DNA from: Oxalobacteraceae bacterium
GTDB taxonomy: Bacteria > Pseudomonadota > Gammaproteobacteria > Burkholderiales > Burkholderiaceae_D
Assembly (NCBI GenBank): GCA_023259175.1
Contig: JAHFQV010000004.1
Span: forward strand, 1-64,000
Direction: 5' to 3'
DNA length: 64,000 nucleotides
Shown: in pieces, positions 1 through 64,000 of the stretch
Position numbering within the stretch: the first letter of the stretch is position 1
Layout of the letters: each line of letters opens with the position of its first letter
The notes under the pieces: model-generated
Told to the model about the DNA's origin: nothing
Seen by the model: the letters and a program-made list of their open reading frames with translations, nothing else
Databases searched by the model: none
Made by a program: the position numbers and the translations under genes

Positions 1-22
1 CCGATTATTTCTACGGATAAAT

Positions 23-135
23 GTAGGGTGGGCATCTGCCCACGCGAACGGTCGAGCAAGATGCGGCCTAGTTCGTGTGCATAGACATGTAACCTTATTT
101 AACCGTAACGCGTGGGCACAGGTGCCCACCCTACG
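23..135. repeat. REP-like inverted repeat pair (gtagggtgggca...tgcccacgcg / cgcgtgggca...tgcccaccctac)
   Basis: TGTAGGGTGGGCATCTGCCCACGCGAACGG at ~22-51 and CCGTAACGCGTGGGCACAGGTGCCCACCCTACG at ~103-135 are near-perfect reverse complements; each arm also contains its own small palindrome. Confidence 0.8.
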
Positions 136-203
136 ATACTTCTTCCCAATTGGATTTGTTGCGATTCACAACTTAACGTGAACCACAACGAATCAACAAG
201 TTA

Positions 204-318
204 TGCCTGATGACTATAGCGAGTCGGCCCCACCCCTTCCCATCCCGAACAGGACCGTGAAACGACTCCGCGCCAATGATAGTGCTGCAACCAGTGTGAA
301 AGTAGGTCATCGTCAGGC
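204..318 (+). rRNA. rrf: 5S ribosomal RNA
   Basis: tgcctgatgactatagcgagtcggccccaccccttcccatcccgaacaggaccgtgaaacgactc...gtgtgaaagtaggtcatcgtcaggc; ends complementary, canonical 5S motifs. Confidence 0.95.
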
Positions 319-331
319 TTTTATCCCGCAG

Positions 332-370
332 AGCCCCAGTTTCTTTTAGAGACTGGGGCTTTTGCTTTTG
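332..370 (+). terminator. Rho-independent terminator of rrn operon
   Basis: agccccagt-ttcttttagag-actggggct followed by T-rich tract. Confidence 0.85.
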
Positions 371-500
371 TTGATTTCAAAAATCACGGAGCTTCACGCT
401 TTCCACTATGAAAAATCTCGGTTGAACCAAGTTTGGCGAAATCGGTCGAATCTGCTTGATTCAGAATGAATATTCTAAAAATTTGAAGGAGGGGGAGACT

Positions 501-3500
501 ATGCGTATTTTTCGATGTGTGAGCATTTTGTTGATCGGTTTTTTTGGGATTTCTATAGCATTTGCAGCGGAAGTCCCTAAGGATCAAAAAGAATCAAAAA
601 AATGGGATGTAAATAATCCTCCTGGCGAGGCCCATACTGCGAAGATCGATACTCACACAGGCACCTGGATGAGCCTTGATGTGAGCCCTGATGGTCAAAA
701 AATTGTGTTTGATCTGCTCGGGGATCTTTACGTGATGCCGATTTCAGGGGGCGAGGCAAAAGCTTTGACGCATAGTGTCGCGTGGGAGATGCAAGCGCGA
801 TTTTCTCCCGATGGTAAGCAAATTACCTATATGTCGGATGCAGCAGGTGGTGACAATATTTGGGTAATGAATGTCGATGGTAGTGGTGCGCATGCGATCA
901 CCAAAGAAGATTTTCGTTTATTGAATAATCCCGTTTGGCATCCGACCGGGCAATACATCGCTGCTCGCAAACACTTCTCCGGCACACGTTCCTTAGGCTC
1001 GGGCGAGATTTGGTTGTATCACACGGGCGGTGGCAGTGGTGTGCAACTCACCGAGAAGCCCAATTGGCAGAAGGATGTCGGTGAGCCGGCTTTTTCGCCC
1101 GATGGAAATTTTCTGTATTATTCTCAGGATACGAGCAGTGGAAATTCATTTGAATACAATAAAAATTCGAATGGGCAGATTTATCAAATTTTTAGACGTG
1201 ACTTAAAGCAAGGGAAGACGCTTCCTTTTGTCAGTGGTGCTGGCGGCGCAGTTCGCCCTGTCCCTTCGCCTGATGGAAAATATCTGGCGTTTGTGCGTAG
1301 GGTGCGCGATCAAAGTACCCTGTTTTTGAAGAATTTAAAGACCGGTGAAGAGACGAAAGCTTGGAGTCATCTGGAGCGCGATATGCAGGAAGCATGGGCG
1401 ATTCATGGTGTCTATCCTTCGTTTGCATGGATGCCCGACGCAAAGCAAATTGTCGTATGGGCGAGTGGAAAATTATGGCGCGTGGATCCATTTAATCAAA
1501 CCGCGAATGAGATTGCTTTTCATGTTTCCGATACGAGAGAGGTGCGCGAGGCACTTCGTTTTAAGCAGGAAGTCGCGCCGGATTCTTTCAATGTTCGGCA
1601 ATTGCGTTGGGTGAATGTCGCTCCAGCCGGTGATAAATTGGTCTATTCGGCGATGGGCTATCTCTACACCCGCGATTTACCCAATGGTAGCCCTAAGCGT
1701 CTCAGTACGCAGGAAGATCATTTTGAATATTTTCCACAATTTTCGCGAGATGGGCAGTCCATCGTATTTGTTACTTGGAATGATGAGCGTTTAGGAAGCG
1801 TGCGTAAGCTTGATTTGCGCACGATGCGAGAAACTGTGCTGACTAAGGAGCCCGGCAAATACTTGGAGCCAACTTTTTCCCCGGATGGCAAACAAGTCGT
1901 TTTTGTAAAATCCAAGGGCGGTTATTTGACGAGTGCTTGGTATGGTTTGGAAACAGGCGTATTTGCCGCTTCGTCGGATGGTAAATCTGAGATGCGAATG
2001 ATTTCTGATGAGGGGAGTGCGCCGCAGTTTGCGGCTTCGAATGAAGATGTTTATCTCACCCGAACAAAATATACGAGCGAGGTTGATTGGTCGACTTCAT
2101 TGGTGCGCGTTAAACTGGATAAAAATGAGGAATTCACCTTGGCGAAAGGTGAATTTGTAAACGCGTTTAATATTTCACCGGATGGTAAATGGCTCGCGTT
2201 TAACGAGCGTTTCCATAGCTTTGTTACGCCTATGCCTAGCGTGGGTAAGGCGATCAATGTTGGTGCCAAGATGGATGCATTGCCTGTGCGTCAGTTAGAT
2301 GTGAATGCAGGTGATTATTTGCATTGGTCTGGAGATAGTGCGCGTTTGTATTTCACTTTGGGTGACGAGCTTTTTAATACGCCACTGCAGTCTGCGTTTG
2401 CCTTCGTACCTGGTGCGCCTCAAGATTTGCCCAAGCCTCAAGAGCAGGGTGTCAAAATTGGTTTTCAGGAAAAGTCGGATAAACCTTCTGGCATCATCGT
2501 CATTTCTGGCGCACGTATTGTGAGTATGAAAGGCGATGAGGTTATTGAGAATGGGCGCATTGTTGTGCAAGACAATCGAATTGCTGCAATTGGTGCCGCC
2601 GATCAAGTGCGCATTCCTAAGGGCGCGCACCAGATTGATGCGCGTGGCAAGACGGTGATTCCCGGTTTGGTCGACGTGCATTGGCATGGCGGAATGGCGG
2701 AAAGTGAAATTGTCCCGCAACAAAGCTGGGTCGATTACGCTTCGCTCGCATTTGGTGTGACGACGATTCACGATCCTTCGAATGATACCTCTGAGATTTT
2801 TACGCACAGCGAAATGCAACGCGCCGGCAAAGTGGTTGCACCTCGTATTTATTCGACGGGTACGATTTTATATGGCGCAAAAGCGAATTTTAGTGCGGTC
2901 GTCAATAATTTAGAGGACGCGCTAACGCATCTCAAGCGTTTGAAGGCTGCGGGTGCGATTTCTGTGAAAAGTTATAACCAGCCGAGACGTGAACAACGCC
3001 AGCAAATTCTCGAAGCCGCCCGTCAAACCGGAATGATGGTGGTGCCAGAAGGTGGCTCATTATTTCAAACCAATATGACCATGGTGATTGACGGGCACAC
3101 CGGGGTAGAGCACGCCATCCCAGTTGCCAATGCCTATGACGATGTGAAACAGCTTTGGTCGCAGACTCATGTGGGTTATACGCCTACCTTGGGTGTGGCC
3201 TATGGCGGCTTGGATGGCGAACATTATTGGTATGCCCATACGGATGTGTGGAAGCATCCCTTATTGTCGCGTTATGTCCCACGTTCGATTTTGGAGCCAC
3301 GGGCGGTTCGTCGTGAAACGGCACCGGAGGAGGATTTTAATGTCCTCAAAACTGCAAAAACCGCGGTCGAATTGCAACGTGCAGGGATTGCAGTTAACTT
3401 GGGTGCACACGGACAGCGTGAAGGCTTAGCAGCGCATTGGGAAATGTGGACCTTGGGATTGGGCGGCATGACTTCGCTTGAAGCTATTCGTTCTGCTACC

Positions 3501-3779
3501 ATAAACGGCGCGCGTTATTTGGGCATGGATAAGGATTTGGGATCGCTCGAAGTCGGTAAGCTAGCGGATTTGGTGATCATTGACGGGGATGTGTTGAAAG
3601 ATATCCGGCAATCGGATCAGATCGCCTATGTCATGTTAAACGGACGTCTCTATGATGTTTCGACCATGAATGAAATCGGGCTGCGTCAAAAGCCACGTAA
3701 GCCTTTCTTTTTTGAGTCCAAATTGGGTCAGTCTATGCCAGTTAGCACTGAGGGTTTTACGAAAGGGCACGGACATTAA
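501..3779 (+). CDS. Exported amidohydrolase with N-terminal TolB-like (WD40/PD40) beta-propeller
   Basis: ORF with signal peptide (MRIFRCVSILLIGFFGISIAFAA), repeated 'SPDGKxxxF' TolB motifs, then amidohydrolase motifs (VIPGLVDVHWHGG, GVTTIHD, LGSLEVGKLADLVIIDGD). RBS ggaggggg before ATG 501. Confidence 0.9.
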   Translation: MRIFRCVSILLIGFFGISIAFAAEVPKDQKESKKWDVNNPPGEAHTAKIDTHTGTWMSLDVSPDGQKIVFDLLGDLYVMPISGGEAKALTHSVAWEMQARFSPDGKQITYMSDAAGGDNIWVMNVDGSGAHAITKEDFRLLNNPVWHPTGQYIAARKHFSGTRSLGSGEIWLYHTGGGSGVQLTEKPNWQKDVGEPAFSPDGNFLYYSQDTSSGNSFEYNKNSNGQIYQIFRRDLKQGKTLPFVSGAGGAVRPVPSPDGKYLAFVRRVRDQSTLFLKNLKTGEETKAWSHLERDMQEAWAIHGVYPSFAWMPDAKQIVVWASGKLWRVDPFNQTANEIAFHVSDTREVREALRFKQEVAPDSFNVRQLRWVNVAPAGDKLVYSAMGYLYTRDLPNGSPKRLSTQEDHFEYFPQFSRDGQSIVFVTWNDERLGSVRKLDLRTMRETVLTKEPGKYLEPTFSPDGKQVVFVKSKGGYLTSAWYGLETGVFAASSDGKSEMRMISDEGSAPQFAASNEDVYLTRTKYTSEVDWSTSLVRVKLDKNEEFTLAKGEFVNAFNISPDGKWLAFNERFHSFVTPMPSVGKAINVGAKMDALPVRQLDVNAGDYLHWSGDSARLYFTLGDELFNTPLQSAFAFVPGAPQDLPKPQEQGVKIGFQEKSDKPSGIIVISGARIVSMKGDEVIENGRIVVQDNRIAAIGAADQVRIPKGAHQIDARGKTVIPGLVDVHWHGGMAESEIVPQQSWVDYASLAFGVTTIHDPSNDTSEIFTHSEMQRAGKVVAPRIYSTGTILYGAKANFSAVVNNLEDALTHLKRLKAAGAISVKSYNQPRREQRQQILEAARQTGMMVVPEGGSLFQTNMTMVIDGHTGVEHAIPVANAYDDVKQLWSQTHVGYTPTLGVAYGGLDGEHYWYAHTDVWKHPLLSRYVPRSILEPRAVRRETAPEEDFNVLKTAKTAVELQRAGIAVNLGAHGQREGLAAHWEMWTLGLGGMTSLEAIRSATINGARYLGMDKDLGSLEVGKLADLVIIDGDVLKDIRQSDQIAYVMLNGRLYDVSTMNEIGLRQKPRKPFFFESKLGQSMPVSTEGFTKGHGH

Positions 3780-3837
3780 TGTCGTGTACCTTATGCAATA
3801 GATAATCTCGATTAAACAGAGATTTTTCTTTAGCGCT

Positions 3838-3868
3838 AAAAAATGCCGCCATTGGGTGGCATTTTTTT
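3838..3868 (+). terminator. Rho-independent terminator
   Basis: aaaaaatgccgcc-attg-ggtggcattttttt hairpin with T tract after the amidohydrolase CDS. Confidence 0.75.
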
Positions 3869-3992
3869 ATGCGCCTTGCGACGCAAAGCCAGATGGAGTC
3901 GCCGTTTCTAGCTTAAATCAATTAGAATAGAGGGTTAAGGCAAGTGTATGGACGTATTAATTGCCATTGCATTGCTGTTTGCAGGAGAATTT

Positions 3993-5132
3993 ATGAAAAT
4001 ATCGAGCACCCAGGAAATTGTTGAGGAATTGCGTGTTGGGCGCATGGTCATTTTAGTCGATGAAGAAGACCGCGAGAATGAAGGCGATCTCGTACTTGCG
4101 GCGGAATTCGTTACGCCCGAGGCGATTAATTTTATGGCTAAATATGGTCGCGGATTGATCTGTTTGACGCTAACAGAAGAGCGTTGTAATTTTTTGAATC
4201 TGCCCATGATGGCGGCTAAGAATGGCACTGCCTACGGAACGAATTTTACAGTTTCCATCGAGGCAGCTGAAGGTGTTACGACCGGTATTTCGGCTGCAGA
4301 TCGTGCGCGTACCATACAAGTGGCGGTGGATGCTAATTCGGTACCCGATGACATTGTGCAACCCGGGCATATTTTTCCGCTGAAGGCGCAAAAAGGGGGC
4401 GTTTTGATGCGCGCTGGCCATACCGAAGCGGGCTGCGATCTTGCCGAACTTGCGGGGCTGAAGCCAGCCTCAGTTATTTGCGAAATCATGAAGGATGATG
4501 GGAGTATGGCACGCTTGCCTGATCTCCTAGAGTTTGCTCAAACGCATGGCTTAAAAATTGGCACGATTGCAGACTTGATACGCTATCGTAGTCAAACAGA
4601 AAGTATGGTGCAAAGGGTCGCTGAGCGGGAAATGCATACTCCCTATGGTCTGTTTAATGCGGTTATTTACCGCGATATTCCGAGTAACTCCGCACATCTT
4701 GTTTTAATGCGTGGACTAATTTCTCCTGAACGTGAGGTTTTGGTGCGTGTCCATCAGCCTGTGTCTATCTTGGATTTGTTGGAAGATCAAATTTCTACGC
4801 ACTCTTGGAGCATTGCGAAAGCGCTCAAGTCTATCGATGAAGCAAATGCGGGTGTAATGGTGTTGTTGAATTGCGAAGAAAGCGCGGAACAGTTGTTTGC
4901 GCAGTTTAATGCCCTAACTACACCGGAAAAGCGCCCGCAGGGTCGGGCGGCGCGTATGGACTTGAGAACTTACGGTATCGGCGCTCAAATTTTGCGAGAT
5001 GTTGGCGTTGGTAAGATGAAGTTGATGGCAAATCCTCGTAAAATGCCGTCGATGACGGGATTTAATTTGGAAGTAACGGGTTATCTAGATGCGCCTGAAC
5101 TCGGGGCGAGCCATGGACATAAAGGAAAATAA
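3993..5132 (+). CDS. ribB: 3,4-dihydroxy-2-butanone-4-phosphate synthase with degenerate GTP cyclohydrolase II-like C-terminal domain (RibBX type)
   Basis: N-term RibB motifs ([34 protein letters not shown]); C-term RibA-like ([13 protein letters not shown]) without the Zn/cysteine motif. ATG 3993 preceded by caggag; listed ORF extends upstream to 3948. Confidence 0.93.
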
Positions 5133-5133
5133 A

Positions 5134-5634
5134 ATGACGGTTGGACACTATGAATCAAATTTTGATGGCATTGGCGTTCGTGTTGGCATCGTTCAGGCGC
5201 GTTTTAACGAGCGAGTTGGTCAAGGTCTTTTGGCAGCTTGTTTGGCGGAGTTGGCGCGTTTAGGTGTGATGAAGGAGGATATTCTTCACGTCACAGTGCC
5301 TGGTGCTCTGGAAGTGCCTTTGGCATTGCAAAAAATGGCTGCAACACATCAGTTTGATGCTTTGATTGCCTTAGGTGCAGTTATTCGCGGAGAAACCTAT
5401 CATTTTGAGTTGGTTTCAAATGAATCAGGTGCGGGTGTAAGTCGAGTCAGTTTGGATTTTGGTATCCCGATCGCGAATGCGATTTTAACGACTGAGAATG
5501 ACGAACAAGCTGAGGCTAGAATGCAAGAAAAAGGGATCGATGCGGCGCGAGTTGCAGTCGAAATGGCGAACTTAGCCCTGGCTTTAGAAGAATTAGCGGA
5601 AGCCACCGAAGATATAGATTATGAAGTCGATTAA
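5134..5634 (+). CDS. ribH: 6,7-dimethyl-8-ribityllumazine synthase
   Basis: RibH motifs ([41 protein letters not shown]). Start likely ATG 5134. Confidence 0.95.
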
Positions 5635-5642
5635 TTTGAGCG

Positions 5643-5682
5643 AGGGGAAACGCGGATTTATTCAATAAGCGCGCTTCCCTAG
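5643..5682. repeat. Minimal copy of CTAG-ended MITE-like repeat family
   Basis: aggggaaacgcggatttattcaataagcgcgcttccctag matches the terminal ~32 nt of the 37404-37636 element plus its CTTCCCTAG end. Confidence 0.7.
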
Positions 5683-5732
5683 ATGTTACATCGTTGATGT
5701 AACGCTCAATTTGTAAAATAAAGGTGTCTGCA

Positions 5733-6194
5733 ATGAATACTCAGTCTCAACATGCCAATCCCAATAAAAGTCGATCACCGCGCCACCGTGCGCGGGAATT
5801 TGCGTTGCAGGGTATTTATCAATGGTTGCTCAATAACGAAGACTCAGGTGTGATTGATGCACATATCCGCCAAGCGCATGGCTTTGATAAAGCCGATCGC
5901 GAACATTTTGATGCCTTGTTGCACGGAGCAATCAAGCAATCGATCGCCTTACGTGCCGAATTTGCGAACCTGCTTGATCGAGGGATTGCAGAAGTTTCCC
6001 CGATTGAACATGCGGTGCTTCTGATTGGCGCTTACGAGTTGAAAAATCATTTGGAAATTCCATATCGTGTCGTCATTAACGAGGCTGTTGAACTAAGTAA
6101 GTCATTTGGTGGACAAGATGGGCATAAATATGTCAATGGTGTGCTTGATAAGCTCGCACCACGCCTACGCCCACTGGAGATTAAGGGCAATTAA
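5733..6194 (+). CDS. nusB: Transcription antitermination factor NusB
   Basis: [51 protein letters not shown]; downstream of ribH as in many proteobacteria. Confidence 0.95.
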
Positions 6195-6221
6195 TTAGTC
6201 AGCCTCTGAATACGCGTGTTT

Positions 6222-6260
6222 AAAGAAAAAGGAGCTTGAGTCATGGCTCCTTTTTCTTTG
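6222..6260. terminator. Bidirectional Rho-independent terminator
   Basis: aaagaaaaaggagc-ttgagtcat-ggctcctttttcttt near-perfect hairpin with A/T flanks, after nusB. Confidence 0.85.
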
Positions 6261-6267
6261 CCTTTAG

Positions 6268-6364
6268 CTAGGGAAGCTCCATTTTTTCGTTGAGCAAGCT
6301 TGAAAATTCAGGTTCTTAAAAAAATGGGGTTTCGCGCTTATCGAATAAATCCGCGCTTCCCTAG
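6268..6364. repeat. CTAG-ended MITE-like repeat (97 bp copy)
   Basis: ctagggaagc...tggggtttcgcgcttatcgaataaatccgcgcttccctag; ends inverted; shares long blocks with copies at ~30.6 and 37.4 kb. Confidence 0.8.
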
Positions 6365-6385
6365 GATGCGCGAGGACACATGGGT

Positions 6386-6787
6386 TTAGTCAAAGCTGTA
6401 TTCGAGTAGTACTTGGGAGGCGCTATTGACTCCCGAGCTCCAAGTGGTTCGCCCGTGACCTTTCATGCCTGCAAAATCACCCGTACCTGAGCCTGAAATG
6501 ACGTTAAGTGTACTAATCGTCTGGCCCGATTTGACGCTTCCAACGTGTTGTAATATAAAACCACCACTGCGCTCGCCGATACTGCCGGACAGGTACTCTA
6601 ATCCGACAAAGCTTGAGATACCCGCATCTCCTGCATAGGCCAAGCATTCAAAACGCGATTCTGCTTGAATATCACCGAGATAATGGTGTGTAAGTTTGGA
6701 ACGTCTGAGCCCGGTTGTTAAGTCGAGTTTTTCGTCCAATCCAAATAATTTGACTGTTCCACATGCTAGCATGTTTGCCTCCCCCAA
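6386..6787 (-). CDS. DUF3224 domain-containing protein
   Basis: Pattern FVGLEYLSGSIGERSGGFILQHVGSVKSGQ...VISGSGTGDFAGMKGHG resembles the DUF3224 family. Confidence 0.75.
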   Translation of the reverse strand: MGEANMLACGTVKLFGLDEKLDLTTGLRRSKLTHHYLGDIQAESRFECLAYAGDAGISSFVGLEYLSGSIGERSGGFILQHVGSVKSGQTISTLNVISGSGTGDFAGMKGHGRTTWSSGVNSASQVLLEYSFD

Positions 6788-7140
6788 AGCGGTTCAAAAG
6801 TATAATTTTTGCAACCCGTGGATTCAGCAACTTTTGATTGCCTTTGCCACGTCAATCACCTTTTGAGTATGTATTACTCTTTTTTATTATCGATGCCCTG
6901 TGGAATTATTTTCTCTTCTAGGCATTCGCATAAAAGTATTGCAAACTTAGCGTATTATGTCTACTCACAATATCGCATTCCTAATGCGATTTTATTATAG
7001 TGTTTGTTTTTCTGTCTTACTGGAAACGCTAGAAGCTTTCAATACTGAGTGCCATTATAGCGCTAGGAACGATAGCATCGACTTGAGATTGGAAATTTAT
7101 ACTTCTAAATTCTTATCTTAACTTAAAAAGGATATTTGCC

Positions 7141-8058
7141 ATGATGAAATTTCGTCAGATTGAGGCTTTTCGTTGTTTGATGGTCGCGGGGACGACGATA
7201 GGGGCTGCACGAAAAATGAATGTGACTCAGCCAGCGATTAGTCGTTTAGTGGCGGATTTGGAGGATTCTTTGGGTTTCCGCCTTTTTAATCGAGCGAAGG
7301 GGCGGATGGAGCCCACCGTTGCAGGCGTTCGTTTTTATCGCGCAGTTGAAGAAAATTTTCTAGGTCTAGAGCGGCTAACTCAGGTTGCGAGCAATATTCG
7401 GAATGATACGCCGGAGGGGATTTCGGTCGCCTGCCTTTTTGTCTTGTCGACGACTTTGATGCCCTTGGTGCTCAAGGAGTTTTTTAAGTACCACCCCGAG
7501 GTGCCCGTGACTGTTGACACATGTAATGGACCAGAAATCCTCGTTCGCCTGCAGGATATGAAGGTTGATATGGCTATTTCGCTTGAGTTTCCGCCTTTCG
7601 CGGGGGTCGAGGTTGAGCGGATATTGCGTGTCAACGTTTCCTGCGCTTTACCTGTAGGCCATAGGCTAGCGAGTAAAGAAAAAATTACCGCAAGCGATAT
7701 TCACGGTGAGAATATGATCGGTTGGGTGCCGATTATTTCGCAGAACTATGAGAAAGAAGTTCAGGTTTTAAAAAATGCCGGAAGTATCCCCAAAAATGTA
7801 ATCAAAACCCATACTTCACATACGCGTTATGCGATGGTGGCCCATGGCTTAGGCCTCTCATTAGTGGAGCCATTCGCGGCAAAAATATGGAAGAATAATG
7901 GGGTGGTCGTTCGCCCATTCGAGGGCGATATTTGTTACGACTATGTATTGGCTTATCCGAGTGGCGGCACGCGCTCGCAAATGCTCTACGATTTTCGTGA
8001 CGCAGTATTGAAGGTGACGCGCGAATATGATTTCGGATTTAATGCCCGCGCAGATTGA
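7141..8058 (+). CDS. LysR-family transcriptional regulator
   Basis: N-term HTH MKFRQIEAFRCLMVAGTTIGAARKMNVTQPAISRLVADLEDSLGFRLFNR; LysR substrate domain follows. Confidence 0.93.
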   Translation: MMKFRQIEAFRCLMVAGTTIGAARKMNVTQPAISRLVADLEDSLGFRLFNRAKGRMEPTVAGVRFYRAVEENFLGLERLTQVASNIRNDTPEGISVACLFVLSTTLMPLVLKEFFKYHPEVPVTVDTCNGPEILVRLQDMKVDMAISLEFPPFAGVEVERILRVNVSCALPVGHRLASKEKITASDIHGENMIGWVPIISQNYEKEVQVLKNAGSIPKNVIKTHTSHTRYAMVAHGLGLSLVEPFAAKIWKNNGVVVRPFEGDICYDYVLAYPSGGTRSQMLYDFRDAVLKVTREYDFGFNARAD

Positions 8059-8079
8059 TACTGTTGTTTGAGGCTAGCC

Positions 8080-9084
8080 TTAAATCCCGGCGATTTGCTC
8101 AGCCTTGTTTTGAGGCTGTGCCTTAAACTCGGTGAATTCTTCTTTGCGTTTGGCAGGACTAGCTTCCTGCGGATGGGAAATTAAAGTTGGCTTGGGTGTG
8201 GTCGAAAAAATCGACACGTTTTTGCCAGCCGCAACGTCCTTGAGTCGCCTGTATTCTGCCATCACCAAATTGCCGTAACCGCCGTCAGTTTCACTTTCGG
8301 CCGCGCCTACGTAGCGTTTTAATCCGCCTTCAATTGAGCCTGAGAGCGAAACATAGTCTTTCAAAATGGTGGCACCCACTTTGATATTGGCGACCGGATT
8401 TAAAGCCGCTTTTACACCACCCAATTCAGTAAATTTATCCTGATGGACTTTTGCCATCACTTGCATTAAACCCTGCGCGCCGACCGGACTTTCAGAGAAG
8501 GGATTGAAGCGCGATTCGATTGCGATCACCGATAAAATGAGAAGCGGGTCGAGCTTGGTATCTTTGGCTGTGAGATAGGCGGCTGACACCAACATATCGA
8601 TTGCGTCGTTGGCGACACGGTAGCGTTTGGAAAGCCAATTCGTGACCAGTTGTTGCTGTTTTTTGTTACCCAGCAATTTGTTGTCTGCGCTTGTCGCAAC
8701 TGGGCCTTGGCTTTCTTCTTCGTCATTGCTAGTTTGCGTGACGATTTCGGGTGTTGCCATCAAGAGGGCTAAGTTCGGAGCACTGTTCTTTTCGTTTTGG
8801 GCAGCATTTTGCTCGTTGTAAAACGGAGAAAGTGTGCGAAATTTGTCGGCCAAATTAGGATTCAAAAATAGGCAAATCAAAACGATCATGGCCAACAGCC
8901 CCATGCCTGAGGTGAAGTGCAATACGGAATTGAGTCCACTTGCTTTATGAGCGTGTTGCGCTAGCTTGTGCGTAGCTTTTTTTGTGAGACACGGCTGTGC
9001 TTCACTCTTAACTGTTAAAATCGCGTCGTGTGTTGAGGCGCGAACTAAATTGTGAGACGAGTTTTGAGACGAGTTTTGAGACAT
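8080..9084 (-). CDS. Lytic transglycosylase (SLT domain), membrane-anchored
   Basis: LDPLLILSVIAIESRFNPFSESPVGAQGLMQVM...NIKVGATILKDYVS typical SLT; one N-terminal TM segment. Confidence 0.88.
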   Translation of the reverse strand: MSQNSSQNSSHNLVRASTHDAILTVKSEAQPCLTKKATHKLAQHAHKASGLNSVLHFTSGMGLLAMIVLICLFLNPNLADKFRTLSPFYNEQNAAQNEKNSAPNLALLMATPEIVTQTSNDEEESQGPVATSADNKLLGNKKQQQLVTNWLSKRYRVANDAIDMLVSAAYLTAKDTKLDPLLILSVIAIESRFNPFSESPVGAQGLMQVMAKVHQDKFTELGGVKAALNPVANIKVGATILKDYVSLSGSIEGGLKRYVGAAESETDGGYGNLVMAEYRRLKDVAAGKNVSIFSTTPKPTLISHPQEASPAKRKEEFTEFKAQPQNKAEQIAGI

Positions 9085-9596
9085 ACTTCCTCCTGAATTT
9101 TCGCGAAATGCAATCGAGGCTCAATGAGCCAAGGAATATCATTGCGTTTCTACGAATCAGAAACATTGTCGCCTTCAATCAATTTTGAAGCAGGTTCAAG
9201 ATCAATTGCTGACTAACACCGGAGTTAGGCTTTGTTTTCACTCGAACAGGCAATGTGCCATTAGGTGCGAGCGAAAAAAAAGAATAACGCGTTTTCGGGT
9301 GAGTGGCTATTCGCCATTTGTGGATGGTTTCCATCCGATTGAGAACCCGAGCTCCCATTTAATTGATACTGTTAGACGTGTGATTCTGTAAGACTTGCAA
9401 GTGAATCAAAATCAGTATTCTTTGAAGTTGGGCGAATTGTAGGGGTGGTTTTATATCAAGTCAATACTATAGAATCGTGTTTTAATTACTTATATGTCTT
9501 AGTGTTTTCGCTGCAGTGCAGCAAAGCCTAATAGAATCAAATACTTGTTCGCTTTTTTTAAGTCAAATCATGCGCTTCAATGTCGTGTAAAAAAAT

Positions 9597-11087
9597 ATGA
9601 AATATTCTGATTTGCGGGATTTTATTGCCCAATTGCAGCAACAAAATGAATTAAAACAAATAGTTACGCCGGTTTCTCCTTTTTTGGAGATGACTGAAAT
9701 TTGTGACCGTACTTTGCGGGCGCAAGGTCCTGCGCTTTTGTTCCAGCATCCAACGGGCTACACAATGCCTGTGCTGGGTAATTTGTTTGGGACGACCAAG
9801 CGAGTTGCGATGGGCATGGGTGCGAATGATGTGAGTGAGCTCAGGCGCATAGGACATGTGCTTTCTTCTTTAAAAGAACCGGAGCCGCCGAAAGGCTTTA
9901 AGGATGTTTTGGGTTTGGGCAGTTTGATCAAGGCTGTTTGGGATATGGCACCTAAGGAGTTGCGTAGCGCACCTTGCCAAGACATCGTTTGGGAAGGTAA
10001 TGATGTGGATTTGTCGCGTCTGCCGATTCAGCATTGTTGGCCGGGGGATGTTGCGCCATTGATTACCTGGGGTTTGGTAATCACCAAAGGGCCCTATAAA
10101 AAACGGCAGAATTTGGGCATCTATCGACAGCAGGTTCTGGGTCGCAATAAATTGATTATGCGGTGGTTGTCGCATCGGGGTGGGGCACTGGATTTTCGTG
10201 AGCATGGGATTGTTAATAAAGGTCAGCCTTATCCGATTGCAGTTGCATTAGGGGCTGATCCGGCGACGATATTGGGGGCGGTGACACCGGTACCGGATAG
10301 CCTTTCGGAATATCAGTTCGCAGGTCTTTTGCGCGGTAGTCGTACTGAGTTGGTGAAGGCAATCGGTAGTGAGCTACGTGTACCTGCGTCAGCGGAAATT
10401 GTTTTGGAGGGGCATATTTATCCCGATGAGTCGCATGCGTCGGGTTACGAGCATGCGCTTGAAGGCCCATTTGGTGATCACACCGGTTATTACAACGAAC
10501 AAGATCATTTTCCTGTGTTTACAGTCGATAGAATTACGATGCGGCGCGACCCCATTTATCATTCAACCTATACTGGCAAGCCACCTGATGAACCCGCGGT
10601 TTTGGGACTTGCGCTCAATGAAGTTTTTATTCCACTTTTGCAAAAGCAGTTCCCCGAGATTACCGATTTTTACCTGCCACCCGAAGCCTGCAGCTATCGT
10701 ATGGCGGTGGTGCAAATGAAAAAATCTTATGCCGGACACGCCAAGCGTATTATGTTTGGCGTGTGGAGTTTTCTGCGTCAATTTATGTACACCAAGTTTA
10801 TTGTGGTCGTTGATGAGGATGTGAATATCCGTGATTGGAAAGAGGTGATTTGGGCGATTACTACCCGTGTCGATCCGCTCCGCGATACGACGATGGTCGA
10901 TAATACGCCGATCGACTATCTCGATTTTGCCTCGCCTGTGAGTGGTTTGGGTAGCAAAATGGGCTTGGATGCAACCAATAAATGGCCGGGCGAAACGCAG
11001 CGCGAATGGGGTCGTGTTATTACGATGCCTGATGAAGTGAAGCGCCGCGTTGATGGGATTTGGCAAGAACTCGGTTTGAATAAATAG
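9597..11087 (+). CDS. ubiD: UbiD family 3-octaprenyl-4-hydroxybenzoate decarboxylase
   Basis: [44 protein letters not shown] signatures. Confidence 0.95.
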
Positions 11088-11153
11088 CGGATCATAATAG
11101 ATCTTGGCAAGGACCTTACCCATGATTGGTTTTGATCGGGTATAATGCCGCTC

Positions 11154-11250
11154 GGCGGGCCCCTGCGCATTGCGGCGTGACCAATCTGGTCAGGTCGGGA
11201 ACGAAGCAGCCACAGTCACTTCCCGTGAGTGCCGCAGATCAGGCTCGCCT
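11154..11250 (+). ncRNA. ffs: 4.5S RNA (bacterial small SRP RNA)
   Basis: ggcgggcccctgcgcattgcggc...ctggtcaggtcgggaacgaagcagcca...gtgccgcagatcaggctcgcc; conserved GGTCAGG...GGAACGAAGCAGCC apical loop, tataat at ~11140 upstream, immediately upstream of dnaX. Confidence 0.9.
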
Positions 11251-11397
11251 TTCCCTTAGCGCTTCTTTGCGTCGAAAATTCCTTGGAAAAAACCCCTAGA
11301 AAGATGAGATCGGTGAATGAGATCGGTTATCATACGCGCTCGACTTCTTTTTTGATCACTGTGCATTGCGTGGTAAAGATTAAGGTAAAAAATCGCT

Positions 11398-13572
11398 ATG
11401 TCTTATCAAGTCCTCGCTCGAAAATATCGTCCCAAAAATTTTGAAACCCTAGTTGGGCAAGAACATGTCGTTCGTGCGCTCAGTCATGCGCTGGATCAGC
11501 AGCGTTTGCATCATGCCTACTTGTTTACAGGGACGCGTGGTGTGGGTAAAACCACCTTGTCGCGTATTTTGGCGAAAGCATTTAACTGCGAGCAGGGTAT
11601 TACTGCGCAGCCTTGTGGTGTTTGTAATGCGTGTACAGCGATCGATGCGGGGCGCTTCGTTGATTACATCGAAATGGATGCCGCATCCAATCGTGGCGTT
11701 GAAGAAATGGCGACTTTGCTAGAACAGGCCATTTACGCTCCTTCAAATGCGCGTTTTAAAGTCTATATGATCGATGAAGTTCATATGCTGACCAATCACG
11801 CGTTTAATGCGATGTTAAAGACCTTGGAAGAGCCGCCCGCGCATGTGAAATTTATTCTCGCGACCACCGATCCGCAAAAAATTCCAGTGACGGTCTTGTC
11901 GCGTTGCTTGCAGTTTAATCTCAAGCAGATGCCCCCTGGACATATCGTCGCTCATTTAGATAATATTCTTGGCCAAGAAAATATTGAATTCGAATTACCT
12001 GCCTTGCGCCTGTTGGCACAAGGGGCGCATGGTTCGATGCGCGATGCATTGTCCCTTACCGATCAGGCGATTGCCTATGCAGCTGGAAAAGTGAGTCTGG
12101 ATGCGGTACAAAGTATGTTGGGGGCCTTGGATCAGTCCTATCTATTGCGCTTACTCGATGCCTTGGCCGCCGATGAGGGCGCTACGCTCATAAGCGTGGC
12201 CGATGAAATGGCTGCACGTAGTCTGTCGTATAAAGCTGCTTTGCAGGATTTTGGTTCTTTGCTCCATCAAATCGCAGTGGCTCAGTTGGTGCCTGCCGCC
12301 TTATCGGAAGAGTTACCTGATCGTGAACAGTTGGTACGGTTTGCGGGCGTATTTTCGAAAGAGGAAATACAGCTTTACTATCAAATTGTGGTGCATGGTC
12401 GGAATGAAATTGCTTTGGCACCGGATGAGTACGCGGGTTTTACAATGACCTTGTTGCGCATGCTCGCATTTCGTCCAAGTGGAACCCAGCTTGTCGCAGC
12501 ATCTACTGGAGGAGGGGATCGCCCGAATTCTAATCCACGTCCTTCCTTGCCGCAGAACCCTGCACCTAGTTCTACCAGACCAGCTTCACCTGTTCCTATC
12601 CCTCATCCTTCGGCGAGTGTCTCGGAGCGCCTAAGTACCCAGGCTGTGAAACTAGAAAACCCAGCACCCACGGCTGGGGCAGTTGCGCCGGAAAAGCCGA
12701 TGAGCCCCGCCATGGCTGCGCTAGCAGCGGCGCGTTCGGCTAGTGCAAAAAACGCGAAGCCAGCTGTTGCAGTCAGACCGCCCGTGAGCAATGTCGTGAG
12801 CGTGGCTGAAGTATCTGCAATCGCTCCAACACCAAGGACTCCGTTAGCGCCCCTACCCGCGTTGGCTGAAAAACCAGTCCAAGCGCAAGTTGCAAAAATA
12901 ATTTCAGCCGAAGCGATACCGCCTTGGGATGATTTGGTGATGGCTGGGGCAGAAGAAGATTTTGATCGCTATGCCGATACAGCGAGCGATGATTTTTGGC
13001 AGGGATCGGCTGCGTCAACTGAAGCGGTCGTGCATGCAAACAACAGCGTAAGCTTAAATGAAGCTAAGCAGACGCAGGTAATTGAATCAAATCCGCAGAT
13101 TAAACCAGTTCTGCCGCCTGCCCTTGTCAACGTAAGCGCGGCAAAACCGACAGTCGAAGTACTTCCTGTTCCAGCTTTATCGTGGGATGGACATTGGCCT
13201 GATTTGGCCGCCAAATTACCGGTGCGTGGTGTGACCCAGCAATTGGCATTGCAAAGCGAATTGCGCACTTGTGTTGTAAATGGTCGCGCCATCGTTTTTA
13301 AATTATGCGTGCCTGTGCAAACCTTGCTCTCTTCGAGTAGTGTGGAAAAACTCACGAGTGCTTTGAAGGATTACTTTTCAAATGCGGATGTCGAAATTCG
13401 GATTGAAACAGAGATCGGCGCGGTCGAACAGACAGCGAACGCGCAAGCGATTGTCCTGCGTGAAGAGCGCCAACAGCAAGCCCAGGCCGCCATTCTTGCC
13501 GATCAGTTTGTGCAAAATTTGATGCGTGAATTTGGCGCGACGATCGTGAGTGGAAGTGTGAATTCTAAATGA
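11398..13572 (+). CDS. dnaX: DNA polymerase III subunit tau/gamma
   Basis: YQVLARKYRPKNFETLVGQEHVVRALSHAL, GTRGVGKTTLSRILAKAFNC, Zn Cys motif, EVHMLTNHAFNAMLKTLEEPP. Confidence 0.97.
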   Translation: MSYQVLARKYRPKNFETLVGQEHVVRALSHALDQQRLHHAYLFTGTRGVGKTTLSRILAKAFNCEQGITAQPCGVCNACTAIDAGRFVDYIEMDAASNRGVEEMATLLEQAIYAPSNARFKVYMIDEVHMLTNHAFNAMLKTLEEPPAHVKFILATTDPQKIPVTVLSRCLQFNLKQMPPGHIVAHLDNILGQENIEFELPALRLLAQGAHGSMRDALSLTDQAIAYAAGKVSLDAVQSMLGALDQSYLLRLLDALAADEGATLISVADEMAARSLSYKAALQDFGSLLHQIAVAQLVPAALSEELPDREQLVRFAGVFSKEEIQLYYQIVVHGRNEIALAPDEYAGFTMTLLRMLAFRPSGTQLVAASTGGGDRPNSNPRPSLPQNPAPSSTRPASPVPIPHPSASVSERLSTQAVKLENPAPTAGAVAPEKPMSPAMAALAAARSASAKNAKPAVAVRPPVSNVVSVAEVSAIAPTPRTPLAPLPALAEKPVQAQVAKIISAEAIPPWDDLVMAGAEEDFDRYADTASDDFWQGSAASTEAVVHANNSVSLNEAKQTQVIESNPQIKPVLPPALVNVSAAKPTVEVLPVPALSWDGHWPDLAAKLPVRGVTQQLALQSELRTCVVNGRAIVFKLCVPVQTLLSSSSVEKLTSALKDYFSNADVEIRIETEIGAVEQTANAQAIVLREERQQQAQAAILADQFVQNLMREFGATIVSGSVNSK
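12747..12753 (+). promoter_or_regulatory. dnaX: Candidate -1 ribosomal frameshift heptamer (A AAA AAC) in dnaX
   Basis: gcA AAA AAC in correct X_XXY_YYZ phase; -1 frame stops at TGA 12807-12809. Confidence 0.4.
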
Positions 13573-13650
13573 ATTGGCGCAATGAGTTGACATGACATTT
13601 GATCGGCAGAATACGAACATATTTATTTATTGTGATTGAGGAGAATTGAA

Positions 13651-13977
13651 ATGATGAAGAACCAGTTAGCAGGCTTGATGAAGCAAGCACAGGCCATGCA
13701 AGACAATATGAAAAAAGCGCAAGACCAACTGGCCTTGGTCGAGGTTGAAGGTCAATCCGGTGGTGGTCTAGTGAAGGTTGTCATGACGTGTAAAAATGAC
13801 GTTAAGCGTATCAGTATTGATCCATCTTTACTGGCCGATGATAAGGATATGCTAGAAGATTTAGTGGCCGCCGCGTTCAATGATGCGGTTCGTAAAGCGG
13901 AAGCAATGAGTTCAGAAAAAATGTCGGGATTGACCGCGGGCTTACCTTTGCCACCAGGTTTTAAGATGCCGTTTTAA
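13651..13977 (+). CDS. YbaB/EbfC family nucleoid-associated protein
   Basis: [61 protein letters not shown]; between dnaX and recR. Confidence 0.95.
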
Positions 13978-14045
13978 GTGAATTTGAATCTGCAACTGAC
14001 TGTACAACTGACTTTGCAACTGAAACCAAGACCGGACACAAACGC

Positions 14046-14642
14046 GTGAAATCTCTAGGACCTTTGGAACAATTGGCGGACGCTTTGCGGCGTTTGCCTG
14101 GGGTTGGACCTAAGTCGGCATTACGCATGACTTACCACCTTTTGCAACACGATAGAGAAGCTGCGCGTATGATAGGTGAGTCAGTCTTGGCTGCACTAAA
14201 TGAGGTTCATAACTGTAGCGCCTGCAATACCTTCACCGAAAAAGAATTGTGCGAAACTTGCGTCGATCAGCAACGGGATCGTAGTTTATTGTGCGTCGTT
14301 GAGTCGCCAAGCGATCAGCTCATGATAGAGCAGACGCTGACCTTTAAAGGCTTGTATTTTGTTCTCATGGGACGACTTTCTCCGTTGGATGGGGTCGGTC
14401 CACAAGAGCTGGGCTTAGATCGATTAATTCGCCGTGCCACTGATGGTGCAGTGACCGAGGTCGTGCTCGCGACCAACTTTAATAATGAAGGTGAAGCGAC
14501 CGCGCACTACATCAGTGAAACGCTGAAAGCGCGTGGCCTTAAAGTGAGTCGTTTAGCGCGTGGCGTGCCGCTGGGCGGTGAGCTTGAGCATGTTGATGCA
14601 GGTACCATCGCCCGCGCTATTTTAGATCGACGCACGACTTAG
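14046..14642 (+). CDS. recR: Recombination mediator RecR
   Basis: [25 protein letters not shown]4 zinc finger [16 protein letters not shown], Toprim region. Confidence 0.96.
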
Positions 14643-14688
14643 TTTTCGGCGCGTTTTTCATCTGAGACTTTTTCAATAAATATTCATC

Positions 14689-15957
14689 ATGACTGACACC
14701 CACTCCGCTTCATCAGGTCCGCTCGCAGGCATTAAAGTGCTGGAGCTGGGAACCTTGATTGCAGGACCATTTTGTTCGCGCATGTTGGCCGAATTCGGTG
14801 CTGAAGTCATCAAGATTGAAAGCCCCGACGGTGGTGATCCTCTGCGTCATTGGCGTGTCTTGAAAGAGGGTACTTCGTTGTGGTGGAGCGTCCAAGCGCG
14901 GAATAAGCAAAGTCTTGCGCTGAACATGAAAACGCTTGAGGCGCAGCAAATTGCGCGCGAATTGGCATTAGATGCAGACATCATTATCGAAAACTACCGT
15001 CCTGGTGTGTTGGAAAAATGGGGCTTGGGATTTACAGAGTTGAGCCAAATAAATCCAGCGACGATTATGGTCAGACTCTCGGGCTACGGACAAACAGGGC
15101 CTATGCGTGATCTGCCGGGATTTGGCGCGATTGGAGAGTCGATGGGCGGGCTGCGTTATGTCTCGGGACATGCGGATCGTCCACCGGTACGAGTCGGAAT
15201 TTCTATCGGTGATTCCGTCGCAGCATTGCATGGAGTGATCGGCGCGATGATGGCTTTGCGCCACCGTGATGTCACGGGGGGACGTTGGAACGGAAAGCAG
15301 GGCGCTGATTGTGTCGCCGGACAGGGTCAGATGGTTGACGTGGCCTTGTACGAATCCGTTTTTAATTTAATGGAATCCCTAGTGCCGGAATTTGACTACG
15401 CTGGTGTGGTGCGCGAGCGCACGGGCGGCGCTTTGCCGGGTATCGTCCCATCCAATACCTACACGACTTCGGACGGAGAAAATATTGTTATCGCGGGTAA
15501 TGGCGACGCAATTTTTCATAGGCTTATGCTGGCAATCGATAGAGTCGACTTGGCACAGGATGCTGAGCTGGTTCGCAATGACGGAAGGGTTGCGCGAACG
15601 GCCGAAATTGACGCAGCGATTGGGGCGTGGTGTGGTGAGCAAACCATCCTTGAAGCACTTGAAAAATTGCGTGTAGCGGATGTGCCCGTTGGGAAAATTT
15701 ACTCGGTACGTGACATGATGGATGATCCGCAATTTCAGGCGCGCGCGATGTTTGAGCAGCATCAGTTTGAGGATGGTGGGGCGGTTAAATTACCTGCGAT
15801 TTCGCCAAAGTTAAGTTTAACCCCGGGGCAAACACAATGGCTGGGGCCGCGACTTGGGCAGCATACGAATTCTGTTTTGCAAAAAATGGGGTACACCGAA
15901 ACACAAATCGCACAATGGGCTCATGACGGCATTGTGCGCTTGGATGCAAAAAACTGA
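14689..15957 (+). CDS. CaiB/BaiF family (class III) CoA-transferase
   Basis: GPLAGIKVLELGTLIAGPFCSRMLAEFGAEVIKIESPDGGDPLR; NKQSLALNMKT. Confidence 0.94.
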   Translation: MTDTHSASSGPLAGIKVLELGTLIAGPFCSRMLAEFGAEVIKIESPDGGDPLRHWRVLKEGTSLWWSVQARNKQSLALNMKTLEAQQIARELALDADIIIENYRPGVLEKWGLGFTELSQINPATIMVRLSGYGQTGPMRDLPGFGAIGESMGGLRYVSGHADRPPVRVGISIGDSVAALHGVIGAMMALRHRDVTGGRWNGKQGADCVAGQGQMVDVALYESVFNLMESLVPEFDYAGVVRERTGGALPGIVPSNTYTTSDGENIVIAGNGDAIFHRLMLAIDRVDLAQDAELVRNDGRVARTAEIDAAIGAWCGEQTILEALEKLRVADVPVGKIYSVRDMMDDPQFQARAMFEQHQFEDGGAVKLPAISPKLSLTPGQTQWLGPRLGQHTNSVLQKMGYTETQIAQWAHDGIVRLDAKN

Positions 15958-15989
15958 ATCGATTAAGCTTGCAGGTAAGTGTTCTAGGC

Positions 15990-16592
15990 TCAAGTCAGGG
16001 TTTTGATGTAGTCACGCAATCCTGCCAAGAGCATTTCGACCGCCATCGCTGTTAGGATTAATCCCATTAGTCGTTCTACTGCGGTCATGGTTTTTTCACC
16101 CAATACCCTTTGCATACGCTCTGCGCTGAGCAGCACGACGAGCCAAACTACGGCAACGGCGGTGAGTGCAGCGACGTGTATCGCAACATCGTGCCGACTG
16201 TCGGAGGAAAATAAAAGCACGGTCGCCAGTGAAGAAGGGCCAGCTAAGGCGGGAATCGCTAAAGGTACGATAAAGGGTTCGTTGGTTTCTTCGGCGCCGC
16301 CAAAAACGCCGCCCTCCTGCGGGAATACCATCCGTAAAGCGATTAGAAAAAGAATCACGCCGCCGCCGATGCGCAGTGATACTTCGGACAACTGAAGTGC
16401 TGCTAAAAAATGCTTACCGAAAAACATAAAGAGCATCAACAACACAAAAGCGATCGTACACTCGCGCACCACTACCCGCCAACGACGTTTGGGTGAAACG
16501 TGTGAGAGTACACTGACGAATATCGGGATATTGCCGAAAGGGTCAGTGACCAAAATTAAAAGGATAAACGCTTGAAGGAAATCTTTGCTCAT
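15990..16592 (-). CDS. MarC family integral membrane protein
   Basis: FLQAFILLILVTDPFGNIPIFVSVLSHVSPKRR...PLAIPALAGPSSLATVLLFSS, multi-TM. Confidence 0.9.
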   Translation of the reverse strand: MSKDFLQAFILLILVTDPFGNIPIFVSVLSHVSPKRRWRVVVRECTIAFVLLMLFMFFGKHFLAALQLSEVSLRIGGGVILFLIALRMVFPQEGGVFGGAEETNEPFIVPLAIPALAGPSSLATVLLFSSDSRHDVAIHVAALTAVAVVWLVVLLSAERMQRVLGEKTMTAVERLMGLILTAMAVEMLLAGLRDYIKTLT

Positions 16593-16702
16593 CGCTGCTT
16601 GTCCTTTCGTGAAAATCTCGCTTAAATTGAGTACACTTGATTTTGTGTCGATTAGGGGTCTAAAGTCAATTAAAAATACAGCAAAGGTGCTGAGCTTAGG
16701 GT

Positions 16703-16915
16703 TTGAAAATGGATGGAAGAATGCAAAATCTAAAAAAAGAAGAAAGACCGGATACGCCTTGTGTTGCGGTCTGCTCGACGACCTTTGACGATGTTTGTCG
16801 TGGTTGTGGTCGCACCGTTGCTGAGGTCGCCGATTGGGTCTTTATGACGCAGGAACAGAAAGACATTGTGTGGAAGCGCATCCTAACGCAGGGTTATCCG
16901 AGGAGAAATACATGA
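16703..16915 (+). CDS. DUF1289 domain-containing protein
   Basis: DTPCVAVCSTTFDDVCRGCGRTVAEVADWVFMTQEQKDIVWKRI is the DUF1289 signature. Confidence 0.88.
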   Translation: MKMDGRMQNLKKEERPDTPCVAVCSTTFDDVCRGCGRTVAEVADWVFMTQEQKDIVWKRILTQGYPRRNT

Positions 16916-17138
16916 ATCTTTGCGAAGCAAAAAATACCGCTCCGCGCGCGATTGTCAAGCCGTCGGCGCAATTAACTTCGCCTACATGCTCGATTTGCTA
17001 AATTATTTTTACCCAGTGCTGTGAAAGTGTTATTTTCACTCTGATTCGTGATAGGATTTCCCTCGTTTATTTTTGCTATCAACTGATCGGCTAGCGCTAT
17101 CGTGCTTAAGCTTCCTGATTATTACTTTTGAGTTTCGT

Positions 17139-17606
17139 ATGACACAAAATCTGAATCCCCAATTGGTTTGCCCAACTAAATTGACACGCCGTAGCAAAGG
17201 CTTCACCTTAATCGAAATTATGGTGGTTTTGGTGATCATGGGCATTTTGGCGAGCTTCGTTGTTCCTAAAATTATGAGTCGCGTTGACGATGCACGCGTG
17301 TCTCAAGCCAAGCAAGATATCTCGACCATGATGAATGCGCTCAAGCTTTATAAGCTCGACAATCAGCGCTTTCCAACCACCGAGCAAGGATTGCAATCCT
17401 TGATCACGAAGCCAACTACAGGACCCGCCGCGAATGGTTATAAATCGGAAGGCTACCTCGACAAACTTCCAAAAGACCCTTGGGGTAATCAGTATCAATA
17501 TAGCTCCCCAGGGCTTAAATCCGAAGTGGAAATTTACACTTTGGGTAAGGACGGTCAACAAGGTGGTGTCGGCTATGACGCTGATATCGGATCGTGGGAT
17601 TTGTAA
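17139..17606 (+). CDS. gspG: Type II secretion major pseudopilin GspG
   Basis: Prepilin motif KGFTLIEIMVVLVIMGILASFVVPKIMSRVDDA; first gene of gsp operon; start ATG 17139. Confidence 0.96.
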   Translation: MTQNLNPQLVCPTKLTRRSKGFTLIEIMVVLVIMGILASFVVPKIMSRVDDARVSQAKQDISTMMNALKLYKLDNQRFPTTEQGLQSLITKPTTGPAANGYKSEGYLDKLPKDPWGNQYQYSSPGLKSEVEIYTLGKDGQQGGVGYDADIGSWDL

Positions 17607-18133
17607 GTGTTTTTGCTCGTCAGAGCAGGCACCTTTTGCGTTTAAAGAGCTCGGCATCTGAATCGGAACAAACGAAACAACAAGCTGGCTTTACCTTGCT
17701 TGAGCTTTTGGTTGTGATGGTGATTATGGGGATCATGTTAGGGGCTGTGAGCCTCAATACTATGCAGGGCGTGCACCAGCGCTTGCAGACCGAGGCTCAA
17801 AGAATCTCACTGCTCTTGGAAATGGCGCGCGAAGAAGCCATTGTGCGCAATCGGCAAACCGCTTTTGAAGCAAGTTCCAAATCGTATTGGTTTATGGTGC
17901 TGAACGAAAATAAGTGGGAACGATTAAGCGATTTGGAGAGTTTACGCGAACGGGAATTTAATTTTCCTGAGATTCAATTGGCGATTGAACCTAGCCCTGA
18001 AAACACGGAATCGCAATTACGGATAATTTTCGGACGTGAACCAGTGAGTCGCCCGTTTGTGATGAGCTTACGGGTGGGTGAAGACAAAGTCTCGATCAAT
18101 GCCGATGGCGTTGGTCATTTTGTGGTCGAATAG
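17594..18133 (+). CDS. gspH: Type II secretion pseudopilin GspH
   Basis: QAGFTLLELLVVMVIMGIMLGAVSL prepilin motif; position in operon. Exact start uncertain. Confidence 0.9.
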   Translation: MGFVSVFARQSRHLLRLKSSASESEQTKQQAGFTLLELLVVMVIMGIMLGAVSLNTMQGVHQRLQTEAQRISLLLEMAREEAIVRNRQTAFEASSKSYWFMVLNENKWERLSDLESLREREFNFPEIQLAIEPSPENTESQLRIIFGREPVSRPFVMSLRVGEDKVSINADGVGHFVVE

Positions 18134-18135
18134 GT

Positions 18136-18546
18136 GTGCATGTGAAACATAAGCAGCTCTCAAAACAGATATCCCAGCAGGCAATGATGCGCGGCTTTAC
18201 CTTGCTCGAAGTCTTGGTGGCCTTGGTGATCGTTGGAACTGTTTTGGGTGCGAGTTTGCGGGCTGTTGCGAGTTTGGCGCAAAACAGTGCGGCGCTGCGC
18301 GCGAGCATGATGGCGAGCTGGTCCGCTGAGAATCGCATGGCAGAAATTCGCTTGGGACATGAGTGGCCCAGTATTGGTGAGCGCAGTTTTCCGTGTCCGC
18401 AAGTCGATTTGAGTTTTATTTGTGAGGAGCACGTTTTAGCTACCCCGAATCCCTCTTTCCGCCGAGTTGAAGTGTTGGTGTTTGAATCGGCGGATTTAAA
18501 ACGACGCTTGGTTAAATTGACACAGGTCGTTCCCAATGTCCCTTAA
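18136..18546 (+). CDS. gspI: Type II secretion pseudopilin GspI
   Basis: MRGFTLLEVLVALVIVGTVLGASLRAV. Confidence 0.92.
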   Translation: MHVKHKQLSKQISQQAMMRGFTLLEVLVALVIVGTVLGASLRAVASLAQNSAALRASMMASWSAENRMAEIRLGHEWPSIGERSFPCPQVDLSFICEEHVLATPNPSFRRVEVLVFESADLKRRLVKLTQVVPNVP

Positions 18547-19222
18547 AGTGTCAAACCTGCCATCTCAATCATCACGCTCGCGTGTTGGTGGCTTTACCCT
18601 GATTGAATTGCTCGTGGCAATCACCGTATTGGCAATTATTGCGGTGATGGGGTGGCGCGGTTTAGACAGCATTATTCGCGCCCGAGTCAGCTTGAATCGC
18701 GAGTTGGACGAGAGTCGCGGAACACAAATTAGTTTGGTCCAACTTGAAAATGACTGCGCGCACTTAGTTAGTGAGTCGCATCTACCACGTCGCGAAAATT
18801 TGCGTGCCTTCGGTCAGCAATTAATATTGATACGTACTGTCTATGAAGACAATCAAGCAACGCGCTTGCAAGTGGTCGCTTACAAAATGGAAAACGCGGT
18901 TTTTAGTCGCCGTGAGTCGCCAGCGACGCGGGATTTAAAGCAGCTTGATGCCTACTGGCAAAGTGCCATTAGTGGTGTGGATAATATGCCCGCCGTGAAG
19001 CTGCAGTCTGGCATTGAAGTTTTTGAAATGCGTACTTGGAATAGCGATGAGAATTCCTGGCGGGTTGCCGGTAGCGATGTCGCAATCGCCCCGCAAGTGC
19101 CAGTCGTAGGGCAAGCACGTCCCGCTAAGCAAGTGCCACGCAAGACAGGATTAGAAGTCACGATGCAGCTCAAGGGAAAGATGCACCCGCTTCTGAAAAT
19201 ATTTTTATTGGGGGCCGCGTGA
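18536..19222 (+). CDS. gspJ: Type II secretion pseudopilin GspJ
   Basis: GGFTLIELLVAITVLAIIAVMGWRGLDSIIRAR. Confidence 0.92.
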   Translation: MSLKVSNLPSQSSRSRVGGFTLIELLVAITVLAIIAVMGWRGLDSIIRARVSLNRELDESRGTQISLVQLENDCAHLVSESHLPRRENLRAFGQQLILIRTVYEDNQATRLQVVAYKMENAVFSRRESPATRDLKQLDAYWQSAISGVDNMPAVKLQSGIEVFEMRTWNSDENSWRVAGSDVAIAPQVPVVGQARPAKQVPRKTGLEVTMQLKGKMHPLLKIFLLGAA

Positions 19223-20298
19223 GAGCGCATCGAAACTGGCCTCATCGACAGCGCGGTGTTGCGGTGGTGACCGCATTGTTGCTAACCACCTTGGCGATTA
19301 CGATAGTCGCTAGTCTGTTTTGGCAACAGCAAGTGCAGGTGCGTTCAATCGAAAATCAACGATTTCAATTGCAAAAGAAATGGGTATTGCGAGGTGCTTT
19401 AGATTGGGCTGGATTGATCTTGCGTGAGGATCAAAGGACGAGTCAAGTCGATCATTTGGGCGAGCCTTGGGCCGTCAATTTAGGCGAGACACGTTTAGAT
19501 CAATATGTTGAAAATGGGCGTTCGGATTCGGATGATAGTGATGCGTCCTTGACAGGGCAAATCAGCGATGCTCAGGCGAAATTCAACCTGACTAATTTAG
19601 CCAATAATGGCGTGGTTGATCCACATGCTGTCGCGATTTTTGCGCGTCTCTTGAGTAATCTGCGTTTGGATCCTAGCGCGGCGGCTCGGGTCGCACAACA
19701 AGTCGCCTTGACCCAAGATAAGCTACCAGCCACTGATAAAGCCGGTGATTCCACCAAGGCTGGCGCTGATAATCCCGGCGCGACTAGTGGTGGTATTGTC
19801 GGGCCAGTTAAGTCAACTTCATCCGACAGTGCGGCGAGTTCACCACAGGAGAGTCGCGCATTACTTTCGGCAAACCTCATTTCCGAAGTACAATTTCTGC
19901 GCTTTAGCCAAATTGAAGATTTATTATCGGTGCCGGGCTTCTCGCTGGACTCAATTTTAAAATTGAGAAATTACGTGACCGTGTTGCCAGTCAATACCAA
20001 AGTCAACGTGAACACAACGAGTCCGGAAGTGTTGTCGGCCTTGTTTGAACACCTGAGTACGACTGAGGCGGCATTGATGATTGCAGCGCGCGACCGCGCT
20101 TATTTTTTAGATTTTGCGAATTTTAAGCAAAGTTATTCTGATAAAGTGCCGGAAGCCGCCGGCAATGACGTGGATTTTAAAACGAGTTATTTTGTAATTA
20201 ATGGGAAAGTACGATTGAATCATTCGCTTTTGGAAGTGAATGCATTGATCGAACGCAACGGACAGAAAACACAGGTCCTTTGGATAAAAGAAAACTAG
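19219..20298 (+). CDS. gspK: Type II secretion minor pseudopilin GspK
   Basis: RGVAVVTALLLTTLAITIVASLFWQQQ; NTKVNVNTTSPEVLSALF helix-hairpin region. Confidence 0.92.
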   Translation: MRAHRNWPHRQRGVAVVTALLLTTLAITIVASLFWQQQVQVRSIENQRFQLQKKWVLRGALDWAGLILREDQRTSQVDHLGEPWAVNLGETRLDQYVENGRSDSDDSDASLTGQISDAQAKFNLTNLANNGVVDPHAVAIFARLLSNLRLDPSAAARVAQQVALTQDKLPATDKAGDSTKAGADNPGATSGGIVGPVKSTSSDSAASSPQESRALLSANLISEVQFLRFSQIEDLLSVPGFSLDSILKLRNYVTVLPVNTKVNVNTTSPEVLSALFEHLSTTEAALMIAARDRAYFLDFANFKQSYSDKVPEAAGNDVDFKTSYFVINGKVRLNHSLLEVNALIERNGQKTQVLWIKEN

Positions 20299-20376
20299 GG
20301 GATGTAAGCAATCGCAGTTCTATGATGTGTCTGCGATTGGATACAAAACTTGGTACGAAAAAAGGTGTAGGAGAAC

Positions 20377-21666
20377 ATGGCGAGTACGCTATACATTCAA
20401 CTGCCATCGAGAGCGATGGCGGATGCGACGGAGTTTTGGGAAAAAGAGAACTTCTCTTTTTGTCTGGCCTCGGCGGAAAAAAATATCTTGCAACAAGGCC
20501 GCGATAGTCTTGCACGTCTCGCGGAGTTGGCCGCTGGCGCACATCAAGTGAATCTCTTGTTGGCACCGAGTGATGTCAATTTCCTGAAAATCAAAGTACC
20601 ACCCATGCCCTTCGCTAAGCTCAAGTTGGCTTTGCCCAATCTACTTGAAGAGCAACTCCTCAACGATGTCGCGGACCTGGCTTTTTTTCCGATGGTGCCA
20701 GTGGATCAGGAGTGTGAATTGGCGGTGGTTTCGCAATCTTGGCTTAGTCGCGTGTTTCAGGCGGCCGCCATCTTGAATGCGCGACGACTGAGTGCCTTCC
20801 CCCTGACTTTGGGTCTGCAAGCACAAGACGATACTTGTGTCGTCCTCTGTGAGAAAGGTGAAAAGAACCCAAACTCAGACGACAACTATGAGCAAATTGA
20901 ATTGGCACTCAAGACTCAAGGCGCACCAGCCCAAGCCTTGAGTTTGCGTGTGGCGCAATCGACGCTATTGCCTGAAACGGTGATGAATACAGTGTCGCTA
21001 TTGAGCGCATCAAAAAAAATCCAACTCCTAGTCGATGCCGCCTCCCGTGCGTCTTTTGAGGCTTACGCCCAGACGCAAACTGGATTTGAAATCGAAGTGA
21101 AAACCAGTGATTGGCGCGCAAAAATTGCTGGGGTATTTCATGCAAATTTTGATGTGTTGGCGAGCATATCTCAATCTGGAAAGGCCTCCTTTGATTGGCC
21201 GCGTTGGCGTTGGACAGTCTTGTTGGGTTCTTTGATCTTAATGCTGGCCTTAGGTGCTTTGAATTGGAGATGGTGGGTAATGCATCGCGAGTATCGTGGT
21301 TTGGATAGCGCGATTGCCGCCACTTATAAGTCGCATTTTCCGAATGAAAGCATAGGTCGTGAACCACTCTTGCTAATTCAGCAGAAGATCAATCGCTCAA
21401 AAAAATATGTAGGGCAATCGAGCAATGACGATTTTCTTGTGATGAGTGCGCAGTTTGGAATGGTGATGGATCAAGTTTTGGGTGTACAAGCCGCATCCCG
21501 TTTAGAGACGGTTGAGTATCGAGATCACACGCTCTTCATTAAACCGAAAAATTTCAGTGAATTTCCTTTGGATCGTTTCAGGAACGCTTTAAAAGAGCGC
21601 AGCTTGAGCTTAGAGTCCAAAGACGGGGTGTTAGTGGTTACTCCCGAAGTCGGAGGCGTGAAATGA
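20377..21666 (+). CDS. gspL: Type II secretion protein GspL
   Basis: Position between gspK and gspM; cytoplasmic domain plus single TM (WTVLLGSLILMLALGALNW). Confidence 0.87.
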   Translation: MASTLYIQLPSRAMADATEFWEKENFSFCLASAEKNILQQGRDSLARLAELAAGAHQVNLLLAPSDVNFLKIKVPPMPFAKLKLALPNLLEEQLLNDVADLAFFPMVPVDQECELAVVSQSWLSRVFQAAAILNARRLSAFPLTLGLQAQDDTCVVLCEKGEKNPNSDDNYEQIELALKTQGAPAQALSLRVAQSTLLPETVMNTVSLLSASKKIQLLVDAASRASFEAYAQTQTGFEIEVKTSDWRAKIAGVFHANFDVLASISQSGKASFDWPRWRWTVLLGSLILMLALGALNWRWWVMHREYRGLDSAIAATYKSHFPNESIGREPLLLIQQKINRSKKYVGQSSNDDFLVMSAQFGMVMDQVLGVQAASRLETVEYRDHTLFIKPKNFSEFPLDRFRNALKERSLSLESKDGVLVVTPEVGGVK

Positions 21667-22166
21667 GTTTGCAAGCAAATTTGAACGAATTGAACGAAGC
21701 CTGGGCTAAGCGCAATCTGAAGGAAAAACGCATGTTGTTGGGACTAGGCGCTTTTCTTTTGGCTTCAGTGATTTATTCCTTGGGGATTTCGCCAGCTTTG
21801 ACCAACATTGAGTTATTGGAAAAAACGATACCGATGCAAAAGCAAAAAAATGCAGTCATGACGCATTTGGGCGAGCAGTATCGGGCTATTTCAAAAGCGA
21901 TGGCTGAAACTGTTCCGCCGGTGACGAGAGAATTGCTGGAAGCTTCTTTGTTGCGTCGGAATATGAAGGCGCAATCATTAGTCGTTGCGAATGATGTGGT
22001 GCGAGTACAAGTGAATACGACGAACTACAATAATGTGATGGAATGGATTTTGGAAATGCAAAAAGCGGCAAGGTTGTCGGTTGACGATGCCAAGATCACC
22101 GCACTTGCAGAGCCAGGACAGGTGAGCGTGGTGTTGAGTTTGCGTCAGCAGAGACCGGCAAACTAG
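21663..22166 (+). CDS. gspM: Type II secretion protein GspM
   Basis: Small protein, one N-term TM, position after gspL with 4-bp overlap. Confidence 0.87.
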   Translation: MSLQANLNELNEAWAKRNLKEKRMLLGLGAFLLASVIYSLGISPALTNIELLEKTIPMQKQKNAVMTHLGEQYRAISKAMAETVPPVTRELLEASLLRRNMKAQSLVVANDVVRVQVNTTNYNNVMEWILEMQKAARLSVDDAKITALAEPGQVSVVLSLRQQRPAN

Positions 22167-22207
22167 AAAATAACGCTAGATTCAAGTCTAGGAATAATAA
22201 GCGAAAA

Positions 22208-22990
22208 TTGATGAAGAAGACGGTTGGCTTACTGTGGGTATTTTTGGCGTTGCTCAGTGTTTTGGTGACGGTGCTCATTTTTTTGCCTGCAAATTGGATT
22301 GGTGCATTGCTTGAGTCTCAAACCGGTGGGCGATTTGCGCTCGGCGAAGTGAGTGGAAATTTTTGGCGCGGAAGTGCTTTTTTGGGCGTTGCGGCGGATA
22401 AGAATTCGCCACTGACACCATTATTTCCGGGACGTTTTTCGTGGAAAATTTCGCCCATTATTTTGCTCGGTCAGGTGTCGGTAGAATTGGAGAATCAAGC
22501 GGTACTCAGTGACGCGGTTAAGATTAATGGTAGCTTAAGTCAATGGCAGGTGAGCGGCGCGTCGATCAAACTTCCCTCGGAGCGATTGGAAGGTTTGGGC
22601 GCACCCTTAAATACGATAGGTCCGCGTGGAAATATTGTTTTGCGTTGGGGTCAATTGCAAATTGAACGACGTAATACGGGCGTGGCAATTGATGGCAGCA
22701 TGCAGTTGGAGATGAGTGAAATGGCATCGCGCATTTCGTCAATCAAGCCTTTAGGCAGTTACTACATGAGCTTTCAATGGCATGGCGAGACAGCAGATTT
22801 TGTCTTAAGTACCCTAAAGGGGCCGATGATGCTCGAAGGCAGTGGTGCATTGGTCAATGGCCGTTTGCAGTTTATGGGCAAAGCATTTGCAGAGGCGGGG
22901 CAAGAAGAGCGTTTGGCGAATCTTCTGAATTTATTGGGAAGACGGCGACAAGAGGGCGATAAACAAGTTATTGCTCTTGAATATCGATAG
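22208..22990 (+). CDS. gspN: Type II secretion protein GspN
   Basis: FLPANWIGALLESQTGGRFALGEVSGNFWRGSAFLG typical GspN; position in operon. Confidence 0.87.
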   Translation: MMKKTVGLLWVFLALLSVLVTVLIFLPANWIGALLESQTGGRFALGEVSGNFWRGSAFLGVAADKNSPLTPLFPGRFSWKISPIILLGQVSVELENQAVLSDAVKINGSLSQWQVSGASIKLPSERLEGLGAPLNTIGPRGNIVLRWGQLQIERRNTGVAIDGSMQLEMSEMASRISSIKPLGSYYMSFQWHGETADFVLSTLKGPMMLEGSGALVNGRLQFMGKAFAEAGQEERLANLLNLLGRRRQEGDKQVIALEYR

Positions 22991-23002
22991 AAAAAACCGA
23001 GT

Positions 23003-25180
23003 TTGATGAATACAAATGAGACAGTGAGTGCAATGAAGACGATGACGAAAGAAACGAAACCTATGAAACTGCGCAAATTAGTGTTGGCCTTGAGTTTGTG
23101 TGGCTGTGTCGGTTTAGGCGCGGGCGTGAGCTTGAAGGCCGGGGCGCAGGAGCCCAGTGCCAACGCGGCAGGTTTGAATTTTGTGAATGCCGATATTGAG
23201 GCCGTAATTAAAGCGGTCGGTCATTACACGGGTACGACCTTTATCATCGATCCTCGCGTCAAAGGGCAGATTTCTCTCGTATCGGAAAAGCCTTTGACCA
23301 AAGAACAGGCGATGAAGTTACTCACCTCAAATTTGCGTATGCAGGGGTTTGCGGTGGTAACCTCAGACGGGTTTTCTAAGGTCGTTCCAGAGTCAGATGC
23401 GAAATTGCAGGGCGGGCCGACGCAAGTAAAGTCGGTGAAGGGTGATCAAATCGTAACGCAAGTTTTTCGCTTGAATTATGAGGCTGCGAACAACATTGTG
23501 ACGGCCTTACGTCCTTTGATTTCGCCCAATAATGTAATCAACGTTAACCCTGGAAATAACTCCATTGTCATCACCGATTATTCGGACAATATGCATCGCA
23601 TGTCAGAAGTGATTGCATTGTTAGACGTGCCGTCTAATCCCGATCTCGAAATTATTCCAATCAAACATTCAATCGCCAGCGACGTAGCTACCTTGGCGAC
23701 CCGATTGACAGAAAATTCGCAAGCCGGTGCCGATGCCGGACGCACGGTGATTATGGCTGATGCACGCACCAATTCAGTGTTGGTAAAAGCGCCGTCGGTT
23801 GCACGTGCCAATTTGGTCAAAGCGATTGTGCTAAAGCTCGATCAACCGACTGACTTGCCAGGCAATGTGCATGTGGTCTATCTCAAAAATGCGGAAGCTG
23901 TGAAACTGGCGCAGACCTTACGCTCGATATTGTCAGGCGATTCTTCCTCGCTCAATTCGGGTTCTAGTAATTCGAATTCAAGTTTCCAAAATCCGAATAC
24001 CACGGGCATGGGAAGTAATAACGGCCAAGCCCCATCAAATAATACGGGCATTTCATCGAATGGAAATAGTCTGAGTTTGCCGATCAGTAGCAATAGCAAT
24101 AGCCAGACTAGTGGTGGTCAAGGCGGGTTTATTCAGGCCGACCCCGCGACCAATACGCTAATCATCACCGCGAGTGATTCTGTATATCGTAATTTACGTT
24201 CGGTGATTGATCAACTCGATGCGCGTCGTGCTCAGGTGTATATCGAAACTTTGATCGTTGAAGTTGGGGTTGATCGTGCCAATGAATTGGGTGTGCAGTG
24301 GTTGGGTGCCACCGGAGATAAAAATAGTCAATATCGCCTAGGAGCAGCGACTGCTTTCAATAAAGACGGGAATAGCATCGTCAATCTTGTGGGTGGAAAT
24401 GCGAACAAATTGGGTTCAGTATTGCCCTCGAATGGCCTCACGATAGGTTTGTTTAAACAAGTCGGCGGGCAACTTGGACTGGGCGCGCTGGCACATGCTT
24501 TGGCCACTGATGGAAGTTCAAATGTTCTATCGATCCCGAATATTGTGACCTTGGATAACGAAGAGGCGCGTATCCACGTTGGGCAAGATGTGCCATTCGT
24601 GACAGGACAATACAGTACGCCCGGCGCAGGCACTGCGGGTGCGAATCCATTTCAAACCATTACACGGCAACAGATCGGTATTAAATTAACGGTGAAGCCG
24701 CAAATATCCGAAGGTGGAACGGTCAGATTGGCGATTGCGCAAGAAGTTTCCGATGTCGATAGTACGACAAATGCGGCTGGAATTATCACCAATGTTCGCT
24801 CGATTGCGACCAATATTTTGGCAGAAGACGGACAAATTATTGCCTTGGGCGGTTTGATTGGCGATAAAACCAAAGGTGGCGAAGAAAAGGTTCCTTTGTT
24901 AGGCGACATTCCTATCATCGGAAATCTCTTTAGATATAAAAAGTTAGAGCGTAACAAAACCAATCTCATGGTGTTCTTGCGTCCAACAGTGATACGCAGT
25001 GCAGAGCAGAGCAATTCAGTATCCTTGGATCGCTACGATTATTTGCGCACGCAGTATTTGCAAGGGATAGAGAAAGACGATCAAGTCCCTTTGTTGAAAG
25101 CGGAGAAGGGTAAGTTGCTGGTTCCGAATAATCCTAGTGATCCAGTGAAACCTAAAACCGAGAATCGTGAAGGGCAATAA
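23003..25180 (+). CDS. gspD: Type II secretion secretin GspD
   Basis: LNFVNADIEAVIKAVGHYTGTTFIIDPRVKGQISLVSEKPL; secretin domain ILAEDGQIIALGGLIGD...VPLLGDIPIIGNLFRYK. Confidence 0.96.
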   Translation: MMNTNETVSAMKTMTKETKPMKLRKLVLALSLCGCVGLGAGVSLKAGAQEPSANAAGLNFVNADIEAVIKAVGHYTGTTFIIDPRVKGQISLVSEKPLTKEQAMKLLTSNLRMQGFAVVTSDGFSKVVPESDAKLQGGPTQVKSVKGDQIVTQVFRLNYEAANNIVTALRPLISPNNVINVNPGNNSIVITDYSDNMHRMSEVIALLDVPSNPDLEIIPIKHSIASDVATLATRLTENSQAGADAGRTVIMADARTNSVLVKAPSVARANLVKAIVLKLDQPTDLPGNVHVVYLKNAEAVKLAQTLRSILSGDSSSLNSGSSNSNSSFQNPNTTGMGSNNGQAPSNNTGISSNGNSLSLPISSNSNSQTSGGQGGFIQADPATNTLIITASDSVYRNLRSVIDQLDARRAQVYIETLIVEVGVDRANELGVQWLGATGDKNSQYRLGAATAFNKDGNSIVNLVGGNANKLGSVLPSNGLTIGLFKQVGGQLGLGALAHALATDGSSNVLSIPNIVTLDNEEARIHVGQDVPFVTGQYSTPGAGTAGANPFQTITRQQIGIKLTVKPQISEGGTVRLAIAQEVSDVDSTTNAAGIITNVRSIATNILAEDGQIIALGGLIGDKTKGGEEKVPLLGDIPIIGNLFRYKKLERNKTNLMVFLRPTVIRSAEQSNSVSLDRYDYLRTQYLQGIEKDDQVPLLKAEKGKLLVPNNPSDPVKPKTENREGQ

Positions 25181-25185
25181 AGCGT

Positions 25186-26613
25186 ATGGCTGACAATCGA
25201 TTATTGCCGTTCGCTTTCGCGCGCGATTTTTCTATTCTTGCGCATCGTCCACCGGAGCATGATGCGGCAGTTGAGCTGATGGTATCAAAAGAAACGCAGA
25301 TCACTGCGATTTCCGAAGCAGGGCGTCGATTTGGCGCGGTTCAACTCAAGGTTTTGCCGCACGAATTATTGCTGCAAGAAATTGCGCGCGCTTATGCCGG
25401 TTCTGGTGGGGATGCCGCCGACGTTGTAGGAGAAGTCGAATCGGACATGGATTTGGCAAAGCTCATGCAAGACATGCCAGCGATAGAAGATTTGCTGGAG
25501 TCGGCTGATGATGCGCCGGTGATTCGTATGATCAATGCTTTACTCACCCAAGCTTTGCGGGAGGGGGCATCGGATATTCACATCGAACCCTTTGAGCAAA
25601 TTTCTGTCGTGCGCTTTCGGGTTGACGGTGCTTTGCGCGATGTAATTCGACCGCGCAAAGCCATACACGCTTCCTTAGTATCGCGTATCAAAATTATGGC
25701 GCAGCTCGATATCGCTGAGAAGCGCTTGCCGCAAGATGGCCGGATCACATTGCGTATTGGCGGTAAGCCGGTCGATGTTCGCGTCTCTACTTTGCCTACA
25801 GGACATGGCGAACGCGCCGTATTACGTTTGTTGGACAAAGAAGCGGGCAAACTTGATTTGAGCCATCTTGGTATGAGTTCTGATGTCTTAAAACAGTTCG
25901 ATCAATTGATCGCGCAACCGCATGGCATCGTCTTGGTCACAGGGCCAACTGGCTCAGGTAAAACCACGACCTTGTATGCAGCTTTGTCTCGTGTGAATGC
26001 CGGAACGACCAATATTTTGACGGTCGAAGACCCGATTGAATATGAATTGGCGGGGATCGGTCAAACCCAAGTGAACGCCAAGATTGACATGACGTTTGCC
26101 AAAGCCTTAAGAGCGATTTTGCGGCAAGATCCGGATGTCATCATGATTGGTGAAATTCGCGATTTAGAGACCGCGCAAATCGCTGTACAAGCGTCCTTAA
26201 CTGGGCATTTGGTATTGGCGACTTTGCACACCAATGATTCGGCTGCGGCGGTCACCCGATTGCTCGATATGGGGATAGAACCATTCCTGTTGTCCTCAAG
26301 TTTGCTCGGTGTTGTGGCGCAGCGCTTAGTACGAAAACTCTGCAAGCATTGCAAGGTGGAAGAAGCGGGTGTCTGGCATTCCGTGGGATGTGAGCATTGT
26401 GGTCATACGGGTTATCAAGGTCGGGTCGGTGTCTACGAATTATTGCTCACCACGGAAGCGATTTCTGCGCAAATTCATCATCAAGCATCCGAAGCAGAAA
26501 TTCGTGCGGCTGCACAGGGCGACGGCATGAAAACGATGCGTGAGGATGCACAGCGTTGGCTTGACGCGGGTGTCACCACCAAAGAAGAAGTTTTGCGCGT
26601 AACCAAAGAATAA
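25186..26613 (+). CDS. gspE: Type II secretion ATPase GspE
   Basis: Walker A GPTGSGKTTTLYAAL, GEIRDLETAQIAVQASLTGHLVLATLHTNDS, CXXC zinc motif. Confidence 0.96.
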   Translation: MADNRLLPFAFARDFSILAHRPPEHDAAVELMVSKETQITAISEAGRRFGAVQLKVLPHELLLQEIARAYAGSGGDAADVVGEVESDMDLAKLMQDMPAIEDLLESADDAPVIRMINALLTQALREGASDIHIEPFEQISVVRFRVDGALRDVIRPRKAIHASLVSRIKIMAQLDIAEKRLPQDGRITLRIGGKPVDVRVSTLPTGHGERAVLRLLDKEAGKLDLSHLGMSSDVLKQFDQLIAQPHGIVLVTGPTGSGKTTTLYAALSRVNAGTTNILTVEDPIEYELAGIGQTQVNAKIDMTFAKALRAILRQDPDVIMIGEIRDLETAQIAVQASLTGHLVLATLHTNDSAAAVTRLLDMGIEPFLLSSSLLGVVAQRLVRKLCKHCKVEEAGVWHSVGCEHCGHTGYQGRVGVYELLLTTEAISAQIHHQASEAEIRAAAQGDGMKTMREDAQRWLDAGVTTKEEVLRVTKE

Positions 26614-26645
26614 TTGTCGCCAATTTAGAGTGAGAGTAGAACATC

Positions 26646-27866
26646 GTGCCAGCATTTCGATATGAAGCCATAGACGCACAAGGCGCTAGCAAAAAAGGCG
26701 TAGTCACCGCCGATAGTGCGCGCGCTGCTCGCTCTGACTTGCGTAGTCAGAACCTGGCACCGGTGACTGTCGAGCAAATTGCCAATCAAACTGGCGCTGC
26801 CGCGCGTAAGAGTGGCGGATTTTTTAGTGAGCATCTGACTAATGTCGAGCTCGCCCTCTTTACCCGCCAATTGTCCAGCTTGCTGGAAGCGGGACTGCCG
26901 CTGGAACAAGCGTTTTCTGCCTTGCTGGAACAGTCGGAGCGCGTTTATATTCGTGATTTGATCGCATCGATACGGTCTGAAATTTTAGCCGGTGCGGCCT
27001 TATCGGATGCCTTAAAACAGCACCCGACGGATTTTGCAGATATTTATTGTGCGCTGGTCGCTTCTGGCGAGCAAATTGGTCAATTGTCGCGGGTACTTTC
27101 GCGTTTGGCCGACTATATTGAGCGACGTAATGCCTTGGTACAAAAGGTGAAGCTTGCGTTTACTTACCCTGCCATTGTGACCGTAGTCGCGTTTGCGATT
27201 GTGATTTTTTTGTTGACCTATGTGGTGCCGCAAATTGTGTCGGTGTTTGCCAATACCAAACAGAAATTGCCGGTGTTGACCTTGATGATGTTGGCATTGT
27301 CTGAATTTGTGCGTAGTAGCGGTTGGATAGTGGCGGTCGTCGTTGGCTTTCTAATCGCAGCGGCGCGTAAGGCGCTAAAAGAACCGAATATAAAAATGCG
27401 CTGGCATACTTGGCTCTTGAGCGCGCCCTTGTATGGAAAATTTGAACGCAGCTTAAATACCGCGCGATTTTCTAGCACGCTTTCGATCACGACAGGTTCT
27501 GGTGTTCCTATTCTCAAAGCTTTGCAAACGAGCCGTGAGACTTTATCGAATGTCGCAATGCGTGCACAAGTTGAGGAAGCGGCCAATAGCGTGCGCGAAG
27601 GTGTGGGCTTGGCACGGGCACTCTCAGCGCATAAGCATTTCCCACCGATGCTCATTCACATGATACGAGCCGGTGAAGTGACGGGTGAGTTGCCGGCGAT
27701 GTTAGAGCGTGCATCCGCGGCGCAAGAGCAAGATTTAGAAAGACGTGCGCTGACCATGGCGGGATTGCTAGAGCCAGTGCTGATTTTGGCGATGGGTGTG
27801 GTCGTGTTATTGATCGTGTTGGCCGTATTGATGCCGATTATTGAGATCAATCAGTTAGTGCGTTGA
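26646..27866 (+). CDS. gspF: Type II secretion inner membrane protein GspF
   Basis: PAFRYEAIDAQGASKKGVVTADSARAARSDLR; TM segments; ALTMAGLLEPVLILAMGVVVLLIVLAVLMPI. Confidence 0.95.
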   Translation: MPAFRYEAIDAQGASKKGVVTADSARAARSDLRSQNLAPVTVEQIANQTGAAARKSGGFFSEHLTNVELALFTRQLSSLLEAGLPLEQAFSALLEQSERVYIRDLIASIRSEILAGAALSDALKQHPTDFADIYCALVASGEQIGQLSRVLSRLADYIERRNALVQKVKLAFTYPAIVTVVAFAIVIFLLTYVVPQIVSVFANTKQKLPVLTLMMLALSEFVRSSGWIVAVVVGFLIAAARKALKEPNIKMRWHTWLLSAPLYGKFERSLNTARFSSTLSITTGSGVPILKALQTSRETLSNVAMRAQVEEAANSVREGVGLARALSAHKHFPPMLIHMIRAGEVTGELPAMLERASAAQEQDLERRALTMAGLLEPVLILAMGVVVLLIVLAVLMPIIEINQLVR

Positions 27867-27947
27867 TGTGACTTTGGGTCTGAGTCATGTTCAAAAAGAG
27901 CCCAAAGAATGCCCAAAGTAGATAATTTGCGAATGAGAGTTTAAAGA

Positions 27948-28400
27948 ATGAAACGTCTTCCCCTACTTGTTAATGTGATTTTGTTTGCGGCGCTTTGTAT
28001 GATGCTCACTTACGGCGTGCTGCAAACGATACATCCCAAACTTCGTAATGAAGTCGCGCCGGTTTTTCCAGAGAGTTTTGAGCCAGGTTTAGGGCAATGG
28101 GGCGCTATGTTTGGTCAAGCGGCAATGGTCGATAATGCGCCTAGCAATTACCAATTGAAGGGCGTGATCGTCGCGCCGCGTGCGCAAGAGAGCGTAGCGA
28201 TTATTTTAAACGAAGGTAAGCCAACTTCGGCCGTGAGAATCGGCAAAGAGATCGCCCCCAATGTAATTTTAAAAGAGGTTCATGCCGACCATATTCTGGT
28301 CACCGAAGCTGGCGCTGATCGTCGTATCGATTTACCCGCTTTACCCTTGCTGCCGGGTGTGAATATCGTCACTGCAAATCAAAGTCCAGCTGTGCAGTAA
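27948..28400 (+). CDS. gspC: Type II secretion GspC-like protein (HR domain only, no PDZ)
   Basis: N-term TM, NYQLKGVIVAPRAQESVAIILNEGKPTSAVRIGKEIAPNVILKEVHADHILV typical GspC homology region. Confidence 0.82.
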   Translation: MKRLPLLVNVILFAALCMMLTYGVLQTIHPKLRNEVAPVFPESFEPGLGQWGAMFGQAAMVDNAPSNYQLKGVIVAPRAQESVAIILNEGKPTSAVRIGKEIAPNVILKEVHADHILVTEAGADRRIDLPALPLLPGVNIVTANQSPAVQ

Positions 28401-28412
28401 TCGTTTCATCCG

Positions 28413-29219
28413 ATGGCGATCCCTCAGTATTTTCAGCATGCTTTAGATCGCGCCCACCCCTCTTGGTATGGCGCGATCATGCAAGGCCTAGACGCTATTG
28501 ATGCACAATTTCCAGACTACCTGAGCACACTATCGACGCAGGGATTCTTGCCCACGGAGCAGCGTATATTTGCTGCTTTTTCCGTCCCACTCGATCAGGT
28601 GAAATTCGTGTTAGTTGGGGAGGGACCTTATCCACGCTCGGCGAGTGCGACTGGCTATTGTTTTATGGACGGCGCGGTTGCTTCTTTGTGGTCTGTGGGT
28701 GCAAAAGCGGGCTTAAGCACAGCGGTCAATAAAGCCACATCGCTACGCAATTTTATGAAAATGCTACTCGTTGCGGATCAGCGATTGGATCTGTCAGCTG
28801 ACTATCACCGACAAATTGCAGACATCGCTCACCAGGCGATGGCATGCAACTCCAATGCGATCATTACCCTAGCGCAGTTACAAGAGAACTTTTTAAGTCA
28901 TGGTTTCTTAATGCTCAATGCCGCGCTCGTTTTTAGGGAAAGCTGCAAACCGGCGCTCGAAGTGCGCTTTTGGGCTCCTTTTTTAGCCTGCATACTTCAC
29001 GCATTAACTTACAATCAAGCGCAGGCGGCGCAGCCTCGCACCTTGATTTTGTGGGGGCGATTAGCGGACCAATTGCGCAAAACAATTCCCTTGTCTGGCT
29101 TTAAATTAGCTTGTAGTGAGCATCCTTACAATTTAAGCTTTATTCAAAATCAAAGTATGCAAACGCTTTTTGTTTCATTGAATCTTCTAAAAAAGACTGA
29201 TAAGCTGATTGTTGAGTAG
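28413..29219 (+). CDS. Divergent uracil-DNA glycosylase-superfamily protein
   Basis: KFVLVGEGPYPRSASATGYCF / LMLNAALVFR / LILWG / HPYNLSF align with the UDG motifs GQDPYH, LLNTVLTVR, LLWG, HPSPLS, with catalytic D and H replaced. Confidence 0.7.
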   Translation: MAIPQYFQHALDRAHPSWYGAIMQGLDAIDAQFPDYLSTLSTQGFLPTEQRIFAAFSVPLDQVKFVLVGEGPYPRSASATGYCFMDGAVASLWSVGAKAGLSTAVNKATSLRNFMKMLLVADQRLDLSADYHRQIADIAHQAMACNSNAIITLAQLQENFLSHGFLMLNAALVFRESCKPALEVRFWAPFLACILHALTYNQAQAAQPRTLILWGRLADQLRKTIPLSGFKLACSEHPYNLSFIQNQSMQTLFVSLNLLKKTDKLIVE

Positions 29220-29282
29220 ACGAGTGTTTCGAATGTTGAACTAAGTTAAGCAGGTTCAATCACGTGAGGAAGCTTGGATCCC

Positions 29283-30539
29283 ATGCTGAGAAAAATAACG
29301 TTGACGCAATTGCGTAAAGGGATGTTTATCCATGAATTGGAAATCTCATGGATTAGTTCCCCTTTTTGGCAAAAATCCTTTTTGGTCGATAGTGATGACG
29401 TACTCTGTAAGGTGCAAGAGACAGGTGTAAAGGATTTGCTGATCGACACCGATAAAGGGGGCGATATTCCCGCTATTCGCGATACAAGTGCAGGGTTAGA
29501 TGCAAATTCAAAGCCAGAACTCCAAGATGCACTGGAAGAACCATCCCTCAGTAGTTTGGATGCCATTGTGAGAGTTTCCTTTGATGCCGAGATCGGGATC
29601 GCCGCGAAAATCGTTGATAAATCCAAAGAGGCGGTTTGCTCCATGTTCAACGAAGCCAGGATGGGCAAGGCGATCGAGGCTGAACAAGCAATGACACTGG
29701 TGGAAGACATCGCACAATCCGTGATGCGCAATCCAGGCGCATTGATCGGATTAGCACGTTTAAAGACCAGTGATGATTACACCTACATGCATTCGGTCGC
29801 GGTCTGTGCTTTGATGATTGCCTTGGCTCGGCAACTCGGCTTAGATGATGATATGACCCGCGAGGCCGGCTTGGCTGGATTGCTGCACGACATAGGGAAA
29901 ATGGCGATAGAGCCCGGCATTCTCAATAAGCCAGGTAAGCTGAGCGATACGGAATTTAATGAAGTTAAACGACATCCTGAAGAGGGTCATAAAATCTTAT
30001 TGGAGGCGAAGACGATTAGCGAAGCGGCGCTGGATGTCTGCTTGCATCACCATGAGAAAGTCGATGGTAGTGGCTATCCTCATGGGTTAAAAGGAGAGGC
30101 GATTAGTCTATTTGCGAAAATGGGTGCGGTCTGTGATGTGTACGATGCGATTACTTCCAATCGTCCTTACAAAGTTGGTTGGTGTCCGGCCGAATCTTTG
30201 CGACGCATGTCAGAATGGAGCAAAGGACATTTTGACGATTTAATTTTTCAAGCTTTCGTCAAAAGCATAGGAATTTATCCGGTAGGAACACTGGTTAAGT
30301 TGCATTCAGGACGATTGGGCGTGGTGATCGAACAGCAAGTTGGCAAGTCCCTGTTGCTGCCCAAAGTCAGGGTGTTTTTCTCTACGAAATCGAAAGTTTA
30401 TATTCCCCCCTTACTGTTAGACTTGAGTAGTCCTGCCAGCAATGACAAAATTGTTTCGCGTGAAGATGCAGCCACTTGGGGATTAAAGGATATCGATCAT
30501 TATTGGCTGGGCGATAGTTTTGCGAGCGCGACACACTAA
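29283..30539 (+). CDS. HD-GYP domain phosphodiesterase with N-terminal DUF3391
   Basis: LRKGMFIHELEISWISSPFWQKSFLV (DUF3391); HSVAVCALMIALA...GLLHDIGKM...RHPEEGHKIL...HHHEKVDGSGYPHGL. Confidence 0.93.
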   Translation: MLRKITLTQLRKGMFIHELEISWISSPFWQKSFLVDSDDVLCKVQETGVKDLLIDTDKGGDIPAIRDTSAGLDANSKPELQDALEEPSLSSLDAIVRVSFDAEIGIAAKIVDKSKEAVCSMFNEARMGKAIEAEQAMTLVEDIAQSVMRNPGALIGLARLKTSDDYTYMHSVAVCALMIALARQLGLDDDMTREAGLAGLLHDIGKMAIEPGILNKPGKLSDTEFNEVKRHPEEGHKILLEAKTISEAALDVCLHHHEKVDGSGYPHGLKGEAISLFAKMGAVCDVYDAITSNRPYKVGWCPAESLRRMSEWSKGHFDDLIFQAFVKSIGIYPVGTLVKLHSGRLGVVIEQQVGKSLLLPKVRVFFSTKSKVYIPPLLLDLSSPASNDKIVSREDAATWGLKDIDHYWLGDSFASATH

Positions 30540-30611
30540 ATCACGATTTACGTGAAATCATAAAATAGCACCCTCAATTCGCGCATTCACAGCGCTCAAT
30601 TTTTAATAATT

Positions 30612-30740
30612 TTCTTCCAAAATCGCCGATTTTGTGACGAACCCAGAGGGAAATCCCATTTTTTCCTTGATCAAGCTCGCAAAATCAGCTTCCAAAAAAA
30701 TGGGGTTTCGCGCTTATCGAATAGATACGCGCTTCCCTAG
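30612..30740. repeat. CTAG-ended MITE-like repeat, one-ended copy upstream of surE
   Basis: cttccaaaatcgccgattttgtgacgaacccagagggaaatcccattttttccttgatcaag...tggggtttcgcgcttatcgaatagatacgcgcttccctag is the reverse complement of ~37404-37530. Confidence 0.85.
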
Positions 30741-30761
30741 CCCTTCGGGTAAAATATCGAC

Positions 30762-31499
30762 ATGAAAATCCTACTGAGTAACGATGATGGCTATCTGGCT
30801 CCAGGCCTAATTGCTTTGGCGCGGGCTTTACAAGCATTTGCTGAAGTGACGGTGGTCGCGCCAGACACCAATCGCTCAGGCGCATCGAATGCGCTAACCC
30901 TCGATCGACCATTGCGACTGGAACAGGCCGACAATGGTTTTTACTACGTCAATGGAACGCCTTCCGATTGCATACACATTGCGTTGACTGCCTTAATGTC
31001 CAGCCCACCTGATCTAATCGTATCGGGTCTTAATCAAGGCCAGAATATGGGCGATGATACCCTCTATTCCGGCACAGTCGCCGCTGCGACAGAGGGATAT
31101 TTGTTTGGGATTCCAGCGATTGCGTTTTCGCAGGTCGATAAGGGGTGGACGTTTTTAGAAGACGCAGTGCAAGCGGCCGTCGCTTTGATACGCTGTGAAT
31201 TCCCCTCATTGCCGCGTCCGTTTTTGCTGAATGTAAATATCCCTAATTGCGCTTATGCACAGTTAAAAGGGCATCGTGTTGTGCGTTTAGGTAAGCGGCA
31301 TATGTCTGAGCCCGTGATCAAAGCCTTCGACCCAAGTGGTCGTGCAGTTTATTGGATAGGCCCTGCGGGGAGTGCAAAAGATGCTAGTGAAGGCACCGAT
31401 TTTCATGCAGTTGCGCAGGGTTATATCGCGATTACGCCGCTACAAGTTGACTTAAGTAATGTGCCGCAACTAAGTGCTTTGGCGGCGGATTTGGCATGA
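30762..31499 (+). CDS. surE: 5'/3'-nucleotidase SurE
   Basis: [23 protein letters not shown]...[21 protein letters not shown]...[12 protein letters not shown]. Confidence 0.97.
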
Positions 31500-32356
31500 G
31501 TGAAAAGCGCTTTCCTTTGCCGCTTTCAGCGGTCGTCGATCAAGGCGATGCCTCCCGCCGACTTGGTTCGGCACGCCCGCAAACGGCGATGAAAAATGTC
31601 GCGGATCAGCATAAAATCTCGCAAGAAAAGCGCATGCCTTTGCGACCATCAGCACCAGTGAAGTCCGCTTTGCCTTCCGCCGAAAGCAAAAAAAATCCGC
31701 AGCACATACCGCAATCGGAAGCGCTAGTGTCAGATAAAATTCGGCAAGCGATGGTCAAGCGAATCGCGGCCGCAGGTGTGGTTGATGTGCAGGTGTTGGC
31801 GGCGATGGAAAATATTCCTCGCCATTTATTTGTTGAGTCAGGATTGGCGAGTCAGGCTTATATAGATGCGTCTTTACCGATTGGTTACCATCAGACGATC
31901 TCACAGCCTTATATTGTGGCGCGCATGATAGAAGTTTTGCGCGACGGTCAAAATCTCAGTCGTGTGTTGGAGATTGGTACTGGGTGTGGGTATCAAGCCG
32001 CCGTTCTGTCGGAACTGGCCGGTGAAGTGTTTTCGATTGAACGCATCCAAGCTTTGCATACGCTAGCGAAAAATAATTTGCGATCCTTGCGTATCGCTAA
32101 TTTACGTCTTCATTACGGTGACGGAATGTTAGGTTTGCCCCAAGTAGCCCCGTTTGACGGTATTATTCTGGCCGCGGCAGGTTTGGAAATCCCCGATGCC
32201 TTACTGCAGCAGATGGCCGTCGGAGGACGTCTAGTTGCTCCGGTTGGTGCGCGCCAGCAGGTCTTGCAAGTGATCGTCAGGCGTACCCAGAGTCAATGGG
32301 AGAGCCGCATCTTGGAGCGCTGCCATTTTGTGCCTTTGCATCAAGGCGTTATTTAA
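31496..32356 (+). CDS. pcm: Protein-L-isoaspartate O-methyltransferase
   Basis: [41 protein letters not shown]...[16 protein letters not shown]. Confidence 0.95.
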
Positions 32357-32398
32357 CGAGTCTGACCTTTTAGTCGCAATGAACCTCAGAGAACATCA

Positions 32399-33325
32399 AT
32401 GAAAATACAAGTAAGACAGCTCATTTTAATCGTAGGCCTTTGCATACTTGCCGCGTGCTCCAGTGTCCCCAATCGCGCCCCAGTGATCGAGCGAGTACTT
32501 GAGCCGGCAGCGAATCCCACTGAACCTGTGAGCGTAGAAGTACCCAGTGCAAAACCGAATGCAGAGCCGCGTCCGACTTATACCGTGAAGCGCGGAGATA
32601 CGCTGTTGAAAATCGCCTTGGATTACGGTCAGAGTTATCTCGATTTAGTAAAGTGGAATAGTCTCAAGAATCCAGATGATATTAAAGTTGATCAAGTCTT
32701 GTTTGTCGCCGGACCTGATGGTTTTAGTGGTGCAAAAACTTCAGCTGTAACAGGGCAAACGGGCGTGGAAGTTCGCAACTTGACTCCAATTAATCCCGCG
32801 ACCAATAAGTCCTCACCTAAGGGCGATAAGCGGGTCTATTCGGAAGCAAATCTTGCTGAGTTGCAAAAACAAGACAGTGCATTTGCACCATTGCCCAGCG
32901 TTAAACCGGAGTCATCCGCCAGCAAGCCAGCAGACAAATCGTCCGCACCTAGTCTGGAACAGATAGAGTGGATGTGGCCCACCGACGGTAAAATAATCAC
33001 CACTTTCGACGAGCTGAAAACTAAAGGTATTGATATTGCGGGTAAATCGGGGCAAGATGTAGTTGCTGTTGCCGCTGGTAAAGTAATTTATGTGGGTAAT
33101 GCGATGCATGGTTACGGCAATATCTTGATCGTTAAGCATGCGAATAATTTTTTGTCTGCCTATGGACACAATAAAGTCAATCTTGCGAAGGAAGGGCAAG
33201 CCGTCGCAAAAGGGCAAAAAATTGCTGAAATGGGCAATACCGAAAGCGATGTAGTTAAATTGCATCTTGAGATCCGGCAGCTGGGAAAACCCGTTGACCC
33301 AATAAAAATTTTACCGAGTCGTTAA
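32399..33325 (+). CDS. nlpD: NlpD-like lipoprotein (LysM + M23 peptidase domain)
   Basis: Lipobox ILAACSS; LysM YTVKRGDTLLKIALDYGQSYLDLVKWN; M23 GNILIVKHANNFLSAYGHN; upstream of rpoS. Confidence 0.92.
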   Translation: MKIQVRQLILIVGLCILAACSSVPNRAPVIERVLEPAANPTEPVSVEVPSAKPNAEPRPTYTVKRGDTLLKIALDYGQSYLDLVKWNSLKNPDDIKVDQVLFVAGPDGFSGAKTSAVTGQTGVEVRNLTPINPATNKSSPKGDKRVYSEANLAELQKQDSAFAPLPSVKPESSASKPADKSSAPSLEQIEWMWPTDGKIITTFDELKTKGIDIAGKSGQDVVAVAAGKVIYVGNAMHGYGNILIVKHANNFLSAYGHNKVNLAKEGQAVAKGQKIAEMGNTESDVVKLHLEIRQLGKPVDPIKILPSR

Positions 33326-33425
33326 AGCCGAATCAATTTCTGTCCGTAAATAGTTTAGGTGGCGATCTGAGCTTTAGGTAATGACAGATCGCCTTTCATT
33401 GAATAAACTGATTGGCGTACTTATC

Positions 33426-34478
33426 ATGGCCAAAAATTCTAAACTTGAAGTGCAGGATCACGCATTAGCAGTCGCAGAATTAGAACATGTGAGTCACGAA
33501 GATGAAGCCGAACGTGACGAAATTTCATTCCTTGATTCGGGTGAAAGCGGCGACAGTAGCGATGGCCCCGAACGCGCAGAAGAAGTCCCCAGTGTCGCGA
33601 TTGCGCCAATAGACGAAATTAAAACGATATTGGCCGCCGAGTTATCGACCGACACCACCCAGCACTACCTCAATCAAATTGGCACACGTCCTTTGTTTTG
33701 CGCGGCAGAAGAATTGCATTATGCGACCTTAGCCAAGCAAGGCGATTTCGCGTCGCGGCAAAAGATGATCGAGCACAATCTGCGTTTGGTCGTTTCTATC
33801 GCCAAACACTACATTAATCGCGGCGTGGCTTTGCTCGATATGATAGAAGAAGGCAATCTTGGGTTGATGCACGCAATCGATAAATTTGAACCTGAGCGTG
33901 GATTTCGTTTTTCGACCTATGCCACTTGGTGGATTAGACAAAGCATAGAACGCGCAATCATGAACCAAGCACGCACGATACGCCTGCCTGTGCATGTGGT
34001 TCGCGAGCTCAATCAGATACTACGCGCCAAATATCACCTAGAGGCACAGCAGCGCGATGGTAAAGATGCGGCGATTGATGATATCGCCCACTTACTCAGT
34101 CGCCCTCTGGATGAGGTGCAGGACATCCTAGCACTGTCTGAGCATGCGATGTCGCTCGATACCCCGCTTGATAGCGATCCGCAAACCAGTTTGTTAGACA
34201 TGTTGCCGGGCGATAGCGAACATGCGCCTGATATGCAAGCCGAACATCATGAAGTTACGGTGCTAGTGCGTGATTGGCTTTCCAAACTGCCTGATAAACA
34301 ACGCATCGTGATTATGCGTCGTTTCGGTCTTGATAATGATGATCCTGTGACCTTGGAAACCTTGGCCGACGAAATGGGCATTACCCGCGAACGTGTTCGG
34401 CAAATTCAACAAGAAGCCTTGGTCAAACTCAAACGCACCTTTGCCTCACGCGGAGTAGGGCGTGATGCCTTGCTCTAG
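33426..34478 (+). CDS. rpoS: RNA polymerase sigma factor RpoS
   Basis: [11 protein letters not shown]-type region ([55 protein letters not shown]), 4.2 region; nlpD-rpoS synteny. ORF extends to 33381. Confidence 0.95.
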
Positions 34479-34577
34479 CTTTTGTCTAAGCGTCGTTGTT
34501 TGAGCTTCAAAACGGTATAATCTCGGCTCTCTTAATAATTTCTGAAGGGTGCCGAGTTTTATCGCACCCAATTACCT

Positions 34578-35915
34578 ATGAATACGATCAAAATTCGCTC
34601 GCTAGATATCGACGCGCGTGGTGTTGGCCATCTTGAAAATGAAGATGGCACACCCGGTAAAGTTGTTTTTGTAGAGGGTGCTTTGCCCGGTGAAACTGTC
34701 GGATACAACACCTATCGCAAAAAAACTAGCTGGGAAGCGGCCACGATGGGGGCTTTGGTCAAAGAATCTTCACAACGCACCACACCTAAATGCCCACATT
34801 TTGGCGTCTGTGGCGGATGTTCTATGCAGCATTTGGATGCCAGTGCGCAGGTCGCCATGAAGCAGCGTGTGCTCGAAGATAATCTAGGGCATATCGGTAA
34901 AGTGAAAGCGGAAATGCTGATGCGTCCGATCTACGGGCCGACTTGGGGCTATCGCTATCGCGCTCGTTTGTCGGTGCGTAATGTGCATAAAAAAGGCATC
35001 GTTTTAGTGGGGTTTCACGAAAAAAAATCGCGCTACGTCGCCAATATGGAAACCTGCGAGATTTTGCCTCCGCATGTATCGCAAATGCTGATGCCGCTGC
35101 GGGACTTGATTACCTCGCTGACCATCATCGAAGCCTTGCCGCAAATCGAGCTGGCAATAGGCGAGGGTGTCACCGCCATGGTCTTGCGTATCATGCAGCC
35201 TTTAGGTGAGGGGGACGAGGCAAAATTGCGCGCCTTCGCCGATCAATATCAAGTGCATTGGTGGTTGCAAACCGCTGGTCCAGACAGTGCCGCGCCGTTT
35301 TATCCAGCCGATTCGGCCTTGCATTATTTGCTGCCAGAATTTGGCGTGCGTATGCCGTTTAAACCGACTGATTTCACGCAAGTGAATCATCAGATCAATC
35401 GAGTTCTCGTTGCGCGTGCCTTGCGTTTGCTCGATGTGCAAAAGGATGAACGCATTCTCGATTTATTTTGTGGTCTCGGAAATTTCACCTTGCCAATCGC
35501 CACCCTTGCGCGTGAGGTGGTCGGTATTGAAGGCAGCGCCTCCTTAACCGAGCGCGCCTTGGAAAATGCAAGGGCGAATGGCTTGGCGGCTAAAGTATCC
35601 TTCGCAACACGCAATTTATTCGAAGCTAAAGCCGACGATTTTGTCCAGCTTGCTTATTTTGATCGCTTCCTAATTGATCCTCCTCGTGATGGTGCGATGG
35701 CGGTTTGTCAGGCCTTGATCGACTTAAAAGAAATCGCGCCACACTTGCGCCCGAAGCGTATCGTCTATGTTTCATGTAGTCCATCCACCTTGGCGCGCGA
35801 TGCTGGGATGTTGGTCAATCAGGGCGGGTATGCCTTGTCGAGGGCAGGTGTGGTGAATATGTTTCCACATACTTCCCATGTTGAATCGATGGCGGTGTTT
35901 GATTTAGTAAACTAA
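34578..35915 (+). CDS. rlmD: 23S rRNA (uracil(1939)-C(5))-methyltransferase RlmD
   Basis: TRAM-like N-term, [16 protein letters not shown] Fe-S motif, [34 protein letters not shown]. Confidence 0.95.
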
Positions 35916-35919
35916 AATA

Positions 35920-36034
35920 ATTCCATTGTGGATGTTGTAATTTCAGCATAAAATTCATGTTGCCTCCTTGAAAGTTAATGCTTTTGCGAGGATACTCGAT
36001 TTAAGATCATGAAAAAAAGGTGCCACAATGGAAT
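35920..36034 (+). other. 12-bp perfect inverted repeat flanking the rlmD-ppnN spacer and covering the ppnN start codon
   Basis: attccattgtgg (35920-35931) and ccacaatggaat (36023-36034) are exact reverse complements; ATG at 36028 is inside the right arm. Confidence 0.6.
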
Positions 36035-37398
36035 ACGAAGTCATTAATACCCAAATTGCACCTGAGGGACGTTTAGAAGTTTTATCTAAAGCTGAAGTAG
36101 CGCGTCTCTGGGATACCAGTCATGGTAGTCTTTATCAATTATTTCGTAGCTGCGCGCTCGCGGTTTTGAACTGCGGAAGCGGCTTAGACGATGGTAAGGA
36201 GTTGTTGGAGCGATATAAAAGTTTTGACATCAACATCATTCAACGTGAGCGTGGCATTAAGCTCGATGTGAAAGGTGCGCCTGCAGGCGCTTTTGTCGAT
36301 GGCGTGATGATTAAGGGTATCCAAGAGCATTTGTTCGCGGTATTGCGCGACATTCTATTCACCCACGGCGAAATCTCGCAAAATAGTCAAATCGATCTTC
36401 AATCTACTGAAGGCATTACTGACGCGGTTTTTCATATTTTACGAAACGCAAATTTCCTACAGCCGCAGATTAGCCCTAATCTTGTTGTGTGCTGGGGCGG
36501 ACATTCGATTTCGGGGCCGGAATACGATTACAGCAAACAAGTGGGTTATCAATGCGGTTTACGGGGCATTGATATTTGCACGGGATGTGGTCCCGGTGCG
36601 ATGAAAGGACCCATGAAAGGCGCTGCGATAGGACACGCCAAACAGCGGATTTTGCAGGGACGTTACTTAGGTATTTCCGAGCCCGGTATTATCGCCGCTG
36701 AAGCCCCAAACCCTATCGTCAATGACTTAGTGATTTTGCCGGACATTGAGAAGCGCTTAGAAGCCTTTGTGCGTATGGCGCATGCGGTTGTGGTCTTTCC
36801 AGGGGGGGCGGGCACGGCGGAGGAAATTCTTTACCTGCTGGGGATATTACTGCATCCAGATAATGCTGATTTACCTTTCCCTTTGATTTTTACTGGGCCG
36901 CAGTCTGCCAGCGCCTATTTCAAACAAATTGATCAATTTGTGGCCGATACACTGGGACCACAGGCGCAGAGCAAATACCGGATTATTATCAACGATCCTA
37001 AGCTTGTTGCGAAGGAAGCCCAGATCGGTATTAAGATGGTACGCGCCTATCGGAAAACACGGGGCGATGCCTACTACTACAATTGGATGCTTAAGATCGA
37101 TCCCGAATTTCAGCATCCGTTTGAGCCTACCCATGAAAATATGCGTGGCTTGGCGCTACACAAAAATCAAGCACCGCATTTACTTGCAGCGAATTTGCGC
37201 CGCGCATTTTCAGGTGTGGTCGCTGGGAACGTGAAAGATCAGGGAATACGTGCGATAGAAAAATTTGGACATTTCGAGATTACGGGCGATCCAGCGATCA
37301 TGCATTCGATGGATGTTTTACTGAATTCTTTCGTGACCCAACATCGAATGAAATTGCCAGGGAAGGCTTATGTGCCATGTTATAAGGTGATTAAGTAG
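36028..37398 (+). CDS. ppnN: LOG-family pyrimidine/purine nucleotide 5'-monophosphate nucleosidase (PpnN-like)
   Basis: VVCWGGHSISGPEYDYSKQVGYQCGLRGIDICTGCGPGAMKGPMKGAAIGH...VVVFPGGAGTAEEILYLLGI. Confidence 0.92.
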   Translation: MEYEVINTQIAPEGRLEVLSKAEVARLWDTSHGSLYQLFRSCALAVLNCGSGLDDGKELLERYKSFDINIIQRERGIKLDVKGAPAGAFVDGVMIKGIQEHLFAVLRDILFTHGEISQNSQIDLQSTEGITDAVFHILRNANFLQPQISPNLVVCWGGHSISGPEYDYSKQVGYQCGLRGIDICTGCGPGAMKGPMKGAAIGHAKQRILQGRYLGISEPGIIAAEAPNPIVNDLVILPDIEKRLEAFVRMAHAVVVFPGGAGTAEEILYLLGILLHPDNADLPFPLIFTGPQSASAYFKQIDQFVADTLGPQAQSKYRIIINDPKLVAKEAQIGIKMVRAYRKTRGDAYYYNWMLKIDPEFQHPFEPTHENMRGLALHKNQAPHLLAANLRRAFSGVVAGNVKDQGIRAIEKFGHFEITGDPAIMHSMDVLLNSFVTQHRMKLPGKAYVPCYKVIK

Positions 37399-37403
37399 AG
37401 ACC

Positions 37404-37636
37404 CTAGGGAAGCGCGGACTTATTCGATAAGCGCGAAACCCCATTTTTTTTGAAAGCTGATTTTGCGACCTTGATCAAGGAAAAAATGGGATTTCCCTCC
37501 GGGTTCGGCACAAAATCGGCGATTTTGGCAGCAAATTCCCTTGCTTGGCGCCAGCCAAGCTGCGGTAATGTTGCTACCAAACTCATCCCATTTTGAGCTC
37601 GAACGCGCATACCGAATAAATCCGCGCTTCCCTAGG
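37404..37636. repeat. Full-length CTAG-ended MITE-like element (233 bp, terminal inverted repeats ~32 bp)
   Basis: Left ctagggaagcgcggacttattcgataagcgcg and reverse-complemented right ctagggaagcgcggatttattcggtatgcgcg match at all but a few positions; no transposase inside. Confidence 0.88.
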
Positions 37637-37854
37637 TGAAACGGGCGGCCGCAAACTTATCTCCTTGTAAATTGAAACTGATGTGAAAAATACGTGGCGT
37701 GAGATTGTGTCGTATCCGGGCGAAAAATAAATATTTCAGAGCGGAAAAATAGTGTTCTCTGGAAAAAAAGTAGCATAATGAGAAAACGGTGCAATATTTT
37801 GTAAAGAATGGGTGTTTGGGGAATTCCGTCATTTGCTGTCTCTAAGCTTGAAGG

Positions 37855-38820
37855 ATGAACGACATGAGTACTGTACAACACGAGGTTGATGAACGCACCA
37901 ATCTAATCAGTTCGAATAAATTTGAACTTCTCTTATTTCGTTTGGGCGTGGATGCCGTCAATAACCGTTCCGAGCTATTTGGTATTAACGTTTTCAAGGT
38001 GCGCGAGATCGTTGCGATGCCTGAGATCACCGCCGTGGCGGGCGCATTGCCGCACAATTTGGGCGTGGTCAATCTGCGTGGACAAATCATACAAGTGATT
38101 GATTTACCCTCGGTCGTTGGGCGCAAACCGCCCAGTGGACTCAATATCATGCTTGTGACGGAGTTTGCTCGTTCCACCCAAGGTTTTGCGGTCGAGTCGG
38201 TTGAAGAAATTGTCAGGCTCGATTGGAGCCATGTACTTTCTGCGGAATCAAGTGCTGCTGGTGGTTTGGTCACCAGTATTGCTCGGCTCGATGGTGACGC
38301 CGAAGATACACGCCTAGCGCAGGTGCTGGATGTGGAGCAAATTTTGCGGCAGATCGCGCCTAAAGATAGCAAGGATGTCGATTCCGAAACCATTGGTGCG
38401 AAATTGCGCATGAAACCGGGGGCTGTGATTTTAGCCGCCGACGATTCAGCCGTAGCGCGCGGCTTGATAGGGCAAGCTTTGGACGCAATAGGGGCGCCGT
38501 ATATCATGTCCAAAACAGGCAAAGAGGCATGGGATAAATTACAGGCGATGTATGTCACAGCGCAAGCAGAAGGAAAACCCTTGCGGGATAAAGTCGCACT
38601 GGTGTTGACCGATTTGGAAATGCCGGAAATGGATGGCTTCACTTTGACCCGCAATATCAAGCAAGATGATCGCTATAAAGACATGCCGGTTATAATCCAC
38701 TCATCTTTGTCAGGTACGACGAATGAGGATCATGTACGTAGCGTGGGTGCTGATGCCTACGTCGCCAAATTTGTCGCAGAAGAATTGGCCGCGACGATAC
38801 GTGAAGTGATCGCGCAATAG
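37855..38820 (+). CDS. cheV: Chemotaxis protein CheV (CheW domain + receiver)
   Basis: CheW-like ELLLFRLGVDAVNNRSELFGINVFKVREIVAMPEIT; receiver VALVLTDLEMPEMDGFTLTRNIK. Confidence 0.93.
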   Translation: MNDMSTVQHEVDERTNLISSNKFELLLFRLGVDAVNNRSELFGINVFKVREIVAMPEITAVAGALPHNLGVVNLRGQIIQVIDLPSVVGRKPPSGLNIMLVTEFARSTQGFAVESVEEIVRLDWSHVLSAESSAAGGLVTSIARLDGDAEDTRLAQVLDVEQILRQIAPKDSKDVDSETIGAKLRMKPGAVILAADDSAVARGLIGQALDAIGAPYIMSKTGKEAWDKLQAMYVTAQAEGKPLRDKVALVLTDLEMPEMDGFTLTRNIKQDDRYKDMPVIIHSSLSGTTNEDHVRSVGADAYVAKFVAEELAATIREVIAQ

Positions 38821-38864
38821 TGTAATAGAGTTTGAATTTAAAAGAGAGATTGAAAGTTTAAAAG

Positions 38865-39101
38865 ATGGAAAAGTATATGACCTACGAGGAATATTTGGAC
38901 GAGGTCACTACCTTGCTCACTGAAATGTATAAACTCAATGACGAGGCCGCGATTAAGTACGTAATGCGGGCGCAAGCGGCTGATTATTTTAGCCCGCACG
39001 ATGATCACGAAGAAATGCGTACACTTGATCGCGCAATGCAAGACGCAAAAATTGTCTATGAGACGCGAAATAAATCGCGTCCCGAAATCTATCGAAAATA
39101 G
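38865..39101 (+). CDS. Hypothetical protein (78 aa)
   Basis: ORF with no opposing longer ORF; acidic, coding-like composition; unrecognised family. Confidence 0.55.
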   Translation: MEKYMTYEEYLDEVTTLLTEMYKLNDEAAIKYVMRAQAADYFSPHDDHEEMRTLDRAMQDAKIVYETRNKSRPEIYRK

Positions 39102-39105
39102 CGCG

Positions 39106-39372
39106 CTAGATTTTTTCCATTTCCTCAGATTCAAGAGCGATGACGTGGGATTGCAGTTGCCCACGCTCATCGTGCCATTCACGCATAACACAGGCTTGGC
39201 CTAATTCGTCGATCGCGATAACTTTAAAAAAATTGCCTATCATAGAGGCGATTAAAATTTGCTCGTCTTCGGGAAAGTGGCCGATGAATTCGTCACTTAA
39301 ATGAATCACACGCACAATATCGCCAAGGCCGACTGGCTGGTTTTTAAAGTCGAGGGTAGGGTTGGAATTCAT
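39106..39372 (-). CDS. Hypothetical protein (88 aa)
   Basis: ORF upstream of the OPT gene region on minus strand, convergent with 38865 ORF; 'VGLGDIVRVIHLSDEFIGHFPEDEQILIASMIGNFFKVIAIDELGQACV' coding-like. Confidence 0.6.
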   Translation of the reverse strand: MNSNPTLDFKNQPVGLGDIVRVIHLSDEFIGHFPEDEQILIASMIGNFFKVIAIDELGQACVMREWHDERGQLQSHVIALESEEMEKI

Positions 39373-39383
39373 TTCAATTGCGC

Positions 39384-41669
39384 CTAATTAGAAATCTTGG
39401 ATTGATGATCTGCTTTTTTTTCACGGCCTAGCCAAAACAAAAATAGTGCGATCACGGTAAAGGGGATGAGCGACAGCATATCTGCGTGTGCGCCCTCAAA
39501 AAATGGATTGTGCAGACTGGCCCAGTCGGTGATGCGTTTGTCGAAGTCCGTCATAATGCCCGCCGTGAACGCGATTATGATGCCCGCCAACGCGCCACCT
39601 GCGATGTAGCCGGAGGCAAGCAAGACGCCCGCGCTGCGGTCGCCCATGGCTTGTTTTTCCTCTTCACTTAGGTTTTTGTTTTTCTCTAAACGATTATTTT
39701 GCATATCCACAAGGCCGCGTATCATGCCACCAATGAAGAGCGGTGCAGAGGAAGCGAGTGGCAAATAAACGCCGACCGCAAAGGCCAACGATGGTACCCC
39801 CGACATTTCTAAAACTAAGGCGATGACTACGCCGAATAACACTAAAGCCCAAGGAAGTTCACCATCCAAAATGCCCTTGATGATGTAAGAAATGAGCACC
39901 GCTTTCGGCGCATCATACTTCTTAACCTCGGAGCCATCGGGTCTTTTATTGTAGTTGCCATTGATGCCTGGATCGACCAGATAAATGGCTTGCCCTAAAT
40001 CGTTGACGAGATATTTTCCGGCGGGCGCGTCCTTTGCATCGGTCTTTTGCCATACCTTGTAAGTGCTCTGGTCATCCTTGGCTTGGGGGCCTTGGAGTTG
40101 CGCTCGTTCCTGCAAAGTGGTGGCATCGGTGTGGAGTCCGGGCGCGATCTGTGCGATGGGGACATACACGGTACTTGCGTCATTGAGCTTGAGTAAAATG
40201 GGTCCTAAAATTAAAGCCGAGCAAAATGCGCCAATCAAGATGGCGTATTGTTGATAGCGTGGTGTTGAACCCACTAAGTATCCAGTTTTGAGGTCTTGTG
40301 AAGTGCAGCCAGCGACGCTGGAAGCGATGCAAACGATGGCCCCAACGGATAAGGCCGTTACATAATATTGTCCACCGACCCAGCCCATGAGAAGAAAGAT
40401 TAGGCAAGTAAAGAGCAACGTTGCGACCGTCATGCCGGAGATGGGATTGGACGATTGTCCAATTTGGCCGGTTAATTGTGAAGAGACCGTTGCGAATAAA
40501 AAACCGAAAACCAAGATTAGCAATGCACCTAAAAAATTCATGTGAAGTGGCGTGGCGACCGTGATGACCGCAATGATCGCCAGTGAGCCAATGAGTACCC
40601 ATTTCATCGGCATACTTTGCTCGGTACGTGGCGGGGACTTGTGTTCTCCTTGGGTTGGATTGGTGCGACGACCAAAAATGGATAGACCAGACAATCCAGA
40701 AATTAAACTTCGCCAAATCAGCGGCATGGCTTTGCCCAAACTGATTAAGCCACCTGTTGCAACCGCACCGGCTCCGATATAAAGCACGTACGCAGCACGA
40801 ATTTCATTGGGACTCATTTGACTTATCAGCTTGGTACCCGGCGCAACAGGCGAGAGTAAGCCATCACCAAAAAACTTAATCAATGGAATCAGCAGCATAT
40901 AAGATAAAACACCGCCAGCGGCCATAATGGCACCAATGCGTGGGCCAATGATGTAACCTACGCCCAATAATTCCGGAGAAATTTCTGATCCCAAGGAGCC
41001 GCCTTTGAGTGGCGCAGAAAAGACAAAGTCAACGGTATCTTTCCAAGCTTTGAGCGCGACATTGAGCACCTTGTAGATCAAGCCTATGAAAAAACCACCG
41101 AAAATTATTTTGGCGCGCAGACTGGCTTCTTCTTGGGCACGAGGATTGCTCGCTTCGCCCGCTGCGCTTCGGGACGCATCATTTGCCGCCGCTTTTAGCA
41201 CTTCGGCGCAGGCGGTGCCCTCGGGGTATTTCAGTTCGTGATGCTTGTCGACGATCATGGTGCGACGCATCGGTATCATCAATAAAATACCAAGTAAGCC
41301 CCCTAAAATGGCGACCAGCATGACGCGGTAAATTTCTAAGTCAAATCCTAAAATTAAGATCGCCGGCATGGTTACACCTAGACCAAAAGCCAAAGATTCA
41401 CCGGCAGATCCCGCCGTCTGCGCGAGACTGTTTTCAAGAATGCTGGCGTCTTGAGCGCCGAATTTGTGCCCTAAGCGAAACAAGGTAATGGCAATCACCG
41501 CGACCGGGATAGAAGCGCTTACCGTTAAGCCCACCTTGAGCACAAGGTAGAGCGATGAAGCACCAAATATCATCCCTAAGACGGTCCCCATGATCATCGC
41601 CCTCAAGCTAAATTCAGGCAGGTTTGCAGAATCGGGAATATAGGGTTTGAAGCGAGAAGGTGGCAACAT
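39384..41669 (-). CDS. OPT family oligopeptide transporter
   Basis: [40 protein letters not shown]; many TM segments; EYPEG-like [14 protein letters not shown]. Confidence 0.93.
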
Positions 41670-41786
41670 GAATGCGTCTCAAAATTTTATTTTTGTGTGA
41701 TCGGGGATGCCCCCGAGAAAACGCGATTATCCTGTTTTTCTTTCTGACTGTGCAAATTTTCTCGTGGTGTAAAAGCTTCACGCAAG

Positions 41787-43076
41787 CTATTTTAGGCTAG
41801 GCAGTTTTTTGATGGCGCGTATCGTAGGGTGGTTCCAGGCGAAGATTGCCAATAACAGGGCGCAGATGCTGGAAAATGCCAGTGTGTAACGTAAGCCAAA
41901 ATGCTCGCCTAACCAACCGCCAAGTAAGGCACCAGGCCCTGCAGGGATTAAAATCAGCCAGCGCATGGTGCTCGTCATGCGCCCCAGCAAATGTTCCGGT
42001 GTGACCGCCTGACGCAGTGCGAGAAAATTGATGAAGATGAAAACGCCACCCACCGCGTAGCACATCAACATAATCGTAAAGAGCAAAATACCCCAAGCAG
42101 TATTGGGTGCAAAGCAGAGTAAGCCCCAACCCAAGCCAGAGAGTGCAAAACCAAATACCATGCAACGTCCAGGGCCGAAGCGTCTGCTGAGCCGATTGCC
42201 GACAATACTCGCGGCAATGGTGCCGCAGCCCATACCGACATAACATAAACCGACCGCGTGTTCAGATAAGCCTAAAATACGGGTAGCAAATAAAATTTGT
42301 ACGACCAGCGTCGCGTTATAGGCAAGTTGCCATGCGCCCACCACCCAGGCTAGGCTCATTAAAATTTTATGGTGAAGGACAAAATGTAAACCCGTCTTGA
42401 GGTCCTGCCAAAAATCAGCATCGGCTGCGATTTCACGCACCTCAACAATGCGGATTTTGCGCAATATGCTCGCTGAGCCTAGCAGTAAAAATGCATCAGC
42501 AATCAAGGCAATTGGTGCACCGAGTAATTTGATTAAAGCACCTGCTGCTGCGGGACCGGCGACTTCTGAACCCGAAGTCGCCAAGGCATTTTTTGCATGC
42601 GCCTCAATCAAACGTTCACGCGGAACGATTTGGGTTAACACGATTTGCGCAGCGGTACCGGCGATGGTATTGACTGCGCCTATCATGAACGCCACTACGT
42701 AAAGCCATTCAATCTGCAAATGATGAAACCACCACGCGATGGGTACGCTCGCGACGGCGATAGAAATAGCGATTTCGCCCGCGATATAAACGGGGAGCTT
42801 GCGCACGCGATCTAGCCAAACGCCGCCCGGTAGTGATAGCAAGACATAGGGAAAAACCTCAAAAAAAGTTAATAATCCCATCTGCGTTGGACTCGCATCG
42901 AGCATGACGGCGGCAGTCAACGGCAAGGCCAGCAAAGTAATTTGCGCACCGAAGGAACTGATGAGTATAGAAATCCATAAGCGACGATAGACAAAGTCGC
43001 GCAAAAGATCGTGCGGGGGAATAAAGCTTCGTAGCGAGCACACCTCGCGAACCTGCCGAATTACAAACATCAACAT
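41787..43076 (-). CDS. MFS transporter
   Basis: 12 TM-like pattern; FRRLWISILISSFGAQITLLALPLTAAVMLDASPTQMGLL, typical drug efflux MFS. Confidence 0.9.
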   Translation of the reverse strand: MLMFVIRQVREVCSLRSFIPPHDLLRDFVYRRLWISILISSFGAQITLLALPLTAAVMLDASPTQMGLLTFFEVFPYVLLSLPGGVWLDRVRKLPVYIAGEIAISIAVASVPIAWWFHHLQIEWLYVVAFMIGAVNTIAGTAAQIVLTQIVPRERLIEAHAKNALATSGSEVAGPAAAGALIKLLGAPIALIADAFLLLGSASILRKIRIVEVREIAADADFWQDLKTGLHFVLHHKILMSLAWVVGAWQLAYNATLVVQILFATRILGLSEHAVGLCYVGMGCGTIAASIVGNRLSRRFGPGRCMVFGFALSGLGWGLLCFAPNTAWGILLFTIMLMCYAVGGVFIFINFLALRQAVTPEHLLGRMTSTMRWLILIPAGPGALLGGWLGEHFGLRYTLAFSSICALLLAIFAWNHPTIRAIKKLPSLK

Positions 43077-43260
43077 AAAATAAAAACCAAAAAATGGAAA
43101 CGCAAATTAATGACATAGATCAAGCTAATAGGATGATCCATCTTAGTCAGATTAGTTCAGGGTATTTTAATTAAATTTCGTTTATTTGAAGATCTTCGCT
43201 ACAATTTCGCAAACTTATTTCCACTCGTTCTCTTTATCTCTATTTCTTTCTATTGCTTAT

Positions 43261-44118
43261 ATGCAGACACCCGCTTTAGTCATGATCGACTTTGAAACTT
43301 CCGGCATCAGTCCTGACGAGGGCGGCCGTGTGACGGAAGTGGCGGCCATTCGTATTCGTGATGGTGTAATCCTTGAACGATTTGTTTCGCTGATCAACTG
43401 CAATGTACGTATTTCTTCCTTCATTACGCAGCTCACGGGCATCACGCAAAACATGGTGGATCGCGCACCACCCGTCGGCGAGGTTCTACCGAAACTGATT
43501 GATTTTATTGGCGAAGACTATCTGGCCGCGCACAACGCCAGTTTTGACGAGAAATTCTTAATCGCGGAGGCACATCGTTTGGGTTTGCAAACCCGGCATT
43601 GCGGGGTGATTTGTTCGGTGAAGTTGGCACGTCGCGTTTTGCCCGGTCACACCACGTATTCTTTAGGGCCTTTAGCCGCGCGCTTGGGCTTGAAATTTAA
43701 TGGGCAAGCCCATAGAGCGGAAGCGGATGCGGATGTCGCAGCACGTCTTATATTGCGCTTAATGGAGCAACTTAATACGGTGCATCCTACACTGAGCCTA
43801 GATTTTGCATTACTTGAAAAACTCACCCGCCAAAGTGCGGCGAAAGTGCCTTCTTTTTTAGCAAAATTAACTCAAGTTGCGCCACCGCCGGAAAGAAAAA
43901 AAGTGCGAGGATCCAGTAAAAATATCGTGCGCTATCGTCATTACAAAGGCGGTATTTACGAATTGGTCTGCGAAGCGACCCAGGAATCGGATTTGAGTCC
44001 CGTTATCGTCTATCGCGCCGCCAATGGCAGCATTTGGACGCGACCTAAGGCGGTGTTTTTTGAATGGCTGGAAATAAACGGTACAACGGTTCAGCGATTT
44101 AGTGAAATCATCGAATAG
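43261..44118 (+). CDS. DNA polymerase III epsilon-like 3'-5' exonuclease fused to C-terminal DUF1653
   Basis: [30 protein letters not shown] (DEDDh); C-term [56 protein letters not shown] = DUF1653. Confidence 0.9.
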
Positions 44119-44219
44119 AACTCGTCGTTTGTAGGCAGGCTTTTAGCGTAAAATCTCGGTTTAATTCAATTCAATTTAGTTTAATCAGCCTAATGAATGG
44201 CTGTCTCTCAGGAGTGGTA

Positions 44220-44786
44220 ATGAGTATTAAATCCGATAAGTGGATACGGCGTATGGCCGAGCAGCATGGCATGATAGAGCCATTTTCACCCGATCAGGTC
44301 AGGCAGGAGAACGGGCAAAAAATTGTGAGTTATGGAACGTCTTCCTACGGTTACGATATCCGCTGTGCGGATGAATTTAAGATTTTCACCAACATCAATA
44401 GCACGATTGTTGACCCTAAAAATTTCGATGAAAAATCTTTCGTTGATTTTAAAGGCGACGTTTGTATTATCCCGCCCAACTCCTTTGCGCTGGCGCGCAC
44501 CATCGAATATTTTCGCATTCCTCGCAGTGTATTGACGATTTGCTTGGGAAAATCGACTTATGCGCGTTGCGGGATTATCGTCAATGTCACGCCATTTGAA
44601 CCGGAGTGGGAAGGTTACGTGACTTTAGAGTTTTCCAATACGACCCCACTGCCCGCCAAAATTTATGCGGGTGAGGGTTGTGCGCAGGTTTTGTTTTTTG
44701 AGAGTGATGAAATGTGCGAAACCTCGTATAAGGATCGTGGCGGAAAATATCAAGGTCAAAGCGGCGTTACTTTGCCCAAGGCCTGA
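44220..44786 (+). CDS. dcd: dCTP deaminase
   Basis: [22 protein letters not shown]...[24 protein letters not shown]...[41 protein letters not shown]. Confidence 0.96.
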
Positions 44787-44849
44787 TCGCGCGCGGGCAC
44801 GGTAGGGTAATTGCATGAAGTCAGAGCAAAGCAAAACAACGCAAAAAAC

Positions 44850-44884
44850 CTCTCAACACTGAGACACAGAGTCACAGAGAAAAC
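44850..44884. repeat. 'gagacacagagtcacagag' type low-complexity repeat
   Basis: cctctcaacactgagacacagagtcacagagaaaa; internally repetitive (RACACAGAG/TCACAGAG). Confidence 0.5.
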
Positions 44885-44895
44885 CATGAGAAATT

Positions 44896-44946
44896 CTCGG
44901 GGAAGCGATGTTGAGTTCAGAGATTAGGCTGAAATTCACTTCCCTA
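44896..44946. repeat. Possible degenerate CTAG-ended repeat; right end supplies stop codon of the DUF1501 gene
   Basis: ctcggggaagcg...ttcacttccctag; inverted ends resemble the CTAGGGAAG family ends, interior not clearly matching. Confidence 0.45.
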
Positions 44947-46392
44947 GATAAATCCAAGATTTTGGTTCGTAAAATTTTTGATATTTGGAAATACGTCACT
45001 GATTTGTGAGGTACTTAGGCCAAACCAATTGGCCAGTGTTGCGCCATATTGGTCAACCGAGAATTGGGGCAAAAGGCTACCCGAGCCGACGTCTTGATCG
45101 TGTTTCAGTCCAGTGACGGGAAAGCTGCCGTAAATATCATTTCCTTTGACTGCACCACCGACGATTAAATGGTGTGAGCCCCAGCCGTGGTCTGTGCCAT
45201 CACCATTGCTGGTGAAGGTGCGACCAAAATCTGACGCGGTAAATAAAGTGACCTGTTTGCGCATATCGGTTCCCATTAAATTGCCCATGGTGCCGTCAAA
45301 ATAATTGATCGCGTGCGAGAGTTTAGCGAGTAGATCAGCTTGTGTGGTGCGCTGAAAATCATGGGTGTCAAAGCCGCCCATACTCACAAAAAATACTTGG
45401 CGTTTTGTGCCCAAAGCGCCGCGCGCAGCGATGATGCGAGCGACCGTTTGCAATTGCGTCGCGAGTGAGTTGTTCGCTAAAACGCCGGTGTTGGGGTTGG
45501 TGTATTGCGTTGGGTTGGGTACACCATTATTACCCGCTGCAGGCATGGCGGGACCTAGTAGCGCTTGCGCACTAATCGCGCGGTTGGTGACGGCTGCGTA
45601 TTCCTTTTGAAAATAATTTCCACTGTCACCTGTCACGATAGAGCGCAAGGTGCTCCCCGCAGTTGAGGAGCCGTATAAACTGCCCGATAAACCGTTGATC
45701 GGTGTGGAGCCGTTGCTGCCGACTTGGTATTGCTGTATGGTGCGACCCGATAAAAATACCGCGTTCCCCGAGGCGGAAATTGCGGTAAAAATGGGGTTGG
45801 AATTGTTTGATGCCAAGAGATCGCCCATTCGACCTCCCCAGCCATAACTTGCGCCTTCGGGCGCATAGGCTTGCCATAAACTTTGTTGGTCATTGTGCGA
45901 AAAAAGTTTTGGCGGCAAGGGAACGCTGGCCGCTTTGTATTGTGTTAGCGTGGTTGGCATGATCAGTGGCCCTACATTGGCTAATATCGCTAATCGACCC
46001 GCTTCGAATAAACTTTTTACTTCGGTCAAACTGGGGTGGAGCGCGAAAGTGCGCCCCGCTTGTGTGGTCGTGGGTGTGATCGGCAAGACGCCACCAATTG
46101 CTCCCGCTACGGGAAGCGCGATTGAACCCGCTTCATTGGTGGTGCGTACCGTGGTGTACTGGGTCCAAGATCCACTATCGGTCGCCAATACGGTATTGGC
46201 TTGATCGTTGGCGCCATAGAGAAATAAGCAGACGAGCGCCTTGTAGTCGTTAATGCCTTGAGTGGCCGCTGCGGCGGTTCCTAGTGTCGCTAAATTAAGG
46301 GCAAATGGGCTTGCCGCGCCGATCGCACCACTGGCGCTAAATAGTGATGAGATGCGTAGAAATTCGCGGCGGGATATGGAATCTTTGGTCAT
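44944..46392 (-). CDS. DUF1501 domain-containing protein, Tat-exported
   Basis: Twin-arginine signal MTKDSISRREFLRISSLFSASGAIGAASPFAL; KALVCLFLYGANDQANT, VSMGGFDTHDFQ, FGRTFTSNGDGTDHGWGSHHLIVGGAVKG typical DUF1501. Confidence 0.93.
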   Translation of the reverse strand: MTKDSISRREFLRISSLFSASGAIGAASPFALNLATLGTAAAATQGINDYKALVCLFLYGANDQANTVLATDSGSWTQYTTVRTTNEAGSIALPVAGAIGGVLPITPTTTQAGRTFALHPSLTEVKSLFEAGRLAILANVGPLIMPTTLTQYKAASVPLPPKLFSHNDQQSLWQAYAPEGASYGWGGRMGDLLASNNSNPIFTAISASGNAVFLSGRTIQQYQVGSNGSTPINGLSGSLYGSSTAGSTLRSIVTGDSGNYFQKEYAAVTNRAISAQALLGPAMPAAGNNGVPNPTQYTNPNTGVLANNSLATQLQTVARIIAARGALGTKRQVFFVSMGGFDTHDFQRTTQADLLAKLSHAINYFDGTMGNLMGTDMRKQVTLFTASDFGRTFTSNGDGTDHGWGSHHLIVGGAVKGNDIYGSFPVTGLKHDQDVGSGSLLPQFSVDQYGATLANWFGLSTSQISDVFPNIKNFTNQNLGFI

Positions 46393-46402
46393 GATTTTCT
46401 CG

Positions 46403-48862
46403 CTATTTCTGTGCTAAATATTCGGGGGAGGCCATGCATAAAAAAACGCTCAGATAAACTCGATTGAGCTTGGCGGCATCGGCACTGCTGGTGCTGGAAG
46501 TTGGAATGCTGACCGAATTGACCGCGCTTAAGATTTGATTACGCAGATTGCCGCTCATTTGATTGGCCATGAGCAGCAGATTGATTTGGTCTAGCAATTG
46601 GTCGGGCGTTGCAGCGAGCGTCGTTAGGCTTGAATAATCGCCCTTTACATCGCGTGAACTACCCACTCCATTGGAAATAATATCGCGCATGAAATTGAGG
46701 TAGCCAACGACCGAGGTTTCAGCGGTGATTTGCATTTCAGGAGAAACTAATCCGGCCGTTGCGATACTGGTGTTGGGTGGGACGTAGCCAGGGCGATAAA
46801 AATTAAAGACGGTGGGTGAACGCATCGGTGTTTGTCCTAGCGAAGTCAGCGGGTCGTCTAAGCTGGTAATTTTGTAGCGGCTGGAGGTGGATTTGGCTTT
46901 GACGGCTCTTAACCATTGCGCAAAACGCAGCACAGGCTCACGCAATTTGCCCGCGCCTGCATTGTTCAGGACGGGGTCGTTACGAGCTTCTACGTCGAGT
47001 AAGATGGCTTTGACCACGGCTTTTAAATCGCCGCGTACACCTTGGCCGTTGTCATTGAAAATACTGGCTACGCGGGCCACATACTGCGGACTAGGATTGC
47101 TGGTGACTAGGCGCTGAATCAGTTGTTTGCCGATGAATGGGCCGACATTCGGATGGTTGAATAAGGTATCTAAAGCTGTTTTTAGGCTCGCTTCGGGGTT
47201 GGGCGTAGATTGCGCGGCGATCGTGACGCCTAAAAATTTTTTCTCAGAAACCGAATGAAAACTAGGGTAGCTTTGCATCGGCATCCAATCTCGATTCGGA
47301 TCCGCACTTCCGCCATAAAAACGGGTGTTGGATTTGTCAGGCCCGGCCCAGCTCCAGCCGGTAAATACTTTGGCCAAGCCGGTAATGTCGGCATTGGTAT
47401 AGGTTTCAAGCGGCTTACCATTGCTCATGACATAGCTGCCGTCGAGATTGAGCTGGTAAAGCCCGATGGTGAATAATTGCATGACTTCGCGCGCGTAGTT
47501 TTCGTCTGGAACGCGGGTGCCGGATTCCTTTTGATTGCGCAGCGACGTTAAATAGGTTCCCATCATGGGATGTAAGCTTACGGCCTCAAGCAAATTTCGA
47601 AAGTTGCCGAATGCGTTCGCACCCAAGTTGTCATAGTAGGAGGCAACACCGCGAGGGTAGTTGGCAACGCCGCTGTCTTGCAAGGAAATGACCATGATTT
47701 GAGACAGCGCATAGGCGACCCGCTGCCTGAGTTGGTCATCACCATTGACGGCTTGCTGCCAAAACGATTCGAAGAAATTATTTTGGCTTAAGCCGCTTTG
47801 TCCATTGCTCAGTTCGCCCGCAACCATATCCATATAACTGCGATGTAAGGTCTGCGGTTTGCTGGTTTGCGCCTCTATCCAGCTAGTGAGTCCAATGCTC
47901 GTTAAGTTGCTGATCTCAGTCGTGTTTGCGCCAAAACTCGCTTGCGCCAAAAAGCGTGATGCTTGTGCGGGGCTGGGAACATTTGTCGTCGTTGCAGCCA
48001 TGCCGACGATGGCCTGAATCAAATTGGAAGCGACACTGGTATCGGTGGGGGTGATGGTGGCGGCGATGGCGATGCCCTTGGTGATGGATTCAGCATCATT
48101 CACATAGGTGATGCCTTGCTTAATTGAGAAATCGCGCGCAACGGAATTTTTGTTCTCCAAGAGCTGCGCCACCCAGCCGTAGGTAGCATCGCCCTTGAAG
48201 GTACGTGCCGCCGTAATCATGGCACGCACTAAAGTTCCTCGACTTGCCGCACCCGTGTTAAGACTATTGGTCCAGTAATCGAGGCCTTCTTTATCGGGCG
48301 TGGGTCGGCCTAATACGTTCTTGTAGATCAGCGTAACGAAGTCGGCATTGCTCATCGTTGCGTTGTAACCGGTCTCAGTTGGGTACAGTAAGGCAGCGGC
48401 ATAAAACGCGTCACTCATGTGTTCTATCGTCATGCCGGCTTTGAATTGATCGATCCAATAACTGAGACCATTGGCATCTGGTAGTCGATTAAAAAATGCG
48501 ATATAGAGTTCAATAATTGAACCCAAGTCCTGATCGCTAATTTGGATTGATTTTCCACCGATCTCGTAATTGATCGAGATGTCTTTGAAGACGATAAATT
48601 TGATTTGCGGTTCGAGGTGCACATTGGCTTCTTTACCGCTTAAATCAATCACGGTAAACCCTTGCGCATCGCTGCTGATACTGTAGTTGGAGCGGATGCC
48701 TGTGAAGCTTGCTGTGCTGCCACTGATCGTGGGCGGGCTCAGATAGCTTTGCGCCTCCAGTTGGCTGTGTGCGGGCTCTTTGTTGGCGTCGCTACAGGCC
48801 GACAGTATTAGCAGTAGGCTGTAGAAAAAATAAGAGGCTAGGGGGTGAAATTGTTTTAGCAT
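46403..48862 (-). CDS. DUF1800 domain lipoprotein with N-terminal DUF4214-like region
   Basis: Lipobox LILSACSD; DUF4214-like IELYIAFFNRLPDANGLSYWIDQFKAGMTIEHMSDAFYAA...FVTLIYKNVLGRPTPDKEGLDYWTNSLNTG; DUF1800 ASRFLAQASFGANTTEI...YARELMQLF-like NYAREVMQLFTIGLYQLN. Confidence 0.92.
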   Translation of the reverse strand: MLKQFHPLASYFFYSLLLILSACSDANKEPAHSQLEAQSYLSPPTISGSTASFTGIRSNYSISSDAQGFTVIDLSGKEANVHLEPQIKFIVFKDISINYEIGGKSIQISDQDLGSIIELYIAFFNRLPDANGLSYWIDQFKAGMTIEHMSDAFYAAALLYPTETGYNATMSNADFVTLIYKNVLGRPTPDKEGLDYWTNSLNTGAASRGTLVRAMITAARTFKGDATYGWVAQLLENKNSVARDFSIKQGITYVNDAESITKGIAIAATITPTDTSVASNLIQAIVGMAATTTNVPSPAQASRFLAQASFGANTTEISNLTSIGLTSWIEAQTSKPQTLHRSYMDMVAGELSNGQSGLSQNNFFESFWQQAVNGDDQLRQRVAYALSQIMVISLQDSGVANYPRGVASYYDNLGANAFGNFRNLLEAVSLHPMMGTYLTSLRNQKESGTRVPDENYAREVMQLFTIGLYQLNLDGSYVMSNGKPLETYTNADITGLAKVFTGWSWAGPDKSNTRFYGGSADPNRDWMPMQSYPSFHSVSEKKFLGVTIAAQSTPNPEASLKTALDTLFNHPNVGPFIGKQLIQRLVTSNPSPQYVARVASIFNDNGQGVRGDLKAVVKAILLDVEARNDPVLNNAGAGKLREPVLRFAQWLRAVKAKSTSSRYKITSLDDPLTSLGQTPMRSPTVFNFYRPGYVPPNTSIATAGLVSPEMQITAETSVVGYLNFMRDIISNGVGSSRDVKGDYSSLTTLAATPDQLLDQINLLLMANQMSGNLRNQILSAVNSVSIPTSSTSSADAAKLNRVYLSVFLCMASPEYLAQK

Positions 48863-48977
48863 GATGCTGCCATCCCAGATCGTTGATCATGAACCATCGC
48901 AGAATATCGCAGGTCTATCCTTGCAAGCTGTAAGGCTTTGTAACAAGGTGTTACGCTGACGAAGACACAAAATAATC

Positions 48978-49940
48978 TTACTCGGTTTCAGCCAAGGTTT
49001 GATAAACAAACGACGAAAGGAAAATTTTGCTTTGACTCGGAACATCGACGAACTCAAAACCATACCTGAATTCTTCGGTATTTTCGGTGGCTGTGATCGA
49101 GCGCACGATCACTGGGAGGATAAGATAGATTTCTTCACCAGCCGTGGTGACTTTGAATTTAATGACACCACGATCACCCTTTTGGCCTATCTCTTTGCGC
49201 AGGATGCCGGATGTGCCGCCTAAACTCATATCCGCCAAGCTCGCTGCAGCAGTTTGTTCGGGCATGCCTACACTGACTGATGCGATAATTTTGACGTTGG
49301 CGCGCGTGCTCTGACGTATGGCGGTACAGGCCACTTGCTTGGGGTAAGATAGATGTAAATAGGCGTGCGGCGAATAGACCGATTTGAGTGCGGATGCGGT
49401 AAATGCATAGGCGCGTTTGCCTGGGAATGAACGCACGATAAAGGTTTGTCCGTCTCGAATAATCGCGCCCTTACCATCAACCGTTGGGGCGGTTACCAGA
49501 ATTGATTTATGTTTGACGTAACCAATCAGACGAACGGTATAGCGCATGCCCGGATTGTCATGCACCTGCAAATAAAATACTTCCCCGACTTGCCATTTTA
49601 CGCTGTCGAGGTCGATCGAATTGGCCTCTTTATTTTGGTCTTTGTTAAGATCCTGCGTTTGGCCTGTTTGTAGTGGCTTTTCCGATTTGGTGGCCGTGCC
49701 GTTGCTGGTTGGCGGTGTTTTGGCGGGCGCTGGATTTGCAGGTGTCACGGGGCTCGCTAAACGGTCATCGGAGGCTTGTTCGATATACGCATCCATAAGG
49801 ATCAGTTCAAGCGCTGCCGCATCTTTAAATACGGTACCCGCCTCATAAAGCGGATTGCCCCACGCGTCGAAGATGGTCCAAGCGGTCGCTTGTCCAAGTT
49901 GAATCTGTCCACGTTCTAAAGGGGTTAGTGGGTTTGCCAT
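48978..49940 (-). CDS. PilZ-domain/flagellar brake-like protein
   Basis: RQSTRANVKIIASVSVGMPEQTAAASLADMSLGGTSGIL resembles PilZ RxxxR...DxSxxG; upstream YcgR-N-like region. Family-level assignment. Confidence 0.75.
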   Translation of the reverse strand: MANPLTPLERGQIQLGQATAWTIFDAWGNPLYEAGTVFKDAAALELILMDAYIEQASDDRLASPVTPANPAPAKTPPTSNGTATKSEKPLQTGQTQDLNKDQNKEANSIDLDSVKWQVGEVFYLQVHDNPGMRYTVRLIGYVKHKSILVTAPTVDGKGAIIRDGQTFIVRSFPGKRAYAFTASALKSVYSPHAYLHLSYPKQVACTAIRQSTRANVKIIASVSVGMPEQTAAASLADMSLGGTSGILRKEIGQKGDRGVIKFKVTTAGEEIYLILPVIVRSITATENTEEFRYGFEFVDVPSQSKIFLSSFVYQTLAETE

Positions 49941-50074
49941 AAGCGGAGTTGAGCCGAGATTTTCGGATAGACCAGCTCATTGTATCGCGGAAATTCCGTG
50001 ACCTTGTAAGTTTTTGAAAGAGCAATCAGAAAGAATAACGAGGTGTTGCATTGCACGTGGCGCGGGCGCAATTG

Positions 50075-50102
50075 TAAAAAAGCCGCAGGCTTGCTGCGGC
50101 TC
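50075..50102 (-). terminator. Rho-independent terminator of decarboxylase gene
   Basis: On minus strand gagccgcagcaagcctgcggcttttttac hairpin + T tract, just downstream of 50109. Confidence 0.85.
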
Positions 50103-50108
50103 GGTGAC

Positions 50109-52379
50109 TTATTCGCTGAGTTCAGCGCCATGCTGAACGCAATCGACAAAATAATCGATTTTCCCATTGACATCGGCTTTAACCAAACCGTGGCAATCGG
50201 TTTCGAATCCGGGAAATTGCTCATTGAAACTGCGAACAAATTTTAAATAATCGACGATCGTTTTATTAAAGCGTTCGCCAGGAATGAGCAGCGGAATACC
50301 AGGCGGATAGGGCGTTAATAATATGGCGGTGACGCGCCCCTCTAAATCATCAATCGCAACTCTTTCGATTTCACGATGCGCCATTTTGGCGAATGCATCC
50401 GACGGTTTCATCGCTGGCTGCATGTCTGATAAATACATTTCCGTCGTCAAACGAGCGACATCGTGGGACTTATAGACTTCGTGGATGCGTTGGCACAAAT
50501 CGCGCAATCCCGCACCTTCGTAACGCGGATTGGCCGCGGCGAATTCCGGCAAGATACGCCACATCGGTTGGTTCTTGTCGTAGTCATCTTTGAACTGCTG
50601 CAAGGCGGTTAGCAGTGTATTCCAGCGGCCCTTGGTAATCCCAATTGTAAACATGATGAAGAAGGAATACAGGCCACATTTTTCAATGATGACGCCATGT
50701 TCAGCTAAATATTTTGTCACAATGGATGCAGGGATACCGGTCTCGGAAAATTTCCCATCCAATGATAAACCTGGCGTGACGATGGTCGCTTTGATGGGGT
50801 CGAGCATATTAAAGCCCGGTGCAAGTTTGCCAAAGCCATGCCAATCATCTTCGGCGTGTATCATCCAATCGTCGCGAGTACCGACACCGTCGTCGGATAA
50901 ATGCTCGGGTCCCCAAACTTGGAACCACCAATCCTGTCCCCATTCCTGATCAACCTTGCGCATCGCGCGCCGGAAATCCAGCGCTTCAAGGATAGATTCT
51001 TCCACTAAAGCGGTTCCACCCGGCGCTTCCATCATGGCCGCTGCGATGTCGCAGGACGCAATAATTGAATACTGTGGCGAGGTGGACGTGTGCATTAAGT
51101 AGGCTTCGTTAAAGCTATCTTTGTCGAGTTTGACGGTCTCTGATTCACGCACCAAAATTTGTGATGCTTGTGAAATACCGGCTAATAATTTGTGGGTTGA
51201 TTGGGTGGAAAAAATCATGGATTTTTTGGCGCGCGGACGTTCTTTACCGATCGCATGCATGTCTTGGTAAAAGCTGTGGAAAGTCGCATGCGGCAGCCAC
51301 GCTTCATCGAAGTGCAGGGTGTCGATTTCACCGTCTAGCATTTCTTTGAGTGTCTCAACGTTGTACAAGACACCGTCGTAAGTCGATTGGGTAATCGTTA
51401 GAATGCGGGGTTTTTTATTTTTTGCTTTACTTGCAAAAGGATTGGCTTCAATTTTTTTGCGTATGCTTTCCATGGAAAATTCTTCCAAGGGAATCGGCCC
51501 GATGATGCCGAGGTGATTTCGCGTCGGCATCAAAAATACAGGGATCGCACCACACATAATGATCGAGTGCAAAATCGATTTGTGGCAATTGCGATCAACG
51601 ACGACAATATCGCCCGGCGCAACGGTCGAATGCCAAACCATTTTATTGGAGGTCGAAGTGCCGTTGGTGACGAAATAGCAGTGATCCGCATTGAAAATAC
51701 GCGCCGCATTGCGTTCGGACGCGGCGACTGGCCCAGTATGGTCGAGCAATTGACCGAGTTCTTCCACCGCATTGCAGACATCGGCGCGTAACATATTTTC
51801 GCCAAAAAATTGGTGAAACATTTGCCCAATCGGCGACTTCAAAAATGCCACGCCGCCGGAGTGCCCAGGACAATGCCATGAATACGAGCCATCGTTCGCA
51901 TAATGGACAAGGGCGCGAAAGAAGGGGGGCGCTAAGCTGTCGAGATAAGATTTTGCTTCGCGAATAATGTGGCGCGCAACGAATTCTGGCGTGTCTTCAA
52001 ACATATGAATGAAGCCGTGCAGTTCGCGCAAAATGTCATTTGGGATGTGGCGCGAAGTGCGGGTTTCGCCGTATAAATAAATCGGAATGTCGGCATTTTT
52101 GTAGCGAATTTCTTCAACGAAGGCGCGCAAAGGTTTGAGCGCAATATCACTTTCTTCATCGCTACCATTACCGAACTCTTCATCGTCAATCGACAAGATA
52201 AACGCCGAAGCGCGCGATTGTTGTTGCGCAAATTGGGATAAGTCGCCGTAACTCGTCACGCCCAAGACTTCCATACCTTCCTTTTCCATTGCATCAGCAA
52301 GGGCGCGAATGCCTAAACCGGAGGTGTTTTCAGAACGAAAATCTTCGTCGATGATGACGATAGGGAAGCGGAATTTCAT
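50109..52379 (-). CDS. Orn/Lys/Arg decarboxylase class-I (PLP, fold III-aspartate aminotransferase type) with N-terminal receiver-like wing domain
   Basis: HCPGHSGGVAFLKSPIGQMFHQFFGENMLRADVC, TNGTSTSNKMV, DEAWLPHATFHSFY, STQSTHKLLAGISQAS. Confidence 0.94.
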   Translation of the reverse strand: MKFRFPIVIIDEDFRSENTSGLGIRALADAMEKEGMEVLGVTSYGDLSQFAQQQSRASAFILSIDDEEFGNGSDEESDIALKPLRAFVEEIRYKNADIPIYLYGETRTSRHIPNDILRELHGFIHMFEDTPEFVARHIIREAKSYLDSLAPPFFRALVHYANDGSYSWHCPGHSGGVAFLKSPIGQMFHQFFGENMLRADVCNAVEELGQLLDHTGPVAASERNAARIFNADHCYFVTNGTSTSNKMVWHSTVAPGDIVVVDRNCHKSILHSIIMCGAIPVFLMPTRNHLGIIGPIPLEEFSMESIRKKIEANPFASKAKNKKPRILTITQSTYDGVLYNVETLKEMLDGEIDTLHFDEAWLPHATFHSFYQDMHAIGKERPRAKKSMIFSTQSTHKLLAGISQASQILVRESETVKLDKDSFNEAYLMHTSTSPQYSIIASCDIAAAMMEAPGGTALVEESILEALDFRRAMRKVDQEWGQDWWFQVWGPEHLSDDGVGTRDDWMIHAEDDWHGFGKLAPGFNMLDPIKATIVTPGLSLDGKFSETGIPASIVTKYLAEHGVIIEKCGLYSFFIMFTIGITKGRWNTLLTALQQFKDDYDKNQPMWRILPEFAAANPRYEGAGLRDLCQRIHEVYKSHDVARLTTEMYLSDMQPAMKPSDAFAKMAHREIERVAIDDLEGRVTAILLTPYPPGIPLLIPGERFNKTIVDYLKFVRSFNEQFPGFETDCHGLVKADVNGKIDYFVDCVQHGAELSE

Positions 52380-52618
52380 GGAGGTCTCCAAAAGTACGTG
52401 TTACGGGAGACGCCTGGGCAAGTTCGTTAGACCGCTTGCGCGCCAAAAATTTTAAAGATGCGAATTTTCGCAGATATGTGCCTTGAGATGTAAAAAAGAT
52501 TGACCGTATTTCGCTATTTTTTTGAGCAAACGCTGGGATTCTTTGCGTTGTCTGCAACAGATCTTCCGCAGCGCTGCACATTTGTTGCATTGCTGCCTAA
52601 ACCTTGCCTAATCGTTGC

Positions 52619-53515
52619 CTAAGCTGACTGCGTACTCGTCTGAATTTTTGTCAGGCGATTTTGTTGAACACCATCAATAGAGTACAACACCAAAGCCGTC
52701 CAGATTGCAAGAAAACCGATTAATTTTTGTTGTGGGAAAACTTCGTTGTAAAGAATTACACCTAGGAATAACTGAATACTAGGCGCGATGTATTGTAAAA
52801 GACCAAGCGTTGAGAGGGGAATGCGACGCGCTCCCGCGGCAAATAAGATCAAAGGAATTGCCGTAATTGGGCCAGCAGCTAAAAGCAAAATTTGGGTTTG
52901 CGTGCTTGTGCTTACAAAACTAGCTTGCCCTGTATAGCTTAAATACGCCAACATGGCTAAGGCAAAAGGAAATAGGATCATGGTTTCTAAAGAGAGACCT
53001 TCTAATGCACCTAAGCTAGCTGTTTTGCGTAGTAAGCCATAGAGACCGAAACTCGCCGCGAGTGACAAACCTATCCAAGGCAGGTGTCCATTAAACCAAG
53101 TAAGCCAAGCGACACCGAGCGCAGCGAGCAAAACAGCAGTCCATTGTAATGGGCGCAAACGTTCTTTTAAAATCAAATAGCCAAAGCTAACATTGACCAA
53201 AGGTGTAATGAAGTAGCCCAAGCTAGCGTCAACAATTTTCCCGCTATTGATTGCCCAAATATAGATCAGCCAATTGATAGACAACATGAGCGCGCTGAGC
53301 GCAAAGCCGGCTAATAATTTGGGCTGCGATTTTAGATCTTTGACCCAAGTCCATTGCTTTCGTACAGTGAGTACGATCGCCAAAAACAGTAAAGACCAGA
53401 CCATGCGATGCAACAGAATTTCACTGGAAGGGATGGCTTTGAGTGCTTTGAAATACAAAGGAAACAGCCCCCAAACAGTGTAGCAAATGGTGGCGTAGAT
53501 TAAGCCTTGACGCAT
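52619..53515 (-). CDS. rarD: EamA family transporter RarD
   Basis: GLIYATICYTVWGLFPLYFKALKAIPSSEILLHRMVWSLLFL; LGLLQYIAPSIQLFLGV. Confidence 0.93.
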   Translation of the reverse strand: MRQGLIYATICYTVWGLFPLYFKALKAIPSSEILLHRMVWSLLFLAIVLTVRKQWTWVKDLKSQPKLLAGFALSALMLSINWLIYIWAINSGKIVDASLGYFITPLVNVSFGYLILKERLRPLQWTAVLLAALGVAWLTWFNGHLPWIGLSLAASFGLYGLLRKTASLGALEGLSLETMILFPFALAMLAYLSYTGQASFVSTSTQTQILLLAAGPITAIPLILFAAGARRIPLSTLGLLQYIAPSIQLFLGVILYNEVFPQQKLIGFLAIWTALVLYSIDGVQQNRLTKIQTSTQSA

Positions 53516-53544
53516 CTTGAAATTCCTTGCTCGGGTAAAGTGAG

Positions 53545-53812
53545 AATCCTAGAAACGGCGGTTGGACGGACATGAGCGTGCATTTTTTCGGCTTTCTGGC
53601 TAGGCACGACGACGACGCAACCTCCACGTTGATAGAGCCTGTCCTCGAATGCTTTAGTCGGGGAAGGAGTAACAACGCCAGAGAGCCGAAAAAATGTACG
53701 ATCATATCCGTAGCGTACTCACCACAACTCTGAACAGAAAAAATGTGTAAATCCTTCTTCGAATCACTCATTCATAAACGATATTCAGCGGCCAATCGCC
53801 GTTTCTAGGATT
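53545..53812. repeat. Nested inverted-repeat element (268 bp) with CCTAGAAACGGCG termini
   Basis: aatcctagaaacggcggttgg (53545-53565) vs reverse complement of 53792-53812 (aatcctagaaacggcgattgg), 20/21; inner arms 53568-53600 / 53677-53709 (cattttttcggctttctggc / gccagagagccgaaaaaatg). Confidence 0.85.
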
Positions 53813-53906
53813 ATCGCAGCATTTCTTTTTTCGCGCTCACGCCACCTTGATTTCGACTTTTGTATGCCCATTTGTGGTGGATCATGATTTCACTTTGAAA
53901 GTCCCA

Positions 53907-54722
53907 ATGGATACAGGCTTGATAGCGATTTTGATACTCGTCTTGGGTTTGGTATTGGGATTTCTCTTTCCGTCTTACCGACTCAAGCTGGTCTTGGCGC
54001 GCCCCTTTCCACTCGCATATTCGCGGATATTGCGCACCGAATTTGTATGGTATTTGAAAATGCCTACGCATGTGCAAATGCAATTGAAACGTTTGATCAA
54101 ACAGTTCTTGTATCAAAAAAATTTTGTCGGCTGCGCTGGCTTAGTGCTGAGCACAGAGATGAAAGTCAGCATTGCGGCGCGGGCGTGTATGCTGCTTCTA
54201 AATCGCAAAACGGATGTGTATGCGAAGCTCGATACGATCTTGGTTTATCCATCTGCTTTTTTGGTTCCGCGCAAAGAAATCGATGCAAGTGGTGTCGTTT
54301 CCGAAGGGCGCGCATCCTTGTTAGGCGAATCTTGGAGCAATGGACGCGTGGTTTTGGCTTGGGATCATGTGCATGATCCAGTGAGCTTGATGGGGGAGGG
54401 GCATGATGTGGTGTTGCATGAATTTGCCCATCAACTCGATAGCGAAACCGGCACCACCAATGGTGCGCCGTGGCTGCCAAGTGCAAAGCGTTACCGCCAG
54501 TGGTCCGCGGTTTTATCACGCTCATTTCAAAACTTGGAATTGGCACGAGACTCGGGTAGTGAGAGTTTGATGGATTTTTATGGCGCGACCAATCCAGCGG
54601 AATTTTTTGCGGTCGCAACTGAAACTTTTTTCCTGAAGCCGCATGCGCTTGCTTTAGATGATGCGCCCTTGTTTGAACAGCTCAGTGCTTATTATCGCGT
54701 CGATCCACGCGAATGGATTTAA
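53907..54722 (+). CDS. mtfA: MtfA-like zinc-dependent peptidase
   Basis: DVVLHEFAHQLDSETGTTNGAPWL HExxH motif; EFFAVATETFFLKP. Start likely MDTGLIAIL at 53907 (ORF opens at 53847). Confidence 0.88.
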   Translation: MDTGLIAILILVLGLVLGFLFPSYRLKLVLARPFPLAYSRILRTEFVWYLKMPTHVQMQLKRLIKQFLYQKNFVGCAGLVLSTEMKVSIAARACMLLLNRKTDVYAKLDTILVYPSAFLVPRKEIDASGVVSEGRASLLGESWSNGRVVLAWDHVHDPVSLMGEGHDVVLHEFAHQLDSETGTTNGAPWLPSAKRYRQWSAVLSRSFQNLELARDSGSESLMDFYGATNPAEFFAVATETFFLKPHALALDDAPLFEQLSAYYRVDPREWI

Positions 54723-54740
54723 CCGAGATTTTGGCCCAGC

Positions 54741-55706
54741 TTAGTTTGACTTTTGGCGCGCAGTTTTAATTTGTGTGCATAGGGTTGCAGTGGCATCGAG
54801 AACGCGCGGGCCCGCACGATGTAACCAGTCGCCATTGACGGTGTAAAAATTATTTTTTTTCACGGCCGTTAAACTGGGGAATCTGCTCCATTCCTTCGCT
54901 AAGGCTTGGGTATCCGTGCCACTTGCAAAAATGAATTCGGGATTGGCGATCAACACCGCTTCCGAGGTGATGGTGGCGCTTAAGTCTTTGAGCTCTGCAA
55001 ACACATTGCGACCACCGCACAAGCTGATCATTTTGGAGATGAAATGATGCTGATTGATGGTCATTAATGGGCTCTTAATCATTTCGTGGAAAACCGTAAT
55101 GGGCTTTTGTTTTTCTTGATCGCTGACGCGTCCTTTTAGGTTTTGTAAACGCTGCCGAAACGCCTGAGCAGCTTTTTTCCCCTCGATTTCTGTACCGCTT
55201 AAAATGGCGATGCGCTCGATAGAACTGGCGATCTCTTCAAAGTCGTGCGGCTCGCTTTCATAGACAGTCAATTGATTGTCACGGAGCGTTTTGACCAAGG
55301 TTTTGGCATTGCCTGTTCCCCAGATAATGATGAGGTCGGGCTTGAGCGCTAAGATACGTTCAAGGTCAAGTGCAAATACATTGCCGACCGAGGCAATTTT
55401 TTTTGCCTCGGGTGGAAAGTCACTGTATTCACTCACGCCGACTAAACGCTGGCCTGCGCCCGCAGCAAAAACAAGCTCGGTGATATGCGGCGCAAGACTA
55501 ATAATTCGGTGTGCTGCTTGATTGAGTACGACGCTGTGCTTGGCATCATCTAAAACGCGAATTTGAGTTTTTTGAGGATTTTCAACTGCACTGTTAGCGG
55601 CCATGCAGTTCAGGCAGATCAATAGGATCAAGCCAAATAGCCAGCGGTTATTGAGGCTGGGCCATGGGAGTTGCGACCATAAGCGCCTACTGGATTGCCG
55701 CATCAT
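54741..55706 (-). CDS. Cobalamin/Fe-type ABC transporter substrate-binding protein (BtuF-like)
   Basis: RIISLAPHITELVFAAGAGQRLVGVSEYSDFPPEAKKIASVGNVFALDLERILALKPDLIIIW. Confidence 0.88.
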   Translation of the reverse strand: MMRQSSRRLWSQLPWPSLNNRWLFGLILLICLNCMAANSAVENPQKTQIRVLDDAKHSVVLNQAAHRIISLAPHITELVFAAGAGQRLVGVSEYSDFPPEAKKIASVGNVFALDLERILALKPDLIIIWGTGNAKTLVKTLRDNQLTVYESEPHDFEEIASSIERIAILSGTEIEGKKAAQAFRQRLQNLKGRVSDQEKQKPITVFHEMIKSPLMTINQHHFISKMISLCGGRNVFAELKDLSATITSEAVLIANPEFIFASGTDTQALAKEWSRFPSLTAVKKNNFYTVNGDWLHRAGPRVLDATATLCTQIKTARQKSN

Positions 55707-55709
55707 TTT

Positions 55710-57442
<1,733 letters not shown>

Positions 57443-57479
57443 TGCGCTCTTGTGGGTCTTGTGTTCGCTGAGTTTTTAC

Positions 57480-57689
57480 TCAGTTTTTACTATGGTATAC
57501 GTAGGCTTGTTGAGCCACTTTCGCTTCCCCATTACGATTTTGGGTGTCCAAGTCAATTGGGGCTTTGTCCCATAAAAGCGCGCGGCCATCACGTTGACTT
57601 TGCTCTAGTTCCGGATTGGCCAGCTTTAAACCATTTAAAAACTGGGTTGCCTCAGACTGATAAAGTGAAAACTGTTTGGAAAATTTCAT
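57480..57689 (-). CDS. DUF3460 family protein
   Basis: KFSKQFSLYQSEATQFLNGLKLANPELEQSQRDGRALLWDKAPIDLD typical of the small family upstream of scpA. Confidence 0.75.
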   Translation of the reverse strand: MKFSKQFSLYQSEATQFLNGLKLANPELEQSQRDGRALLWDKAPIDLDTQNRNGEAKVAQQAYVYHSKN

Positions 57690-57789
57690 GATCATCTCAA
57701 TCTAAGAAAGTGAATTGACTGGTAAGGGGATCGCATTTTACCTTGGAAATGCGTAAATTCGGGCTATTTTTCGCACAAAACTTGGTAAT

Positions 57790-58359
57790 TCAGGTGCTGA
57801 GTGAAGCCGCATGGACTAACGCGAATTGCTCCATGCGTGTGAGCAGCAGTGAAGCGTCGGATTCTCGTAACAAGAGCGCAAGTTGGGTATCTTTGAGAAA
57901 TTCAGCGTACACCGTATGTTCGAGAAAGCGCAAGAGATGGTCGTAAAAGCCATCGACGTTAAGTATCCCGAGAGGCTTATTATGAAAACCCAGTTGCAAC
58001 CAAGTGTACATTTCAAAAAGTTCTTCGAGCGTGCCTATGCCGCCCGGTAAGGCGATAAAGCCGTCGGATAGCTCCGCCATTAAGGCCTTGCGTTCATGCA
58101 TGTCCGCAACGATGTGTAAGGCGCTTAATTGACTGTGTCCAACTTCTCGGTCAAACAGCGCTTGCGGGATGACACCAGTCACTTTGCCGCCTAAAGCGAT
58201 CATCTCATCGGCGATCACTTTCATGAGACCGATATCGCCACCGCCATACACCAGATTCATTTTGCGTTCGACTAATTGATGCGCAAGGTTTTTGGCCGCC
58301 TCACGAAAGACGGGGGCATTTCCAAAGCTCGATCCGCAGTAAACGCAAATGGTTTTCAT
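57790..58359 (-). CDS. LOG family protein (cytokinin riboside monophosphate phosphoribohydrolase-like)
   Basis: MKTICVYCGSSFGNAPVFREAAKNLAHQLVERKMNLVYGGGDIGLM...ALPGGIGTLEELFEMYTWLQLG. Confidence 0.94.
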   Translation of the reverse strand: MKTICVYCGSSFGNAPVFREAAKNLAHQLVERKMNLVYGGGDIGLMKVIADEMIALGGKVTGVIPQALFDREVGHSQLSALHIVADMHERKALMAELSDGFIALPGGIGTLEELFEMYTWLQLGFHNKPLGILNVDGFYDHLLRFLEHTVYAEFLKDTQLALLLRESDASLLLTRMEQFALVHAASLST

Positions 58360-59033
58360 GGATTTTGGTGGCGGATTTTAAGTAAATATTCGTGCGATAA
58401 CTTATCGAAAACTTCTTTGGTATGGCCACGTAAATAAGGACTGATTTGCACGATAACCTGATAGCAGCCACGCGCTAAGGATTCGGACATGGTTTGTAGT
58501 TCGGTATATTTTCGTGGATTGCGCACGTACTCAAACGAGAGCCAATAAGTCGCGACGACGACCATGTTGGTGGCTAAGGCATCAATGCTCATATCGTCCG
58601 CTTCAAACTCGCCGTCCGCGCGCAAGCCCATGCAAAGCTCGGTGGCGACTTTCACTTTGTGGTGCAAAATTTGTTTAAAAGTGAGTTCTAGTTTGCGATT
58701 GCGCGACAGCAAATCATTGAGGTCACGATAGAAAAAACGATAGCGCCAAATGAGTTCGAAAGTTAAGTGGAGATAAGTCCAGATGTCCTGAATATTGGCT
58801 TTTCGACCGGTGGGGAAGGCGAGCTTTTTGTTGATTTCCTCTTCGAATTGAAGAAAAAGAGAATTGACGATGTCTTCTTTGTTGCGAAAGTGGTAGTACA
58901 GGTTGCCAGGGGAAATGCCCATTTCATCAGCGATGATGGTGGTGGTGATATTGGGTTCGCCAAATTCATTGAAAAGCTTGAGCGAAAGATCAAGTATACG
59001 ATCTCGGGTTCGTCTCGGTGTCTTATTTTGCAT
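58356..59033 (-). CDS. TetR/AcrR family transcriptional regulator
   Basis: RTRDRILDLSLKLFNEFGEPNITTTIIADEMGISPGNLYYHFRNKEDIVNSLF. Confidence 0.93.
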   Translation of the reverse strand: MQNKTPRRTRDRILDLSLKLFNEFGEPNITTTIIADEMGISPGNLYYHFRNKEDIVNSLFLQFEEEINKKLAFPTGRKANIQDIWTYLHLTFELIWRYRFFYRDLNDLLSRNRKLELTFKQILHHKVKVATELCMGLRADGEFEADDMSIDALATNMVVVATYWLSFEYVRNPRKYTELQTMSESLARGCYQVIVQISPYLRGHTKEVFDKLSHEYLLKIRHQNP

Positions 59034-59151
59034 GATTCATGCCCATTCTATTGTCATTTGCAGGCTTCCCGCAGCAGGGAAACCCTTTCTTATTCCCAAT
59101 AGAATATCATTTTATTCGTCTATTTCCCAAGCGCAGTTTAGGTATATTTAC

Positions 59152-59691
59152 CTATTTGTGCGAACCTGATTCTGCCGTATTTGCCTCGCGTAGTGGTAAT
59201 TGTATCAGTCGGGTTTTGGCAAAGAAATCGTGAGGGAATTGTCGATCGGGGGTGAAAAGAGATAAGGATGCCCAGATCAAAAAGCATGCGAAAATCGGAA
59301 TCAGGATGCGGCTGTCATGATAGCCAAGCTTGCTGGCAAGTACAAAGCCCGGTAAAAACCACATCCAAGCGAGGCAATAACGCACCATCGCTTTAGGCAA
59401 TGGAATCGGGCCACCGTCGCCATTGACGAGTTTGATACGCCATGTTTGCATCGCTAAGGTTTGCCCCTTTTTGCGCCAAAAATAAGTAAAATAAAGACCG
59501 CAAGTGAGGAAGACTAGGAGTTCGCGGCTCCATTGATGCATGCTCGCTTGCTTACTTTGGGTCGCGATGTCATGAACTGCGCTCACAAAAAATATGACAC
59601 CAAATACCAGCAATGATTCGTAGACCATGCTGGCAAATCGGCGTTTGAAATTGGGGCTGGGGTAATGCGCTAGGGGTTCTGCTGGAGTCAC
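59152..59691 (-). CDS. RDD family membrane protein
   Basis: FKRRFASMVYESLLVFGVIFF...KKGQTLAMQTWRIKLVN. Confidence 0.88.
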   Translation of the reverse strand: MTPAEPLAHYPSPNFKRRFASMVYESLLVFGVIFFVSAVHDIATQSKQASMHQWSRELLVFLTCGLYFTYFWRKKGQTLAMQTWRIKLVNGDGGPIPLPKAMVRYCLAWMWFLPGFVLASKLGYHDSRILIPIFACFLIWASLSLFTPDRQFPHDFFAKTRLIQLPLREANTAESGSHK

Positions 59692-59693
59692 GT

Positions 59694-60281
59694 TTATTTC
59701 GCGGGTGGCGGTTGGTTTGGATTGTTTTCTGCAGTCAGTGCGCTATTTTTTTTCAAGGGCTGCAGCATCACTTCTTTGCGTTTCGATTGCGGTTGTAGGC
59801 TGGTGATTGTCTTTGTTGTCTTGGCATCTTGTGACAGTTTTTGTTTTTCTTCATCACTCAATAATTGGTATTGCTGCCATTGGGCAGATTTTTGTTCCGG
59901 GGTTTTCTTGGCCGTGCTGGCGAAGTTCTCGCGTATCGCCATGCGTTGTGCTGGTGTCAGCTTGACCCAGGCGCTGACTCTTTCTTGTACCCGCTGCTGT
60001 TCCTCGGGTTTCATTTGTGTATATTTTGCCGCGATGCCCAGCCATTTTTTCTTGTGGAATTCATCCATGCCGTCCCATTCGCTAGACAGCGGGGCGAGTG
60101 CAGTTTGCTGCTCAGCGCTCAGATTTCTCCAGTTGATTTTGGGGCTGCTGAGAAGTGAAGTGCCAAGATGCGATGTTTTGTTCGGCGCAATTGTTAATGC
60201 AGACGCGTATAGCCCCAAGCTTAGACACACGATTGCGCCTAAGCGTAGTAGGAAATTGAGTGAATATTGTTTGCTACGCAC
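59694..60281 (-). CDS. DUF3106 domain-containing protein
   Basis: WRNLSAEQQTALAPLSSEWDGMDEFHKKKWLGIAAKYTQMKPEEQQRVQERVSAWVKLTPAQRMAIRENF. Confidence 0.87.
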   Translation of the reverse strand: MRSKQYSLNFLLRLGAIVCLSLGLYASALTIAPNKTSHLGTSLLSSPKINWRNLSAEQQTALAPLSSEWDGMDEFHKKKWLGIAAKYTQMKPEEQQRVQERVSAWVKLTPAQRMAIRENFASTAKKTPEQKSAQWQQYQLLSDEEKQKLSQDAKTTKTITSLQPQSKRKEVMLQPLKKNSALTAENNPNQPPPAK

Positions 60282-60283
60282 GC

Positions 60284-60715
60284 TTATTCCTCAGTCTTTT
60301 TCTCTTGAGTGTCTTTGTTTAAGTAGGCGTTAAAACCATTATCAAGGTAGGCATCGGGCGGTAATTCGTCTACTAAGACCGCAGCGTCAATTTCAGCCAA
60401 ATCATTGATTTGCTGTTGCTGTTCATGTTGGTAGAGGCCATAAAGTCCAAAAGCCAAAGCCATGAGTGGTACGATGATAACAAGTTTTCTAAACCAAGGC
60501 GTTTGATTGAAAGCCATTCCTTGATTGCCCGCTAAAACGCCGCCGACCACTAACATGGCGGACGGGTCGGATTCTTTCTTTTTGGAGAGTGCCAATTCAC
60601 GTGCTTTCGCAAGGCGCTCTAAAGTAGCCTCGGGAAGCGCTTCCGCAGACTGATTCATCGCACGACGAATTTTGTAAGCGAAGTCGATTTCTTCCTTGTT
60701 TTTTGCGTAAGTCAT
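60284..60715 (-). CDS. DUF3619 family protein (membrane; possible anti-sigma-like partner)
   Basis: FAYKIRRAMNQSAEALPEATLERLAKARELAL; one TM; start overlaps sigma gene stop. Confidence 0.8.
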   Translation of the reverse strand: MTYAKNKEEIDFAYKIRRAMNQSAEALPEATLERLAKARELALSKKKESDPSAMLVVGGVLAGNQGMAFNQTPWFRKLVIIVPLMALAFGLYGLYQHEQQQQINDLAEIDAAVLVDELPPDAYLDNGFNAYLNKDTQEKKTEE

Positions 60716-61281
60716 AATTGTATCCCCTTGGCTTTGAGTGATGCGGCTAATGCATGTGTTGCTCGCGAGCAATGGGTTTTAACACTCCCTTCAGAGCAAC
60801 CCATAGCAATTGCGGTCTCAGCGACATCCATGTCCTCCCAGTAACGCATTAGAAAGGCTTCTCGTTGACGTGTGGGAAGTTTTTTTATTTCTTCATCAAT
60901 CAGGTTTAAGACTTGTTCTCTTTCCAGCTTTTGTTCTGTCGATTCAGCTGCTTCACTTCCTTCTTCGGATTGAAAACTTTCTAATAAGTCAAAGTTCTCA
61001 TCTTCCTGATTGTTCGGTCCAATATTTGAAAATAGCGTGACCCAATTGTTGCGTACTTTTTCGCGCCGGAAAAAATCAAGCACGGTATTTTGTAAAATGC
61101 GCTGAAAAAGCAAAGGCAATTCCGCAGCAGGCTTATCACCATATTTTTCTGATAATTTTATCATTGCGTCTTGCACAATGTCTAGCGCGGATTCTTCATT
61201 TCGAACCATGTAGACGGCGTGTTTAAATGCGCGACGCTCTACGCCTTCTAGGAAATTCGATAGTTCTTGATGTGTTGCCAT
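60712..61281 (-). CDS. ECF-type RNA polymerase sigma factor
   Basis: RAFKHAVYMVRNEESALDIVQDAMIKLSEKY...LPTRQREAFLMRYWEDMDVAETAIAMGCSEGSVKTHCSRATHAL. Confidence 0.92.
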   Translation of the reverse strand: MATHQELSNFLEGVERRAFKHAVYMVRNEESALDIVQDAMIKLSEKYGDKPAAELPLLFQRILQNTVLDFFRREKVRNNWVTLFSNIGPNNQEDENFDLLESFQSEEGSEAAESTEQKLEREQVLNLIDEEIKKLPTRQREAFLMRYWEDMDVAETAIAMGCSEGSVKTHCSRATHALAASLKAKGIQL

Positions 61282-61834
61282 TCGGACGGGCGTTTCATAA
61301 TTGCCATTTAAGCGCTGCGCCGAAAGCCTAGGCATTGCGTGATGGCGGGAATTCTTGGGGGTTTGAAATTTTTTTGACAGCGATTTAGGCCGTGCAAAAG
61401 TGCGCACATGCTAGCAAAAATCTGAGTAGCTGTCCTGTTTTTTTAAAAAAAACATTGGAAAATCAGTGTCTTTGGCGATTTTTCAGGGAAATTGACTTGA
61501 CCAATTTGCTGCATCGCAGTAGTGTAGAGCCTCGTTCCAAAATCTGGGAACACCCCCACTTATTCGATTTGGCCCACAATGCCAGTGTCAGTAAGTTGCT
61601 ATCGTAAGTAGCTGTTTGTTCTAACCCATGCCACAAGCGTGAGAAGTTTGTTATTTCTTAGCTTTTTCTGACTGCACGAGTCGCCATTAAGCCTTGCCTG
61701 GAATATTGTCCAACGGAGAATAGAAGGGGGAGGTGACCGCACAAAAAGGAATGTCAGTGTACCGCTATTGAAACATCAGTTTCGTCAGGAAAGAACATCC
61801 GATCAATCTCCAATGGACCTTGAAAGGAAACAAG

Positions 61835-63610
61835 ATGAGTTCAGAACGACCGTCCGATCGTCAATCGGAACGCGGAACCGACCGCGCTGTAGACCGGAAT
61901 ACTGAATATACCGGCGCAGAAATTTTGGTGAAATGCCTCGCTGAAGAGGGTGTCGAACATGTTTTCGGCTATCCCGGCGGCGCTGTTCTCTACATTTATG
62001 ACGCGATTTTTAATCAACGTCAATTCCAACATATTTTAGTTCGACATGAGCAGGGTGCAATTCATGCAGCCGATGCTTATTCGCGTTCCTCCAATAAAGT
62101 CGGGGTGGCGTTAGTGACCTCGGGGCCTGGCGTGACCAATGCGGTCACGGGTTTGGCAACCGCCTACATGGACTCGATTCCGATGATCGTTATTTCTGGT
62201 CAAGTGCCAAGTCATGCGATTGGTCAGGACGCGTTTCAGGAGTGCGATACGGTGGGGATTACGCGGCCTTGCGTCAAGCATAATTTCCTCGTGAAAGACG
62301 TGCGTGAATTGGCGACCATCGTTAAGAAAGCTTTTTTTATAGCGACCACGGGGCGACCTGGTCCCGTCTTAATTGATATTCCCAAAGATATCAGTAATCA
62401 TAAGACGACGTATTTCTATCCTAAAGAGGTGGAGATGCGCTCTTATCGTCCGGTTGATAAAGGGCATGCAGGGCAGATTCGTAAAGCCGTGCAATTATTG
62501 TTGCAGGCCGAGCGCCCCATGATCTATACGGGCGGTGGCGTTATTTTGGCCAATGCCGCGCCTGAACTTAATCAACTCGTCGATCAACTCGGTTTTCCTT
62601 GTACCAATACCTTAATGGGTTTGGGTGGCTATCGTGCCAGCGATGAAAAGTTTGTCGGCATGCCCGGCATGCATGGTACCTACGAAGCCAATATGGCGAT
62701 GCAGCATTGCGATGTTTTGATTGCGATTGGTGCGCGTTTTGACGACAGGGTGATCGGCAATCCTAAGCATTTTGCTTCGCATCCGCGCAAAATTATTCAT
62801 GTTGATATTGATCCATCGTCGATTTCTAAACGGGTTAAGGTCGATATTCCTATCGTCGGCAATGTCAAAGACGTCTTGCAGGAAATGCTTTCGCAGTTAG
62901 CCGCTGTTGACCATAAACCGAACAAAAAACAAGTTGCGTCTTGGTGGGCGCAAATTGAAGAATGGCGCGGAAAAGATTGCCTTGCCTATTCCAATTCATC
63001 GAACATCATTAAACCGCAAAACGTGATTCAGAAAGTATGCGAAATCACCCGCGGCGATGCATTCGTGACTTCGGACGTAGGCCAACACCAAATGTGGGCG
63101 GCGCAATACTACAAATTTAATCAGCCGCGACGCTGGATTAATTCCGGTGGCTTGGGCACGATGGGGGTGGGCTTACCTTATGCAATGGGTGTGCAGATGG
63201 CCAATCCGGATGCGACGGTAGCTTGCATTACGGGCGAGGCTTCGATCCAGATGTGTATTCAAGAGCTGGCGACCTGCAAACAATATCACTTAACGCCAAA
63301 AATTATTTTGCTCAATAATCGTGCCTTGGGCATGGTGCGGCAGTGGCAGCAGATTGATTATGCGGGACGATATTCTGAATCCTATATGGACTCCCTACCC
63401 GATTTTACAAAATTGGTTGAAGCCTTCGGTCACGTCGGAATGAAAATCGAAAATCCTTCGGATGTCGACGGCGCATTGCGCGATGCTTTTGCGATGAAGG
63501 ACAAGCTGGTATTCATGAATTTCATTACAGATCAAGACGAAAAAGTATGGCCTATGGTGAAGGCAGGTAAGGGCTTAACTGAAATGTTGCTTGGTTCGGA
63601 GGATTTGTAA
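61835..63610 (+). CDS. ilvB: Acetolactate synthase large subunit
   Basis: GAEILVKCLAEEGVEHVFGYPGGAVLYIYDAIF...RHEQGAIHAADAYSR...GDAFVTSDVGQHQMWAAQYY; RBS aaagga before ATG 61835. Confidence 0.96.
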   Translation: MSSERPSDRQSERGTDRAVDRNTEYTGAEILVKCLAEEGVEHVFGYPGGAVLYIYDAIFNQRQFQHILVRHEQGAIHAADAYSRSSNKVGVALVTSGPGVTNAVTGLATAYMDSIPMIVISGQVPSHAIGQDAFQECDTVGITRPCVKHNFLVKDVRELATIVKKAFFIATTGRPGPVLIDIPKDISNHKTTYFYPKEVEMRSYRPVDKGHAGQIRKAVQLLLQAERPMIYTGGGVILANAAPELNQLVDQLGFPCTNTLMGLGGYRASDEKFVGMPGMHGTYEANMAMQHCDVLIAIGARFDDRVIGNPKHFASHPRKIIHVDIDPSSISKRVKVDIPIVGNVKDVLQEMLSQLAAVDHKPNKKQVASWWAQIEEWRGKDCLAYSNSSNIIKPQNVIQKVCEITRGDAFVTSDVGQHQMWAAQYYKFNQPRRWINSGGLGTMGVGLPYAMGVQMANPDATVACITGEASIQMCIQELATCKQYHLTPKIILLNNRALGMVRQWQQIDYAGRYSESYMDSLPDFTKLVEAFGHVGMKIENPSDVDGALRDAFAMKDKLVFMNFITDQDEKVWPMVKAGKGLTEMLLGSEDL

Positions 63611-64000
63611 TGCGCCATATTATTTCTGTATTGCTGGAAAATGAAGCCGGTGCTTTGTCGCGTGTGGTGGGTCTGTTTTCGGCACGCGGTTACAACATCG
63701 AAACCTTAACCGTCGCGCCGACCGAGGATGCGACTTTGTCACGGATGACGATCGTCACCACGGGCTCTGATGATGTGATTGAGCAAATCACAAAACATTT
63801 GAATCGCTTGATCGAAGTGGTGAAAGTGGTTGATCTGACCGAGGGCGCACACATCGAACGTGAGTTGATGTTGATTAAAGTACGTGCGGTTGGAAAAGAG
63901 CGCGAAGAAATGAAGCGTACTGCGGATATTTTTCGTGGCCGTATTATCGACGTGACCGAAAAAAGTTATACCATCGAATTAACGGGAAATAAGGGAAAGC
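63610..64000 (+). CDS. ilvH: Acetolactate synthase small subunit (truncated by window end)
   Basis: MRHIISVLLENEAGALSRVVGLFSARGYNIETLTVAPTEDATLSRMTIVT (ACT domain); ATG overlaps ilvB stop. Confidence 0.95.
   Translation, partial: MRHIISVLLENEAGALSRVVGLFSARGYNIETLTVAPTEDATLSRMTIVTTGSDDVIEQITKHLNRLIEVVKVVDLTEGAHIERELMLIKVRAVGKEREEMKRTADIFRGRIIDVTEKSYTIELTGNKGK

Follow-up and report, generated by a model that had tools for sequence, protein, structure and literature searches.

The element between ppnN and cheV

The window analyzed here is a stretch of 64,000 nucleotides from the genome of an Oxalobacteraceae bacterium, the assembly of which comprises 4.03 Mb in 233 contigs and is 95.8 per cent complete. 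Between ppnN and cheV, positions 37404–37635 of the window consist, in this order, of CTAG, a 224-bp unit, and a second CTAG. The element proper (37408–37631) is non-coding and is enclosed by these two direct copies of CTAG, and both of its ends are formed by an inverted repeat that begins with GGAAGCGCGGAYTTATTCG and is identical at 29/32 positions. The initial annotation had delimited the element as 37404–37636; the sequence and its terminal inverted repeats (TIRs) are present as described, whereas the right end overshoots by 1 bp. As had also been noted, no transposase is encoded, and the 224-bp element contains no open reading frame of consequence. Its parts are as follows.

37404–37407, no strand: left target-site duplication CTAG (window sequence, flank comparison)
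37408–37631, plus strand: full-length MITE of 224 bp without a transposase, of a subfamily shared with locus L005
37408–37435, plus strand: left terminal inverted repeat GGAAGCGCGGACTTATTCGATAAGCGCG, 28 bp (32 bp including CTAG; TIR search)
37436–37497, no strand: internal hairpin arm 1 (about 37435–37497), with a CCCATTTTTT/AAAAAATGGG stem and compensatory changes across copies
37502–37603, no strand: internal hairpin arm 2, a long stem with compensatory changes across copies
37604–37631, minus strand: right terminal inverted repeat GGAAGCGCGGATTTATTCGGTATGCGCG (TIR search)
37632–37635, no strand: right target-site duplication CTAG (window sequence, flank comparison)

A search of the window with the TIR, at no more than three mismatches, returned four matches, compared to none in 100 shuffled sequences. 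Besides the full-length element, the window carries the following copies.

5646–5678, plus strand: 33-bp extreme deletion derivative between ribH and nusB, with CTAG on the right and GAGG on the left
6272–6360, minus strand: 89-bp internal-deletion derivative downstream of nusB, with CTAG on both sides (6268–6271 and 6361–6364)
30608–30736, minus strand: one-ended truncated copy upstream of surE, with CTAG at 30737–30740

All three had been recognized initially, together with a possible copy at 44896–44946 that we reject as a member of the family: only 12/19 TIR bases match, a score equaled by 11 per cent of random 80-bp windows. Positions 44900–44946 hold a small imperfect palindrome (GGAAGCGATG...CACTTCCCTAG) beside a gene end, which does not belong to the 224-bp family. 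The proposal that copies vary in length by internal deletion holds for 6272–6360 and 5646–5678 but not for 30608–30736, where the single end denotes a truncation. Units of 33–37 bp, seen at 5646–5678 and at loci L161 and L164, consist of one TIR joined to the final few nucleotides of the opposite terminus; their junctions lie at GC/GCGC microhomology, as recurrent extreme deletions.

Family size, distribution, and genomic setting

The genome-wide search for further copies had been designated beforehand as a refuting test, and the proposed family survived it: at no more than three mismatches, the TIR matched the 4.03-Mb genome 103 times, versus once for the reversed pattern. BLAST with the full element returned 92 pieces at about 40 places, and a search that required both ends identified 29 distinct elements of 90–234 bp. 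The 43 TIR-like matches beyond these 29 elements are mostly one-ended, truncated, or located at contig edges, and a few are due to chance. Within Undibacterium, the genus to which this genome probably belongs, the distribution is patchy, with a match to the 224-bp family in 6 of the 60 genomes searched, this one included. The full family is present here and in G019, G021, and G028, and weak TIR-sized or short matches were found in G024 and G026. Viral contigs searched with the TIR gave no match.

The initial annotation had described the copies as always lying between genes, and this extends to the genome, where every copy with flanks adequate for classification is intergenic (24/24). Four of them (L004, L010, L018, and L024) had appeared to be intragenic and, on re-examination, are not disruptions: L018 precedes a plsY-like start, and the other three involve short spurious frames or upstream extensions. 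Apart from these four, the copies occupy six convergent, four divergent, and ten tandem gaps. Because non-coding sequence holds only 19 of the window's 101 CTAG sites, chance does not account for the exclusively intergenic location. On the simplest reading, it most likely reflects the purging of insertions into genes, and not a function in termination.

The suggestion that the element acts as a terminator or 3' stabilizer received no specific support. All types of gaps are occupied alike, the copies show no preferred orientation toward flanking genes, and a consensus scan for intrinsic terminators performed no better than chance. A comparison with Rfam produced no match over threshold, RNA-OUT for instance scoring 20.4 vs 41 bits. 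Passive effects of the strong predicted RNA hairpin on 3' ends are possible.

Target-site duplication

Identical 4-bp flanks are present in 22 of the 28 testable copies of the genome (20 CTAG and 2 TTAA). Permutation of the flanks led to an expectation of 19.0 matches (P-value = 0.014), a weak contrast since CTAG dominates; for CTAG copies, this genome does not by itself allow a duplication of CTAG to be told from one of TA, and the assignment of 4 bp is based on relatives together with the TTAA copies. Matching flanks in the sister genomes and elsewhere in the order comprise CTAA, TTAG, CTAT, ATAA, TTAA, and CTAG. Among 59 paired elements from this genome, the sister genomes, and the order, 37 have matching flanks versus 15.5 expected (20,000 permutations); 10 of the 37 matching pairs are non-palindromic, and no 5-bp duplication was found among the 59. 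Judged from these flanks, the target-site duplication is 4 bp in length and of the type YTAR, not TA. YTAR is also the target of IS5 (PMC10359306).

CTAG is the rarest YTAR site in the window (101 sites vs 267 for TTAA and 333 for CTAA/TTAG). Because 20 of the 22 duplications in the genome are CTAG despite this rarity, the family has a real preference for CTAG. At one locus (L008, near 1728), a TTAA insertion abuts an intrinsic-terminator hairpin, AAGGCACTTCGGTGCCTTTTTTT.

Full-length elements with similar ends

A TIR search of plasmids located CTAG followed by GGAAGCGCTGATTTATTCG, 18/19 identical to the TIR, in a plasmid of Aromatoleum aromaticum EbN1 (L132, from 3005), just upstream of an IS5-family transposase, and this transposase protein provided the route to full-length elements. 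One such element in Undibacterium G017 (L135:946–2162) has a length of 1217 bp, CTAA on both sides, a right end that is 16/19 identical to the MITE TIR, and a transposase with the domains PF05598 and PF01609. A Hydrogenophilus element of 1229 bp is flanked on both sides by TTAG, and further full-length elements of the genus are flanked on both sides by TTAG or TTAA. At locus L252, an end with 15/19 identity to the MITE TIR, similar but not identical, accompanies an IS5-group transposase. IS elements with PF05598 matches mostly have other ends, and L117 has no ends matching the MITE TIR.

The initial annotation had called for a search for a full-length IS with matching TIRs, which was successful in part: IS5-group elements with similar ends exist, and none has identical ends. 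Neither this genome nor the sister genomes in which the family occurs yielded an intact transposase with exact MITE ends, and the search for a donor in this genome recovered only a transposase remnant (C220:39205–39384). The assembly is fragmented, and the repeat copies located at its contig ends point to the collapse of repeats, so the absence of a donor from this genome is weak evidence. By sequence comparison, the 224-bp family appears to be an IS5-group derivative in both respects that could be tested, namely its YTAR duplication and a TIR akin to those of transposase-coding elements.

Empty sites and recent activity

Empty sites had been proposed for sister strains, and their lack designated as a second refuting test; the family survived this one too, all four window insertions being absent from the relatives compared. 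The ppnN–cheV site and the ribH–nusB site each are without the TIR in 29/29 syntenic Undibacterium relatives, as are the site upstream of surE in 25/25 syntenic relatives and the site downstream of nusB in 29/29 relatives in which it is readable. These genomes belong to other species (PpnN at most 86 per cent identical), making this a between-species comparison with junctions that are not base-exact. The candidate MITE family is thus borne out by its copies, TIRs, duplications, and empty sites: the elements are short, bounded by TIRs, accompanied by a target duplication, dispersed, and absent from the sites of other species, which supports the classification as MITEs.

Two clusters of seven copies each differ by no more than about 3 per cent within the cluster, occupy different loci, and have intact ends and duplications, and the closest copies in the two subfamilies are 0.4 per cent apart (about 1 nt). 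The window copy at 37408–37631 groups with L005 and, being 7.6 per cent from the consensus, is older. Copies in two subfamilies that differ by about 1 nt imply recent jumping, which shows recent, not necessarily present-day, mobility of the family.

Predicted fold

Both strands of the element are predicted to form a three-way junction (z of −9.7 and −12.7). In an alignment of 30 full-length copies from four genomes, 97.2 per cent of cells pair, and two-sided compensatory changes, to which the internal stems contribute, occur in 16 of 69 pairs versus 5.8 in shuffles and 1–8 in slid controls; the shuffles leave relatedness in, and several changes are common to whole subfamilies and clustered in few lineages. 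The fold itself is real. Arm-to-arm copying in palindromes could yield the same pattern of covariation, and we consider it unlikely that selection, acting on the RNA or on extruded DNA, and not chance or such copying, maintains the internal three-way junction.

Origin and nature of the family

The family is very probably a non-autonomous transposable element (MITE) of the IS5 group. We hypothesize that a trans-acting DDE transposase of the IS5 type would bind the GGAAGCGCGGATTTATTCG ends and then move the 224-bp unit to YTAR sites, duplicating 4 bp; among these sites, the palindrome CTAG would be strongly preferred. Transposition itself is an inference, and so is the identity of the transposase, since every full-length element found differs from the MITE in its ends. 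The initial annotation had considered a MITE of the IS630/Tc1-mariner type with a TA target duplication, and TA is indeed central in every duplicated site. However, the outer bases match and co-vary (TTAA/TTAA, CTAA/CTAA, TTAG/TTAG, CTAT/CTAT, and ATAA/ATAA), and because they change in concert, a 2-bp TA duplication is ruled out; the non-palindromic cases (CTAA, TTAG, CTAT, and ATAA) refute an IS630/TA origin. Moreover, full-length elements with matching ends have IS5-group transposases, so kinship with IS630/Tc1-mariner is extremely improbable.

It is quite improbable that the copies represent an RNA-level regulatory element (a terminator, stabilizer, or structured RNA) that is spread by transposition and kept for its fold. 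The great stability of the fold on both strands and the excess of compensatory changes, internal stems included, would be expected of such an element, but its patchy presence in the genus, its occurrence in convergent, divergent, and tandem gaps, the lack of an Rfam match over threshold, and the concentration of the compensatory changes in few lineages would not. Full-length foldbacks also occur in other MITE families that share this TIR but have unrelated interiors, which indicates that the fold-back shape may be mechanical. The many degenerate copies, and the failure to find an intact donor transposase, would also fit a dead repeat, that is, a fossil family without current mobility. Such a fossil is somewhat unlikely in view of the two clusters of near-identical copies, some of them 1 nt apart, that lie at distinct sites and have kept their ends and duplications intact.

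Comparison with known and related elements

Among described elements, the nearest analogue of the IS5-type family reported here comes from Pseudomonas syringae pv. phaseolicola: MITEPsy1, an IS5-linked non-coding MITE of 100 nt and six copies with the TIR GGAAGGTCTGAAAAAGCC, duplicates 4 nt (CTAG or YTAA) and has been shown to transpose in vivo (PMC3189936). Both families are non-coding and tied to IS5, with ends that start with GGAAG and a 4-nt duplication; MITEPsy1 differs in its shorter length, low copy number, and a TIR that diverges after GGAAG. In plasmids of the P. syringae group (L133:3005–3103; L134), we observed an unannotated CTAG-flanked inverted-repeat element of about 100 bp (GGAGGCGCTGATTTATTC), which in L134 overlaps the end of an HNH endonuclease gene. 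It is not MITEPsy2, which has 228 nt and Tn3-type ends (PMC3189936), nor is it MITEPsy1.

The IS5-group elements of G017 and EbN1 resemble the MITE in their better end (16–18/19 identical, with a PF05598 and PF01609 transposase) and, where both ends are present, in their 4-bp YTAR duplication. In contrast to the MITE, they encode a transposase and are about 1.2 kb long, and the MITE interior was not traced to a deletion of any of them. Correia elements and other bacterial MITEs are likewise short, TIR-bounded, intergenic, present in many copies, and without a transposase (PMC10969869); their ends and donor family are different, and regulatory effects have been demonstrated for Correia elements.

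A second MITE family, 159 bp in length, with the interior ATTTCGTC/TCATCCCC, an IS5-type TIR, and 4-bp duplications of CTAA, TTAG, CTAT, and CTAG, is present in the metagenome-assembled genome (MAG) of Undibacterium sp. 339R (JANYFV01; L078–L101). A Polaromonas MAG (JAURVI01; L080, L081, L086, L094, and L098) contains a 161-bp near-perfect foldback (z of −11.8) in which the same TIR encloses an unrelated interior. Both share the TIR GGAAGCGCGGATTTATTC and the full-length foldback with the 224-bp family, and the 159-bp family also shares its YTAR-type flanks. Unlike the 224-bp family, they form a simple hairpin instead of a three-way junction and have interiors that are unrelated by eye, and the Polaromonas copies seen are without matching 4-bp flanks. 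In several other Burkholderiales genomes (L229, L231, L233, L237, L245, and L248), there are MITE-like units of 109–220 bp that have related TIRs and are flanked by clean 4-bp duplications. TIR-like matches occur in 48/399 genomes, some single matches being due to chance.

The 224-bp family is a real but ordinary addition to a well-known class of bacterial mobile elements. With it, Undibacterium gains an IS5-type MITE family of high copy number and recent activity, none having been found described for this genus in the literature searched, and its target-site assignment is corrected from TA to the 4-bp YTAR/CTAG. The 30 full-length copies make it testable whether a MITE fold is selected or is a by-product of palindrome maintenance. 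If the fold is selected, this MITE would disseminate a structured element that has a function, and MITEs with one IS5 TIR would repeatedly gain unrelated, fully folded interiors since the fold aids mobility or persistence.
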